Below, piece by piece: positions 1 through 64,000 of a DNA stretch of 64,000 bases (position 1 is its first letter; each line of letters opens with the position of its first letter). A program made the position numbers and the translations under genes. The notes beneath the pieces were generated by a model, which had not been told where the DNA came from, did not search any database, and worked only from the letters and a program-made list of their open reading frames with translations. Source of the DNA: an uncultured Pelagibacteraceae bacterium (GTDB taxonomy: Bacteria > Pseudomonadota > Alphaproteobacteria > Pelagibacterales > Pelagibacteraceae); assembly GCA_902601315.1 (NCBI GenBank), contig CACKMS010000001.1, positions 88,517-152,516 on the forward strand, given 5' to 3'.

Positions 1-591
1 TCTCCATCGGGAGCAGGTAAAACTACCTTAGTTAAAGAAATTTCAAGAAGTAAAAATTTTCAAATATCAATATCTCATACAACAAGAAAACCTCGTTCAA
101 TTGAGACAAATGGCAAAGATTATTATTTTGTTAGTGATTATGAATTTAAAAAACTAATTAATGAAGATAAATTTTTAGAATATGCGAAAGTTTTTCATCA
201 TTATTACGGTTCATCTAAAGATGTTGTTTTCAAAAAACTTAATAATGGAGAAAATGTGATTTTTGATATTGATTGGCAAGGAACGCAACAAATTAAGAGA
301 CAAAAGCTTAATTATAAAATATTTACAATATTTATATTACCTCCGAGTCGAGATGAGCTTTATAATAGACTATTAAATAGAGATAGAAATGATGAAAAAA
401 TAGCAAAAGAGAGAATGACTCAATTTAACGAAGATGTGCTCCATTGGAAAGATTATGATTTTGTGGTTATCAACGACGATTTAGGAAATTGTTGCAAAAA
501 AATAATTAAGTTTATTGAGTCTAGTGATATTAAAAAAGATCTTAATTATCAAAAACTTATATCTTTACACGTAGAAAATCTACTTAATTAA
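1..591 (+). CDS. gmk: Guanylate kinase, 5'-truncated by window edge
   Basis: Frame 1 from base 1 reads SPSGAGKTTL (P-loop) and continues in frame into the listed 256..591 ORF (FDIDWQGTQQI). Confidence 0.95.
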   Translation, partial: SPSGAGKTTLVKEISRSKNFQISISHTTRKPRSIETNGKDYYFVSDYEFKKLINEDKFLEYAKVFHHYYGSSKDVVFKKLNNGENVIFDIDWQGTQQIKRQKLNYKIFTIFILPPSRDELYNRLLNRDRNDEKIAKERMTQFNEDVLHWKDYDFVVINDDLGNCCKKIIKFIESSDIKKDLNYQKLISLHVENLLN

Positions 592-1371
592 TTTTTCATA
601 AATTAGGCAAATTTTATAAAATGTATCTTTTTTAAGATTTTGGGGGCGCAAATTTATATCTAGATCAAGTTTATCAATTACCTCTTTTGAATTTTTAAAA
701 AGAATATTAAGAGGTTTTTTTATCATTTTTCTCCTTTGATTAAAAAAAACATTAGTTATGTATTCTAAATTTTTAGAGTTTTTAAATTTTATATAATTAA
801 TTTTCGGCTCAAAAATTAATAATGAACTAATAACTTTTGGCTTCGGAAAAAAACTTGATGGATATATGTCAATTATTTTTTTTATATTAAATTTCCAAGA
901 AGAAAATATTGATAAACGTCCATAATTTTTTGAATTACGTTCAGCTAATATTCTATCTGCAACTTCTTTCTGAAACATTAGGACTAGTTTTTTGTAAGAA
1001 AATTTTGCCGATCGGTAATTAATAATTTTTACAAGAATTTGGCTTGAAATATTATATGGAAGATTACCAAAAATAATTAAGTCTCTATCACTTAAAAATT
1101 TTAAATCATATTTGAGTATATCTTCATTAATAATTATCAATTTATTTTCGAATCTTTTACTTAAATTTTTAATTAATCTTTCATCTTTCTCTATTACATA
1201 AAATTTTTTTGGTTTTTTTTTTAATATGAATTCTGTTAAATTTCCAGTCCCAGGGCCAATTTCTAAAACATTATCATTCTGGCTTAAATTCCCTGCATTA
1301 CATATAATTTCGATAGTATTTTCGTCTATTAAAAAGTTTTGTCCTAAACTTTTTTTAGGAATGATTTTCAT
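580..1371 (-). CDS. rsmA: 16S rRNA dimethyladenosine transferase
   Basis: MKIIPKKSLGQNFLIDE, VLEIGPGTGNLT and FGNLPYNISSQ motifs; start placed at 1371, where the pdxA stop overlaps it (TAATG). Confidence 0.95.
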   Translation of the reverse strand: MKIIPKKSLGQNFLIDENTIEIICNAGNLSQNDNVLEIGPGTGNLTEFILKKKPKKFYVIEKDERLIKNLSKRFENKLIIINEDILKYDLKFLSDRDLIIFGNLPYNISSQILVKIINYRSAKFSYKKLVLMFQKEVADRILAERNSKNYGRLSIFSSWKFNIKKIIDIYPSSFFPKPKVISSLLIFEPKINYIKFKNSKNLEYITNVFFNQRRKMIKKPLNILFKNSKEVIDKLDLDINLRPQNLKKDTFYKICLIYEKLIK

Positions 1372-2306
1372 TAAATATTTTTGAAAAAATCCATAGCACA
1401 AAATATAGAAGATGGATCAGATTTATTTTTAAGATACATATCAGAATTTGGTCCATGATCAGGTGAGACTCTTATAAAAGGTAGTCCAATTGTAATATTG
1501 ATTGCATCAAAGTTAAATAATGTTTTTAAAGGTGTTAAAACTTGATCATGATACATTCCTATAACCACGTCATATTCTTCTATATTTTTTTTTAAAAAAA
1601 AAGAGTCTGCAGAAAACGGTCCTTTTACTGAAATCATTTCCGCCTTTAGTTTTGCTATAGCTGGTATTATTATTTTTCTTTCTTCACTTGTTTTACTTAC
1701 TGTTTCACAATGAGGATTTAGACCAAGAACAGCAATTTTTGGCTTTTTCTTAAAATTTTTTTTATAAAAATTATTTATAGAACGAATATTTTTTATAATT
1801 TTGTTTTTACTAACATGTTTTGAAACATATTTAATTGGTAAATGCGTTGTAATCGGTGAAACAGATAATTTTTTATTATAAATAAGCATAACAGGGTTCT
1901 TGGAGCCCGTTTTTTTTGCAAGATATTCTGTAACACCTAAGTATTTATTGTTTAAAAAAGTTTTTTTATTAACTGGTCCATTAATAAGTGCTGTATTTGG
2001 GTCCTTTTTAAGAATGGAAATAGATTTTTTGAAACATTCAGAAATATATTTCTTATAATTTTTATTTTTTATTTCAATATCAATTATATTTAATTTATCT
2101 ATGATTGCATCTTGAAAATTATAAATCTGATTAATTTTTTTTTTATAAATATTAACTTTAGCTTCTTTTTCAATTATTTTTTTATTTCCAATTAATATAA
2201 ATTTTTTTTTTATTAATTTATTTTTTGAATTAAGGTATTTGAATAATATTTCTAAGAATATACTTTTAGGTTCTGCTACAACAATTAAAAGTTTATTTAT
2301 ACTCAT
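1371..2306 (-). CDS. pdxA: 4-hydroxythreonine-4-phosphate dehydrogenase
   Basis: GPVNKKT, TTHLPIKYVS, GLNPHCE, GPFSADSFF, YHDQVLTPLK, DHGPNSDMY motifs. Confidence 0.93.
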   Translation of the reverse strand: MSINKLLIVVAEPKSIFLEILFKYLNSKNKLIKKKFILIGNKKIIEKEAKVNIYKKKINQIYNFQDAIIDKLNIIDIEIKNKNYKKYISECFKKSISILKKDPNTALINGPVNKKTFLNNKYLGVTEYLAKKTGSKNPVMLIYNKKLSVSPITTHLPIKYVSKHVSKNKIIKNIRSINNFYKKNFKKKPKIAVLGLNPHCETVSKTSEERKIIIPAIAKLKAEMISVKGPFSADSFFLKKNIEEYDVVIGMYHDQVLTPLKTLFNFDAINITIGLPFIRVSPDHGPNSDMYLKNKSDPSSIFCAMDFFKNI

Positions 2307-3219
2307 TTATAATAGCATTTTGTTTAAGCTTATTGTAATAGTTTAAGGAAAAACTATTAAGTTGTCTGTTTTGTTCAAAAATAATTTGTTTTTTTGTCTC
2401 TTTATCTAAATCAAATTGATCCTTAATCTCTCTTCTTGAGTTTATTTTTAGTATTAAATTTCCACTTGGAATTTTAATAGGCTTTGTATAATCGCCTATT
2501 TTTAAAGAATACATTTTTTTCTGTAATTCAGGCGACAAATTACTTAAATTAACCCATCCAATTTCACCACCTTTTGAAGATGTATCTGAAATACTAAAAT
2601 TAATAGCAGCACTTTTAAAACCATAATTTTTTATAAATTCATTTATTTCACTAAAACTTACATCGTTATTAAACAATATTTCCGAAACGTTAACTTCATA
2701 AATTTTCTTTTGTTGACTTTTATATATTTTAATTTTTTTTTTAATTTCATTCTCGTTAATTTTAACTTTTTCTTTAAATTTTTCATATATAAGAGTGTTC
2801 CAGAGTTGTTCAATAATGAGTTTATCTTTAACAAACTCCAAACTTATTTCCTCACTTTGTAAAAAATTTTTATATTCTAACTTATTCTTAAAACCTAAAC
2901 TCTTATAGTGTTGTGTAATCAATTTTTCCTCAAGATTAAATTTTTCATCAATATTTATTAATTTATCGATTTCTTTTTTTTTTAATATTTCTCTAATCAA
3001 CGAATTTTTTGATAATTCAAGTAAATCTTTTTTATTTAAGTCTTTTAAGTTGTTACTTGTTATAAGTAAATATTTAATCTGGTTTTCTAAATCAACATTA
3101 GTAATTATTTCATTATTAATTTTACTTATTATGATAATTTCTTTTGTATTTATATTTATTGAATTAAAAATAAAAACTAAAATAAAAATCAAAAAAAAAT
3201 AAGCTTTTTTTGATAGCAT
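2293..3219 (-). CDS. surA: SurA-like periplasmic peptidyl-prolyl isomerase/chaperone
   Basis: Signal peptide, SurA_N-like helical region, parvulin-like segment (SSKGGEIGWVNLSNLSPEL); lies between lptD and pdxA. Confidence 0.85.
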   Translation of the reverse strand: MLSKKAYFFLIFILVFIFNSININTKEIIIISKINNEIITNVDLENQIKYLLITSNNLKDLNKKDLLELSKNSLIREILKKKEIDKLINIDEKFNLEEKLITQHYKSLGFKNKLEYKNFLQSEEISLEFVKDKLIIEQLWNTLIYEKFKEKVKINENEIKKKIKIYKSQQKKIYEVNVSEILFNNDVSFSEINEFIKNYGFKSAAINFSISDTSSKGGEIGWVNLSNLSPELQKKMYSLKIGDYTKPIKIPSGNLILKINSRREIKDQFDLDKETKKQIIFEQNRQLNSFSLNYYNKLKQNAIINEYK

Positions 3220-5597
3220 TATTTGAAATCTGTTGCTTGTGGTCTTAATTCTGCAAATGGAATAAATCTTATATAAAACAATAAACTTTTATCAGGCAAT
3301 ATATTACCATCCTTATAAAATTTCTTTGTATATTTTACTGATGTAATCAAGCAATCAGTTTGATATTGATAAGAAAGATTATAATATTCAGTAAAATCTG
3401 TTTTTAAATTTTTTGTAGCATCTAAAATTATTTTATTTTCCTCATTAAAATTATAAATTGAAATATTGTTAACAGTTTCTGTATTACCTATTTCATTATC
3501 TTCAGATAAGTAATTAAATTTAGTTTGAAAATTATTTAAATTGAAATTTGTTGAAATAGACTGATAATTGGAATTTTTAAGATCCCTATCATATGAAAAA
3601 TTATAATTAATATCTAATATCTGTGTAGGTTTAAAATTTACTTTACCAACTATATCTGATCTCCTTTGGTTAAGTTTACTTCTTGTAGGTAAATTATTTT
3701 TTTTTTTATCACTTATTGAATTTGCTACTCTAAAATTCAAAATATTGTTATTTTGTTTATCATCAATATCATATTCAATGCCAAGGGAAATAGATCCACC
3801 TTCCTCTATATTTCTTTTAGAACCAATCCTATTCAAAGAATATATATTATCATACGTTAATCTTAAATCCTTGTTTGCTATATCCTTTGAATTATTTGGA
3901 CTATATCTGGTCACTAAAATTGGCTTTAAATATGTATTATAATTATCAGTTTTTTTCATTAAAGGTAATTCAGATTTAAATAAGATTGTTTGATATAAAT
4001 CAGTGGTATCAGTATCATCAATTGGAGTACTGGTAAAAGAATTGTCTTGTTTAATTAAAAATTGATAATTACTTTTTATACCATTCGCTGAAATAAAATT
4101 ATTTGAGTTGAACAAAAAATCGTTAGTTATTACAGCTTGATAATTATTAGTATTGTAGTTTTGTTGATAGCCAGAGCTGTTAAAATAAAAATTACCATTG
4201 TAGTTTTTATCAATGTTTATTTTCTTATCAAAATTAAAATTTGGAAACACATATCTAAAACGGTCACTGTCTCTTATCGATAAATCTTCGTAAATTAAAA
4301 AGTTATTATTGAAAGACGTATTTTCATCTATTTTTTTATTAAAACTTAATTCTGATGTTAATAAGCTTTCATTATTTATAATGTTTGAAGAATTTGATAA
4401 ATTATGTAATTTTAAATATTCATCATTAGATACACTTTGATAAGTAAATTCGTAATCAGTTCCTTGTTTTGTTTTTCCATCTGATTTTATAAAAAAATGA
4501 GAGTTAGTATTTTTTCCGTCATTATTATAACTAAAATCTGAAATTAAATTTGAATTTTCAAAAGCCTGTCTGTATTCAGATTGTAAAATAAATTTATCAT
4601 CAAGATAAACTCTCGGCTTAAATGTAAAGTCTTTATCTATCTCAATTGATTTATAATATGGAATGTTAATCCAATTTCCATAATTATTTGAACTACCATA
4701 TGTGGCTGGCAAAAATCCTGACTTTCTTTTTACTGATGGATCTGGATGACTGAAGAAAGGGAAATAAAATATTTCCTTATCAAACAACTTTAGCCAGGAA
4801 TTTTTATAATTAAAAGTTTTTTTAATTTTATCATGAGTAAATTCTTCAGTTTCAAGCTCCCAGCCTGGGCATACTTTATTCTCAGTATTACATGTTGTAA
4901 AAACGGTTTTATAAATTTTAGTTTCTTTACTATTAGAGATCGCTGATTTACCTTTTAATATTGGATCATTATTTGAATTACCAAAAAAATTATCTACAAA
5001 TTCTATTTTTATCTCCTTACCAACTATTTCTTTATTAATTAAATCAATTTTAGAGTTTTCGAAGGAAAATATATTATTTTTATTATCTAAAATGTTTACT
5101 TTTTTAGACGATATAACCTCATTACTTAAGTTAAATTTAAAACCACCCTGAATATTATATACATTTCCCAAACCATCCTTAATTGTAGTTTCATGACGTG
5201 AGAAAATATTTTGTGAAATCCTATCGTAAGTCATATTTTTTGATAAGATTTCATATTCATCATCAATTTCTATTTTTGTTGTTCCCTTTGTAGTTAATGT
5301 ATCAGTCTTTTGACTGTAATGAGCTTTTTCAGAATATATTTTTAAATTTTTTAACTCATCTAAGAATTTTACATTTCCTGTCAAAGTAATTTCTTGCTTA
5401 TCCTTATTATAAACAGAATTATTTCCCTCCAAGAATATTTTTTTTTCTTTGATGCTTGCTTTGGTATTAATAGACTTAATAATGTTATTATTATTTAAAA
5501 TTTTTATATTATCTGAATAAATTTGGATGTTATCAGCAGACAAATTAAAATTTACCAAAATGCAAAAAATTAAATATATAAGAAATTTAGTTCTCAT
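3219..5597 (-). CDS. lptD: LPS-assembly protein LptD
   Basis: Signal peptide, OstA-like N-terminus (LEGNNSVYNKDKQEITLTGNVKFL), FFSHPDPSVKRKSGFLPATYGSSNNYG, long beta-barrel C-terminus. Confidence 0.93.
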   Translation of the reverse strand: MRTKFLIYLIFCILVNFNLSADNIQIYSDNIKILNNNNIIKSINTKASIKEKKIFLEGNNSVYNKDKQEITLTGNVKFLDELKNLKIYSEKAHYSQKTDTLTTKGTTKIEIDDEYEILSKNMTYDRISQNIFSRHETTIKDGLGNVYNIQGGFKFNLSNEVISSKKVNILDNKNNIFSFENSKIDLINKEIVGKEIKIEFVDNFFGNSNNDPILKGKSAISNSKETKIYKTVFTTCNTENKVCPGWELETEEFTHDKIKKTFNYKNSWLKLFDKEIFYFPFFSHPDPSVKRKSGFLPATYGSSNNYGNWINIPYYKSIEIDKDFTFKPRVYLDDKFILQSEYRQAFENSNLISDFSYNNDGKNTNSHFFIKSDGKTKQGTDYEFTYQSVSNDEYLKLHNLSNSSNIINNESLLTSELSFNKKIDENTSFNNNFLIYEDLSIRDSDRFRYVFPNFNFDKKINIDKNYNGNFYFNSSGYQQNYNTNNYQAVITNDFLFNSNNFISANGIKSNYQFLIKQDNSFTSTPIDDTDTTDLYQTILFKSELPLMKKTDNYNTYLKPILVTRYSPNNSKDIANKDLRLTYDNIYSLNRIGSKRNIEEGGSISLGIEYDIDDKQNNNILNFRVANSISDKKKNNLPTRSKLNQRRSDIVGKVNFKPTQILDINYNFSYDRDLKNSNYQSISTNFNLNNFQTKFNYLSEDNEIGNTETVNNISIYNFNEENKIILDATKNLKTDFTEYYNLSYQYQTDCLITSVKYTKKFYKDGNILPDKSLLFYIRFIPFAELRPQATDFK

Positions 5598-6666
5598 TAA
5601 TTCTTAAACCTCCTAATATACAAATTAGAGATAAAATGAGATGTGGCAACCAAATTGATAAAAGAATAGGAATCGTTTCATTTGAACCAAATAAACTAGA
5701 AAAGTAATTAATATAATAAACACATACAGATACTGAAACACCCACAATTATTGTGAAAAATTTTGTTTTTATAAAAGTGAATTTCATCATTATTAATAAT
5801 CCTAAAATAGTCATTAATAAATAAAATATAGGTAGACTATATAATTTGTTTAAGTGCACATTGACATCAGTTGTTGAATATCCAATTTTTGAATAATTCG
5901 ATAATAATAAGTTTAATTGATAAATATTTAATGAATTTAAGTTTGAAAATAAATTTGAAATTATTTCTCCATCAAAAGATGAGATATAGTTTAATTTTTC
6001 GTATTTATTATTACCAGAAAATTTATCTACTATTTTTACATTTTTTAATGACCAGATTTTAGTTGAAATATCTGCACTTTTTGCAGTGATAATATTTATA
6101 TTATCAATAAACGGGGTGGACTGAGTAATCGTTATATCTTCAATATTATTTTTATTGAATTTTTTTGCATGAATAATATTTGAGGATCCATCAATTTCCT
6201 CTTTTATCCATAATCCATTTTCATTTACTACCGCTAGATATTCATTTTCAGATGAGAATTTATTTTTTAGATTTAAGTAATGGTTTTTTAAATTTGAGGA
6301 GAAAGTATAAAAGACGAGTAAAACAAATGCTCCACAAATAATTGTGCAAAAAGATAGTAGAGATAATACTTTTAAGTTATCTATGCCATGATTCTTAAAT
6401 ATTTCTATTTCATTTCTTTCGTTTAAATGAATATAAAAAAATTTTACAGAAATTAAAAAAATAAACGGAAAAAGTTCAAACAGGATCGATGGTGAATTAA
6501 GAAAAGTGAGGAATATAGGATATTTTATCCCTACATCATAGTTTTCAAAAAACTTTAATTCCTCGAAAAAATTTAAAATAAAACTTAATCCTATGAATAT
6601 TAAAGAAATTAATAATAAATACTTTAGAAAGATTTTTGATATATATAATTGATATTTTTTAAACAT
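5587..6666 (-). CDS. lptG: LPS export ABC transporter permease LptG
   Basis: YjgP/YjgQ-type permease, multiple TM segments, adjacent to lptF and lptD. Confidence 0.88.
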   Translation of the reverse strand: MFKKYQLYISKIFLKYLLLISLIFIGLSFILNFFEELKFFENYDVGIKYPIFLTFLNSPSILFELFPFIFLISVKFFYIHLNERNEIEIFKNHGIDNLKVLSLLSFCTIICGAFVLLVFYTFSSNLKNHYLNLKNKFSSENEYLAVVNENGLWIKEEIDGSSNIIHAKKFNKNNIEDITITQSTPFIDNINIITAKSADISTKIWSLKNVKIVDKFSGNNKYEKLNYISSFDGEIISNLFSNLNSLNIYQLNLLLSNYSKIGYSTTDVNVHLNKLYSLPIFYLLMTILGLLIMMKFTFIKTKFFTIIVGVSVSVCVYYINYFSSLFGSNETIPILLSIWLPHLILSLICILGGLRINEN

Positions 6667-7784
6667 TACAAATATTTTAATTTAAAATTAGTTTTGAGTA
6701 AAATAATCAAATAAAAAATTAAAACAAAAATTATTGGTGCAAGTAAGACTGTTAAATCATAAGTTAAATTTTGTGTTATAAATTTTGATCCTATCTGAGA
6801 AATTATAATAAATATAAAACCAATCATAAAAACAAAACTTTTATAATATTTTAAATACTTGTTTGATTTAGGTTTAATTAAAAGACTTGAGGAAATAAGT
6901 GACAAAATTAATATATAAAATGGAATAACAACTCGGTTATAAAGTTCCTCTGAAATAGACTCAATTTTTCTCGGACAAGTTTTTTTATCTATTTTTCTCT
7001 TAATATAAAAATCAAATACACAATTATATAAAATCACAGTATTAACTTGTTGAATTTTTTGATGTGTAACAGTTTTTGGTGAAAAATTTGAAAGATCATA
7101 TTCGGTTTCTTTAAAGTTCATATTGTAGAAATTGCTCTCATTAGAATTAATTATACTTCCATTAAATAAATTAATAATAAATTCATTGTTTTTTTTTTTT
7201 ATTTTTCCGCTTTCAGCTACAATTATTTTTGATGAGTTATTGTTTATTTTTTCGTTAATATATATATTCTTAATATTCCCTTCTTGATCATAGCTATCAA
7301 GAAATATTGTCAAATTTTTGAAAACACTTATAAATTTCTTTTCAGTTATCAAAGAAGGTAAAAAGTCAACGTTTGAATTTTTTAAATAAATTCTGCTAAT
7401 ATTTTGTGTTAAAGGTACTAGATAAAGACTTAAAATTAATTGTAAAATTATAAAAATAGAAGAAAATTTTAATAAAAAATTAATAACACTTATTTTTCTA
7501 ATGCCGTTAGTCCAAAAAACTAAAATTTCATTGTTTTCTTCATATTTATTTATTATGTAAAAACACGATATAAAAAATATAAAGATTAAAATTCTACTAA
7601 AAATTTTAGGTAAACTTAAAATTGAGTATGCAAAATATACTCTTAAACTGTGACCGTCTTCTGATACAATATCCAAGAAATTAACTGCCTGTATCACCCA
7701 AATTATTAAGGCAATACTCAAAGATGCGGCTAAAAAAAAATAAATTATGTCTATGGAAATTTTTCTATAAAGCAATTTATTCAT
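6666..7784 (-). CDS. lptF: LPS export ABC transporter permease LptF
   Basis: YjgP/YjgQ-type permease; start chosen at MNKLLYRKI rather than the upstream in-frame Met of the ORF track. Confidence 0.87.
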   Translation of the reverse strand: MNKLLYRKISIDIIYFFLAASLSIALIIWVIQAVNFLDIVSEDGHSLRVYFAYSILSLPKIFSRILIFIFFISCFYIINKYEENNEILVFWTNGIRKISVINFLLKFSSIFIILQLILSLYLVPLTQNISRIYLKNSNVDFLPSLITEKKFISVFKNLTIFLDSYDQEGNIKNIYINEKINNNSSKIIVAESGKIKKKNNEFIINLFNGSIINSNESNFYNMNFKETEYDLSNFSPKTVTHQKIQQVNTVILYNCVFDFYIKRKIDKKTCPRKIESISEELYNRVVIPFYILILSLISSSLLIKPKSNKYLKYYKSFVFMIGFIFIIISQIGSKFITQNLTYDLTVLLAPIIFVLIFYLIILLKTNFKLKYL

Positions 7785-7838
7785 TGAAATTATAATATTT
7801 ATAAATATACAACAATATCTATTCAAAAATTGAAAAAT

Positions 7839-9263
7839 ATGAAGTTAAAATTAAATTTTGTAAGCAAAACCCCAAAGTTATCCATGAAAAATGAGCTTAT
7901 TTTTATAAGTAATAAAAATTTTAAGCACAAAACATTAGATCAAAAAGAGATTTTAGATAATGAGCTATTTAAAGAAAATAAAATAATACAAAGAAATCAA
8001 CATAATAATAACTATATTTTAATCAATTGTATTGATCAGAAAAAAATATCAGATTATGAAAATATAGGATCAAAGCTTTTCGATTTTCTTTCAAATAATA
8101 AGATTGAAAATACTTTTTTTTATTTAAATTCACTTAGAATTTCAAATATACAAATTGAGAGAATATTACATGGAGCAACTCTAAAATCATATTCTTTTGA
8201 AATTTATAAAACAAAACAAAATTTTAAGAAATCTATTAATATTAATGTTGTAGGTAGAAGCAATAAAAGTATTCTTAAAACGAAACTAGATGCTCTTGCT
8301 GCGGGTGTATTTTTAACAAGGGATTTGGTCTCTGAACCAGGAAATATATTACATCCTGATGAATACGCAAAAAGAATAGAAAAGTTAAGGAAGATAGGAA
8401 TTAAAGTGACGGTTCATGACAAAAAAAGATTGAAAAAAATGGGGTGTGGAGCCTTACTTGGTGTAGGTCAAGGAAGTATAAGAGGCTCATATCTTGTCAC
8501 GATGGAATGGAAAGGTGCGTCCTCTAAATCTAAACCATTAGCTTTTGTTGGAAAAGGAGTTTGTTTTGATACTGGTGGTATTTCATTAAAGCCCGCAAAA
8601 TTTATGGAGGACATGACATACGATATGGCTGGTTCTGCAGTAGTAGTTGGATTAATGAAAAATTTTGCACTTCGAAAGGCTAAAGTTAACGCTGTTGGTG
8701 TAGTTGGGCTTGTAGAAAATATGCCTGGTGGAAATGCTCAAAGACCGGGTGATATAGTTAAGTCATATAGCGGAAAAACTATCGAAGTATTAAATACTGA
8801 TGCTGAGGGAAGATTAGTTTTAGCAGATGCACTTACTTTTACCGAGGAAAAATTTAAACCTAATTTAATTATAGATCTTGCAACACTAACTGGTGCAATA
8901 ATTGTTTCATTAGGTTCTGAGTATGCTGGATTATTTTCAAATAATGACAAGCTTTCAAAACAATTGTATGAAGCAGGTGAAAAAGTTGAGGAAAAAGTAT
9001 GGAGAATGCCACTGCATAACAACTACGATAAATTAATTAACTCAAAAAATGCGGACATGCAAAATATTAATTATGTTGGTGGGGCGGGATCAACTACAGC
9101 TGCTCAATTTTTACAAAGATTTATTCTTAATAAAACACCTTGGGCTCATTTAGATATAGCTGGGATGTCTTTTTCTAAATATGCAGGAGCATTGAATTCT
9201 GGAGGTGCAACAGGGTTTGGAGTTAGATTATTAAATAAATTTGTGGAAGAAAACTATGAGTAA
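7839..9263 (+). CDS. pepA: Leucyl aminopeptidase (M17)
   Basis: VGKGVCFDTGGISLKPA and NTDAEGRLVLADAL signatures. Confidence 0.96.
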   Translation: MKLKLNFVSKTPKLSMKNELIFISNKNFKHKTLDQKEILDNELFKENKIIQRNQHNNNYILINCIDQKKISDYENIGSKLFDFLSNNKIENTFFYLNSLRISNIQIERILHGATLKSYSFEIYKTKQNFKKSININVVGRSNKSILKTKLDALAAGVFLTRDLVSEPGNILHPDEYAKRIEKLRKIGIKVTVHDKKRLKKMGCGALLGVGQGSIRGSYLVTMEWKGASSKSKPLAFVGKGVCFDTGGISLKPAKFMEDMTYDMAGSAVVVGLMKNFALRKAKVNAVGVVGLVENMPGGNAQRPGDIVKSYSGKTIEVLNTDAEGRLVLADALTFTEEKFKPNLIIDLATLTGAIIVSLGSEYAGLFSNNDKLSKQLYEAGEKVEEKVWRMPLHNNYDKLINSKNADMQNINYVGGAGSTTAAQFLQRFILNKTPWAHLDIAGMSFSKYAGALNSGGATGFGVRLLNKFVEENYE

Positions 9264-9666
9264 TATTGAACAAACACTTTCAATAATTAAACCAGATGCT
9301 GTCGAAAGAAACTTACAAGATGAAATAAAACTAGAATTTATAAATAAAGGTTTTGAGATAAAAAAGGAAAAAAAAATTCATATTTCAAAACAAGAAGCTG
9401 AACAATTTTATAAAGTGCACGAGACAAAACCATTCTATAATGAACTTTGCTCATATTTAGCCTCAGGCCCTATAATTGTTATAGAATTAAGTAGAGAAAA
9501 TGCTGTTTTAGAGAACAGGAGACTAATGGGTGCAACAAATCCCAAAGACGCTGAAGAGGGAACGCTTAGAAAAAAGTATGGTATTTCAATAGATAAAAAC
9601 TCAGTTCATGGCTCAGATAGCCCTGAAAATGCTAAAATTGAATTAGACTTTTTCTTCAAAGACTAG
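9256..9666 (+). CDS. ndk: Nucleoside diphosphate kinase
   Basis: EQTLSIIKPDAVERN, MGATNPKDAEEGTLR, NSVHGSDSPENA; start MSNIEQ overlaps pepA end. Confidence 0.97.
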   Translation: MSNIEQTLSIIKPDAVERNLQDEIKLEFINKGFEIKKEKKIHISKQEAEQFYKVHETKPFYNELCSYLASGPIIVIELSRENAVLENRRLMGATNPKDAEEGTLRKKYGISIDKNSVHGSDSPENAKIELDFFFKD

Positions 9667-10241
9667 ACTTTTAAAAATTTCTTAATTGCAGCTGGATAAA
9701 GTTTATGCTCAATCCTTAAAATTTTTTTGGCTAAAGTTTTTTCTGTATCAGATTTCAAAATTCTAACTTTTTCTTGTAAAATTATCTTTCCAGAATCTAA
9801 TTTAGGAGTAACGCAGTGCACTGTTGCTCCTGAGAATTTATCTTTATTTTTAATTGCTTTTCTATGAGTATTTAAACCTTTATATTTCGGCAATAGAGAT
9901 GGATGAATATTTAAAATTGGATTTTTAAATTTTTTAATGAAATCAGAAGATAAAATTTTCATGAAGCCAGCTAAACAAATTAAATCAATTTTATTTTTTC
10001 TCAAATATCTTAATATTTTATTTTCCGCTTGTTTTTTTTTTGAATAATTTATTACATGATATTTAATCTGATTTTTTTTGGCAAATTCTAAACCTTTTGA
10101 AAATTTATTATTTGAAATTATTAGATTAATTTTAATTTTTGAATTTTTATTCTTTGAATACTTAATTAAAGAAAGAAGATTACTTCCTCTCCCAGAAATA
10201 AAAATGGAAATGTTTAAATTTCTACCAATTAATTTTTCCAC
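9663..10241 (-). CDS. purN: Phosphoribosylglycinamide formyltransferase
   Basis: ISGRGSNLLSL, LAGFMKIL, LNIHPSLLPKYKGLNTH, GATVHCVTPKLDSGKII. Confidence 0.96.
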   Translation of the reverse strand: MEKLIGRNLNISIFISGRGSNLLSLIKYSKNKNSKIKINLIISNNKFSKGLEFAKKNQIKYHVINYSKKKQAENKILRYLRKNKIDLICLAGFMKILSSDFIKKFKNPILNIHPSLLPKYKGLNTHRKAIKNKDKFSGATVHCVTPKLDSGKIILQEKVRILKSDTEKTLAKKILRIEHKLYPAAIKKFLKV

Positions 10242-11244
10242 CTAAATTTACTTTTTTTTTATTTTTCGAAATTTTACCTATTACATAAGGTTTAAATTTC
10301 GCATCGAAAGTTAATTTTACTTCATTGAGATTTTTTTTATTTATGATTATACAGAAACCAACACCACAATTAAATGTTTTTAACATTTCTGTATTTGATA
10401 CTCCTGAATTTTTAAGCCATCTAAAAATTTTTTGAGTTTTAATTTTATCTAAATCTATATCTGCACATAAATTATTTGGAACAACTCTTTTAATATTATC
10501 TTCTATACCACCACCAGTTATATTTGCACAACCATTTATAAGGTTTTTGTCAATTAATTTAATAATTTCTTTTACATAAATTTTAGTTGGTTTTATCAAT
10601 TCTTTTTTGAGATATTTATTTTTATTTATTTTAATTTTTTTAACTTTTAAAACTTTTCTGACAAGTGAAAAGCCATTAGAGTGTATACCATTTGATGGAA
10701 TTGCTAAAATTAAATCGTTATTTTTTATTTTATTAATTAGAATATTTTTTTTTTCAACTAAACCTACAGAAAAACCTGCAAGATCAAATTTACCTGCTGA
10801 ATATGTACCTGGCATTTCTGCTGTTTCTCCCCCTACAAGATTACAACTTGATAATTCACATCCCTTAACAATGCCTTTAATAATTTCTTTCATTTTTTTT
10901 AAATTAATTTTGTCTATTGAAATATAATCTAGAAATAAAAAAGGCCTTGCACCTTGAACAATCAAATCATTTACACACATTGCTACAAGATCTATACCAA
11001 TTGTGTGATATTTTTTAATTTCATTTGCTATCTCTAATTTTGTTCCCACCCCATCTGTGCTTGTTACAATGTGAGGATTTTTAAAGTTTTTTGGTATGCT
11101 TGAAATTGCTCCAAATCCCCCAATATTCTTAAAATCACCACTTTTCTTTGTTTTTTTTGTTAAACTAGAAATGAAATCTATAAATTTATCTGCATTCTTT
11201 ATGTTTACTCCGCTATTTTTATATGTGAATTTTTGCGATTTCAT
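10222..11244 (-). CDS. purM: Phosphoribosylformylglycinamidine cyclo-ligase
   Basis: TSTDGVGTKLEIA, CVNDLIVQGARPLFLDY-like, GGETAEMPGTY, SNGIHSNGFSLVRKV, ITGGGIEDNIKRV. Confidence 0.97.
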   Translation of the reverse strand: MKSQKFTYKNSGVNIKNADKFIDFISSLTKKTKKSGDFKNIGGFGAISSIPKNFKNPHIVTSTDGVGTKLEIANEIKKYHTIGIDLVAMCVNDLIVQGARPFLFLDYISIDKINLKKMKEIIKGIVKGCELSSCNLVGGETAEMPGTYSAGKFDLAGFSVGLVEKKNILINKIKNNDLILAIPSNGIHSNGFSLVRKVLKVKKIKINKNKYLKKELIKPTKIYVKEIIKLIDKNLINGCANITGGGIEDNIKRVVPNNLCADIDLDKIKTQKIFRWLKNSGVSNTEMLKTFNCGVGFCIIINKKNLNEVKLTFDAKFKPYVIGKISKNKKKVNLGGKINW

Positions 11245-11256
11245 AAATTATTAACA

Positions 11257-12330
11257 ATGATTTTATCTAAAAAAATATACAAATATCTATACATTTTTTT
11301 TTTAGTTTTAATTATTGTTAATAGTGAGTTTTCCACAAATTTCGTAAAAGCTAAAACTTTTGTAATTAACGACATAGAAATTCAAGAAAAATATGATTTA
11401 AATTTTAATAAAATAAAGGTGGTTGATAAAGCCTTTAAAAAAGCTTTTGAAATATTAATTTCAAAAATTTTACAAAGTGAAAACAGAAGTATTTTCAGAA
11501 CCACTGACATTAACCAAATTAAAAGTTTTGTTGAAGGCTTTTCACTTATGGAAGAAAAATTTGTAGATGATAATTACCAAGCAAAAATAAATGTAGATTT
11601 TAATAAAAAAGATTTAATTCATTATTTTAATTCAAAAGGGATAATTACATCATCCATAAACCCAATTGATGTCATGATATTACCTATATTTATAGATTTA
11701 AAAAAAAATCAAATATTTTCATATTCAAATAATCCTTTCTTTATGAATTGGAAATTAAATAATAAAAAATTTCATCAAATAAGTTATCTTTTACCCAACG
11801 AAGATATTGAAGATTTTTCAATAATTAGAAAAAATATAGGCGATATAGAAAATTATGATTTTAATGAAATATTTAATAAATATAATGTTAAAAATAGAAT
11901 TTTACTTGTTTTATTAAATCAAGATAACCTGCTTAAAGTTTTTTCTAAATTAAATTTAGAAGACAATGAGATGTACATAAATAAGACTTTTATAGATGTA
12001 AATATGAAAAACTTAGAACAGATAAATGAAGTGATTTTAGATTTGAAAAATGATTATGAAAATAAATGGAAATCATTAAATGAAATTAATACATCAATAA
12101 TTCTCCCTATTAGATTATCTGTAGACACAAATAATTTTTTACTATCAAATAATTTAGAAAATTATTTAAATGAAGTAGATTTAATTTCAAACTATAAAAT
12201 TGAAAAATTTAATAGTAAGCAAATTATATATAAAATTATATTTAATAGTACTCCAGATAAGTTTTTAAATATTATGCAAAATACGAAATTTAAAATTGAT
12301 ACATCTAAAGATGTTTGGAAATTACAATGA
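11257..12330 (+). CDS. DUF2066-like exported protein
   Basis: Signal peptide; DUF2066-like layout (FVINDIEI... AFKKAFEILISKIL); immediately upstream of the Hda-like gene. Confidence 0.6.
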   Translation: MILSKKIYKYLYIFFLVLIIVNSEFSTNFVKAKTFVINDIEIQEKYDLNFNKIKVVDKAFKKAFEILISKILQSENRSIFRTTDINQIKSFVEGFSLMEEKFVDDNYQAKINVDFNKKDLIHYFNSKGIITSSINPIDVMILPIFIDLKKNQIFSYSNNPFFMNWKLNNKKFHQISYLLPNEDIEDFSIIRKNIGDIENYDFNEIFNKYNVKNRILLVLLNQDNLLKVFSKLNLEDNEMYINKTFIDVNMKNLEQINEVILDLKNDYENKWKSLNEINTSIILPIRLSVDTNNFLLSNNLENYLNEVDLISNYKIEKFNSKQIIYKIIFNSTPDKFLNIMQNTKFKIDTSKDVWKLQ

Positions 12331-12983
12331 GTGAACTAAACCAATTATTACTTGATTTTGATTATAATATTGAATTCAACGAACATGATTATTATGTATC
12401 AAGAAGTAATTACTTAGCCTTTAATTTAATTCACAATTGGCCCAAATGGGAAAGAAAAATACTAAATATTTCTGGAGATACATTTTCAGGAAAAACGCAC
12501 CTGGCAAAAATTTTTCAAGATAAAAGTAATGCCATATATTTAGGCCACAGTGATATTAATGAGGATGTATTCAAAAAAATTAAGTTAAATGAAACTATTA
12601 TTATTGATGATTTTGAAAAAATTAAAAATGAAAATTTATTGTACTCTCTATTTAATTTGATTTATCAAGATAATAAGTACTTATTGATTTTATCAAACAG
12701 AGCAATAAATAAAGTTAATTATAATCTTGATGATTTAAATTCAAGAGCAAAAAATTGTATATTTGCCCAAATTGAAAATCCAGATGATGATTTAATTTTT
12801 GCAATAATTGTAAAAAGTTTTTCAGATAGACAAATCAAATTAGAAAAAAAATTACTAGAATTTATTATAAAAAGGATAGAGAGATCTTATGGTAAAATTT
12901 ACGAATTTATATATAAGGTTGACGAATTGAGTTTAAAAAAAAAGAAACCTATTAATTTAAAAACAATTAAAGAAATACTGTAA
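12327..12983 (+). CDS. DnaA-like regulatory ATPase (Hda/HdaA-type)
   Basis: Short DnaA-like protein with Walker A-like SGDTFSGKTHLAKIF and Walker B-like IIIDDFEKI; no C-terminal DNA-binding domain; ATGA overlap with upstream gene. Confidence 0.75.
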   Translation: MSELNQLLLDFDYNIEFNEHDYYVSRSNYLAFNLIHNWPKWERKILNISGDTFSGKTHLAKIFQDKSNAIYLGHSDINEDVFKKIKLNETIIIDDFEKIKNENLLYSLFNLIYQDNKYLLILSNRAINKVNYNLDDLNSRAKNCIFAQIENPDDDLIFAIIVKSFSDRQIKLEKKLLEFIIKRIERSYGKIYEFIYKVDELSLKKKKPINLKTIKEIL

Positions 12984-12984
12984 A

Positions 12985-14769
12985 TTGAATAAATATAGAA
13001 CACATACATGCGGAGAACTAAATATCTCTAATAAGGGTCAAAAAATTATTTTATCTGGATGGATTAATAAGAAAAGAGATCATGGAAACCTATTATTTAT
13101 TGACTTAAGAGACAATTACGGCCTTACCCAATGTGTCGTAGACAATGAAAATAAAGTATTTAAAGAAATAGAAAACCTTCCATTAGAAACTGTATTAAAA
13201 ATATCTGGGAAAGTAATTGAGAGAAACAAAGATACCATTAATGAAAATTTATCAACCGGTGAAATAGAAATTTCAATTATTGATTTTGAAATTCTCGGAC
13301 AAACAAAAGAACTTCCTATGCCAGTTTTTTCAGATCAAGAATATTCAGAGGAAATTAGACTTAAATACAGATTTTTAGATTTAAGAAGAAAAAAAATTCA
13401 TCAAAATATTATTCTTAGATCAAAAGTAATTTCCTTTATTCGATCTGAAATGAATAAGTTAGGATTTTTAGAATTTCAAACACCAATATTAACATCTTCT
13501 AGTCCAGAGGGTGCTAGAGATTTTTTAGTTCCAAGCAGATTAAATCCAGGTAAATTTTATGCATTACCTCAAGCTCCCCAACAGTTTAAACAATTAATAA
13601 TGGTATCAGGATTTGATAAATACTTTCAAATAGCTCCGTGCTTTAGAGATGAGGACGCAAGAGCTGACAGAAGCCCTGGTGAATTTTACCAATTAGATTT
13701 AGAAATGTCATTTGTTGAACAACAAGATGTCTTTGAAGTGGTAGAAAAATTGATGGTTAAAGTTTTTAAAAACTTTTCAGATAAAAAATTACTTTTTGAG
13801 ACTTTTCCAAAGATTTCCTATTCTGACGCTATGTTGAAATACGGATCTGATAAACCAGATTTAAGAAACCCACTTATTATTTCTGATATTACAAAATTAT
13901 TTGAAAGGGATGATATCAGTTTTGAAATATTTAAAAATTTAGTCAAGAAAGGTTCGGTTGTAAGATCTATCGTTACTAAAAATACAAAAGATAAACCAAG
14001 AAGTTTTTTTGACGGAATAGATAAATGGGCAAAGGAACAAGGTTCATCAGGTCTTGCTTATTTTACTTTAGAAAAAAATGATAAAATAATAGGAAAGGGA
14101 CCAGTTGGAAAATTTTTTTCCGAAGAGTCGCTATTAGAATTGATGAGGATCACAAATTCAGAAATAGGGGATACCATTTTTCTTTCTTGTGGTAAAAAAA
14201 GTGAAGTCGAAAAAATTTTATCAATAGCTCGAACTAAGATAGCAGAAGAGCTCAAAATTATTAATGAAGATTATTTTGCATTTTGTTGGATAGTGGATTA
14301 CCCAATGTTTGAAATAGACGAACAAACCAAAAAAATAAATTTTAGCCACAATCCATTTTCAATGCCTCAAGGAGATATTAAAAACATAGATTTAACAGAT
14401 CCTCTTTCTTTAAAAGCTTATCAATATGATATTGTATGTAATGGTATCGAATTATCATCTGGAGCCATTAGAAATCATGTGCCTGAATTAATGTATAAAC
14501 TATTTGAAATAGCTGGCTACTCAAAGAAAGATGTTGAGGGAAAATTTAGTGGAATGATAAATGCATTGAGTTATGGTGCACCACCACATGGAGGTATTGC
14601 CCCAGGCATAGATAGAATAGTAATGCTTTTAGCTGATGAAAAAAATATTCGGGAAGTAACTATGTTTCCGATGAACCAAAATGCCCAAGATTTAATGATG
14701 AATGCACCATCTGCAATTAGTGAAGATCAATTGAAGGAATTAAACCTTACTATTAAAAAAAAAATTTAA
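12985..14769 (+). CDS. aspS: Aspartate--tRNA ligase (TTG start)
   Basis: RTHTCGEL, PQAPQQFKQLLM-like, CFRDEDARADRSPGEFYQLDLEMSF, YGAPPHGGIAPGIDRIVMLL. Confidence 0.97.
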   Translation: MNKYRTHTCGELNISNKGQKIILSGWINKKRDHGNLLFIDLRDNYGLTQCVVDNENKVFKEIENLPLETVLKISGKVIERNKDTINENLSTGEIEISIIDFEILGQTKELPMPVFSDQEYSEEIRLKYRFLDLRRKKIHQNIILRSKVISFIRSEMNKLGFLEFQTPILTSSSPEGARDFLVPSRLNPGKFYALPQAPQQFKQLIMVSGFDKYFQIAPCFRDEDARADRSPGEFYQLDLEMSFVEQQDVFEVVEKLMVKVFKNFSDKKLLFETFPKISYSDAMLKYGSDKPDLRNPLIISDITKLFERDDISFEIFKNLVKKGSVVRSIVTKNTKDKPRSFFDGIDKWAKEQGSSGLAYFTLEKNDKIIGKGPVGKFFSEESLLELMRITNSEIGDTIFLSCGKKSEVEKILSIARTKIAEELKIINEDYFAFCWIVDYPMFEIDEQTKKINFSHNPFSMPQGDIKNIDLTDPLSLKAYQYDIVCNGIELSSGAIRNHVPELMYKLFEIAGYSKKDVEGKFSGMINALSYGAPPHGGIAPGIDRIVMLLADEKNIREVTMFPMNQNAQDLMMNAPSAISEDQLKELNLTIKKKI

Positions 14770-15600
14770 CTATTTTTTACCTTTTAGATTAATTCTAATA
14801 TCTGATAGATCGACCAATTTTCTTTTATAATCACTTCTAACAAATCCCTTACTAGTTATATCTTTTACTAACTTTAAGAATTGATTTTGATCTTCAGAAT
14901 TCTCATTATTCAAATCATCTATTTTTTCTGATCCACCAATAGATGGTGTATGTGCCAGATCTTCTCTATTAAGATAAGATATTGCCAATTCTCTAAATAT
15001 ATAATCTAAAATTGAGCTCGCACTCAAAATTCTATCATTTCCATGAACTTTTCCTGATGGTTCAAATTTTGTACCTACATAAGCATTTACAAACTCATCG
15101 AGAGGAACCCCATACTGCAGACCTAAAGAAATTGCTATTGCAAAATTATTCATGAGAGCTTTTACTAACTCACCTTCTTTACTTGTATCAATAAATATTT
15201 CACCTATTTTTCCATCCTCATATTCACCAGTATGAAGATATACTTTATGATCACCTATTGTAGCCTTTTGAATGTATCCTTTTCTTCTGTCTGGCATACT
15301 AAATCTTTTTTCAAGTTTTTCATTTAGATTACTCTTAAAGTTTTCACCTATTTTATTATCTATTTTTGGAGCATTCTTTGAAATTGGAGCACTAATTGAT
15401 TTATCAACAATATTTACTCTACTATTATCTATTTTTTCTAAATTTTTTGTTTTTCTATTGTCAAGTTTAACATCCAGTATCTCAAATTTTCCTTCCTCAT
15501 TTTTTTCTAAATTTTGTAAGTTTTTCTCATTAACATCATCTAAATAGTGACTTACTTTAAAACTACATGTGTAATATGTCTCAACTAAATATTTTGCCAT
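14770..15600 (-). CDS. Stand-alone C-terminal module of adenosylcobalamin-dependent (class II) ribonucleotide reductase (TSCPD/NrdJ-C-like)
   Basis: [106 protein letters not shown] resembles the post-catalytic region of alphaproteobacterial NrdJ; no catalytic domain encoded here. Confidence 0.78.
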
Positions 15601-15708
15601 TAAATTTCCCTATTAAAATTGAATCGTAAGGAATTATGTATATACAAATTAATGTTATAGTCTAATTTAATTTTTACAATTTGAAATTGAAAAAATAATT
15701 AATTTTTT

Positions 15709-16068
15709 ATGTTGACATTTTTTAAGGAAATTTTCACTTGGTGGAATGGCCAGACACTGGGAACCAGAATACAAACAATTTTTTTTGGAAAGTTGGTTGG
15801 TGAGGATGAATTAGGGAATAAATATTATCAAAATAAAAAAGGCAAACGGTGGGTTATATATAATGGAGAGGTTGAAGCATCAAAAATACCAAATGATTGG
15901 TACTCATGGATGCATCATACAAATAATAAAATTGAAAATTCACATAACTTAAAAAAATATAAATGGCAAAAAAAACATTTACCGAACCAAACAGGGACAA
16001 CTAATGCTTATAACCCTAAAAATAATAAAAATGCAACTGAAAAAAAATATAAAACTTGGCAAGGCTAG
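15709..16068 (+). CDS. NDUFA12-like complex I accessory subunit
   Basis: GTRIQTIFFGKLVGEDELGNKYYQNKKGKRWVIYNGEVEASKIPNDWYSWMHH. Confidence 0.88.
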   Translation: MLTFFKEIFTWWNGQTLGTRIQTIFFGKLVGEDELGNKYYQNKKGKRWVIYNGEVEASKIPNDWYSWMHHTNNKIENSHNLKKYKWQKKHLPNQTGTTNAYNPKNNKNATEKKYKTWQG

Positions 16069-16438
16069 TTTTGCTCTAATTTTTATTCTATTATTTCAAA
16101 TAATTTTCCTTAAGGTAAATTCAGAAACTAATATATATGGCGAAAAGTTCGCAGAATTATTAGTTTTAGATAAAGTAAGTTCTAAAACAGCAAAGTTAAA
16201 GTTAACAATTGGAGAAGAGTTAATTTTTCAAAATTTAAATATAAATATTCTAAAATGCCAAAATTCAAAATTTGATGACGATCCTGAAGTAACAGCATTT
16301 ATGCAAGTGATTGATTTGAAAAACAAAGATAAGGATAAAGTTTTTGTATTCAATGACTGGACATTTGCATCAAGTCCATCAATAAGACCCTTTGACCATC
16401 CCGTATACGATATATGGTTAAAAAAGTGCTATTCCTAA
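16031..16438 (+). CDS. DUF2155-like exported protein
   Basis: Signal peptide, then LDKVSSKTAKLKLTIGEELIFQNLNINILKC...FNDWTFASSPSIRPFDHPVYDIWLKKC. Confidence 0.8.
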   Translation: MQLKKNIKLGKASFALIFILLFQIIFLKVNSETNIYGEKFAELLVLDKVSSKTAKLKLTIGEELIFQNLNINILKCQNSKFDDDPEVTAFMQVIDLKNKDKDKVFVFNDWTFASSPSIRPFDHPVYDIWLKKCYS

Positions 16439-17772
16439 ATTAATTTTTCTTTATCAAGCCAACTTACATTAAAATCAGAATTTATAAATTTTTTATGATT
16501 TAATAAGGTTTTATGTAAACCTATTGTAGTAGTTATACCCTCAATAACAAATTCATCTAGAGATCTATTCATTCTTTGTATAGCTTCTGTTCTATTTCTT
16601 CCATGGCAAATTAATTTACAAATCATGCTATCATAATAGGGAGTAACTTTATAACCTTGAAAAATCGCACCGTCTACTCTAGTTCTAAAACCAGAAGGCT
16701 GGTGACACATTCCAATTAATCCAGGCGAGGGTTGAAAATTTTTACTTGGATCTTCAGCATTTATCCTGCATTCAATAGCATGTCCTCTTGGATTAATATC
16801 ATCTTGACTCAGTGCTGTTTCACCTGTGTAAGCTATGTTAATCTGTTCTTTGATTATATCTATACCTGTAACCATTTCTGTTACTGGATGCTCAACTTGA
16901 ACTCTAGTATTCATTTCTAAAAAATAGAATTTTCCCTCTTCATAGATGAATTCAACTGTTCCTGCACCCTCGTATCCTATTTGACTTACCATCTTTACAG
17001 TTTTGCTAAATAAATCTGATCTGATTGAGTCTGTTAGAACTGGACTTGGGGTTTCTTCTATTATTTTTTGGTGTCTTCTCTGCACTGAGCAATCTCTTTC
17101 ATGTAAGTGAACAGTTCTATTTTTTCCTGATAATACTTGAACCTCAATATGTCTTGGATTTTGAAAAAATTTCTCAATATAAACTTCATCATTTCCAAAA
17201 AATTTTTTTGCCTCTAATTTTGCAGTTAAAAATAAATTCTCAAAATCATTTTCATTGTTTACTATCTTCATACCTTTTCCACCCCCGCCACCTGCAGCTT
17301 TTATCAGAACTGGAAAACCAATATTTTCAGATAATTTTTTAGCCTCTTTAATATCTGAAACACCACCCTCAGAACCTTCAATAATTGGCAGACCATATTG
17401 TTTAGCAATTTTTTTTGCTTGAATTTTATCTCCCATTTTACTTATCAAACTTGATGATGGGCCTATGAACTTAATATTATTTTCTTCAAGAATTTTTGCA
17501 AATTCAGCATTTTCTGATAAAAAACCATATCCAGGATGTACAGCTTCAGAATTTGTTAATTCTATTGCAGACATTATTGCTGGAATATTTAAATAACTAT
17601 TAGATGGTTGGTGAGGACCTACGCAAATACTCTCATCTGCTAATCTTACATGCATACTATTTCGATCGACATCTGAATGGATTGCAACTGTTGATATACC
17701 CCATTCTTTGCATGCTCTGATAACCCTAACTGCAATTTCACCGCGATTTGCAATCAGAATTTTTTTAAACAT
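16435..17772 (-). CDS. accC: Acetyl-CoA carboxylase, biotin carboxylase subunit
   Basis: MFKKILIANRGEIAVRVIRA, KAAGGGGGKGMKIV, EMNTRVQVEHPVTEMVTGID. Confidence 0.97.
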   Translation of the reverse strand: MFKKILIANRGEIAVRVIRACKEWGISTVAIHSDVDRNSMHVRLADESICVGPHQPSNSYLNIPAIMSAIELTNSEAVHPGYGFLSENAEFAKILEENNIKFIGPSSSLISKMGDKIQAKKIAKQYGLPIIEGSEGGVSDIKEAKKLSENIGFPVLIKAAGGGGGKGMKIVNNENDFENLFLTAKLEAKKFFGNDEVYIEKFFQNPRHIEVQVLSGKNRTVHLHERDCSVQRRHQKIIEETPSPVLTDSIRSDLFSKTVKMVSQIGYEGAGTVEFIYEEGKFYFLEMNTRVQVEHPVTEMVTGIDIIKEQINIAYTGETALSQDDINPRGHAIECRINAEDPSKNFQPSPGLIGMCHQPSGFRTRVDGAIFQGYKVTPYYDSMICKLICHGRNRTEAIQRMNRSLDEFVIEGITTTIGLHKTLLNHKKFINSDFNVSWLDKEKLI

Positions 17773-17773
17773 A

Positions 17774-18202
17774 TTAATCTAAGATTGCTATAGTTTGTCC
17801 AAACTCGACAGGCTGACCATCCTCAACACAAATTTCTTTAATCGTTCCATCAATTGGGCATGGCACATGGTTCATTGTTTTCATTGCCTCAACAATCATT
17901 ATTGTATCACCCTTCTTAATTTTTCTTCCTTTTTCTGCAAATTTTTTACCTCCTGGTTCAGGCGCTAAGTATGCAGTACCAATAATTGGCGATGTAATCT
18001 TTGTTCCACTTAATTCAGAAGACTTGTTTTCTTTTCTCTCTATTTCATGTTTTGAAGTTTTTGCTATGATCGGTGTTGAACTTATTTCTTTTGTTTTTGA
18101 AACTTTAACTTTTAAATCTTTTTCAGTATACTCAATTTCCGTAAGATTAAATTCATCTAAATAATCACTTAACTCTTTAATAATATTTTTATTTATTTTC
18201 AT
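17774..18202 (-). CDS. accB: Biotin carboxyl carrier protein
   Basis: C-terminal IVEAMKTMNHV biotinylation motif; adjacent to accC. Confidence 0.96.
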   Translation of the reverse strand: MKINKNIIKELSDYLDEFNLTEIEYTEKDLKVKVSKTKEISSTPIIAKTSKHEIERKENKSSELSGTKITSPIIGTAYLAPEPGGKKFAEKGRKIKKGDTIMIVEAMKTMNHVPCPIDGTIKEICVEDGQPVEFGQTIAILD

Positions 18203-18635
18203 TTTCTAAAAGCTCTTGCATTGAATTTATGGCCAAAATATAGCTGTTTATTCCAAGTCCACAGATAATTCCAGTAACAACACCACTTATCATTGACTTA
18301 TGTCTAAATTCCTCTCTTTTATAAATATTTGATATGTGTACCTCGATTTTAGGTTTTTTAAATACATCTAATGCATCTCTTATAGCAACAGATGTATGAC
18401 TGTAGGCTGCAGCATTAATTATAATACCATCATAAATATCAACACTATTTTGTATTAAATTTACGATTTCACCTTCGACATTTGATTGTTTTATATCTAA
18501 ATTTAAATTTAATTCTTTAGCTTTTTTATAACAAATCTTTAATAAGTAATTGTAGTCTCTGCTTCCATATTGAGATTGTTCTCTTTGACCTAATAGATTA
18601 AGATTAGGACCATTAATAATTATTATTTTGCTCAC
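18189..18635 (-). CDS. aroQ: 3-dehydroquinate dehydratase type II (probable GTG start)
   Basis: IIIINGPNLNLLGQREQSQYG, INAAAYSHTSVAIRDAL, EVHISNIYKREEFRHKS; GTG at 18635 removes the upstream extension of the ORF track. Confidence 0.93.
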   Translation of the reverse strand: MSKIIIINGPNLNLLGQREQSQYGSRDYNYLLKICYKKAKELNLNLDIKQSNVEGEIVNLIQNSVDIYDGIIINAAAYSHTSVAIRDALDVFKKPKIEVHISNIYKREEFRHKSMISGVVTGIICGLGINSYILAINSMQELLENENK

Positions 18636-18651
18636 TAAAAACTTATAATAT

Positions 18652-18870
18652 ATGAAAAAAAAAAATAAAATAAAAATAACAGTAAATGGTAAGCAAACTA
18701 TTATAAATTCAAACTTTTCATTAAAAAATCTTGTTGATAAGTTAGAAATACCCTTAAACAAAATTGCAATAGAATATAACAGAGAAATAATTGATAAAAA
18801 AAAATTGAAAAAAATTCTTCTTTCTAAAAACGATAAAGTGGAAATTGTTCATTTTATTGGAGGAGGCTAA
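18652..18870 (+). CDS. thiS: Sulfur carrier protein ThiS
   Basis: Small ubiquitin-like protein ending in VHFIGGG (di-Gly tail), overlapping thiG. Confidence 0.92.
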   Translation: MKKKNKIKITVNGKQTIINSNFSLKNLVDKLEIPLNKIAIEYNREIIDKKKLKKILLSKNDKVEIVHFIGGG

Positions 18871-19646
18871 TGAAAAATAAAGATAAATTTATAATTGCAA
18901 AAAAAAATTATTCCTCAAGACTAATTGTTGGTACAGGAAAATATAAATCTATGACGGAGTGCGCTAAAGCAATAAAAATCTCAGGCGCAGATATTGTAAC
19001 GGTTGCAGTAAGAAGAGTTAATATATCAGATAAAAACAAACCTTTGCTGATGGATTATATAAATCCAAAAAAAATTACTTATCTTCCAAATACTGCAGGA
19101 TGTTTTAGTTCAGATGAGGCTTTAAGAACACTTAGGTTGGCAAGGGAAATCGGAGGATGGAAATTAGTAAAACTTGAAGTTTTAGGAGATAAAAAAACAT
19201 TATTTCCAGATGCAATTGAAACACTCAAATCTACTGAAGTTTTAACAAAAGAAGGGTTTAAAGTTATGGTTTATTGTAATGACGATCCTTTGATGGCAAA
19301 AAGGTTAGAAAATGCTGGAGCATGTGCAATAATGCCTTTAGCTGCACCAATAGGCTCAGGCTTGGGTATTCAAAATAAAATTAATTTAAAAATAATCAGA
19401 AATCAAACAAAGCTTCCAGTTATTGTTGATGCAGGTATAGGGCAAGCATCTGATGCAACTCAGGCAATGGAATTAGGTTGTGATGGCGTATTAATTAATA
19501 CAGCAATAGCTAAAGCTAAGAGACCTTATGAGATGGCTGAAGCAATGAAATATGCAGTAATTTCTGGAAGAAAATCATTTCTATCAGGAAGAATTGATCC
19601 AAATTTATTTGGTTCTGCGTCAACAACAAATAATGGTATTATTTAA
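18870..19646 (+). CDS. thiG: Thiazole synthase
   Basis: SRLIVGTGKY, LPNTAGCF, WKLVKLEVLGD, GSGLGIQN, VIVDAGIGQASDATQAMELGCDGVLINTAIA. Confidence 0.97.
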   Translation: MKNKDKFIIAKKNYSSRLIVGTGKYKSMTECAKAIKISGADIVTVAVRRVNISDKNKPLLMDYINPKKITYLPNTAGCFSSDEALRTLRLAREIGGWKLVKLEVLGDKKTLFPDAIETLKSTEVLTKEGFKVMVYCNDDPLMAKRLENAGACAIMPLAAPIGSGLGIQNKINLKIIRNQTKLPVIVDAGIGQASDATQAMELGCDGVLINTAIAKAKRPYEMAEAMKYAVISGRKSFLSGRIDPNLFGSASTTNNGII

Positions 19647-21402
19647 TTTTCTTCTTAACAAACTTTCTTTTTTTAAATTTTCTTTTTTTAAATGGTTTTT
19701 GAATATTAGAGTTAGAATTTTCTTCTGTAATAATAAATTTCTGCAAACTTTCAATTTTTTCGATTTTATCTAATATTTTTCCCGATTTAGACTTAAACTC
19801 TATTAAGTATTCGGTTAAATTTAATTCTTCGGAATGTGTAATATTTATTTTAATTTTATTTTTTTTTTCGAAATAATTTAAATCCTCAAGAAATTGATGT
19901 TCTATAAAATCTGAAATTTTATTATTTATTTTTAAATCAATAATTTTAGAATTATTTTCTAGAGATTTTATTTCGATCAATTTAATAATTTTTTGTGCAA
20001 AAGTTTCATTTGTTAGGTTAATTGACCATTTTATATTGCTTTCTCTAAGTCTCTGTCTTGACATTTCTAAAAGTCCAAAATTACTTATTCTACCAATTTG
20101 AATTCTAGCTCTATCATTTCTACATTTTTCTTTTAACCTTCTTTCAACTTGTCTTCTATTTCCAAAATTTAACATATCAATAAAATCAATAATTATTAAT
20201 CCAGACAGATCTCTTATTTTAATTTGTCTTGCTATTTCCTCTGCAGCCTCTAAATTTGTGTCTAAAGCTGTGCTTTCAACATTTTTTTGTTTTATTGATT
20301 TTCCAGAATTAATATCTATAGAAACTAAAGCTTCAGTAGGATTTATTACTAAATAACCACCAGAACTAAGCTTTACCTCTGTCTTAAAGATTTCAAAAAG
20401 TTTTTTTTCGATATTTTCTTTAAAAAATAATGGTATTTTATCTCTGTACTTTTTAACTTTTTTTAATTGTTTTGGCATCATAAGCTTCATGTAATTTTTT
20501 GCTTTTTGATAGCCTTCGTTACCCTCTACAATGATATTTTGAGTATCATCGTCGTACATATCTCGAATACTTCTTTTAATAATATCACTTTCTTGATGGA
20601 TAAGAGATGGAGCCATGGAATTCATTGCATTACTCTTAATAGAGTCCCAAACTGTAATTAAATTTTTTAGATCTCCATCAATTTCATTTTTTGTTTTATT
20701 TGATCCCGCTGTTCTTACAATTATTCCCATCGCATTTGGGATTTCAATTTCATTTAAAATATTTCGAATTTTTTTCCTATCCCCAGGATTAAATATTTTT
20801 CTTGAAATACCACCACCCTTGGCCGTGTTAGGCATAAGGACAATATATTTTCCTGCAATAGATATGAATGTGCTTAGCGCAGCTCCTTTCAAACCTCTTT
20901 CATCTTTTAAAACTTGTACTAAAATAACTTGATTAGGTTTTATAACTTCTTGAATTTTATACCTTTTTGAGGGAAATCTTTTTTGTATTTTTTCATCTTT
21001 TTTTTCTTCTACATCTTCATCTTTTTTTTCAACTGGATCTTCAATTTTAATTTCTTCTTCTCCATCTAAAATTTTATTTTCTATATTTTCGCTTTCTTTA
21101 GATAATTCTTCTCTAACTTTTTCTTCTTCCTCTTTTATTTTTTCTAGATCGCTTTGAGGTATTTGATAGTAATCCGATTGAATATCATTGAATGATAAAA
21201 ATCCGTGTCTTTCTCTTCCAAAATCAACAAAAGCAGCCTGTAGAGACGGTTCGATACGGCTTACTTTTCCAAGATAAATATTATTTTTTATTAATGTATT
21301 GTTGATACTTTCATATTCATAATCTTCAATATGATTTTCATTTTTAAGCACAACCCTTGTTTCATTTGGATGCGATGCATCAATATATAAATTTTTTGAC
21401 AT
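19639..21402 (-). CDS. Ribonuclease E/G
   Basis: S1-like N-terminus (NIYLGKVSRIEPSLQAAFVDFGRERHGFL), DINSGKSIKQKN, LSGLIIIDFIDM. Confidence 0.93.
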   Translation of the reverse strand: MSKNLYIDASHPNETRVVLKNENHIEDYEYESINNTLIKNNIYLGKVSRIEPSLQAAFVDFGRERHGFLSFNDIQSDYYQIPQSDLEKIKEEEEKVREELSKESENIENKILDGEEEIKIEDPVEKKDEDVEEKKDEKIQKRFPSKRYKIQEVIKPNQVILVQVLKDERGLKGAALSTFISIAGKYIVLMPNTAKGGGISRKIFNPGDRKKIRNILNEIEIPNAMGIIVRTAGSNKTKNEIDGDLKNLITVWDSIKSNAMNSMAPSLIHQESDIIKRSIRDMYDDDTQNIIVEGNEGYQKAKNYMKLMMPKQLKKVKKYRDKIPLFFKENIEKKLFEIFKTEVKLSSGGYLVINPTEALVSIDINSGKSIKQKNVESTALDTNLEAAEEIARQIKIRDLSGLIIIDFIDMLNFGNRRQVERRLKEKCRNDRARIQIGRISNFGLLEMSRQRLRESNIKWSINLTNETFAQKIIKLIEIKSLENNSKIIDLKINNKISDFIEHQFLEDLNYFEKKNKIKINITHSEELNLTEYLIEFKSKSGKILDKIEKIESLQKFIITEENSNSNIQKPFKKRKFKKRKFVKKKIK

Positions 21403-21483
21403 AAATTTTGATTATTTTTCATTTGTTTATTTTTAAATTCGGTGCCACAACAATACCAAATTCACCATCTAAATTAAACATAA

Positions 21484-23823
21484 ATGAGTTCTATAATAAA
21501 AAAAGTTGCATCCTTTTCAGTATTGATAATGTTGGTAACTTTGATTGGTATAATTTCAATTTTATGGATTTATTCTAATAAGCTGCCAGACTACAAATTC
21601 TTGAAAAATTACAAACCTCCGGTATCTAGCAAATTATATTCAGGTAATGGGGTATTGGTTAGCGACTTTTCTTCTGAGAAGAGAATATTTGTGCCGTTTG
21701 AGGCTATACCAAATGTTGTAATCAATTCCTTCTTGTCTGCCGAAGATAAAAATTTTTTTTACCATCCAGGGGTAGATGCAAAAGGAATTGTAAGAGCTAT
21801 CAAGAATAATATCAAAAATGCCTTAAAATCAAAAAGGTTGGAAGGAGCTTCAACTATAACTCAACAGGTTGCTAAAAATTTTTTATTATCAAATGAAGTA
21901 AGTTTTGATAGAAAAATCAAAGAAGCGATTTTAGCTTTCCGAATCGAAAGAGCTTTAAGTAAAGAGAGAATTTTAGAGCTTTATTTAAATCAAATATATT
22001 TAGGCGAAGGAAGTTATGGAATAGCTTCAGCGAGTTTGAGATATTTTGATAAATCAATTAGTGAATTAAATTATTCAGAGGCAGCTTTACTAGCAGCATT
22101 ACCAAAGGCTCCGAGCAGATATAATCCATATAAAAACACAAAACTAGCTAAATACAGAAGGGATCTCGTTTTAAAAAATCTTTATGAAAATCAATACATA
22201 GATCAAAATTTATTAAATAAATTAATTAATACTGATATTAAACTAAGTAAAAGACAAAGAATATATTTAGAAGACTCTAGATATTATGTTGAAGATGTGA
22301 GAAAAAATGTAATTGATACATATGGTTTTGATAAAGTTTATAAACAAGGTTTTAATATTAAAACTCCAATTGATTTAAATTTACAAAATATAGCATCATC
22401 AGCATTAAGAAAAGGTTTAGAACAATATGATAGAAGAAGAGGTTGGAGAGGTTCTTTAATAAATAAAAAAATAAGCAAAAATTGGAATAAAAATTTAGAT
22501 AAGTTCAAATTAGAAAAATCTTTAGGGTGGGAAATATCAATTATAAAAAAAATAAATAAATTTGAAGCAAATATAGAAACTGAAAATAATATAAAAGGCA
22601 AAATTAAATTTGAAAACTTAAATTGGACAAGAAAAAATATAGATGAGTTGTTTAAAGTTGGAGATTTAGTTTATGTAAAAAAAATTAATCAGGAAGACTA
22701 TGAATTAAAACAATTACCTGCTGTTAATGGTGGAATAGTTGTAATGGATCCATTTACTGGAAGAGTTTTGGCAATGGCGGGAGGATTCAGTTTTAATAAA
22801 AGTGAATATAACAGAGTTACACAAGCTAAGAGACAACCTGGTTCAGCATTTAAGCCATTTATATATGCATTAGCTCTAGAAAATAATTTTACCCCTTCTA
22901 CATTAGTTTTAGATGCCCCAATCGTTCTTGAACAAGGGAGTGATTTAAAGATGTGGAAACCTGAAAACTATGGAAAAAAGTTTTATGGCCCCTCAACATT
23001 AAGAACAGGTGTTGAAAAATCACGAAATTTAATGACAGTAAGAATTGCTCAAGAAATTGGATTAAAGAAAATCACAAATTTTTCAAAAAAACTTAAAATT
23101 TATGAAAGACCTGAGGAATTGATGTCAATTTCATTGGGATCCGCTGAAACTACTTTGCTAAAGATGACAAGCGCTTACTCGTCATTTGTAAATGGTGGAA
23201 AGTTAGTTGAACCAATATTTATAGATAGAATCCAAGATAGTGAGGGAAAAACAATTTTTAAAAATCAGCTAAGATTTTGTAAAGATTGTGACTTAATTTC
23301 ATACACAAGTGTAAATCTTCCTCAAATAGAAAACAATTATAAGCAAATTTTTTCACCTCAAACAGCTTATCAAATGACATCTATTTTAGAAGGAGTTATC
23401 CAAAGAGGAACTGGAAAAAAATTAAAAGATCTTAATTTACAATTAGCAGGGAAAACGGGAACTACTAACAAAAATACCGATGCATGGTTTATTGGTTTCA
23501 CTTCAAATTTAGTAATTGGAGTTTATGTAGGTTTTGATAATCCAAGAACCTTAGGGAAATTTGAAACAGGATCAAAAACTGCTCTACCCATCTTCAAAGA
23601 ATTTGTTAAAAACTCAGTGAATAATCATGAAGCAAGACCATTCAAAGTGGCAAAAGGAATTAAAATGATGGTCGTAGATGCATCTACAGGTAAAAAAGCT
23701 GACAGTAATTCTAAAAGTACTATTATTGAGTCTTTTAAAGAGGAAAAAATTGCAAATAATAATAAATTTGATATTGATAATATTAGCGAAGTATCAAACA
23801 CAAATATATTAATGTTTTATTAA
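21484..23823 (+). CDS. mrcA: Class A penicillin-binding protein 1A
   Basis: Transglycosylase SAEDKNFFYHPGVD, EGASTITQQVAKNFLL; transpeptidase RQPGSAFKPFIY, SRNLMTVRIA, GKTGTTNKNTDAWFIGF. Confidence 0.95.
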   Translation: MSSIIKKVASFSVLIMLVTLIGIISILWIYSNKLPDYKFLKNYKPPVSSKLYSGNGVLVSDFSSEKRIFVPFEAIPNVVINSFLSAEDKNFFYHPGVDAKGIVRAIKNNIKNALKSKRLEGASTITQQVAKNFLLSNEVSFDRKIKEAILAFRIERALSKERILELYLNQIYLGEGSYGIASASLRYFDKSISELNYSEAALLAALPKAPSRYNPYKNTKLAKYRRDLVLKNLYENQYIDQNLLNKLINTDIKLSKRQRIYLEDSRYYVEDVRKNVIDTYGFDKVYKQGFNIKTPIDLNLQNIASSALRKGLEQYDRRRGWRGSLINKKISKNWNKNLDKFKLEKSLGWEISIIKKINKFEANIETENNIKGKIKFENLNWTRKNIDELFKVGDLVYVKKINQEDYELKQLPAVNGGIVVMDPFTGRVLAMAGGFSFNKSEYNRVTQAKRQPGSAFKPFIYALALENNFTPSTLVLDAPIVLEQGSDLKMWKPENYGKKFYGPSTLRTGVEKSRNLMTVRIAQEIGLKKITNFSKKLKIYERPEELMSISLGSAETTLLKMTSAYSSFVNGGKLVEPIFIDRIQDSEGKTIFKNQLRFCKDCDLISYTSVNLPQIENNYKQIFSPQTAYQMTSILEGVIQRGTGKKLKDLNLQLAGKTGTTNKNTDAWFIGFTSNLVIGVYVGFDNPRTLGKFETGSKTALPIFKEFVKNSVNNHEARPFKVAKGIKMMVVDASTGKKADSNSKSTIIESFKEEKIANNNKFDIDNISEVSNTNILMFY

Positions 23824-23824
23824 A

Positions 23825-24923
23825 ATGGAATTAGAAACAAGTAATTTAATTAAAGAGATAAACAAAATTATACTAAAAATTAAGGAGTTTCTTTGAAAAA
23901 AATAAACTTAATTCTAAACTTGATGAATTAAATAATAAAATTGAGAGCCAAAACTTCTGGCAAGATAGAAAATCATCAGAAAAAATTTTAAAAGAAAAAA
24001 AGAATTTAGAGCTTTTAGTTGGATCATTTAGTAATTTTGAAAATGAATTTAAAGACATAGTAGAAATTTTAGATCTGGCTATATCTGAAAGCGACAAATC
24101 ATTACAAGATGAAAGTTTCGATAAATTGCATATTTTAAAATCTGGACTCAAAAAATTAGAGATAAAATGTTTTTTATCTAACGATAGTGATAATCTTGAT
24201 AGTTACCTAGAATTTCATGCTGGTGCAGGTGGAACAGAAAGTCAAGATTGGGCTGAAATGCTTAGAAGAATGTACATGAAATGGGCATCAAACAAGGGAT
24301 ATTCTGTCGAACTTATTAGTGAGCACAGAGGTGATGAAGCAGGAATTAAATCATCTACGATAAAAATATCAGGTGATTATATTTATGGTTATCTTAAATC
24401 AGAGTCAGGTATTCATCGATTGGTGAGAATTTCTCCATTTGACTCAGGGGCACGAAGACACACGAGTTTTGCTAGTGTTTGGATTTATCCAGTGGTGGAC
24501 GATAAAATAGAAATTGAGATTAATGAAAAAGATTTAAGAATAGACACTTATAGATCAAGTGGCGCCGGTGGACAGCACGTAAATACAACTGACAGCGCTG
24601 TAAGAATTACACATATTCCAACTAAAATAGTTGTACAATGTCAGAATGAGAGATCACAACATAAAAATAAAGAAACATGCATGAATATGCTTAGAGCCAG
24701 GCTTTATGAACATGAGCTTCAAAAAAGAGAAAAACAAAACGAAAACGTAGAAAGTTCAAAATCAGATATTGGATGGGGACATCAAATTAGATCTTATGTA
24801 CTACACCCATATCAAATGGTTAAAGATAATAGAACTAATTTTGAAAGCTCTAATCCTGAAAAAATACTTGATGGCGAAATTGATAATTTTCTTGAGAGCT
24901 CATTGTATAAAATAAATGCGTAA
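23825..24923 (+). CDS. prfB: Peptide chain release factor 2, expressed through a programmed +1 frameshift at 23891-23896
   Basis: ATG at 23825 opens a 23-codon ORF ending AAG GAG TTT CTT TGA; a +1 shift at CTT-TGA continues (EKNKLNSKLDELNNKIESQNFWQD...) into the RF2 frame with SGAGGQHVNTTDSAVRITH. Predicted product 365 aa. Confidence 0.93.
23885..23897 (+). promoter_or_regulatory. prfB programmed +1 frameshift site (internal SD AGGAG-type, CTT, in-frame TGA)
   Basis: AGGAGTTTCTTTGA; SD-like sequence 3 nt upstream of CTT-TGA, the known prfB arrangement. Confidence 0.92.
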
Positions 24924-27498
24924 ATACTTAGTTATATTGTCAATTACCATAATATTTTTATTTGTAGCAATTATTACTTATTTAAACTTTTTTGGCATCA
25001 AAACAGATAAATTTAACAAATTAATTTATTCAAAAATAAGTGAAATAAACCCAAAATTATCCTCAGAAATTAATGATGTATTTATAAAATTAGATATCAA
25101 AGAACAGACAATAAAGCTTGAGACTTCAAACGTTAAATTACAAATCGCGGAAGAATATCTGTTTTTAGATAAAATTATTTCAAAATTGAGCATATCAAAT
25201 TTGTTAAATAATAGATCAGTTCAGAATTTAGAAATTTTACTAAAAGAAGATGAAATATCAAATTTAAAAAATTTCATTTCGGAGTATAATTATAATTTTT
25301 CAAGAGAATTAATTTTAAATCAAATTAAAAAAGGTAAGATTAAAGCCTCAATTTTTTTAGATTTTCAGAATAAAAGCAAAAATTTTGATTATAGTATTTT
25401 AGGAAAGGTAACAAATGCACAAATAAACCTTTTAAACAAAGGTGAATTAGAGAAAATTTCTTTTAATTTTATATCAGATCAAAAACAGCATTTCATAAAT
25501 AATTTGCAATTTATTTATGAAGATATTGATTTTAATTCAGAAGCTATATCAGTCAAAAAAAGTGATAATAGTTTTATAATTAATGGCGATATATCAAATA
25601 AAAAACAGAGTTTTGACATAAAAAAATTACAAAAAAATTTAGATTATAGTTTTGATTTTGTTGAAAACTCTAAAGTAAAGCTTTCATCAAATAACAAGTT
25701 TTCATTCAGTCTAATTAATAAAAAAAAAATTGATAAATTTGAATTAAAATCAAAAATAGATTTTGATGAAATAAAATTTAATAAAAATTTTAATTTACCA
25801 ATCAATATTAACAACGGTGAATTAAAAATTGATTATAAAAATCACACGCTTGATTTAAATATTAATTCAAAATTTTATTTTCAAAGTGGTAAAAAGAAAC
25901 AACCAAATTTTGGAGATGCTAAATTTTTAATTTCAAAAAAAAGAAATGAAAATGTAAAAATTAAAGGAAATTTCTCTAATACAGGAAATAAAATAAACTC
26001 AGATCAAATTAAAGAAATACTTAATGTTGATAGCAAATTAATATCTAGTCAGGATTTACAATTTGACTCAAATAACTTAATTGAATTTGAATTAAATAAA
26101 AAAAATAAGATTGAAAAATACAAATTAAATTCAAATTTAAAAATTAGTAAATTAGAGATCTCACATGAAGATAGCAATTTAAGGAAGTTTTTGCCTGAAT
26201 ATAAAGATATTATATATTTTAAAGATAATTTTATTGAAATAAATATAAATAAAAGAATTAAAGATATAAAATTAAAAGGGTTATATTCATTAGATAATAA
26301 CTTATCAGACAGTTTTAAAATTATTTTAATTCAAAACTCAGAAATTTTGGATTTTGATGCTAATATTAATTTAAACAACCTCTTTTTAAATTTTAAATCA
26401 TTAGATTATAAAAAAAATAAAAAAATTAGCTCTAATTTAATCATAAAAGGTCGATATAACGATGATTTAAGATTAAACCAAATTAAATATAAAGAAAATT
26501 TAAATACTATTCAGGCAAGTAATTTAATATTATCAAAAAAATATAAAATTAAAAATATCGATTCTGTAATTTTGAATTATGAGAATTTAAATCAAAAATT
26601 AAATAATATTAAATTTCAAAAAAAAAATAATAATCGATATAAGCTTTCAGGTAGTGAGTTTGACGCTCAATTACTCATTTCAAATTATTTAAAGGGAAAA
26701 AGCACCAATAACATTTTTGAAAGATTTGAAAATATAAACTCAAACATATCAGTTCAACTTAATAATATATTTATAGATAAAAACAGTAAAATGACCAACT
26801 TAGTCGGTGAGATTTCATTAAAAAAAAATAAGGTTATTTCAGCAGAAATTAGCTCTAAAATTAACAATAAAAATGATTTTTCAGTATCTATAAAAACTAA
26901 TTCTAGAGATGAAAAAGTTACTAATTTGTTTATTGAAGAGCCTGAACCATTTATAAAAAACTATAAGTTTATTAAAGGTTTCACTGAAGGTAAGCTTTCT
27001 TATGGGTCAATAGAAAAAAATAATGAAACAAAAGCAAATCTAAAAATATATGATTTTAAAGTTCAAGACGTTCCTGTTCTAGCAAAATTACTTACACTTG
27101 CGTCCCTTCAGGGTATTGCAGATCTTCTTACAGGAGAGGGTATTCGATTTAATGAATTTGAAATGGATTATCAATCAAAACAGTCACTTACTAACATAAA
27201 TGAAATGTATGCCATTGGACCAGCCATTTCTATTTTAATGGAGGGTTATATTGAGAGAAATAAACTAACAAGTCTAAGAGGTACTCTGGTGCCAGCTACC
27301 ACAATAAATAAAACAATATCAAAAATCCCCTTATTAGGAGATATTTTGGTAGGGAAAAAGGTTGGGGAAGGAGTTTTTGGCGTAAGCTTTAAAATCAAAG
27401 GTCCACCAAAAGATCTAAAAACTTCTGTAAATCCAATTAAAACTCTTACACCAAGATTTATAACTAGAACTTTAGAAAAATTAAAAAAAATTAAATAA
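24916..27498 (+). CDS. AsmA/YhdP-like (DUF3971-type) membrane-anchored protein
   Basis: N-terminal TM, long low-complexity beta-rich region, conserved C-terminus (ASLQGIADLLTGEGIRFNEFEMDYQ...YAIGPAISILMEGYIE...LVPATTINKTISKIPLLGDILVG). Confidence 0.75.
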   Translation: MRKYLVILSITIIFLFVAIITYLNFFGIKTDKFNKLIYSKISEINPKLSSEINDVFIKLDIKEQTIKLETSNVKLQIAEEYLFLDKIISKLSISNLLNNRSVQNLEILLKEDEISNLKNFISEYNYNFSRELILNQIKKGKIKASIFLDFQNKSKNFDYSILGKVTNAQINLLNKGELEKISFNFISDQKQHFINNLQFIYEDIDFNSEAISVKKSDNSFIINGDISNKKQSFDIKKLQKNLDYSFDFVENSKVKLSSNNKFSFSLINKKKIDKFELKSKIDFDEIKFNKNFNLPININNGELKIDYKNHTLDLNINSKFYFQSGKKKQPNFGDAKFLISKKRNENVKIKGNFSNTGNKINSDQIKEILNVDSKLISSQDLQFDSNNLIEFELNKKNKIEKYKLNSNLKISKLEISHEDSNLRKFLPEYKDIIYFKDNFIEININKRIKDIKLKGLYSLDNNLSDSFKIILIQNSEILDFDANINLNNLFLNFKSLDYKKNKKISSNLIIKGRYNDDLRLNQIKYKENLNTIQASNLILSKKYKIKNIDSVILNYENLNQKLNNIKFQKKNNNRYKLSGSEFDAQLLISNYLKGKSTNNIFERFENINSNISVQLNNIFIDKNSKMTNLVGEISLKKNKVISAEISSKINNKNDFSVSIKTNSRDEKVTNLFIEEPEPFIKNYKFIKGFTEGKLSYGSIEKNNETKANLKIYDFKVQDVPVLAKLLTLASLQGIADLLTGEGIRFNEFEMDYQSKQSLTNINEMYAIGPAISILMEGYIERNKLTSLRGTLVPATTINKTISKIPLLGDILVGKKVGEGVFGVSFKIKGPPKDLKTSVNPIKTLTPRFITRTLEKLKKIK

Positions 27499-28714
27499 TA
27501 ATTTTAAAATGCTTTTTTTTTCCAACTGAAAGTTTAATAAAACCTTTATTTTCAAACATTTTTTTACTTATTAATATTTTTCCATCTTTAATTTTCTCAT
27601 TATCAATTTTAATTCCATTATTTTGAATTAATCTTCTTATTTCACTTTTTGATAACTCGTTATTTGTATGTTCTATCAAACTAATTATATCCTTTCCTAT
27701 TAAATCACTTCCAATTTTAATACTAGGTAAATTTTCTCCAGTTGAGTTTTCTTTAAAAGTAGATTTTGCTAATTCTTCAACTTTTATTGTTTCAATTTCT
27801 CCATGTAACATCGTTGTAGTTTCATTAGCTAATAAAATTTTCAAATCATTAATATTTTCATTTTTGATATCTTCTATTTTTTCTAAAGATAAATCTGTGA
27901 ACATTTTCAGAAAATTGATAACGTCCCGATCATCTGTATTTCTCCAAAATTGCCAATAATCATAGATAGATAGTAGATTTTTATCTAACCATACTGCTCC
28001 ACTTTCAGTCTTTCCCATTTTGGCTCCTGAGGCCAGAGTTATAAGAGGGGTTGTCAATCCAAAAACTTCTTTTGATGAATATCTTTTGATTAAATCAACA
28101 CCATTAACAATGTTTCCCCATTGATCTGATCCTCCAATTTGAAGAAGACAATTGTATTTTTTATTCAATTCAAGAAAGTCATATGCTTGAAGTATCATGT
28201 AATTAAATTCCATATAACTTAAAGACTGTTCTCTGTCTAAACGAAGCTTTACACTATCGAAACTTAACATTTTATTGATTGTAAAATGTTTCCCTATATC
28301 TCTTAGAAAAGAAATAAAGTTTAACTCTTTTAACCAAGAATAATTATTTACAAATATAGGAGACGTCTCCTTATTTTCAGTATTAAGATATTTTTTTAAA
28401 ATAAGCTCAATACTTTTAATATTTTTTTCAATCTCACTTTCATCTAAAATTTTTCTTGTTTTATCTTTTCCTGATGGGTCTCCTATCCTAGTTGTTCCTC
28501 CACCTAGCAAAACTATTGGCTGGTGTCCATGCTTTTGCAATTTCCTTAAACACATGATTTGTAACAAACTACCCACATGCAGACTTTGAGCAGTACAATC
28601 AAATCCTATATATCCTTTGATACTTTCTTTATTTAATAGATTTGAAAGTTCTACTTCATCTGTGCACTGATAGAAAAAGCCTCTGTCTTTAAATTCTCTT
28701 ATAAAATCATTCAT
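27491..28714 (-). CDS. tyrS: Tyrosine--tRNA ligase
   Basis: GYIGFDCTAQSLHVGSLL, GGGTTRIGDPSGK, QIGGSDQWGNIVNG, KMGKTESGAVWLD. Confidence 0.97.
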   Translation of the reverse strand: MNDFIREFKDRGFFYQCTDEVELSNLLNKESIKGYIGFDCTAQSLHVGSLLQIMCLRKLQKHGHQPIVLLGGGTTRIGDPSGKDKTRKILDESEIEKNIKSIELILKKYLNTENKETSPIFVNNYSWLKELNFISFLRDIGKHFTINKMLSFDSVKLRLDREQSLSYMEFNYMILQAYDFLELNKKYNCLLQIGGSDQWGNIVNGVDLIKRYSSKEVFGLTTPLITLASGAKMGKTESGAVWLDKNLLSIYDYWQFWRNTDDRDVINFLKMFTDLSLEKIEDIKNENINDLKILLANETTTMLHGEIETIKVEELAKSTFKENSTGENLPSIKIGSDLIGKDIISLIEHTNNELSKSEIRRLIQNNGIKIDNEKIKDGKILISKKMFENKGFIKLSVGKKKHFKIII

Positions 28715-28762
28715 AATTTAGTATTTTCAATATACATATTTATTTAAAAATAATAATCAATA

Positions 28763-29860
28763 ATGGACAATTGCATTACTTCTTTGGGTTTAATGAGTGG
28801 TACTTCTTTAGATGGGATTGATGCAAGTATAATTAATTCAGATGGAAAATCGCATTTAGATGTAAAAGTAAACCATTTTTATGAATATAAAGCTGAGTTT
28901 AGACAAAAATTAAGGGCTTATATTAAAAATATAAATTCAATAGAGGATATAACAAATAGTATTTATGAATATAAAAATCTTGAGAAAGAAATCACTCTTC
29001 TTCATTCAGATATATCAAAAAAATTAATATCCAAGCATACTACTGAAGTTGATTTAGTGGGTTTTCATGGACAAACAATTATTCATAAACCTGAAAAAAA
29101 ATATTCAATCCAGATGGGAAACCCAAATTTATTATCTCAATTAATTCAAAAAAAAGTCATTTTTAATTTTAGAAAAAAGGATATTGAAAATAATGGAGAG
29201 GGCGCACCTCTAACACCAGTATATCACTCTTTGCTATCAAAAAAAATCTTTCCTAATGAGGAATGTATTTTTTTAAATATAGGAGGGGTGTCCAATTTCA
29301 CTTACTGTAGTAATGAAGAATTAATTGCTAGAGATATAGGACCAGGAAATGTTTTATTAGATGAATATTTAAAAAAAACAAAAAATTTAGATTTTGATAA
29401 AAACGGTGAAATTGCCTCTACAGGTCAAATCAACATGGATATTATAAATCAATTTATCGAGCATGATATTTACAGTTCAGAAGATAGACATTCCTATGAT
29501 AGAAATGAGTTTGATTTTAATTTTATTAAAGGATTAATTTTTGAGGATGCCGTAGCAACTCTTAATTACTTTACTGCCTTAATTATTTCAAATTATTTAA
29601 ATGATAATTTTATAAATTGTTCTAATGTAATTTTATGTGGAGGTGGCAGAAAAAATAAAACATTAATTCAAAATTTGAAAAGTTTATTAAAAAAAAATAT
29701 TTGTGATATCGATAAATTTAATTATGATGGAGATTTTATCGAGTCCCAAGCATTTGCTTATTTAGCAATAAGATCATATCTTAAAAAAAATATATCTTTT
29801 CCTTCTACAACAAAAGTAAGTAAACCAATTTCAGGTGGAGAGACTTTTAAAAATTACTAA
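28763..29860 (+). CDS. anmK: Anhydro-N-acetylmuramic acid kinase
   Basis: GLMSGTSLDGIDASI, GFHGQTIIHKP, FLNIGGVSNFTY, ARDIGPGNVLLD, ILCGGGRKNKTL. Confidence 0.95.
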   Translation: MDNCITSLGLMSGTSLDGIDASIINSDGKSHLDVKVNHFYEYKAEFRQKLRAYIKNINSIEDITNSIYEYKNLEKEITLLHSDISKKLISKHTTEVDLVGFHGQTIIHKPEKKYSIQMGNPNLLSQLIQKKVIFNFRKKDIENNGEGAPLTPVYHSLLSKKIFPNEECIFLNIGGVSNFTYCSNEELIARDIGPGNVLLDEYLKKTKNLDFDKNGEIASTGQINMDIINQFIEHDIYSSEDRHSYDRNEFDFNFIKGLIFEDAVATLNYFTALIISNYLNDNFINCSNVILCGGGRKNKTLIQNLKSLLKKNICDIDKFNYDGDFIESQAFAYLAIRSYLKKNISFPSTTKVSKPISGGETFKNY

Positions 29861-30522
29861 TATAGTGCCGTTTCTTTTTTGATATATTTATTTAAGGATT
29901 TAATAAGAGCAATATCAGCTTTTGAGAAGAAATGATTTGCTTCTGTAATAGAATCAAATTCTACTTTAATTCCTTTTTGAGCACTTAGTCTTTTGTTTAA
30001 ATCGTTAATGTGCTCAACAGGAACCAATTCATCTTTTTTGCCGTAAATCATTATTCCTGATGTAGGACATGGTGATAAAAATGAAAAATCATAAACATTT
30101 GGTTGGGGTGAAATTGCAACAAATCTATTTATTTCTGGTCTTCTCATAAGTAATTGCATTGCAATTAATGATCCAAAGGAAAATCCTGAAATCCAACATT
30201 GTGAATTATCAAAGTTTTCTCGCTCCAACCAATCTAGTGCAGCGGCAGCATCTGCTAGCTCACCCTGACCATTGTCAAATTCTCCATCACTTTTACCAAC
30301 TCCTCTAAAGTTTAATCTACACACAGAAAAGTCGTTATCCATAAAAGTTTGAAATGTATCAACAACAACTTTATTATTCATAGTTCCACCATATTGAGGG
30401 TGAGGGTGCAAAACTAATGCAATTGGAGACGTATTTTTTTTACTTTTATAATATTTTGCTTCTAGCCTTCCTGCAGGCCCAGGAATAAATATTTCAACAA
30501 TTTTGTTATCTGTAGTTGTCAT
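29857..30522 (-). CDS. Alpha/beta hydrolase (YdeN/KANL3-TEX30-like)
   Basis: ALVLHPHPQYGGTMNNKVV, CRLNFRGVGKSDGEFDNGQGE, WISGFSFGSLIA, ANHFF. Confidence 0.88.
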   Translation of the reverse strand: MTTTDNKIVEIFIPGPAGRLEAKYYKSKKNTSPIALVLHPHPQYGGTMNNKVVVDTFQTFMDNDFSVCRLNFRGVGKSDGEFDNGQGELADAAAALDWLERENFDNSQCWISGFSFGSLIAMQLLMRRPEINRFVAISPQPNVYDFSFLSPCPTSGIMIYGKKDELVPVEHINDLNKRLSAQKGIKVEFDSITEANHFFSKADIALIKSLNKYIKKETALY

Positions 30523-30603
30523 TGATAATTAATCTCAAAAAAAAATTTTATTTTTCTATCAAAATTGAGCGACAAAATGCAAGTTTTAAAATTTTTCATA
30601 AAC

Positions 30604-30636
30604 TTGACTATTTTACTCGGGTATATATATAACCCG
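30604..30636 (+). promoter_or_regulatory. Candidate Rrf2/suf promoter with overlapping inverted repeat
   Basis: TTGACT (30604-30609), 18-nt spacer, TATAAC (30628-30633); CGGGT-N9-ACCCG (30618-30636) overlaps the -10. Confidence 0.55.
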
Positions 30637-30653
30637 CATAAAATAATAATAAT

Positions 30654-31076
30654 ATGAAATTATCAAGCAAAGGAAGATATGCAGTTATGGCACTTGCCGA
30701 TCTAGCAAAATTTGATCCTAATGAACCAGTGTCTTTAAGAGATATCTCTTTAAGACAAGGAATATCTTTAGATTATCTTGAACAATTATTTTTAAAGTTA
30801 AAAAAAAATAACATTGTAAATAGTGTTCGTGGGATTAAGGGTGGATATATTCTTTCTAAAGAAGCTTCTAATATCAAAATTTCAGATATCTTTTTTGCAG
30901 TTGATGAAAAAGTAAAAACTATAGGGTGTGAAAAACATTCAAAAAAAGGGTGCAATGGTAAAACAGCAAAATGCATTACTCATGATCTCTGGGATGAATT
31001 AGAGGATTATATAAATAATTTTTTTGAAAAAAAAAGTCTTAGAGATTTACTAAATCAATCAACAAATAGATTATAG
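30654..31076 (+). CDS. Rrf2-family transcriptional regulator (IscR-like)
   Basis: MKLSSKGRYAVMALADLA, GISLDYLEQLFLKLKK, VRGIKGGYIL, Cys-containing segment GCEKHSKKGCNGKTAKC; precedes suf genes. Confidence 0.93.
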   Translation: MKLSSKGRYAVMALADLAKFDPNEPVSLRDISLRQGISLDYLEQLFLKLKKNNIVNSVRGIKGGYILSKEASNIKISDIFFAVDEKVKTIGCEKHSKKGCNGKTAKCITHDLWDELEDYINNFFEKKSLRDLLNQSTNRL

Positions 31077-32513
31077 ATGAGAGATAAACAAATAGAAGAT
31101 TTAAAAGAATATAAATACGGATTTACAACTGATATAGAAAATATCAGAGCACCAAAAGGTTTAAATGAGGAAGTAATAAAATTTATATCTAAAATAAAAA
31201 AAGAACCAGACTGGATGCTAGATTGGAGATTAAAAGCATTTGAGAGATTAAAAAACTTAAAAGAACCAAATTGGCAAAAACCGAAATATCCAAAAATAAA
31301 TTACCAAGATTTATATTATTATTCAGCTCCCAAAAGTGCTTCTGATAAACCAAAAAGTCTAGATGAATTAGATCCAAAGCTTTTGGAAACTTATCAAAAA
31401 CTTGGTATACCACTTCAAGAACAAAAAAGATTAAATGGAATAGCAGTAGATGCTGTGTTTGACTCTGTTTCAGTTGCAACGACATTTAAAGATAAGTTGA
31501 CTGAAAAAGGAATAATATTTTGTTCAATGTCTGAGGCTATTCAAAAACATCCAGAATTAGTAAAAAAATATCTTGGTTCAGTTATACCAGTTACAGATCA
31601 TTATTTTGCAACTTTAAATTCTGCAGTGTTTACTGATGGTTCATTTGTTTACATTCCAGAGGGTGTAAGATGTCCTATGGAATTATCAACATATTTTAGA
31701 ATTAATGCATCCGAGACAGGTCAATTTGAAAGAACTTTAATTATTGCCGATAAAGGAAGTTATGTTAGCTATCTGGAGGGGTGCACTGCACCTATGAGAG
31801 ATGAAAACCAATTACATGCAGCAAATGTTGAACTTGTTGCATTAGATGATGCAGAAATAAAATATTCAACTGTCCAAAATTGGTACCCAGGAGATAAAGA
31901 TGGCAAGGGTGGGATTTATAATTTTGTAACTAAAAGAGGATTATGCAAAGGTGTAAATTCTAAAATATCTTGGACGCAAGTAGAAACTGGTTCAGCAATT
32001 ACTTGGAAATATCCTAGTTGCATTTTGCAAGGAGACAACTCTGTTGGAGAATTTTACTCAATTGCAATTACAAATAACCATCAAAAAGCAGATACTGGTA
32101 CTAAAATGATTCATATTGGCAAAAATACTAAAAGTAAAATAATATCCAAAGGTATTTCAGCTGGATACGCTGATAATACTTATAGAGGTCTTGTAGATAT
32201 TTTTCCAAAAGCTAAAAATGCTAGAAACTTTACACAGTGTGACTCACTGTTAATGGGTAATAAATGTGGCGCACACACTGTTCCTTACATTAAAAATAGA
32301 AATTCAGACTCAAATATAGAACATGAGGCAACAACATCAAAAATCAGTGAAGAGCAATTATATTATTGTCAACAAAGAGGTTTAAATTCAGAGGAAGCTG
32401 TAGGGCTAATAGTCAACGGTTTTTGTAAAGAAGTTCTTCAACAACTACCAATGGAATTTGCTGTTGAAGCGCAAAAATTAGTTGGAATTAGTTTGGAAGG
32501 AAGTGTTGGATAA
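31077..32513 (+). CDS. sufB: Fe-S cluster assembly protein SufB
   Basis: [22 protein letters not shown]-type motif, [22 protein letters not shown]. Confidence 0.96.
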
Positions 32514-33244
32514 TGTTGGAAATAAACAATTTAGAAGCAGGTATTGATAACAAAGAAATTCTAAAAGGACTTTGCTTAAAAATAAATCCTGGAGAAGTTC
32601 ATGCAATAATGGGTCCAAACGGATCAGGAAAAAGTACTTTATCAAATATTTTATCTGGAAAAAAAGGTTATGAAATCAAAGGCGATGTAAAATTTGAAAA
32701 TTCCAACTTACTCGATCTTGAAATTGAAGAGAGAGCCCATAAAGGAATATTTTTAGCATTCCAGTATCCTCTAGAAATTCCAGGTGTAAACACTAACAAC
32801 TTTTTAAAAACTTCATTAAATGCTGTGAAAAAAGCAAAAGGTGAAAAAGAATTAGATGCAATTGAATTTCTTAAGCTTGTGAAAGAAAAATCTGCACAAT
32901 TAAAATTTGATCAAAATATTCTGTCACGACAGCTAAATGTAGGATTTTCAGGAGGAGAAAAGAAAAAAAATGAAATTCTTCAAATGTCTATCTTAAATCC
33001 AAAATTATCAATATTAGATGAAACAGACTCTGGTTTAGATATTGATGCACTTAAAATAGTTTCCGATGGAGTAAACTCATTAAGAAATACAAATAATTCT
33101 TTTTTAATAATAACGCATTATCAAAGGTTACTTAATTATATAAAGCCAGATTTCGTTCATGTTTTGAAAGATGGCAAAATTATAAAAACTGGGAATTTTG
33201 AACTAGCACTAGAATTAGAAAAACAAGGTTATGAGAGTTTATAA
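32513..33244 (+). CDS. sufC: Fe-S cluster assembly ATPase SufC
   Basis: AIMGPNGSGKSTLSNILSGK, FSGGEKKKNEILQMSILNPKLSILDETDSGLDIDALK. Confidence 0.97.
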   Translation: MLEINNLEAGIDNKEILKGLCLKINPGEVHAIMGPNGSGKSTLSNILSGKKGYEIKGDVKFENSNLLDLEIEERAHKGIFLAFQYPLEIPGVNTNNFLKTSLNAVKKAKGEKELDAIEFLKLVKEKSAQLKFDQNILSRQLNVGFSGGEKKKNEILQMSILNPKLSILDETDSGLDIDALKIVSDGVNSLRNTNNSFLIITHYQRLLNYIKPDFVHVLKDGKIIKTGNFELALELEKQGYESL

Positions 33245-34465
33245 ATGTTAAAAGAAAATTTAGAATTTGAGAGTTTAACTTATGAAACTTTAGGAAACAC
33301 TAAAGAGCGTAAAGAGCATTTTTTTAAATTTGTAGAAAGTGGGTTTCCCTCAAAAAAATTGGAAGATTGGAAGTTTTCAGATTTAAAATCTATTATAAAT
33401 AAAAACATAAAAGAGCTTAAATTTGGCTTTAATACCATTGAAAATAAAAGTTACAATTTAAAATTTATAAAAAATTTTGAACATTCAAAAATTGTTATTT
33501 TAAATGGAGAGTTCCTATCAGCAGATATTTTAGATATAGATAAAAATAAAATAGAGATAAAAAATGAAAACTTGATTTTTAGTGAAAGTTTGAATGAACC
33601 TTTAAATAATTTGAATAAGGCTTTTGCGAGTAAATTAATTAAATTAAATGTTTTAGAGGGCAAAATTGTAGAAAAACCTTTAGTTATTTATCACATATGT
33701 GATTTAGATAGCGAAACAAATTTAATTAATACAAGATTTGAATTAACTCTTCATAAAAATTCATCTTTATCAACTTTGAATTTATTCGAAGATAAATCAG
33801 TTAGTGGTTTTAATAATCATAACTTTAATATTGTTATAAATAAAAATTCAAACCTTAAAAATTATATTTTTGATTTAAATAAAAATCAAAATTTAAGATA
33901 CAGCTTCACTAATATTGATATTTATGAAAACGGTAATTCAGAAAACTTTATTTATTCATCTGGATCTAAATTTTCAAAATATGAAATAAACAGTAATTTA
34001 AAAGAAAAATATAGCTCTGCTTTTATTAATGGGATTATAAATTTAGACAAGAACAATCATCATGAAATTAAAACAAATATTAACCATTTGGGTGAAAATA
34101 CAAAAAGTTATCAATTAATAAAAAGTGTTTTAAACGATAAGTCTACTGGAGTTTATCAAGGTAAAATTTTTGTTAACGATCAAGCTCAAAAAACAGACGG
34201 ATATCAATTAAGTAAAGCCTTACTTTTAAACGAAAATACAGAATTTAATGGTAAACCAGAATTAGAAATTTACGCAGATGATGTAAAATGTTCTCATGGT
34301 TCTACTTCAGGCAATTTGGATGAAAACTCCATATTTTACCTAATGTCTAGAGGTTTAAATTACGATCAGGCAAAAAAGTTACTAATAGATGGTTTCATTA
34401 ATGATGTAATTGAAAAAATAACAAACATCGAAATACAGAAATATCTAAAGGAGGTCATAAATTAA
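33245..34465 (+). CDS. sufD: Fe-S cluster assembly protein SufD
   Basis: YQLSKALLLNENTEFNGKPELEIYADDVKCSHGSTSGNLDENSIFYLMSRGL; between sufC and sufS. Confidence 0.94.
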   Translation: MLKENLEFESLTYETLGNTKERKEHFFKFVESGFPSKKLEDWKFSDLKSIINKNIKELKFGFNTIENKSYNLKFIKNFEHSKIVILNGEFLSADILDIDKNKIEIKNENLIFSESLNEPLNNLNKAFASKLIKLNVLEGKIVEKPLVIYHICDLDSETNLINTRFELTLHKNSSLSTLNLFEDKSVSGFNNHNFNIVINKNSNLKNYIFDLNKNQNLRYSFTNIDIYENGNSENFIYSSGSKFSKYEINSNLKEKYSSAFINGIINLDKNNHHEIKTNINHLGENTKSYQLIKSVLNDKSTGVYQGKIFVNDQAQKTDGYQLSKALLLNENTEFNGKPELEIYADDVKCSHGSTSGNLDENSIFYLMSRGLNYDQAKKLLIDGFINDVIEKITNIEIQKYLKEVIN

Positions 34466-35682
34466 TGGATATAGATAGCATTAAAAAAGAATTTCCAATA
34501 TTTGATAACAAAGTTCAAAATAATGATCTTGTATATTTAGACAGCGCAAACTCCTCACAAAAACCAAGAGTAGTAATTGATAGAATATATGATTTTTATT
34601 CTAAAGAGTTTTCTAACGTAGGTAGAAGTGTTCATTATTTAGCTGTTGCTGCAACAAATCTTTATGAAAATACAAGAACATCAGTTCAAAGATATATTAA
34701 TGCCAAAGATAAGAATGAAATTGTATTTACCAAAGGTGCTACAGAAGCAATTAATTTGGTAGCAAATACCTTTGGGCAAAAGTATCTAGAAGAGGGTGAT
34801 GAAGTTTTATTAACAGAACTTGAACATCATTCTAATTATGTTCCTTGGCATTTCCTAAGAAATTCAAAAAAAATTAAAATTGAATTTGCTGAGATTAATG
34901 AAGCAGGTGAGATAACTATTGAAGCAATAAAAAACAAAATAACTAGTAAAACAAAAATTATAAGCGTCACTCATTTATCAAATGTAACTGGAGCAATATT
35001 ACCGATTAAGGAAATTGTAGAACTTGCACACTCAAAAAATATTCCTGTTTTAGTGGATGGTTGCCAAGGAGCACCACATTTAAAATTAGATATGCAGGAA
35101 TTAGATTGTGATTTTTATGCTATATCAGGACATAAAATGTATGGGCCAACAGGAATTGGGGTTTTATACGCAAAAAAGAAATGGTTAGACGATCTACCTC
35201 CATACCAAGGTGGTGGAGGAATGATAAATGAAGTTAAAAAAAGTGGAATTTCTTATGGTGAACTACCAAATAAATATGAGGCAGGCACAATGGCAACAGC
35301 CCAAGTAATTGCATTTAACGAATCTATAAAATTTATGGAAAAAGTTGGTATTGAAAATATAGAAAAGCACGAGAAAGAGTTATTGGATTATGGATTAGAT
35401 ATTTTGGGGAAAAATAATTCAATAAAAATTGTAGGCAATCCAAAAAATAAAGGTGGAGTGATTTCTTTTACCATTGAAGGTGTTCACCCACATGATATTG
35501 CAACTATTCTTGATGAAGATGGAGTAGCAATCAGAGCAGGACATCATTGTTGTCAGATATTGCATGAAAAGCTGAAACTCCCGGCCACTGCAAGAGCATC
35601 GTTTGGTATATATAATACAAAAGATGATATCGATCAATTAAGCCAATCAATAGAAAATTGTAAAAAAATATTTAACATATAA
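34465..35682 (+). CDS. sufS: Cysteine desulfurase SufS
   Basis: YLDSANSSQKP, FTKGATEAINLVA, ELEHHSNYVPW, ISGHKMYGPTGIGVLY, RAGHHCCQ. Confidence 0.96.
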   Translation: MDIDSIKKEFPIFDNKVQNNDLVYLDSANSSQKPRVVIDRIYDFYSKEFSNVGRSVHYLAVAATNLYENTRTSVQRYINAKDKNEIVFTKGATEAINLVANTFGQKYLEEGDEVLLTELEHHSNYVPWHFLRNSKKIKIEFAEINEAGEITIEAIKNKITSKTKIISVTHLSNVTGAILPIKEIVELAHSKNIPVLVDGCQGAPHLKLDMQELDCDFYAISGHKMYGPTGIGVLYAKKKWLDDLPPYQGGGGMINEVKKSGISYGELPNKYEAGTMATAQVIAFNESIKFMEKVGIENIEKHEKELLDYGLDILGKNNSIKIVGNPKNKGGVISFTIEGVHPHDIATILDEDGVAIRAGHHCCQILHEKLKLPATARASFGIYNTKDDIDQLSQSIENCKKIFNI

Positions 35683-36146
35683 TGGACCTAAAAGAATTAT
35701 ATCAAGAAATTATTTTGGATCATGGTAAAAATCCTAGAAATTTAAGAAAAACTGAAAACTTTAATAAAGATGCTAAAGGGCATAATCCTTTATGTGGAGA
35801 TAACGTTCATATCTATTTAAAATTAAACGAAAATAAAAAAGTTGAGGATATTTCATTTGAAGGACATGGGTGCGCTATATCAATGGCATCAGCCTCTATA
35901 ATGACTGATTTAGTTAAAGGTAAAGAGGAAGCTGAGGTAAAAGAAATTGTAAACGATTTTTTAGATATGATTAAAGAAAAAGAGGAACTTCAAAATAAAA
36001 TCTTAAATGAAGATGAAAAAACTAAATTAATGTGTCTATCGGGTGTAAAACAGTACCCAATGAGAGTAAAATGCGCCACTCTTTCTTGGCATACTCTTAC
36101 ATCAGCGATAGATGATTTTCAAAAAATAGTAAATACTGAAAGCTAA
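35682..36146 (+). CDS. sufU: SufU-type Fe-S assembly / sulfur transfer protein
   Basis: ILDHGKNPRN, NPLCGDNVHIYL, GHGCAISMASASIMTDLVKGK, RVKCATLSWHTL. Confidence 0.93.
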   Translation: MDLKELYQEIILDHGKNPRNLRKTENFNKDAKGHNPLCGDNVHIYLKLNENKKVEDISFEGHGCAISMASASIMTDLVKGKEEAEVKEIVNDFLDMIKEKEELQNKILNEDEKTKLMCLSGVKQYPMRVKCATLSWHTLTSAIDDFQKIVNTES

Positions 36147-36148
36147 AA

Positions 36149-36445
36149 ATGAATCTAAAAGAAAAAGTAATTACAGAAATCAAAAAAATATACGACCCTG
36201 AAATCCCAGTAAATATTTATGAACTTGGTTTGATCTATGATATTAAAATCAAAGATAAAGATGTCCAAGTTAAGATGACGCTTACAACACCTAATTGTCC
36301 AGTTGCAGAAAGTTTGCCTAAAGAAGTTAAGGATAGTATATTGGAACTTAAAGATGTTAATAAAGTTGATCTCGATTTGGTTTGGGATCCTCCATGGGAC
36401 AAATCAATGATGTCAGAGGCAGCAAAATTAGAACTAAATTTATGA
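36149..36445 (+). CDS. sufT: SufT / MIP18 (DUF59) family protein
   Basis: KKIYDPEIPVNIYELGLIYDIKI, TLTTPNCPVAESLP, DLVWDPPWDKSMMSEAAKLEL. Confidence 0.93.
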   Translation: MNLKEKVITEIKKIYDPEIPVNIYELGLIYDIKIKDKDVQVKMTLTTPNCPVAESLPKEVKDSILELKDVNKVDLDLVWDPPWDKSMMSEAAKLELNL

Positions 36446-36780
36446 CGAAACAAGTAATTTCATTAAGCGATAAAGCTGCTGAAAGAATAAAAGAGATTAT
36501 GGCTAATGCTGAAAAAGATGCACTAGGTGTAAGAGTTTCAGTAAAATCTGGTGGTTGTGCGGGCATGTCTTATGTTATGGAATACTTAAAAAAAACAAAT
36601 CCAAATGACGAAATTATTGAGGATAAAGGAGTAAAAATATTTATTGACTCAGCAGCAGTAATTTATCTTCTAGGAACAAAAATGGACTATATTAAAGAGG
36701 AATTTTCATCGGCATTTATTTTCAAAAATCCGAACGAAACTGAAAGATGTGGATGTGGAGAATCTTTTAAAATTGAATAA
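36442..36780 (+). CDS. sufA: A-type Fe-S carrier SufA/IscA
   Basis: VSVKSGGCAGMSYVMEY and C-terminal ERCGCGESF; ATGA overlap with sufT. Confidence 0.93.
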   Translation: MTKQVISLSDKAAERIKEIMANAEKDALGVRVSVKSGGCAGMSYVMEYLKKTNPNDEIIEDKGVKIFIDSAAVIYLLGTKMDYIKEEFSSAFIFKNPNETERCGCGESFKIE

Positions 36781-36902
36781 TTTGATATCTAAAAATATTA
36801 TTTACACCAATATCTAAATTTCTTAATATAAACTGAATTTTATCTTTCTTTTAAGGTAAAAATATATTTTCGATGACCATGGTAATTTTTATATAAGATA
36901 AC

Positions 36903-38960
36903 ATGAAGCAAAAAGGTAATATTCAATCTAATCCTGCTGCGTTATTAGAAAATTTAAAAGCAAAATCCAAAAGAGAAGCAAATTTATTTTTTTCATTATG
37001 TGAAAATGGTGAAAATTTTACTCACAGCAAAAAGTTAATTGAAGCATTAAACCGTTCTGGATTAAAATCGAATGATAACAGGCTACAAAATCTTTTTAGA
37101 AGCCTTGAAGCTCACGGTGATAAGATTGTTTTTGAAGATTTTATAAATATAATAAGAACATCTGGGCTTTTGGTTGAAAAAGCATTACGTGGTCAATTAG
37201 TGCTACCTGATTTTATAAATTTCTCAAAAAAAATTGATAAAATTTTTGATGAAGTAAAAACAATTATTTCAGGAGAATTGGCTTCTTATATACCACCGCT
37301 TGCTGAAGTAGACCCAAATCAATTCGGCATAGCAATTGTAACAACCGATGGACAAGTTTATGAAAGAGGCGACTCAAACAAAGACTTTTCAATTCAGTCG
37401 ATGTGTAAGCCATTTAATTACTGTTTCGCAATGGAACAATTAGGCCTTGAGGGAGTACATAAACATGTTGGTCAGGAACCATCAGGAAGACAATTTGATG
37501 ATTTAACTTTGCTTGCAAGAACAGTAACAGGTAACTACACAGGAGACTTTGCAAAAGATAATTTAGAGGGCAGATTTGCAAGAGTACCTTTTAATCCGAT
37601 GGTAAATGCTGGCGCTATAATGACTGCTGGTCTAATAAATCCAAACGACTCTCATACTCAAAGATTAAGACATATTCGTCAACAATTTGGCAGACTGATA
37701 GGTTGGACATCAAAAAACAATAATGTTTCTAAATTGCCAAGATTTAATAAAAATATGGCACGCCAAGAAAATTTTAAAGGATATAATAATATTGCTATGG
37801 GCTATTTATTAATGGCTACTGGCAGCTTACCACACACTAAGTCAGATCTTCATAAAGATATTCATCCAGATGAGGATGAATTTGATTTTTATATAGAGCC
37901 TGCAGTTACTGATGCTCTAAAATTATATTTTAGTATTTGTTCAATTGAGATGACTGCTACGGATGTTGCAATGGCTGCAGCCACCCTTGCAAATAGTGGT
38001 GTTTGTCCGATTTCTCAAGATCGTGTATTAAGTCAAAAAACTGTTAGGAACTGTCTGCCAGTTTTACAAACTAGTGGGATGTATAATGCCAGTGGAGTTT
38101 TTTTTCAGGAAGTTGGCTTACCAGCAAAAAGCGGAGTAGGTGGTGGTGTATTATTAGTTGTTCCACAATTAATGGGTATTTGCATATTTTCTCCAAGATT
38201 AGACGAACAAGGTAATAGCGTTAGAGGTTTGGAAATGGCAAAAAAACTTACTTCAAAATATCTTGTTCATACATTTGATGGCACCATGACAGACACAAGT
38301 AGAGAAGATCCAAAATTACCAATAGCAAGATGGTTAGCAAATAGTTGTGGAGAGGCTATTTGGGCAGCAAGTAATGGAAATATAAGAACTTTAGAAAGTT
38401 TAGTTAGCCAACAAAGAGATCTACAACAGGGAGATTATGATATTAGAACTCCACTTCATCTTGCATCTGCTGAAGGTCAATTAGAAGTAGTAAAATTTTT
38501 ACTGAACCAAGGTGTAAAACCAATACCTGATAGGTGGGGAGGTTATCCTATATCAGATGCAAGAAATAATAAGCATCATAAAATTGTTGATTTATTTAAT
38601 GAATTAAAAATTGATTATACTGAACCTTTTCACTTAGTTGAGAACCCAAAAGGAAAGACTGATAAGATGGCACATTTTGAAGATGAATTAATGGTAATCG
38701 AACTTTTATTTGCAGCCTCTAAAAACAATGTAGATAATATTCGTCATTTAGTTGCTCAAGGTGTTCCTGTTCATGCTGGAGATTATGATTTAAGAACAGC
38801 ATTGCATCTTGCTGCAGCAGAGGGAAGTTTAGATGCTGTCGAATATCTCGTTTCACATGGACATCCTCTAAACGTGAGAGACCGTTGGGGAGCTACACCA
38901 CTAGATGAGGCTAAAAGAGAAAAAAGAAAAAATGTGGTTTCTTTTTTAACAAAAATATAA
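36903..38960 (+). CDS. glsA: Glutaminase with N-terminal EF-hand-like/helical domain and C-terminal ankyrin modules
   Basis: Glutaminase core (IPPLAEVDPNQFGIAIVTTDGQVYERGDSNKDFSIQSMCKPFNYCFAMEQLG, GQEPSGR, NPMVNAGAIMTA, GLPAKSGVGGGVLLVVP) plus two ankyrin segments (GDYDIRTPLHLASAEGQLEVVKFLL; GDYDLRTALHLAAAEGSLDAVEYLV). Confidence 0.94.
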   Translation: MKQKGNIQSNPAALLENLKAKSKREANLFFSLCENGENFTHSKKLIEALNRSGLKSNDNRLQNLFRSLEAHGDKIVFEDFINIIRTSGLLVEKALRGQLVLPDFINFSKKIDKIFDEVKTIISGELASYIPPLAEVDPNQFGIAIVTTDGQVYERGDSNKDFSIQSMCKPFNYCFAMEQLGLEGVHKHVGQEPSGRQFDDLTLLARTVTGNYTGDFAKDNLEGRFARVPFNPMVNAGAIMTAGLINPNDSHTQRLRHIRQQFGRLIGWTSKNNNVSKLPRFNKNMARQENFKGYNNIAMGYLLMATGSLPHTKSDLHKDIHPDEDEFDFYIEPAVTDALKLYFSICSIEMTATDVAMAAATLANSGVCPISQDRVLSQKTVRNCLPVLQTSGMYNASGVFFQEVGLPAKSGVGGGVLLVVPQLMGICIFSPRLDEQGNSVRGLEMAKKLTSKYLVHTFDGTMTDTSREDPKLPIARWLANSCGEAIWAASNGNIRTLESLVSQQRDLQQGDYDIRTPLHLASAEGQLEVVKFLLNQGVKPIPDRWGGYPISDARNNKHHKIVDLFNELKIDYTEPFHLVENPKGKTDKMAHFEDELMVIELLFAASKNNVDNIRHLVAQGVPVHAGDYDLRTALHLAAAEGSLDAVEYLVSHGHPLNVRDRWGATPLDEAKREKRKNVVSFLTKI

Positions 38961-38986
38961 ATTTATAACTTATTCTTACAAAAATA

Positions 38987-40393
38987 CTAACAACTGTAAT
39001 ACATCTGGAATTCAACTGGATGAGGTGTATCTCTAAAAGTTTGCACTTCTTCCATTTTTAATTCTATATAAGCATCTATTTGATCATCTGTGAAAACACC
39101 ACCTTGTTTTAAAAATTCTCTATCAGCATCTAAAGCTGTGCATGCACCCTTTAAGGATGTACAAACTGTAGGGATACCTTTTAATTCATCACCTGATAAT
39201 GCATATAGATCTTCATCCATTGGACTTCCTGGTTTAATTTTATTTCTAATACCATCTAAACCAGCCATCAACATTGCTGCAAAAGTTAAATAAGGGTTTC
39301 CAGACGAGTCAGGGAATCTAACCTCTACTCGTTTTCCATTTTCACTATTCGAGAATGGTATTCTACAACTAGCAGATCTGTTTCTTGAAGAATAAGCCAA
39401 TAAAACTGGTGCCTCAAAACCTGGGATTAATCTTTTGTAGCTATTTGTTGATGCATTAGTGAATGCATTTAGTGCTCTTGCATGCTTTATAATTCCACCG
39501 ATGTAGTATAAGCATGTTTCTGAGAGACCAGCATATTTATCACCTGCAAATAGAGGTTTTTTATTTTTCCATATAGATTGGTGAACATGCATCCCTGATC
39601 CATTATCACCCTTCACTGGTTTAGGCATAAATGTAGCTGTCTTCCCGAAAGAGTGAGCAACTTGATGAACGGCGTACTTATAAATTTGCATATTATCACC
39701 TTGATTAACTATTGTATTAAACATTGTTCCAAGTTCATGTTGACTTGGTGCTACTTCATGGTGATGTTTTTCAACTTCCACGCCCATGTCTTTCATTGCT
39801 TTTAAACATTCAGATCTTAAATCTTGTCCACCATCTACTGGAGGGACTGGAAAATATCCACCCTTAACACCTGGTCTATGTCCCATATTTCCGTTATCAT
39901 ATTTCTTTCCAGTGTTATATGGACCCTCTGTGCTATCAATTATAAAACCAGTGTCATTCATTTCATTTTTAAATCTTACATCGTCAAAAACAAAAAATTC
40001 TGCCTCGGGTCCAAAATAAGCCGTATCACCGATTCCTGTCTCGTTAAGATATTTCTCGGCTTTCTTCGCAGTAGATCTTGGATCTCTTTCATAATATTTT
40101 TTAGTTATTGGATCCATTACATCACAAAAAATCACAATAGTGTTGTGAGAAAAAAAAGGATCAACAAAAGACCTCGAAAGATCAGGTTTTAATATCATAT
40201 CAGACTCATTTATTGCCTTCCAACCAGCAATTGAGGATCCATCGAAAAATATTCCATTATTCAACATGTCTTCGTCTACTGTTTTCAAATCTTGAGTAAC
40301 ATGTTGAAGTTTACCTCTTGGGTCTGTAAATCTTAGATCAACATATTCGATTTCTTTATCTTTAATATCTTTTAATATTTTACTAGCGCTCAT
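38987..40393 (-). CDS. glnA: Glutamine synthetase, type I
   Basis: [83 protein letters not shown]. Confidence 0.97.
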
Positions 40394-40433
40394 TTGTTTT
40401 TCCTTTGGTGTAATTTTATATTCATATGATACG

Positions 40434-40473
40434 ATGCGATTGTGATAACAGAAATATTTTCAAAACGTCGCAT
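40434..40473 (-). promoter_or_regulatory. Candidate structured element in glnA 5' leader
   Basis: On the minus strand ATGCGA...TCGCAT can pair (6 bp) enclosing 28 nt with two possible smaller hairpins; 41 nt upstream of glnA ATG. Confidence 0.3.
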
Positions 40474-40490
40474 TTTTAATAAATATCACT

Positions 40491-40507
40491 TATGCAAAGA
40501 TTGCATA
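40491..40507. promoter_or_regulatory. Perfect 7-bp dyad TATGCAA-AGA-TTGCATA between divergent glnA and ybaK-like genes
   Basis: Read directly; resembles half-sites (TGCA) of nitrogen-response regulators. Confidence 0.5.
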
Positions 40508-40552
40508 CCTAATTAATTTATCATTTAATGAAAATCAATTTTTAATTGAAAT

Positions 40553-41032
40553 ATGGACCTAAAAAAAAATGAGTCTATCCAAAGAGTTTATAAAACTTTA
40601 AAGAAATATGATGAAAGTCAGTCATTAATTGTCTTAGAAACCTCAGCTGGAACGGCTAAAGATGCAGCAACATCTTTAGGTTGTGACGTTGGTGCTATTG
40701 TTAAAAGTTTAATCTTTAAATCAAATGACAAATATTATCTGTGTTTAATATCTGGAGATAAAAGAGCATCAGCAAGTAAAATAAAAAGTATATTAAATGT
40801 AGATGAACTTTCAATGGCTTCAGCAACAGATGTAAAACAAGTAACTGGATTTAGTATTGGAGGGGTCTCACCAATTGGTCATTTAAATAAATTAAATGTT
40901 TTAATTGATTTATCACTGGGAAGATTTAAGCAACTTTTTGCTGCTGCAGGACATCCGTACTGTATTTTTAAAATTAATTATAGAGATTTGATAAAAATTA
41001 CAAATGGTTTACCAAATAATATAACTGAATGA
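40553..41032 (+). CDS. YbaK/EbsC-family aminoacyl-tRNA deacylase-like protein
   Basis: GCDVGAIVKSLIFKSNDKYYLCLISGDKRAS, GFSIGGVSPIGH, FAAAGHPYCIFKI. Confidence 0.9.
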   Translation: MDLKKNESIQRVYKTLKKYDESQSLIVLETSAGTAKDAATSLGCDVGAIVKSLIFKSNDKYYLCLISGDKRASASKIKSILNVDELSMASATDVKQVTGFSIGGVSPIGHLNKLNVLIDLSLGRFKQLFAAAGHPYCIFKINYRDLIKITNGLPNNITE

Positions 41033-41916
41033 GACAACCAAATTTAACTGATTATATTCTTTTAGTCTTACTAGCTTTAATTTGGGCATCAGCTTTCTTT
41101 AATATTAAGATAGCCACATATTCATTTGGACCTGTAACCATTGCTTTATTAAGAGTATTTTTTGGGGTTATACCTGTTTTAATATTATGTTTTTACAAAA
41201 AAATCAAAGTAGAGGCATTTTCAAAAGATTGGTATTGGTTTGCAATAATTGGTTTTGTAAACTTGGTAGTTCCTTTTTTCCTTATTTCTTATGGTGTGAA
41301 ATCTGTTCAAAGTAATTTAGCTGCAATTTTAATGTCTACAACTCCTTTATCCTCTACGATTTTGGGGCATTACTATACAAAAAATGAACAATTTAATTTT
41401 ACAAAAACTATTGGAATTTTAATTGGCTTTGCAGGAATAGTATATTTATTTTCTGATAATTTATTAATTAATGAAAGTAATTTTATCTCTGCAATACTAA
41501 TTCTAGTTGGGTCTACTTGTTATGTAATTGGTGGTGTGCTTACTTTAAAAATAAAAGAAAAAAAAAATGAGAATGTCACTGGCTCCATATTAATTTGGGC
41601 AGTAATAATTTTAATACCTCTATCTTTTTTTATTGAAAAACCTTGGACATATAATCCATCAATTCAGTCAACTATATCTGTTGTTTATCTTGGTTTAGTA
41701 TCTACAGGTATAGCTTGGTTACTGAGATTTAAAATTTTAGTAGATAATGGTTTGATTTTCCAGTCGCAAGTATCTTATTTAATTCCTATATTTGGAACAA
41801 TACTTAGTTATATATTTCTAAAAGAATTAATTACTGTAAAAATATTAATATCTCTAATAGCCGTTGTAATTGGTATTTACTTTGTAAGACGAGCTGGTGG
41901 TAAAAAGGTTATTTAA
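41029..41916 (+). CDS. EamA-family (DMT) transporter
   Basis: About ten TM helices; LALIWASAFFNIKIA and repeated EamA pattern. Confidence 0.9.
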   Translation: MRQPNLTDYILLVLLALIWASAFFNIKIATYSFGPVTIALLRVFFGVIPVLILCFYKKIKVEAFSKDWYWFAIIGFVNLVVPFFLISYGVKSVQSNLAAILMSTTPLSSTILGHYYTKNEQFNFTKTIGILIGFAGIVYLFSDNLLINESNFISAILILVGSTCYVIGGVLTLKIKEKKNENVTGSILIWAVIILIPLSFFIEKPWTYNPSIQSTISVVYLGLVSTGIAWLLRFKILVDNGLIFQSQVSYLIPIFGTILSYIFLKELITVKILISLIAVVIGIYFVRRAGGKKVI

Positions 41917-42823
41917 GAGTTGAAATTTCTTTTATATGCTCTGGTTTAGTTTCACAACAGCCTCCTAAAATTCTTGCACCTTTTTCAACCATTCTTTTTG
42001 TAAATTTATAAAACTCTTTTACACTTAGATTTCTTGAACCAAGTGCAATGTTAGGATTTGTTCCTATTTCATTATGTTTTGCTGAATTAAAAGTTTGTAC
42101 TGGAGTTGGTTCTTCAATACCCCATAAATTTACCTTAAATCCGAAAGGAAGTTTTAAATTAGAAAAAAAATTAGATGTTCTCTCAACTATTTCTGGAGAT
42201 ACACAAGCAAAAACTAGACCAATCCAACTGTTACATTGAAATTTTTCAATTATATTTTGAATATTCTCACCCGAAGGTAATTTGCAATTCTTTTTTAAAT
42301 GTATGCCTACAACTACCTTTTTTCCAAGTTTTTCAACAATAGTTGAAGCAATTTCAATCTCTCTACCACTGCTTACAACATCAAGATAAAAAAAATCAAC
42401 ATAAGGACTTATTATTTTAGCCTGTTCCTCAAAATCAGATTGAATTTCTGACGAACTTCTTTCATCTTCAACATAAGTATCGCTTTGAGATGGCAATGAA
42501 CCAGCTATCAATATATTTTGTTTAGAAATCTCTCTTGCTTTATTCGCTAAAATACCTGCTTGTTCGTTGGCATATTTGAATTTATCTAAAACTTTATTTT
42601 GAATAAATCTAATTTTCCTTGCAGAAAAATTATTAGTTACAATTATATCTGCACCTGCGTTTATGTATGAAATATGTGCATCAATTACTAACTTATGAAA
42701 TTTTTTTTCAATTAATGCACTTGCAGACCATAGTGTACCTTTTGATATCAAACCTTTACTCAAAAGTTCCTGACCCATTCCTCCATCGAAAATTCTAATT
42801 TTTTCAAAATATTTAGTATCCAT
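41909..42823 (-). CDS. Homocysteine S-methyltransferase family protein
   Basis: IFDGGMGQELL, ADIIVTNNFSA, C-terminal GARILGGCCETKPEHIKEI; start taken at MDTKYFEK. Confidence 0.88.
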   Translation of the reverse strand: MDTKYFEKIRIFDGGMGQELLSKGLISKGTLWSASALIEKKFHKLVIDAHISYINAGADIIVTNNFSARKIRFIQNKVLDKFKYANEQAGILANKAREISKQNILIAGSLPSQSDTYVEDERSSSEIQSDFEEQAKIISPYVDFFYLDVVSSGREIEIASTIVEKLGKKVVVGIHLKKNCKLPSGENIQNIIEKFQCNSWIGLVFACVSPEIVERTSNFFSNLKLPFGFKVNLWGIEEPTPVQTFNSAKHNEIGTNPNIALGSRNLSVKEFYKFTKRMVEKGARILGGCCETKPEHIKEISTLK

Positions 42824-42827
42824 AAAA

Positions 42828-43682
42828 TTATTTTTCTGGTCTTGTAGCAATATAAACACCAATTGACGCAATTAAAAAACCAATTATGTCAATAAAGTAT
42901 AAATTTTCGTTTAAAAATAACCAAGCCATCAATGCAGATACAGATGGTATTAAAAAGAAAAAAGAGGTGGTTTTACTTGCCGAATTTTCTCTTATCAAGA
43001 ACATTAGAATTGTAAAAGCACCAAATGAGACTAGCAAAACTTGATGACTCATCGCAGCTATAAAAGTGAAAGAAAAATTAATTTGAAATTTTGTAAAAAA
43101 AATTATTATTAAGACATGGAACAAACATCCCCCAAGAGCTTGGTAGGTATTACTTGTTTCTAGCGGTAAATTATTCGATATTTTTTTTTGCCAAATTGTT
43201 GCAGATGTAATTGATACAAGAGAAATTATAGTTGCTATCACTCCATCAAAAGGAATATTTTTTCCTATGTCAAAACCCAAGACTAATACAGCACCTAAAA
43301 ATCCAAGAAATATTCCAACCCACTGATGATAAGATACATTCTCTTTAAGAATCGGACCTGCCAATATGTTTGTTAGAATAGGTTGTAATGTTACAATTAA
43401 TGCAGCTATACCAGTTGGCATTCCAACAGAAACTGAATAAAAAACTCCTCCAAGATAAATTCCATGAAACAAAACTCCACTTACCAATGATTGAATTAAA
43501 TTTGATTTTGAAACTACTAAACTAAAATTTTTATATATTGAAAAAATTAAAAAACCCAGAGATACAAAAAAAAATCTAAAGGCTAATGCTGAAAAAGGTT
43601 CACTATGATCAACAATTGGTTTTGTTGTGATAAAAGCAGATGACCACAAAACAATAAATATCAAAGGAAAAATCTTTGTCAT
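42828..43682 (-). CDS. EamA-family (DMT) transporter
   Basis: Ten predicted TM helices, IVLWSSAFITTKPIV, EamA repeat. Confidence 0.9.
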   Translation of the reverse strand: MTKIFPLIFIVLWSSAFITTKPIVDHSEPFSALAFRFFFVSLGFLIFSIYKNFSLVVSKSNLIQSLVSGVLFHGIYLGGVFYSVSVGMPTGIAALIVTLQPILTNILAGPILKENVSYHQWVGIFLGFLGAVLVLGFDIGKNIPFDGVIATIISLVSITSATIWQKKISNNLPLETSNTYQALGGCLFHVLIIIFFTKFQINFSFTFIAAMSHQVLLVSFGAFTILMFLIRENSASKTTSFFFLIPSVSALMAWLFLNENLYFIDIIGFLIASIGVYIATRPEK

Positions 43683-43742
43683 TTATAAAAAACTTATATT
43701 AAAATAAGATTTAGAACAATTTAAAGAGAATGTTTTTGTCTA

Positions 43743-45185
43743 TTAAGTTTTAAGACCTAAGTGAGTGTATTTTATATTTAAGTAATCTTTAATAGCCATA
43801 GAACCACCCTCTCGACCATATCCGGTTTGTTTAATACCTCCAAATGGTGCCTCTGCTATTGCAACCGTTGGTGTGTTCACTGCTACACATCCAGTCTCCA
43901 TTAATTCAGATGCTTTATGTGCTTTTTCCATTGAGTTTGTATAAATATAACTACACAATCCTAAATCATTATTATTTGCTCTTTCAACAACTTCATCAAA
44001 AGACTTGAAAGATAACATAGGAACTAGAGGTCCAAATGGTTCTGTTTTCATTATAGTAAAATTATCATAAACATCGTCAAATACAGTTGGCTCGTAAAAA
44101 TACCCTTTGTTGAAGCCTGATGGTCGTTTTCCACCAATCAAAACTTTAGCACCTTCTTTTTTTGTTGTTTCTACGAGCTCTTCAATTTCACCTAATCTTT
44201 TTAAAGTTGTTATAGGACCCAATTGAACACCTTGCTCCATTCCATTTCCTATTTTTAATTTTTTAGTTTTTTCAATAAATTTCTTAACAAAATCATCTTT
44301 CTTACTTTCTTGAATGTAAAATCTATTTGGGGAAATGCATACTTGTCCATTATTTCTAAATTTTGCGGCAATGGCCATGTCAGCAACTTTTTCAATATTA
44401 CAATCTTCAAATACAATAAAAGGAGAGTGACCACTTAATTCCATTGTTACTCTTTGAACTTTATCAGCTGCTTTCTTAAGTATTAATTTTCCAACTCTGG
44501 TTGATCCTGTAATTGAAACTTTTTTTACAATATCTGACTCAAGCAATTGCTCAGAAATTGAAGGTGGATCACCAGACAATAAATTAACAACACCATCAGG
44601 CACACCGCATTCTTTGCAGATGTCAACTAATTCCATAACTGTTCCAGGTGTTATTACATCTGGTTTACAAATTACCGAGCATCCCGCAGCTAAGGCAGTA
44701 GAAATTTTTCTTGACGCTAATATAAGAGGAAAGTTCCATGGAACTAGTGCAGCAACAACCCCAACTGGCTGGTAATATACATGAACTCTAGTATCTACAA
44801 ATCTACTTTCAACAGTTTGTCCATATATTCTTTTTGTCTCTTCTGAGTTCCATTCAAAAATATCAGCTGCACCGCCTGCTTCACCTACCCCCTCCGCCAA
44901 TGGTTTCCCAACCTCTAAAGTCATCCATTTTGCTAAAATATCTTTTTTCTCCCTTATCTTATCAGCTATTCTCCTTAAAACTTTAGATCTTTCCCAAGGT
45001 GTAGTATTTTTCCATTTTTTAAAACCACTCTCAGATGACAGAAGTGCCTTTTCAACGTCTTCACGGCAGGCTTTAGATGCATGACCTAAAATTTCCTCTG
45101 TTGCAGGATTTATTACTTTATAGGTCTCATTATTTTGAGACTTTTGCCATTTACCATCTATAAATTGTCCAAATTTTTCATACAT
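43743..45185 (-). CDS. NAD(P)-dependent aldehyde dehydrogenase (succinate-semialdehyde-type)
   Basis: VPWNFPLILASRK, VTMELSGHSPFIVFEDCN, FRNNGQVCISPNRFY, EPFGPLVPML. Confidence 0.92.
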   Translation of the reverse strand: MYEKFGQFIDGKWQKSQNNETYKVINPATEEILGHASKACREDVEKALLSSESGFKKWKNTTPWERSKVLRRIADKIREKKDILAKWMTLEVGKPLAEGVGEAGGAADIFEWNSEETKRIYGQTVESRFVDTRVHVYYQPVGVVAALVPWNFPLILASRKISTALAAGCSVICKPDVITPGTVMELVDICKECGVPDGVVNLLSGDPPSISEQLLESDIVKKVSITGSTRVGKLILKKAADKVQRVTMELSGHSPFIVFEDCNIEKVADMAIAAKFRNNGQVCISPNRFYIQESKKDDFVKKFIEKTKKLKIGNGMEQGVQLGPITTLKRLGEIEELVETTKKEGAKVLIGGKRPSGFNKGYFYEPTVFDDVYDNFTIMKTEPFGPLVPMLSFKSFDEVVERANNNDLGLCSYIYTNSMEKAHKASELMETGCVAVNTPTVAIAEAPFGGIKQTGYGREGGSMAIKDYLNIKYTHLGLKT

Positions 45186-45352
45186 AATTTTAATTATTAT
45201 TTTAAATAATTTTACTGAAATTTAGCATTAATAAAACCTAATAACTAATATTTTATTTCTATTTCAACATAATATGTTTTATTTTGACTTGTAGGTAAAT
45301 AAATATGAATACCAAATTAAATAAATTAATAAGGAGTATTAAGCATCATTAA

Positions 45353-46213
45353 ATGAACATAGGTTTTATAGGCACAGGTTTAATGGGAACTCCCATGATT
45401 AAAAATTTATTAAAATCAAAACATCAAATAAGCATATTTAATAGAACTATAAGCAAAACCAAAAAACTTAAGAAATATGGCGCTTGTTTATCTTATAAAA
45501 TTGAGGAATTAGTAAAAGATAAAGAGATTATAATTACAATGCTTACAGATGACAAAGCTGTAAACGATATAATTAGAAACAAAAAATTTTTAAATCATGT
45601 TTGTAAAGAAACAACAGTAATAGATATGAGTTCAACCAAACCAAGTACTGCATTAGATAATTATAAAAAATTAAAAAAAAAGGGAGTTTACTTTTTAGAT
45701 GCCCCAGTATCTGGAGGAACGAAAGGAGCTGAAAGTGCTAGCCTTGCTATTATGGTTGGAGGAGAAAAAAAAATTTATGAAAAAAATTTAAAAGTTCTAA
45801 AAATCTTAGGGATTCCAAATTACGTAGGAAGACCATCATCTGGTCAGGCAGCAAAACTTGCAAATCAAATTATTGTAGGAATTACTATTGGCGCAGTATC
45901 AGAAGCAATAATATTGTCTAAAAAATTAGGCCTTAGACCGATTAATGTTTTAAAGGCTTTAAAAGGAGGATGGGCTGATAGTAAAATATTACAAACTCAT
46001 GGATTACGTATGATAAAAGAAGATTTTAAAGCCAGAGGTAAAGTTGCATCGCAATTAAAAGACATGGAGAATATTTTAAATACAGCTAAAATGAATAAGA
46101 TAAACCTTCCTCTCTCAATGATTATTAGAAATTTATATAAAAAATTATCGAAAAAAGGCTATGATAATTTTGATCACAGCTACTTGTACAAAGAAATAAA
46201 AAATTACTTATAA
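45353..46213 (+). CDS. Beta-hydroxyacid dehydrogenase (3-hydroxyisobutyrate dehydrogenase family)
   Basis: IGFIGTGLMGTPMIKNLLKS, FLDAPVSGGTKGAESASLAIMVGG, GQAAKLANQIIV. Confidence 0.9.
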   Translation: MNIGFIGTGLMGTPMIKNLLKSKHQISIFNRTISKTKKLKKYGACLSYKIEELVKDKEIIITMLTDDKAVNDIIRNKKFLNHVCKETTVIDMSSTKPSTALDNYKKLKKKGVYFLDAPVSGGTKGAESASLAIMVGGEKKIYEKNLKVLKILGIPNYVGRPSSGQAAKLANQIIVGITIGAVSEAIILSKKLGLRPINVLKALKGGWADSKILQTHGLRMIKEDFKARGKVASQLKDMENILNTAKMNKINLPLSMIIRNLYKKLSKKGYDNFDHSYLYKEIKNYL

Positions 46214-46228
46214 ATATTTACGAGGAAA

Positions 46229-47071
46229 ATGAAACTTTTAAGAATTGGAGAAAAAAATTATGAAAAACCAGCCATCTTAAACAAAGATGGTAAAATAATA
46301 GACGTTAGTTCATGCATTAAAGATTTAAACCCTAATAATTTAAATTTTGAAACAATCTCAAAATTACATAGTAAAGACTTATCTTCATTACCAGAACTTT
46401 CTTCAAGCGAGAGAATTGGTCCTTGTATTGCAAACCCAGGAAAATTTATTGCCATAGGACTAAATTTTTCTGATCATGCTGCTGAAACAGGATCAAAACC
46501 TCCATCTGAACCAATAATATTTATGAAGGCAACAAGTTGTATAAACGGTCCAAATGACGATATAGAAATTACCAAAGACTCAAAAAAACTTGATTGGGAA
46601 GTTGAATTAGGAATTGTTATTGGAAAACATGCTAAACATATAACTGAAAAACAGTCTCAAGATCATATTTTAGGATATTGTTTAGTAAATGATGTGAGTG
46701 AAAGAGAATGGCAAAAAGAAAAAAAAGGTCAATGGGTTAAAGGTAAATCACATGACACTTTCGGTCCAATTGGTCCTTATTTAGTAACTAAAGATGAGAT
46801 TTCGAACGTTAATAATTTAAATATGTCATTAGACTTAAATGGAGTCAGAATGCAGACCGGCAACACAAATAAAATGATTTTTAATGTGAATGTAATTGTT
46901 TCTTATTTAAGTAAATTTATGTCTTTATATCCAGGGGATATAATAACTACTGGAACCCCTCCAGGAGTAGGTATGGGAATGAAGCCACAAACATTTTTAA
47001 AACCTAAAGACAAACTTAGGTTATCAATAGATAATTTAGGAGAACAAAATTCCAAAGTTGTATTAATATAG
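46229..47071 (+). CDS. Fumarylacetoacetate hydrolase (FAH) family protein
   Basis: AIGLNFSDHAAETG, DWEVELGIVIGKHA, GYCLVNDVSEREWQ, GDIITTGTPPGVGMGMKP. Confidence 0.92.
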   Translation: MKLLRIGEKNYEKPAILNKDGKIIDVSSCIKDLNPNNLNFETISKLHSKDLSSLPELSSSERIGPCIANPGKFIAIGLNFSDHAAETGSKPPSEPIIFMKATSCINGPNDDIEITKDSKKLDWEVELGIVIGKHAKHITEKQSQDHILGYCLVNDVSEREWQKEKKGQWVKGKSHDTFGPIGPYLVTKDEISNVNNLNMSLDLNGVRMQTGNTNKMIFNVNVIVSYLSKFMSLYPGDIITTGTPPGVGMGMKPQTFLKPKDKLRLSIDNLGEQNSKVVLI

Positions 47072-47090
47072 CGCAAAACAATAAATATTT

Positions 47091-49775
47091 ATGATTAAAA
47101 GAGATTTATATTATGAGAGAATTCCAACTAAATTACTAAGAGATGATGTAAGACTTCTTGGAAATATACTTGGAAATGTGATTAAAAAACAAGAGGGTCA
47201 AACATTTTTTAATCTTGTTGAAAAAATTAGAAAACTTTCAAAAGCAAATAGAGCTAATATCAAACAAATAGACTCATATAAAAAAATTTCGAAAACATTG
47301 AGTCAAATTAGTCCAAGTAATACCTATAAACTTACAAGAGCATTTTCTCATTTTATGAATTTTATAAATCTTGCGGAGTCTATTGATGCTTCAAGAACTT
47401 TAGATGAATTCGAGAATAATAAAGTTAAAGCAAACAAAAATATTTTTATAGAGGAAATTTTTGAGGAACTTTTCAAGGATAGAAAAATTTCATCTAATAA
47501 AATTTACAATACAGCAAAAAATTTAAACATTGGCATTGTATTAACAGCACATCCCACCGAGGTAAAAAGACGAACACTCATACAAAAATATCACAATATT
47601 ACTGAGCTTTTAGAACAAAGGGAATTGATGAAAGGTTTCTCATCAAAACAAAAAATTATAGATAGAAGATTATATGATGAAATTACAATTATATGGAATA
47701 CGGATGACTTGAAGAGAACAAAGCCTTCTCCATTTGATGAAGCGAGATGGGGGCTTGCTATAATCGAGGATAGTTTGTGGGAAACTATTCCTAAGGTGTA
47801 CAGGAGATTAAACAGCATTTTTGTTAAAAATATGGGTAAAGGTCTACCAAAAAATTTTAATCCAATTGAATTTGGATCTTGGATGGGTGGAGATAGAGAT
47901 GGTAATCCAAATGTAACAGCAGATGTGACTAAAGAAGTAATTTTATTATCCCGATGGGAGGCAGCAAAATTGTATGAAAAATCATTAACAAAATTAATTA
48001 GATCTTATTCAATGGGAAAATGCTCAAAAGAAATTAAAAAAAAAACTGGTGAAACATTTGAACCTTATAGAGTTTATTTACGTCCACTCAGAGACAAAAT
48101 GAGAGTTACCCACAGGGCCATTGAACAACATTTAGTTTATAATAAACCATTGGATGAACAAATTTTGCTAAAATCACGAGAGGAAATTTTAAAACCTTTA
48201 AGAGTTGTTAGAAAGTCTTTGGAAGAAAATCAAAATGAAAATTTAGCAAGTGGTGAATTATTAGATTTAATGAGAAGAGCTAAATGTTTTGGAATAAATC
48301 TTGCTAGATTAGATATAAGACAAGAATCATCTAGACACTCCCAATTGATTGCAGAATATATAAAAAGAAAATATCAACAAAATTATTATAAATGGAGCGA
48401 AAGGAAAAAAGTTAATTTTTTAGCAAATCAAATTAAAAAAAAAAGAAACGTATTAACTAATTTTATATTTAAAAATAAAGAAAATTATGAAGTTTGGTCG
48501 ACTTTCAAAACAATCTCTAAACAACCGAATGAATGCTTAGGCGCATATGTAATTTCGATGACCTCATCTATGTCTGATATAGTAACCGTCGCATTTTTAC
48601 AAAAAGAAGCGCAAATCAAAAATAAATTAAGAGTCGTTCCATTATTTGAAACTTTGGATGATTTAATAAACTCAAAATCCATTATGCACTCACTTTTTCA
48701 AGAAAAATGGTACAGAAAATTAATAAATAACAAGCAAGAAGTGATGATTGGTTACTCAGACTCAAGTAAAGATGCAGGTAAAATATGTGCAAGTTGGCAT
48801 CAATACAAAGCACAAGAGGAAATAGTTAAACTTGCAAAAAAATTTAAAATTGATGTAACTTTTTTTCATGGTAGAGGTGGCTCAGCTGGTCGTGGAGGCG
48901 GTCCAATACAAGCTACACTTAGGTCTCAACCTCCATACTCTGTTAATGGAAAAATAAGAATTACTGATCAGGGAGAAGTTATTCAGCAAAAATATGGTTA
49001 TGAGCCACTAGCTAAATATAATTTATGTAGTTATATAGGAGCTGTTACAGAGGCAACTCTTAATCCTCCACCTGTACCAAAAAAGAACTGGAGAGACTTA
49101 ATTGAAAAAATGTCAGATATTTCAAAAAGCTCATATAGAAAAAATATTAATCAAAATTCTGATTTTATAAGGTATTTTAAAACAGTAACACCACATGTGT
49201 CTTTAGGTAAACTCTTAATTGGATCTAGACCATCAAAGAGAAAAAATGTAGACAACATAAAAAGCTTAAGAGCAATACCCTGGGTATTTGCGTGGACTCA
49301 AATTAGACTTATGTTACCAGCGTGGTTAGGTAGCGCAGAGGCATTAAGATATTCCTCAATTAAGAAATTTAAAAGTACTCTTTTAGATATGGAGAGAAAT
49401 TGGCCATTTTTTAATTCAATGTTAGATATTCTAGACATGGTTATTTCAAAAGTTGATCCAGAAATATCAAAAGTTTATGAAAAATATTTAGCAGATCATA
49501 AACTTATAAGGATTGGTAAAAAATTAAGATACCAATTTGAAACAATAAAAAGATTAAACAAAAAAATAACTCCTAAAGAAATAATTAATGCCAGAAAACA
49601 ATTTAGGAATATTATTGTTGCAAGAAATATTTACACAGAGGTGCTTAATGTTATTCAACCAATTGTTATATCAAAATTGAAAACAACCAAAGGTAAAGAG
49701 AATAAAAATAATTTAAATGATGCATTGTTAACTTCGATAGCTGGTATTTCTGCAGCAATGAAAAATACTGGATAA
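47091..49775 (+). CDS. ppc: Phosphoenolpyruvate carboxylase
   Basis: VLTAHPTEVKRRT, FGSWMGGDRDGNPNVTADVT, VMIGYSDSSKDAGKICASW, FFHGRGGSAGRGGGP. Confidence 0.97.
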   Translation: MIKRDLYYERIPTKLLRDDVRLLGNILGNVIKKQEGQTFFNLVEKIRKLSKANRANIKQIDSYKKISKTLSQISPSNTYKLTRAFSHFMNFINLAESIDASRTLDEFENNKVKANKNIFIEEIFEELFKDRKISSNKIYNTAKNLNIGIVLTAHPTEVKRRTLIQKYHNITELLEQRELMKGFSSKQKIIDRRLYDEITIIWNTDDLKRTKPSPFDEARWGLAIIEDSLWETIPKVYRRLNSIFVKNMGKGLPKNFNPIEFGSWMGGDRDGNPNVTADVTKEVILLSRWEAAKLYEKSLTKLIRSYSMGKCSKEIKKKTGETFEPYRVYLRPLRDKMRVTHRAIEQHLVYNKPLDEQILLKSREEILKPLRVVRKSLEENQNENLASGELLDLMRRAKCFGINLARLDIRQESSRHSQLIAEYIKRKYQQNYYKWSERKKVNFLANQIKKKRNVLTNFIFKNKENYEVWSTFKTISKQPNECLGAYVISMTSSMSDIVTVAFLQKEAQIKNKLRVVPLFETLDDLINSKSIMHSLFQEKWYRKLINNKQEVMIGYSDSSKDAGKICASWHQYKAQEEIVKLAKKFKIDVTFFHGRGGSAGRGGGPIQATLRSQPPYSVNGKIRITDQGEVIQQKYGYEPLAKYNLCSYIGAVTEATLNPPPVPKKNWRDLIEKMSDISKSSYRKNINQNSDFIRYFKTVTPHVSLGKLLIGSRPSKRKNVDNIKSLRAIPWVFAWTQIRLMLPAWLGSAEALRYSSIKKFKSTLLDMERNWPFFNSMLDILDMVISKVDPEISKVYEKYLADHKLIRIGKKLRYQFETIKRLNKKITPKEIINARKQFRNIIVARNIYTEVLNVIQPIVISKLKTTKGKENKNNLNDALLTSIAGISAAMKNTG

Positions 49776-50482
49776 TGTTAGAACTTTTTATTGCATTAAG
49801 TGCAGGTTTAATCAGTTTTTTGTCGCCATGTGTATTACCTTTGATACCGGGTTATGTATCTTATATTTCTGGTAGCTCTTTAAATGAACTCTTAGAAAGT
49901 AAGAAAACAAACATTTTTCCAATAATTCTATTTTCATTAGGTTTCTCAATTGTATTTATCAGTTTTGGAGCAACTGCTACATTTCTGGGATCATTAGTTT
50001 TAGACTACTCTTATGAATTAAGAATTATTGCAGGAATATTTATTATAATTTTCTCTCTTCAGATAATTGGATTAATTAATATTAAATATTTAAACTATGA
50101 AAAAAGAGTACATTCAAATATCACACCAAGTAATTTTGGATCTATTTTAATTGGTATGGCTTTTGGTTTTGGATGGACACCATGTATAGGTCCGATACTT
50201 GGATCTATCTTGGCTTTAGCTGCAGTTGAAGATAGTATTAACAAAGGAGTATTATTATTATTTTTTTATTCACTCGGTTTAGCAATACCTTTCGTTTTAT
50301 CTGGATATCTTATTCAAAGATTTATGATTTTTTCAAAAAATTTAAAAAATAAAATGCAACTTATTTCCAAAATTGGTGGTGGACTTTTGCTTATTACAGG
50401 AATATTGATGATAACCAACCAATTACAGTCATTAGGTTTTTATCTTTTAGAGTATATCCCTGTACTTGGAAATTTTGGATAA
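49775..50482 (+). CDS. Cytochrome c biogenesis protein CcdA-like
   Basis: AGLISFLSPCVLPLIPGYVSYISG, GFGWTPCIGPILGSIL. Confidence 0.93.
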   Translation: MLELFIALSAGLISFLSPCVLPLIPGYVSYISGSSLNELLESKKTNIFPIILFSLGFSIVFISFGATATFLGSLVLDYSYELRIIAGIFIIIFSLQIIGLINIKYLNYEKRVHSNITPSNFGSILIGMAFGFGWTPCIGPILGSILALAAVEDSINKGVLLLFFYSLGLAIPFVLSGYLIQRFMIFSKNLKNKMQLISKIGGGLLLITGILMITNQLQSLGFYLLEYIPVLGNFG

Positions 50483-50485
50483 TTA

Positions 50486-51076
50486 ATGAGAAAAATTTAT
50501 CAGATTGATTGTAGCGCTAGAAAAGAAGGGTCAACATCAAGAAAATTGGCTCAAAAATTACTTCAAAAAATTAAAAAAAAAGATGATCAATTAATTTATA
50601 GAGATTTAGACGATGAGATGCTTTTTATTTCAGGTTTAACAGAGTCGGGGATGAAAATTCCAGTTGAACAACAAACAGAAGATCATAAAAAAATGTTCGA
50701 ACTTTCTGATAAATTAGTTATTGAATTAAAAGAAAGCGATATAATTATTATATCTGTACCAATATATAATTTTGGTCCACCCGCAACGTTAAAAGCTTGG
50801 GCTGATCTTGCAGCAAGAGTTAAACTTACATTTAAATATTCCGAAGACGGTGATAGAATTGGTTTACTTGAGGATAAACAAGTTTATCTAGTAATCACTT
50901 CTGGGGGAACCAAAATACAAGGTGATGAAGATTATTTAACACCCTGGTTAATTCATATGTTGAATTTTTTTGGTATTAAAAATATTAAAATCATTGCTGC
51001 TGATCAAATGGCATTGGATTATGAAAAATCCATAAAGCAGGCCGAAAATAAAATAGAGGAATTATTTAAAGATTAA
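50486..51076 (+). CDS. FMN-dependent NADH:quinone/azo oxidoreductase (AzoR-like)
   Basis: Flavodoxin-like fold, SARKEGSTSRKLA, VPIYNFGPPATLKAWAD. Confidence 0.87.
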   Translation: MRKIYQIDCSARKEGSTSRKLAQKLLQKIKKKDDQLIYRDLDDEMLFISGLTESGMKIPVEQQTEDHKKMFELSDKLVIELKESDIIIISVPIYNFGPPATLKAWADLAARVKLTFKYSEDGDRIGLLEDKQVYLVITSGGTKIQGDEDYLTPWLIHMLNFFGIKNIKIIAADQMALDYEKSIKQAENKIEELFKD

Positions 51077-52172
51077 ATTTCCTTCTCAAATGTAACAATT
51101 TACCTTCTGTACTATCAAAGTCTAAATAGCATCCTTGTAAAAACCTATTACCCTCATTTGGATCAAAAGACGTTCTTCCATGAAGTAGTCTATGATTATC
51201 CATCATCATTAAATCTCCAGGCATTAATCTAAATTCAATCCTATACTCATCAGAATTATATAAGTCTGATAAACATTTTCTTGCATTGTAATAAATTTCA
51301 AGTTTCTCTCTTTTCATTTGAGGCACATAATCTAATCTTGGACTAAATCTAACATTTTGAAAATTCCCTTTTTCATCTAAATGTATCAATTCAGCCCAAC
51401 TTTCTAGAATTGTATCTTTATCTGAAAATTTAAATCTGACTTTAGTGCTTGTTAAAATATTATAATAATCTTGATTTAACTTTTTTAAATCTTCTGTAAC
51501 TGTAAATCCATCAACTAAAGTTGAATAACCCCCTTTAACGTCATTTTTAATACAATGAAGAATTTGTATGCATGGAGGAAAAGGATTTCTGTAGGGATTA
51601 TCTGTGTGAGGAGATAAATTTAATGCCGTATAAGCTAAATCATTTGGATTAGGTTTTGATTTTACATTAAAATGTTCACCAAAATTAGTTCTTTTAACGC
51701 TACCTATCATATTTCCAAATTTCAGAAGAAAATTGTCGTTAGTTGGTACATCCTGGATAACAACAAAACCATATTTATAAAAATTTATCAGTAAATTTAA
51801 CATTTCATTACTATCAGCAAATTTATCTGAAAATTTAAAACTTTTTATATTTTTGAAATCAGATTTCCATTTTACTTTTTCAATATCTATAATTTGGTTT
51901 GAATTTAAACTAAGTTCATCTGACAATTTTTTGATTTCAAATCTCGAGTCTACTCCATCATTAAATTTTACTTTTAAAAACTCTCCATTTATTTCTGCAT
52001 TTACAATTTCAACAGTTTGCTTCATTGAAGATGGATCAAACAATCGTTGCTGAGTACTCTCATCTAGATGCTCTTTCTCACTGACGCGTTCTCTTAACCA
52101 GAAAGGGTGAATTTCCTCTTTGTTTGATCCCATGAATGAAAATATTTTGTTTGAACTTACTTCGAATTTCAT
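51066..52172 (-). CDS. Gamma-butyrobetaine hydroxylase-like 2-oxoglutarate dioxygenase (DUF971-like N-terminus + TauD domain)
   Basis: HPFWLRERV...FDPSSM N-terminal module; SPHTDNPYRNPFPPCIQILHCIKN (HxD) and DNHRLLHGRTSF (distal His/Arg). Confidence 0.85.
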   Translation of the reverse strand: MKFEVSSNKIFSFMGSNKEEIHPFWLRERVSEKEHLDESTQQRLFDPSSMKQTVEIVNAEINGEFLKVKFNDGVDSRFEIKKLSDELSLNSNQIIDIEKVKWKSDFKNIKSFKFSDKFADSNEMLNLLINFYKYGFVVIQDVPTNDNFLLKFGNMIGSVKRTNFGEHFNVKSKPNPNDLAYTALNLSPHTDNPYRNPFPPCIQILHCIKNDVKGGYSTLVDGFTVTEDLKKLNQDYYNILTSTKVRFKFSDKDTILESWAELIHLDEKGNFQNVRFSPRLDYVPQMKREKLEIYYNARKCLSDLYNSDEYRIEFRLMPGDLMMMDNHRLLHGRTSFDPNEGNRFLQGCYLDFDSTEGKLLHLRRKFNL

Positions 52173-52259
52173 AACTTTTTAAACTTTCCTTCAAAAACCC
52201 TTTTTTTTCAAGATAAATTCGTTTGTATTGATATAAATATTTTATTAATACGTGATGCG

Positions 52260-53057
52260 ATGAATAAAAATTTTAATTATAAAATTTACTTTAATTTTCT
52301 TAATCTTTTAGCAAAACAACTTACAAAATACTATTATTCGAAATTAGATAAACCTTTTAAGATAAGTAATAAATTAAAAGGAAAAGGCTATGATCCGGTT
52401 ACAACTTCAGACAAAGCTTTTGAGAGATTCATTAGAAAGAAAATTTTAGATCGGTTTCCAGACCACCAAATCGTAGGTGAGGAGTATGGGTTCAAGAAAA
52501 CAAAAAGTGATTTTTCATGGGTAATTGATCCAATTGATGGAACGAGATCTTTTGTAACCGGTAATCCAACTTGGAGTAATTTAATATCGTTAAATTATAA
52601 AGGAACTCCTATGGTAGGACTTGCAAATTTTCCTAAACTAAAAAAGTATTATCTAAATAAAGATGAAAAAAATTCATATTTATTTGAAAATGGAAAAAAA
52701 AAAAAATTAAATGTTAATTCAAAAGTGTCATTAAAAAATGCAAAGATTGCAGCAGCATTCCATGGTTACTTATCTTTTAATAAACAAAAAAAAATTCTAA
52801 AATTTATTAAGATAGTTAATTTTCCATGTTTTGATGCACTAACTTACGCACAATTAGCAGAAGGAAGATTAGATGTTGTAGTTCAATGTGCAAATAAAAT
52901 CTGGGACGTTCACGCAATCATGCCCATTATAAATGCTGCAGGAGGAATACTTACTACATGGAAAAATGAAAATGGTAAACTTGCTGGAAATATTTTAGCA
53001 TCAAGTAATAAATTAAATCATAAAAAAATTTTAAAATTGCTTAAGCCAGTAACATGA
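52260..53057 (+). CDS. Inositol monophosphatase family phosphatase (histidinol-phosphatase HisN-like)
   Basis: DPVTTSDKAFER, VGEEYG, WVIDPIDGTRSFVTGNPTW, IWDVHAIMPIINAAGG. Confidence 0.87.
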   Translation: MNKNFNYKIYFNFLNLLAKQLTKYYYSKLDKPFKISNKLKGKGYDPVTTSDKAFERFIRKKILDRFPDHQIVGEEYGFKKTKSDFSWVIDPIDGTRSFVTGNPTWSNLISLNYKGTPMVGLANFPKLKKYYLNKDEKNSYLFENGKKKKLNVNSKVSLKNAKIAAAFHGYLSFNKQKKILKFIKIVNFPCFDALTYAQLAEGRLDVVVQCANKIWDVHAIMPIINAAGGILTTWKNENGKLAGNILASSNKLNHKKILKLLKPVT

Positions 53058-53776
53058 AAAATATAATTGTTCTTCAACATATCAAAATAGAAGACCCAGG
53101 ATATATTAAAGATCTTATGATTAGCGATGGAATAAATTTAACTACAATAGAATTAGACGAAGGTGATAAAATTCCAGAAGATCTTGATAAGTTTGATGCA
53201 ATGTTTTGTATGGGTGGTCCCATGGATACGTGGATGGAAAATGAGTACCCTTGGCTTATTGAAGAAAAAAAAAAAATTAAAGAATTTGTTATTGATTTAA
53301 AAAAACCATACTTAGGTTTTTGTTTAGGTTGTCAACTGTTAGGCGAGGTAATTGGAGGAAAAGTTGTAAAATCTTCAAAACCTGAAATTGGTATGTTAGA
53401 TATTGATTTTTTAGAAAATAAAAAAAAAGATCAGTTATTTAGTAAGTTTCCCAATAAAATTAAATCACTACAGTGGCATTCCTACGAAGTTCAAGATTTA
53501 GAAAATATACAATCTGTTATATTAATAGCTTCATCACCTGAAACAAAGTATCAAATTTTTAAATTTCATGAACACGCATACGGAATTCAATTTCATATTG
53601 AAATCAAAGATACTACAGTAAGTGATTGGGGCTGTGTGCCCGAATATAAATCTGCTCTTGAAAGTCAGTTAGGAAAAGGTGCACTTGAGAAATTTGATAT
53701 TGATGCCAAAATGAATATGTCCTCAATGAATAAATATTCAACAATTCTTTATAACAATTTTAAGAAATTAATCTAA
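53054..53776 (+). CDS. Class I glutamine amidotransferase (GMP synthase-like)
   Basis: FCMGGPMDTWMENEYPWL, PYLGFCLGCQLLGEVIGGKV, GIQFHIEIKD. Confidence 0.9.
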   Translation: MKNIIVLQHIKIEDPGYIKDLMISDGINLTTIELDEGDKIPEDLDKFDAMFCMGGPMDTWMENEYPWLIEEKKKIKEFVIDLKKPYLGFCLGCQLLGEVIGGKVVKSSKPEIGMLDIDFLENKKKDQLFSKFPNKIKSLQWHSYEVQDLENIQSVILIASSPETKYQIFKFHEHAYGIQFHIEIKDTTVSDWGCVPEYKSALESQLGKGALEKFDIDAKMNMSSMNKYSTILYNNFKKLI

Positions 53777-53837
53777 GAATTTCCTTTTTTTTAACATTTT
53801 ATTAAGTTAGTTTTTTAAGCATAATCAAGGAGGTAAT

Positions 53838-54230
53838 ATGGCTATATTTAACATGATAGAGGAAAGTGAAGCTAAAGGAAGAGTAAAAGAAATATTTGAG
53901 GACATTAAACAAAAAAGAAACATAAAATTTGTAAATAATTTTTGGAAAATGTTAGCTAATGAGCCAGATACTTTAGAGAGAACTTGGAATTCATTGCAGC
54001 AAGTAATGAAAAAAGGTGCTCTAGATGAGATGACAAAAGAATTAATTTATATTGCTGTTTCAATTACAAATAGCTGTGAGTATTGCATAAAATCGCACAG
54101 TTCTGCTGCAGTTAAGAAAGGAGCATCAAAAGATATGCTTGCTGAACTTAACGCAGTAGTTGGAATGGCAAATGAAACAAATAAATTGGTTGAGTCATAT
54201 CAAGTTAAAGTAGACGAAATTTATGAATGA
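53838..54230 (+). CDS. Carboxymuconolactone decarboxylase/AhpD-like protein
   Basis: ELIYIAVSITNSCEYCIKSHSSAAVKKGAS (CxxC...H) motif; strong AAGGAGGT SD. Confidence 0.88.
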   Translation: MAIFNMIEESEAKGRVKEIFEDIKQKRNIKFVNNFWKMLANEPDTLERTWNSLQQVMKKGALDEMTKELIYIAVSITNSCEYCIKSHSSAAVKKGASKDMLAELNAVVGMANETNKLVESYQVKVDEIYE

Positions 54231-54783
54231 TAAAGCTCAAACAATCCTAGATTTTTGGTTTGACGATCTTATTGTTGAAAAAAGATTTAAAAAAGATGAA
54301 AAATTTGATCAGTTAATTAGAGATAAATTTGAAGATGATTACAAGAAGGCAATTTCGAATGAATATGATGACTGGCAAGATGAGCCTCTAACTTGTTTAG
54401 CATTAATTATTTTATTGGATCAGTTCTCTAGAAACCTTTATAGAAATGATAAAAAGTCTTTTGAATATGATTTTAAAGCAAGATTAATTGTAAATGATGC
54501 TGTTTATAATGGATATCTTGATCAAATGGACGAATATCAAAGATTTTTTATGCTACTTCCATATATTCATAGTGAAGAAATTATTGATCACGATAGAGCA
54601 TATAAGTTATTAACAAATTATCTATCAAATCATCCAAATTTTTTAGAAATAAAAAAATTTTGGAAAGATCATACAGCAATAATTAAAAGATTTCATAGAT
54701 ATCCTCACAGAAACAAAATGTTAGGAAGAAGATCTACAGCAGAGGAAATTGAATTTCTAAATCAATCCAATTCTTCAGGGTAA
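54223..54783 (+). CDS. DUF924 family protein
   Basis: ILDFWFDDL, LALIILLDQFSRNLYRND, FFMLLPYIHSE, RFHRYPHRNKMLGRRST. Confidence 0.9.
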   Translation: MNDKAQTILDFWFDDLIVEKRFKKDEKFDQLIRDKFEDDYKKAISNEYDDWQDEPLTCLALIILLDQFSRNLYRNDKKSFEYDFKARLIVNDAVYNGYLDQMDEYQRFFMLLPYIHSEEIIDHDRAYKLLTNYLSNHPNFLEIKKFWKDHTAIIKRFHRYPHRNKMLGRRSTAEEIEFLNQSNSSG

Positions 54784-55119
54784 CTATTTTGTGTTATCTA
54801 AGAGATTTACAATTAAAACACCCGTAATTATTAAAAATAAACCAAGGATGGTTGTAAAATTTGGAATTTGATTAAATTTTAAAACTCCTACCACACTTGT
54901 TGCTATAATACACAATCCTGCAAATGATGCGTAAGTAACTCCAACAGAAATTGATTTCATTACAAGTGAAAGTGTAAACATACAGCCAACAATTGTAATT
55001 GCAGTTAATATACTTGGAATTAATAGAGTAAAACCTTGAGCGCTTTTTGCAAAAGCGTTGGACGCTGTTCCTAAAATTACAGCAACAATTAAATATATAT
55101 ATGCATTTAAATTACTCAT
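54784..55119 (-). CDS. Small multidrug resistance (SMR)-like membrane protein
   Basis: 111 aa, four TM helices, ISVGVTYASFAGLCIIATSVVGVL motif. Confidence 0.85.
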   Translation of the reverse strand: MSNLNAYIYLIVAVILGTASNAFAKSAQGFTLLIPSILTAITIVGCMFTLSLVMKSISVGVTYASFAGLCIIATSVVGVLKFNQIPNFTTILGLFLIITGVLIVNLLDNTK

Positions 55120-55708
55120 TATTTTTTGACCAATTTATTGCATCTTCCATTCTATCATCTCCCCAAAATATTTCATTACCCACAACAAAAGAAGGACTAC
55201 CAAATATTTTATGTGATCTTGCACTTTCAGTGTTTTCTAAATATTTATTTTCTATTTCTTGAGAATTTGCATTATTTACAATTTTTTCTTTATCCAAACT
55301 AAGCTCATTACATATCTCAGAAATATTTGGCTCTGTAGCTGGTTCTTTTCCGTCTTGGAACCATCTCTTGTAAGTCAATCTTACATAATCTACTCCCCAG
55401 CCTTCCTTTAATCCTAGTATTGCAAGTTTATTTGCTAAATCAAATTCACTTAATGGGTAAGGCACAGGAGTTTTTGCAAAAAAACCATAACCTTTAGCTC
55501 TTCTCTCTATATCTCTCCACATATAATCAACTTTATTTTGTTTGTCTTTTGGAAAAGGTATGTTGTTCATTTCCTTCATTATTGCTCTCACACTAAATGG
55601 AACCCAATTAAATTTTACATTTAATTTTTTTTCAACATCTAATATCCTAGCAACTGTTAGATAGGTATAAGTACTTCCAATTGAAAAATAAAAATCAACT
55701 TTTTCCAT
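55112..55708 (-). CDS. DsbA-family 2-hydroxychromene-2-carboxylate isomerase-like protein
   Basis: VDFYFSIGSTYTYLT, FNWVPFSVRAIM, KIFGSPSFVVGNEIFWGDDRMED. Confidence 0.9.
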   Translation of the reverse strand: MEKVDFYFSIGSTYTYLTVARILDVEKKLNVKFNWVPFSVRAIMKEMNNIPFPKDKQNKVDYMWRDIERRAKGYGFFAKTPVPYPLSEFDLANKLAILGLKEGWGVDYVRLTYKRWFQDGKEPATEPNISEICNELSLDKEKIVNNANSQEIENKYLENTESARSHKIFGSPSFVVGNEIFWGDDRMEDAINWSKNNE

Positions 55709-55724
55709 TACTTATATTAACCTA

Positions 55725-55946
55725 TTATTTTGTGATTTTATCTACAATTTTTTTTACTAAAGGAGCAACAATTGAGGTTGCTATCATTGCAACTGGAAAA
55801 CTCACAGACCATGCAGTTATAAATCTATTAAAATAATCTTTGTCAAAGCCAGTGTTAATATAGGTTATTAGGAGAGTCATCATGAAACTCATCCCACATC
55901 CCATTAAAACTATAAATAATAGGTTTGAGTATTTTTTTGAAAACAA
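55725..55946 (-). CDS. DUF2798-like two-TM membrane protein
   Basis: 73 aa, two TM helices, FMMTLLITYINTGF...RFITAWSVSFPVAMIA. Confidence 0.75.
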   Translation of the reverse strand: MFSKKYSNLLFIVLMGCGMSFMMTLLITYINTGFDKDYFNRFITAWSVSFPVAMIATSIVAPLVKKIVDKITK

Positions 55947-55971
55947 AATTTAAATTCTAACTTTAAATATT

Positions 55972-56292
55972 TTATTTGTTCATCGGGGTTGCACCAGTTT
56001 CAAGTGCAAATACTTTACCATCTTTAAATTTAAAAACAGCCATTACTGCTTCTTTATTTCCATCATTAAATGTAACAAATGCGTGTTCAACACCAATTTC
56101 ATCATTTTCATAAATAACTCTAACTTTATCTCTATTGATATCTCCACTCATTGCCCATTTTACTACATCGTCTTTTTTTAAAACAGTTCCTGATTTATGC
56201 ATCGTAAAAGTATAATCGTCATGAATTATATCTCTTAATGCTGCCTCATCTTTACTCTCCATGGCTTTATTGTATTTAGCTAAAATTGACAT
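55972..56292 (-). CDS. NTF2-like / SnoaL-like small protein
   Basis: 106 aa, KYNKAMESKDEAALRDIIHDDYTFTMHKSGTVLKKDDVVKWA; SD AAAGGAG. Confidence 0.75.
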   Translation of the reverse strand: MSILAKYNKAMESKDEAALRDIIHDDYTFTMHKSGTVLKKDDVVKWAMSGDINRDKVRVIYENDEIGVEHAFVTFNDGNKEAVMAVFKFKDGKVFALETGATPMNK

Positions 56293-56311
56293 TTTTATTC
56301 TCCTTTATTTT

Positions 56312-56635
56312 TTATTTTCCTGGTTTAACTACACTATTAGCTGCATTAGCTGCATTCGTAAATGCTTTGTTATAATCAATTACCTCATGGACCATTAAAT
56401 CTTCCATTAGGCCAGAATTTTTAAAAGCTATTTTTAAGGCAACAGCTTGTTCATATTCTCCTTCCACGCAAGAAATTACATCAAATCTGCCTCTTACCCA
56501 CTCGTAAGAAATAAGTTTTAAACCAGCGGCCTCTGTTGCCTTTTTTGTAGAAGCGAATCTGTCTGCAGTTGGTTCATTCTGCATTCTCTTCATTAACTCT
56601 CCACTTATTTTACCTATTAAATAAAATTTTGCCAT
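56312..56635 (-). CDS. GYD-domain-like small protein
   Basis: 107 aa; GLKLISYEWVRGRFDVISCVEGEYEQAVALKIAF; SD AAAGGAG. Confidence 0.65.
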   Translation of the reverse strand: MAKFYLIGKISGELMKRMQNEPTADRFASTKKATEAAGLKLISYEWVRGRFDVISCVEGEYEQAVALKIAFKNSGLMEDLMVHEVIDYNKAFTNAANAANSVVKPGK

Positions 56636-56938
56636 TTATTCTCCTTTAATTATTATTCCATTTGATAAAGCGTTATCTAGACGGATTTTTTTTATTGGTT
56701 TGTATTCTTCAGATTTATACCACTCTTGAGCTTTCTCATAACTAGGAAATTTGATTACTATTGTTCTTGGGTGCTCCCAATTTCCCTCTATTAATTCAAA
56801 ATCTCCACCTCTTACAATATATTCTGCCCCAAATTTCTCTGCGATTGGTTTTACTTTTTCAATATATTCTTTGTAATTATCAGGGTTTGTAATTTTAATA
56901 TTAAAAATTACGTAACCAGTCATTATCTGAAATTTCAA
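56636..56938 (-). CDS. DUF1330-like (dimeric alpha/beta barrel) protein
   Basis: GYVIFNIKITNPDNYKEYIEKVKPIAEKFGAEYIVRGGDFELIEGNWEHPRTIVIKFPSYEKAQEWYKSEEYKPI; start could be 56938 (TTG) or 56923 (ATG). Confidence 0.88.
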   Translation of the reverse strand: MKFQIMTGYVIFNIKITNPDNYKEYIEKVKPIAEKFGAEYIVRGGDFELIEGNWEHPRTIVIKFPSYEKAQEWYKSEEYKPIKKIRLDNALSNGIIIKGE

Positions 56939-56969
56939 TATGATGGATTAACAATTTCAATATTTTTTT

Positions 56970-57260
56970 TTACAGATCCACTTTAGATAAATCATACAAC
57001 TGAGCATTCTCTACACATTCCGCATAGATAGCTTTTGCTGTAGGATTTTTTCCCGTTACAAAATCTTTCATTCCTTCTTCATTATGAACAGAAACTTTAA
57101 ATAACATACCACTTTTATCTGGTATCATTGCTCCAACAGTTTTTTCTGGATATGCAACACTTTTTCTAACACCCATACCTTCATCTGATTGCATCCATCC
57201 CATGAAAGTATCTAATTTACCTTCTTTTATTTTAAGATGTACTAACATTTCCTTTTCCAT
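56970..57260 (-). CDS. Small dimeric alpha/beta-barrel-like protein, unknown function
   Basis: 96 aa, MLVHLKIKEGKLDTFMGWMQSDEGMGVRKSVAYPEKTVGAMIPDKSGMLFKVSVHNEEGMKDFV; SD AAAGGAGG. Confidence 0.6.
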   Translation of the reverse strand: MEKEMLVHLKIKEGKLDTFMGWMQSDEGMGVRKSVAYPEKTVGAMIPDKSGMLFKVSVHNEEGMKDFVTGKNPTAKAIYAECVENAQLYDLSKVDL

Positions 57261-57284
57261 TTATAGCCTCCTTTTTTTGTTAAT

Positions 57285-57554
57285 TTAATCTGAGCAAATG
57301 CTCATTACTGTAGTCTCTTGTTTATGGCCAGATTTCTCAATTACTTTTGCATTCTCTGTATTCTGCATAAATTTTTGCATAGTGTCTGATGCTGGTGTTT
57401 CCATTACAATATGTACCTTATTTGGATTTTCTAATTCATGACCAACGTAAATAGTTTTGATTCCTGCCGCTTCTCTTGGACCAGAATGTTCATCAAACAT
57501 TTTTTTCCAATGAGTCCAGTCTTTTACCTCAAAATTTCCAACCACTTTTACCAT
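57285..57554 (-). CDS. Small dimeric alpha/beta-barrel-like protein, unknown function
   Basis: MVKVVGNFEVKDWTHWKKMFDEHSGPREAAGIKTIYVGHELENPNKVHIVMETPASDTMQKFM; start moved to 57554, preceded by GGGGAGAGT. Confidence 0.6.
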   Translation of the reverse strand: MVKVVGNFEVKDWTHWKKMFDEHSGPREAAGIKTIYVGHELENPNKVHIVMETPASDTMQKFMQNTENAKVIEKSGHKQETTVMSICSD

Positions 57555-57591
57555 TTTACTCTCCCCACACACCAGCAAAATCAATTGTTGC

Positions 57592-57975
57592 TTATTTCTT
57601 CATTGCATTGAACATACTAAGCGTATCATCAAAGGTCATCATAACTTTAGTTTTTCCTTCATCGCTAACTTCAAAATAATGACCAAACATAGTATCCATG
57701 TTGTCAGCTGTCGCATGTACTCTAACAAATACTTTATTTCCTTCACTGATCATGTCTAAAATTTTTAAATGAAAATTTGGCCATGTAGCCGGAATTTTTG
57801 ACATCGCACCCATCATAGCTTGTTTACCTTTGTGAACTCCTGACAATGGATGGACACCTTCTTTACCAGGAAATGTCCATACAATATTGTCATCGATCAT
57901 CTCATTAAAAAAAGTTTCCATATCCCCTTTACCAAAAAGCTCGTATGCTTTTCTCGTTTGCTCTTTTACGTCCAT
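57592..57975 (-). CDS. SnoaL/NTF2-like protein
   Basis: RKAYELFGKGDMETFFNEMIDDNIVWTFPGKEGVHPLSGVHKGKQAMMGAMSKIP. Confidence 0.85.
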   Translation of the reverse strand: MDVKEQTRKAYELFGKGDMETFFNEMIDDNIVWTFPGKEGVHPLSGVHKGKQAMMGAMSKIPATWPNFHLKILDMISEGNKVFVRVHATADNMDTMFGHYFEVSDEGKTKVMMTFDDTLSMFNAMKK

Positions 57976-58004
57976 AAAATATTCCTTTCGAAGTTAATTA
58001 TTTA

Positions 58005-58481
58005 TTAATAAGTATATTCTCCACTCATCTGATTCATTGAGTGAGCCATTCCAGCTTTACCTTTAAGATTTTGTCTACTTGAAAATCCTGTACCTGAAAT
58101 ATTTTCATATTTACCAGTTCCACCAATAATAACAAAATCTCCAGAGCCACCAACGCCGCCAGTTCCTTTACCTTTATAATTTATAAATACTTTTTCCCCG
58201 TCATTTAGATAAAATGTGCACATTCCTGTTTCATCATCAAATTTACCTGCAGTTAAAGTAAGCCCTCCAATGCAATGCATGGTAGATTTATCAAATATAC
58301 TTCCATCTTCTTTGTCTGAAAGTCCAGCATTACCATCATAAGTTATACTCATATTGCCATTACCAGCATTCATAACATTTACTTCCCATGAACCCATTCC
58401 ACTTGCATTAAACTTTCCTGTCTCTGCTAACAAGTTAGAGGTAAATAGTGTAAAAAAAGTTAATATTATTATTTTTTTCAT
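58005..58481 (-). CDS. Small secreted protein, unknown function (Gly-rich, beta-rich)
   Basis: Signal peptide MKKIIILTFFTLFTSNLLAETG from ATG at 58481 (SD AAGGAG); mature part GKGTGGVGGSGDFVIIGGTGKYENISGTG. Confidence 0.75.
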   Translation of the reverse strand: MKKIIILTFFTLFTSNLLAETGKFNASGMGSWEVNVMNAGNGNMSITYDGNAGLSDKEDGSIFDKSTMHCIGGLTLTAGKFDDETGMCTFYLNDGEKVFINYKGKGTGGVGGSGDFVIIGGTGKYENISGTGFSSRQNLKGKAGMAHSMNQMSGEYTY

Positions 58482-58491
58482 AGTTTTCTCC

Positions 58492-58776
58492 TTACATTTT
58501 TGCAAAATCCATTGTTTGTGAACATTCCTCAGAGACTGTGTCAAAAAAATTATTCATATCTCCAAGTTGATCAATAATTGCTTGTGGACTTTCGGCTTGC
58601 CACTTACAAAATACCTTCATCGAGTCGCCTGCACCCATCATTGTCATATGACATACAGCCTTTTCTCCAGTTACTCCTTTTTTTAAATCCTCAGGGGATG
58701 TTGAACTTACAACTTCATGAAATTTTTTTTTCATCTCCTCAGACTTAAATATATGCGTTGCTAAATAGTCTTTCAT
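58492..58776 (-). CDS. Small conserved-looking protein, unknown function
   Basis: 94 aa; SD TAGGAGGG upstream of ATG; first gene of the small-gene run. Confidence 0.65.
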   Translation of the reverse strand: MKDYLATHIFKSEEMKKKFHEVVSSTSPEDLKKGVTGEKAVCHMTMMGAGDSMKVFCKWQAESPQAIIDQLGDMNNFFDTVSEECSQTMDFAKM

Positions 58777-58814
58777 TATAACCCTCCTAACGAGTTTAAT
58801 TAATTATAAAGAGA

Positions 58815-58838
58815 TATTGTAAACTTTATATTACAATA
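58815..58838. promoter_or_regulatory. Perfect 8-bp dyad TATTGTAA-N8-TTACAATA upstream of small-gene operon
   Basis: Read directly; lies between the cysK 3' end and the first small gene. Confidence 0.4.
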
Positions 58839-58852
58839 CTGGTATGTGATTT

Positions 58853-59854
58853 TTAGATCCAACTAGGAGTAGGTAGGCCTTTTTCTTGTAAAAATTTTTT
58901 GTTAAACATCTTTGAGTTGTATTTATCAGATTTGTCACAGAGAATTGTTACAATAGTTTTTCCTGGACCAATTAATTTCCCAAGTCTAATTGCTCCAGCA
59001 ATATTTACACCACAACTAGTGCCTAAGCTTAATCCCTCTTCTTTTATTAGATTATAAAGCAAAGGCAAAGACTCGTGGTCATCAATTGAGAATGCTCCAT
59101 CTATTTTTGCTTCAGCAAAATTTGCTGTTACTCTACTGGATCCAATACCTTCAGTTATTGAACCACCTTCGGATTTTAATTCACCATTTTCAATGAAATT
59201 GTATAAGGCAGAACCTGATGGATCAGATAAGTAAATTTTTATATCTTTGTTTTTTTCTTTCAAATAACTACTTATCCCTCCAATTGTTCCACCTGTGCCT
59301 GATGCACAAACAAATCCGTCTACCTTACCTTCTGTTTGATCCCATATTTCAGGTCCGGTTGTTTCATAATGACCTCTAGCATTTGCAGTATTGTCAAATT
59401 GGTTTGCCCAGACTACTCCATAATTATTTGAGTTTTTTAATTCTTCTGCAAGTCTACCTGCAACTTTTACATAATTGCCATCATCACTGTAAGGTTTTGG
59501 TGGAACTAACCTTAAATCTGCTCCTATATTTATCAAAGTATCTTTTTTTTCTTGTGTTTGATTATCGTTCATAACGATTGTTGTTTTATAACCTAAAGAA
59601 TTTCCAAGAAGACATAAACCTATTCCAGTATTTCCAGCTGTTCCTTCAACAATCATTCCACCTTTTGAAATTAATTTTTTCCCCTCTGCATCTTTGATAA
59701 GTGCTAATGCTGCTCTATCCTTAACCGACCCTCCTGGGTTTAAGTATTCTGCTTTTCCGTAAATATTACATCCAGTAATCTCTGAGGCTGCTTTTAGTTT
59801 AATTAGAGGAGTGTTTCCAATTGATTGAAGAAAATTATCTTTGCTATTGATCAT
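58853..59854 (-). CDS. cysK: Cysteine synthase
   Basis: [62 protein letters not shown]. Confidence 0.92.
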
Positions 59855-60428
59855 TATTTTTTTCTGAATTTACATTTGTAACAGCATAAGGTTTAAACTC
59901 TTCAGTAGCGGTACCAACATTCTTAGCAGGTATTCCAATCATAACTGCATTCTCTTCAACATTTTTTGTGACTACAGCATTTGCTCCAATTTTAGAATTT
60001 TTTCCGACTGTAACAGGACCTAATATTTGTGCACCAGATCCGACGACTACATTATCCATTAAAGTTGGATGTCTCTTAATATTTCTTTGGTCGTTTGAAT
60101 TAATACTTGGTGAAATTCCACCCAAAGTTACCATATGATATATAGTTACATTATCACCAATTTCAGATGTTTCTCCTATTACAACTCCCATACCATGATC
60201 TATGAATAAATTTTTACCAATTTTTGCACCTGGATGAATTTCAATACCGGTTAGGAATCTTGAAAACTGCGAAATAATTCTCGCAATTAAATCAAATTTT
60301 GCCACTGAAAAAAAATGGGCCAATTTATGAAAAAAAACTGCTTTAACACCCGGATAGGTTAATATCAAACTTAATTTTGATTTTGCTGCTGGATCTCTAT
60401 CAATAATTGATTGTAAAAAGTCACTCAT
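59844..60428 (-). CDS. cysE: Serine O-acetyltransferase
   Basis: [58 protein letters not shown] hexapeptide repeats. Confidence 0.95.
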
Positions 60429-60486
60429 TAGTCTTCATATATAGTTATTAAAAATTGAATTTAAAGTTGATCAATCTCTTAAAAGT

Positions 60487-60532
60487 TTGCTTCATAAAAC
60501 AATTTTTCATATAATAATTTTATAATAAGGAG
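60487..60532 (+). promoter_or_regulatory. Candidate sigma70-type promoter and SD for peroxiredoxin
   Basis: TTGCTT (60487-60492), 17-nt spacer, TATAAT (60510-60515), AAGGAG (60527-60532). Confidence 0.6.
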
Positions 60533-60539
60533 AGAAACA

Positions 60540-61199
60540 ATGTTAAAAATAAATAGTATGTGTCCTGATTTTCAGGCTAAAACTACAGAGGGAGATATCT
60601 CTTTTCACGAGTGGTTAGGTGACAGCTGGGGTGTATTATTTTCACATCCAAAAGATTTTACACCAGTTTGTACTACTGAACTTGGAGCTTTAGGTTTAAT
60701 GAAAGATGAGTTCGACAAAAGAAACGTGAAAGTGATAGGTCTTAGTGTAGACGGAGTTGATGACCATAATAAATGGTTAGATGATATAAAAGATGTGTCA
60801 GGTTCAAAACCAAACTATCCAATAATTGCAGACGAAGACCTAAAAGTTGCTAAATTATTTAATATGTTGGAAGGTGATGCAGGAACAACATCTATGGGTA
60901 GAACTGCTGTTGATAATGAAACAGTTAGAACCATTTTTGTAATAAGACCTGATAAAAGAATTGGTTTATATCTTACTTACCCAATGGCAACAGGACGAAA
61001 CTTTTTGGAAATTTTGAGAGCAATAGATTCAATGCAATTAACAGCAAAACATAAAGTAGCTACTCCTGCAAATTGGAAAAAAGGTGAAGATGTAGTTATT
61101 TTACCAGCTGTTAAAGATGATGAAGCGAAAAAAATATATCCAAATGGATGGGAGACGGTTAAACCCTATTTGAGAAAGGTACCAGATCCTTCTAAATAA
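60540..61199 (+). CDS. 1-Cys (Prx6-type) peroxiredoxin
   Basis: LFSHPKDFTPVCTTELGAL, VDGVDDHNKWLDDI, FVIRPDKRIGLYLTYPMATGRNFLEILRAIDS. Confidence 0.95.
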   Translation: MLKINSMCPDFQAKTTEGDISFHEWLGDSWGVLFSHPKDFTPVCTTELGALGLMKDEFDKRNVKVIGLSVDGVDDHNKWLDDIKDVSGSKPNYPIIADEDLKVAKLFNMLEGDAGTTSMGRTAVDNETVRTIFVIRPDKRIGLYLTYPMATGRNFLEILRAIDSMQLTAKHKVATPANWKKGEDVVILPAVKDDEAKKIYPNGWETVKPYLRKVPDPSK

Positions 61200-61200
61200 T

Positions 61201-61854
61201 TTGGATAAGAATATTTTAAACCAGCAATCTCAGCATTGGGAGACTAATTTCTCAAATAAGCCTGAGATGTTTGGTTTAGATCAAAGTTATTCAGCAGAAA
61301 AAACCCTGTCCATTTTAAAAAAGAACAATTTTTCAAATATTGTCGAACTTGGAGCTGGATTAGGAAGAGACACAATATTTTTTGCAAAAAATTTAATCAA
61401 GGTTACTGCGCTTGATTATAGTCAAAATGGTATATCAATAATTGACCAAAAAATTAAGCATTTAAATTTAGCCTCATTTATTCGAACTATGAAGTTTGAT
61501 GTGAGGAGTAACTTACCTTTTAAAGATAATACGGTAGAAGTTTGTTATTCTCATATGCTTTATTGTATGGCCCTAACAAGTCTTGAATTAATAAATTTAA
61601 ATAATGAGATCAAAAGAATTCTTAAACCTGGAGGTTTGAATATTTATACTGTTAGAAATACAGAAGATGGAGATTTCAAAAAAGGGATACATAGGGGTGA
61701 AGATTTATTTGAAATCGATGGATTTATTATTCATTTTTTTTCTGAGAATAAAATAAATAGTCTTCTAAATGGTTTTAAAAATTTATTTATTGAAAAATTT
61801 GATGAAGGAAAGTTTCCTAGAAAGTTATATTTAGTTTGTAATAAAAAAACTTAG
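61201..61854 (+). CDS. SAM-dependent methyltransferase (TTG start)
   Basis: IVELGAGLGRDTIFFAK, VTALDYSQNGISII, EIKRILKPGGLNIYTVRN. Confidence 0.87.
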   Translation: MDKNILNQQSQHWETNFSNKPEMFGLDQSYSAEKTLSILKKNNFSNIVELGAGLGRDTIFFAKNLIKVTALDYSQNGISIIDQKIKHLNLASFIRTMKFDVRSNLPFKDNTVEVCYSHMLYCMALTSLELINLNNEIKRILKPGGLNIYTVRNTEDGDFKKGIHRGEDLFEIDGFIIHFFSENKINSLLNGFKNLFIEKFDEGKFPRKLYLVCNKKT

Positions 61855-62549
61855 TTATTTTTGTATTTCTTCATACATATTTGAGCTAATAGAAGGTTTG
61901 GATCAATAAACAACTTAGAGTCTTTTGCTTTCTTAAAAGATTTATATGCAAATAAAGCTATAGGAAGTTCTGTACAACCTAATATGATTTTTTTACATTT
62001 TTTTTTTATTAGTTGATTAACAGCTGGTCTTAATGCTTTCTCTGCCTCTTTCACTTTACCCATTTTTACATATTTAATAGATTTATTTACAGAGCTTGTT
62101 TGTAAATTTTTAGTTGGACTAATAAAATCGTATTTTTTATCAAAATATTGATGGTAAACTTTTGTTTTCAATGTTGCTTCAGTACAAAGAATTCCTATTT
62201 TCGTATTTTTTTTACAAGTTTTTTTTGTATAATTAAAAACTTCCCTGGGCATGCTTAATAAGGGAATTTTAATTTTTTTTTGAATATCTTGATGCCAGTA
62301 ATGTGCAGTGTTACAAGGCATAACAATAAATTTACATTTATTTTTAGATAGCATTTTACAACCTTTAATCAACTCATTGAGCACATTGTAATATTTTTTT
62401 AAGTTCTCAGGTCTTTTTGGTGTATTAGACTTGTTGTAAAGAATAAACATAGGGTACTGTTGATCCAGTTTTCCTCTATATAATTTTGCAAGCTTGCTGC
62501 AAAAATCTAAACCTGCCTGCGTTCCCATTCCTCCAAGAATACCAATCAT
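61851..62549 (-). CDS. Aspartate/glutamate racemase family protein
   Basis: IGILGGMGTQAGLDF, FIVMPCNTAHYW, KIILGCTELPIAL. Confidence 0.92.
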   Translation of the reverse strand: MIGILGGMGTQAGLDFCSKLAKLYRGKLDQQYPMFILYNKSNTPKRPENLKKYYNVLNELIKGCKMLSKNKCKFIVMPCNTAHYWHQDIQKKIKIPLLSMPREVFNYTKKTCKKNTKIGILCTEATLKTKVYHQYFDKKYDFISPTKNLQTSSVNKSIKYVKMGKVKEAEKALRPAVNQLIKKKCKKIILGCTELPIALFAYKSFKKAKDSKLFIDPNLLLAQICMKKYKNN

Positions 62550-62625
62550 AAAAGCTAATTTATCTATATATATTAATTAGTAGAACTATATTTTAATTTA
62601 ATTTATGCAAGTAATAACACTATAG

Positions 62626-63789
62626 ATGAATAGAAATCTTTTCTTACTTATTCTAAGCCAAGTATTTGGTTTTACAGCCGCTACAGTCACAGTTTTTATA
62701 AGTGGTATTATTGGATCAGACTTAAGTTCTATAAAAACACTTTCTACGCTTCCTCCATCAATTTATGTTGTTGGAACAGCAGCAGCTACAATCTTTGCTG
62801 CTAAGATAATGAGCATTATTGGACGAAGGCTTGGATTTATTTTTGCTTCTGTAGCTGGTTCAATTTCTTGTTTGATAGGTGCTTATGCAATAATGACAGA
62901 AAGTTTTTTTATTTTTTGTTTTGCTAAATTTATTTTAGGTGCCACAATGGCATTTACTCATCAATACCGTTTTGCTGCAGCAGAAAGTGTAGAAAAGGAA
63001 AAAGCGCCTAAAGCTATTTCATCATTATTGTTAGCTGGAATAGTTGCTGCTTTTCTTGGAATTGGTTTGGCAAATTATACTAAAAATTTTGTAAGTGATT
63101 ATTTATATGTAGGTTCATATTTAACTTTAGCAGTTTTAACATTAATACCTTCATTTTTATTATTCTTTTTTAAGGATATTAGAGAAATTTCTTTTGTTTC
63201 AAATAAGGAAAATAACTCAAGAAATTATTCAGAATTTTTTTCAGATCCAAAATTTTTACAAGCAATTACCTCTGCTGCATTTGCATATGCAGTAATGTCT
63301 TTTTTAATGACAGCAACTCCAATAAGTATGCATATTGTGCATCAGTTAAGTTTAGAAAAAACAGGAATAGTTCTTCAATTTCATGTTTTGGCAATGTTTT
63401 TACCTTCGCTAGTTACTGGAAATTTAATCAAAAAGTTTGGTTATAGTAATATGATGTATTTAGGTGTCTTATTCTATTTTTTAACAATTTTATTATCTTT
63501 CTTTCAACCATCTTTTTTAAACTATTTTATAAGTCTGATTTTTTTAGGTATAGGATGGAACTTTTTATTTATATCTGGCACAAGCTTATTAGTCACAACT
63601 TATAAACCTGAAGAAAAATTTAAAGCTCAAGGATTTAATGATTTATTAGTTTTCTCTTCCATGGCTTTAGCAAGTTTGTTAGCCGGTATACTTATTTCTA
63701 TTGCGAGCTGGAAAACGGTTAACTTATTTTGTATTCCTTTTTTAATTCTCATTATTTTATCAATAATTAATGCAGATAAGAAAGAATGA
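62626..63789 (+). CDS. MFS transporter
   Basis: 387 aa, about 12 TM helices, MFS-type repeat. Confidence 0.9.
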   Translation: MNRNLFLLILSQVFGFTAATVTVFISGIIGSDLSSIKTLSTLPPSIYVVGTAAATIFAAKIMSIIGRRLGFIFASVAGSISCLIGAYAIMTESFFIFCFAKFILGATMAFTHQYRFAAAESVEKEKAPKAISSLLLAGIVAAFLGIGLANYTKNFVSDYLYVGSYLTLAVLTLIPSFLLFFFKDIREISFVSNKENNSRNYSEFFSDPKFLQAITSAAFAYAVMSFLMTATPISMHIVHQLSLEKTGIVLQFHVLAMFLPSLVTGNLIKKFGYSNMMYLGVLFYFLTILLSFFQPSFLNYFISLIFLGIGWNFLFISGTSLLVTTYKPEEKFKAQGFNDLLVFSSMALASLLAGILISIASWKTVNLFCIPFLILIILSIINADKKE

Positions 63790-64000
63790 GTTTTTTAATT
63801 TTAGGTTTTATAACCAGTTTAAGTTTAATATTAGCAATAGGACCACAAAATATCTTTGTAATAGAGCAAGGTATTAAGAAACAACATATTTTTCTAATAT
63901 GTTTGATTTGTTCAGTATCAGATACAATTTTGATTTTTTTAGGAATTTTTCTATTTCAATATCTTGGAACATTTTTTAATGAAATAACTGAATTAGCTTT
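63786..64000 (+). CDS. LysE/ArgO-type amino acid exporter, 3'-truncated by window edge
   Basis: Translates as MSFLILGFITSLSLILAIGPQNIFVIEQGIKKQHIFLICLICSVSDTILIFLG; ATGA overlap with MFS gene; not in the ORF track. Confidence 0.88.
   Translation, partial: MSFLILGFITSLSLILAIGPQNIFVIEQGIKKQHIFLICLICSVSDTILIFLGIFLFQYLGTFFNEITELA

Follow-up and report, generated by a model that had tools for sequence, protein, structure and literature searches.

A variable array of small genes at a fixed site downstream of cysK in SAR11 genomes

Eight small genes in the 1.2-Mb genome of an uncultured Pelagibacteraceae bacterium very probably belong to a combinatorial array, in which short genes are exchanged singly at one fixed site of the SAR11 genome. 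The reading that we favor, at a probability of roughly 45% with this architecture included, is an exchangeable array of proteins that handle or detoxify small molecules. The locus was analyzed in a stretch of 64,000 nucleotides (the window); its features are listed from cysK downstream.

cysK, 58853–59854, minus strand: constant upstream boundary.
Leader, 58803–58846, minus strand: element separating cysK from the first gene of the array, a probable promoter/operator with the palindrome TGTAA-N8-TTACA.
A, 58492–58776, minus strand: 94 aa, distant SCO4226-like (DABB-type) protein; sub-threshold match to PF14026, E = 0.011.
B, 58005–58481, minus strand: 158 aa, signal peptide and eight-strand barrel of the allene-oxide-cyclase/dirigent type; model pLDDT 87.8.
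C, 57592–57975, minus strand: 127 aa, SnoaL_2 protein; PF12680, E = 1e-11.
D, 57285–57554, minus strand: 89 aa, DUF3764 protein; PF12594, E = 4e-11.
E, 56970–57260, minus strand: 96 aa, DABB/ABM fold, array core member without a Pfam match; model pLDDT 95.3.
F, 56636–56923, minus strand: 95 aa, DUF1330 protein, ATG at 56923, no Shine–Dalgarno (SD) sequence; PF07045, E = 9e-32.
G, 56312–56635, minus strand: 107 aa, GYD-like protein; PF08734, E = 1e-5, below the cut-off.
H, 55972–56292, minus strand: 106 aa, SnoaL_2/DUF4440-type protein, array core member; PF12680, E = 7e-7.
u, 55725–55946, minus strand: DUF2798 membrane protein, the usual downstream neighbor; PF11391, E = 8e-21.
v, 55112–55708, minus strand: DsbA-fold protein, a variable neighbor present in 50 loci; PF01323, E = 8e-28.
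w, 54784–55119, minus strand: SMR-type transporter, a nearly constant boundary on the downstream side, often present twice (156 copies in 112 loci).

The sequence-only reading had proposed a tight run of eight small minus-strand genes, and eight such ORFs of 89–158 codons, separated by spacers of 0–49 nt, were confirmed at positions 55972–58776. Eight consecutive genes of 80–160 aa are improbable in the window (p = 0.0006 by shuffling of its 68 genes). All eight are under strong purifying selection, with dN/dS between 0.03 and 0.14 (0.05 for A), and are therefore real, maintained genes. The DUF1330 family of F is also present elsewhere in the same genome.

The array region was taken from ~160 loci, 125 of them with cysK, and its ORFs were called and clustered; the genus sample comprised 399 genomes, drawn from a larger set. 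Throughout the 116 complete loci, which belong to the same SAR11 genus, the site is fixed, with cysE–cysK upstream and DUF2798, DsbA-like, and SMR genes downstream. The suggestion that the block runs on into the DsbA-family and SMR genes was borne out, the DUF2798 gene lying before them. The SMR assignment of w was taken over from the earlier reading; in relatives, the gene is frequently a tandem pair, which suggests a two-subunit SMR pump. The DsbA-fold protein v lacks a CxxC near its N-terminus (FYFSIGSTYTYL) and is probably of the HCCA-isomerase/kappa-GST type. At the downstream border of the array, one SAR11 lineage set (L030, L031, L033, L062, L070, and similar loci) carries an insertion of TRAP-type transporter, EamA-like, and isocitrate-lyase-like genes (clusters 33–36 and 42, named by eye) near the SMR/DsbA genes. 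In L064, L078, L087, and L143, a relative of G (GYD) lies outside the array, beside a gene for an aldehyde dehydrogenase (cluster 22).

Gene content at this site is variable, in keeping with the earlier description of an accessory-like block. The 116 complete loci hold 72 ordered gene lists of 2–12 genes (median 8), built from ~19 small families, in a collection where some genomes were entered twice and many loci were chosen for having E. H occurs in 106 of the 116 complete arrays, counted as a single-linkage cluster; such clusters merge subfamilies, and that of H holds at least two. Additional families include a secreted 124-aa protein (5), cupins (37 and 41), a glyoxalase (32), a cupredoxin (20), and a TPR protein (18), together with a probable membrane protein (7) and two probably DABB-like families (8 and 25). 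A short version, 5-7-H, was found in a complete 1.34-Mb genome, where the leader is matched with one mismatch.

Comparison of close and distant loci points to exchange gene by gene. In the nearest relatives of the window's locus, with cysK at 90–94% DNA identity, D or G is absent or a different C is present, and these relatives also differ in whether they have D, G, 5, and an additional H-37 pair. Conversely, loci whose cysK is only 76–82% identical carry copies of C (86–93%), D (88–92%), G (85–91%), and E (86–91%) that are highly similar at the DNA level, with neighbors far less alike. These high-identity blocks stop at gene ends; for instance, one block spans 1879–2266 and the C gene within it 1880–2263. 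Judging by these identities, the genes are transferred between lineages one at a time. The locus thereby shares with flexible genomic islands both variable content at a conserved site and transfer between lineages. The sequence-only reading had envisaged one conserved pathway, which did not hold, since relatives keep the site and swap genes singly; a fixed multistep pathway is unlikely for the same reason. The gene-neighborhood comparison that it had proposed across SAR11 gave a divided answer, with a fixed site and mostly kept order but a combinatorial gene set. Neither this array-like variability nor the leader, nor the recurrence in further alphaproteobacterial orders, had been noticed in the sequence-only reading.

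The mean consistency of pairwise gene order is 0.90 over 86 pairs and is absolute for most pairs, and this 90% consistency disfavors random insertion. It suggests recombination between arrays through shared genes rather than capture by an integrase. In the window, no repeat family of the attC-like kind sought was found between successive genes, and a search near the array gave no tRNA, so that integrase-type or attC-type capture is unsupported. No tyrosine integrase was recognized among the profiled window genes or the inspected array clusters, the flanking genes having been profiled in part.

A leader of 44–48 nt follows the cysK stop codon in most loci, independent of which gene comes first, with the consensus CATAcCaGnnnTGTaAyAAAannnTTAcatTttta...TAnnaT. 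Its 91 distinct versions are invariant at the CATA, C, TGT, and TTA positions, and it is absent or degenerate in 11 loci. A full match occurs once in each of seven genomes, at the array wherever coordinates could be compared, and this single match per genome indicates that the leader is not a genome-wide operator. Palindrome columns 16 and 23, the inner pair, covary as C-G or T-A in 54 of 79 versions, against 30 in shuffles that ignore relatedness. We favor a promoter/operator as the probable role of this element. The dyad and T-rich stretch could instead form a weak cysK terminator, although 21 of the 79 versions break the dyad. Promoter and terminator scans of the region gave no clear excess over shuffles, and Rfam returned no family there. 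Across loci, array genes are spaced by a median of 12 nt, with 96% of spacers under 60 nt; this spacing and the single leader suggest co-transcription.

The array had also been singled out for unusually strong SD sequences. With start codons picked by one simple rule for every gene, the mean SD pairing energy is -7.95 kcal/mol in the array and -2.5 in 60 other window genes (Mann–Whitney p = 5e-4). Seven of the eight genes have an SD; the exception is F, which was entered with a start at 56920 and lacks one from 56920 and 56923 alike. Among the fetched loci, energies of -6 or below were found for 59% of 858 array-family genes and 17% of 1095 flanking genes. The contrast stands against the other window genes at large, but F lacks an SD, that of C is moderate, and the island is not unique in this respect: neighboring peroxiredoxin and AhpD-type genes have strong SDs too. 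The SDs of the AhpD-type gene (window positions 53838–54230) and the peroxiredoxin gene (60540–61199) match those of the array genes in strength. In this genome, genes with a strong SD may form a high-expression or stress class.

As had been proposed, DABB- and NTF2-type folds are found among the products, and one of them, B, is secreted to judge from its signal peptide. Pfam cut-offs were passed by F (DUF1330), C and H (SnoaL_2), and D (DUF3764); G (25.6 versus 31.4 bits, GYD) and A (16.3 versus 28.5 bits, SCO4226-like) fell below them, and Pfam gave no family for B or E. NCBIfam profiles added nothing to these assignments. Searching the solved structures by sequence yielded no significant match for E, A, or B, and fold comparison alone was informative. 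Structure prediction, the check called for earlier, placed E in the ferredoxin-like alpha-beta fold of ABM/DABB proteins and B among the dirigent-type barrels. Foldseek matches of the E model (E-value about 3e-4, TM 0.5–0.6) are LsrG, olivetolic acid cyclase (OAC), methylmuconolactone isomerase, and ABM proteins; an OAC-type mechanism is not indicated, because E has no invariant His. The best fold matches of B are dirigent proteins, the PloI4 cyclase, and allene oxide cyclase, at sequence identities of about 7–16%. For both models, TM-scores of about 0.5–0.6 support a fold and not a function. The conserved residues of H (D26, H32, R58, E62, H70, and E98) include polar side chains typical of what is probably an active pocket. 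Dimeric alpha-beta barrels, SnoaL/NTF2, dirigent-type barrel, cupin, and glyoxalase folds are typical of cofactor-free small-molecule handling; they are too versatile to name a chemistry, and several of the families are DUFs.

From clustering alone, we infer a common function of the array members. Independent or loosely interacting handlers of small molecules fit single-gene swapping better than a fixed pathway does, and our first choice is that they detoxify or process foreign small molecules, because an SMR pump and a DsbA-fold protein without CxxC lie nearby. Under this proposal, (i) the leader would be a regulated promoter giving one transcript; (ii) the products, in the cell and the periplasm, would bind, isomerize, or oxidize reactive or hydrophobic small molecules from seawater; (iii) the SMR, DUF2798, and DsbA-type neighbors would export or finish the products; and (iv) genes would be swapped by homologous recombination, with the shared E, F, H, cysK, and SMR genes as anchors. 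The set of genes kept would differ from cell to cell because the molecules encountered differ.

Members of the array also recur in other lineages. Of 80 sampled HIMB59-order genomes, 36 have E; in the class sample it was found in only two HIMB59-family genomes besides G000, and in the phylum sample in G000 alone. The HIMB59 family carries E-37-8-H, E-37-H, or E-H operons at a site unrelated to that of the SAR11 array, and its sister family carries E-7-SMR. In the E tree, the sister family falls inside SAR11 with starred support, which is consistent with transfer between orders. Elsewhere in alphaproteobacteria there are clusters of the H-D-F-G-C type, such as D-H, D-F-H plus G, and C/D/B; in G680, a second array is made up of C, B, D, and DABB-like genes. 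Of the sampled genomes outside SAR11, four have D; it is less than 5 kb from H in all three that also have H, and no array partner was seen in the fourth. A HIMB59-family locus (L245:8494–11703) holds a second small-gene array, with two C-type SnoaL genes, two D-type DUF3764 genes, a secreted barrel resembling B, and additional DABB-like genes; its site is unrelated to that of the E-H operon in this genome. In the sister family, two tandem membrane proteins of 123–124 aa with strong SDs lie near E-7-SMR (L213:8177–8945). Relatives of E and H were not found in IMG/VR viral contigs, and phage carriage is therefore unsupported. So is a known anti-phage defense system, PADLOC giving one weak partial match only.

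Three other explanations bear on the same observations. A permissive site downstream of a promoter might gather unrelated short genes with good SDs and no common function. The several folds among the members, membrane and secreted proteins included, would suit such a site, as would the genome-wide recombination in SAR11 described in one study (PMC12374537). This explanation is rather unlikely, given that these families again form clusters in other orders, at unrelated positions, and that the member set is narrow, mostly of small-ligand folds, and kept in order. It is also unlikely that the array is a substrate-range island, in which each gene adds a single step or substrate to the use of dissolved organics (aromatic, polyketide-like, or terpenoid) as food. 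ABM, muconolactone-isomerase-type, and SnoaL folds do occur in catabolic routes, LsrG and methylmuconolactone isomerase are among the structures nearest to E, and a TRAP-type transporter stands beside the array in some loci (clusters 33–36). However, oxygenases, dehydrogenases, and CoA ligases are not regular members, most arrays have no adjoining uptake system, and single-gene swaps would break multistep routes. Least probable is a stress or redox module of small, abundant proteins protecting against peroxide, metals, or reactive electrophiles: strong SDs common to the array, peroxiredoxin, and AhpD-type genes, the cupredoxin (20), cupins (37 and 41), and glyoxalase (32), and the distant resemblance of A to the nickel-responsive SCO4226 speak for it, but content this variable would be unnecessary in a general stress set, and the AhpD-type and peroxiredoxin genes lie outside the array on the opposite strand.

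SAR11 is a very abundant ocean bacterium. A fixed site where nearly every lineage has its own mix of strongly translated proteins for small ligands would rank among SAR11's most variable functional loci, and would suggest that the open ocean poses varied chemical challenges. We propose, tentatively, that a previously undescribed type of locus is common to streamlined marine alphaproteobacteria: a promoter-led array for small-molecule handling that keeps its order while its genes are exchanged singly, giving a personalized repertoire of chemical defense or sensing through integrase-free gene swapping. The array offers concrete proteins for ligand tests, E and H first.

Our literature searches for the locus or the family set found no description of either. 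Like integron gene-cassette arrays, the locus consists of single-gene units behind one leader or promoter-like element; unlike them, it has no conserved intergenic repeat in the window and no integrase recognized among the genes profiled and array clusters inspected, and its order is conserved. Polyketide DABB/ABM proteins and SnoaL cyclases (OAC, WhiE-ORFI, and SnoaL) have folds like those of E and C/H, but no polyketide synthase was seen near the array, sequence identity is low, and E lacks an invariant His. The barrel of B resembles allene oxide cyclase/dirigent proteins (PloI4, DUF3224) in fold and differs from them in its signal peptide and low sequence identity (about 7–16%). Close counterparts, too, are the flexible or replacement genomic islands of SAR11, such as HVR2 between the rRNA genes (PMC7318151); the array site is not named in the available portions of the SAR11 island literature (PMC7318151, PMC12374537). 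Array and islands alike have a fixed site, content that varies among relatives, and exchange by recombination, which is probable for the array. Unlike those islands, the array comprises 2–12 genes of narrow, small-ligand folds, exchanged singly behind a conserved leader and in a largely kept order.
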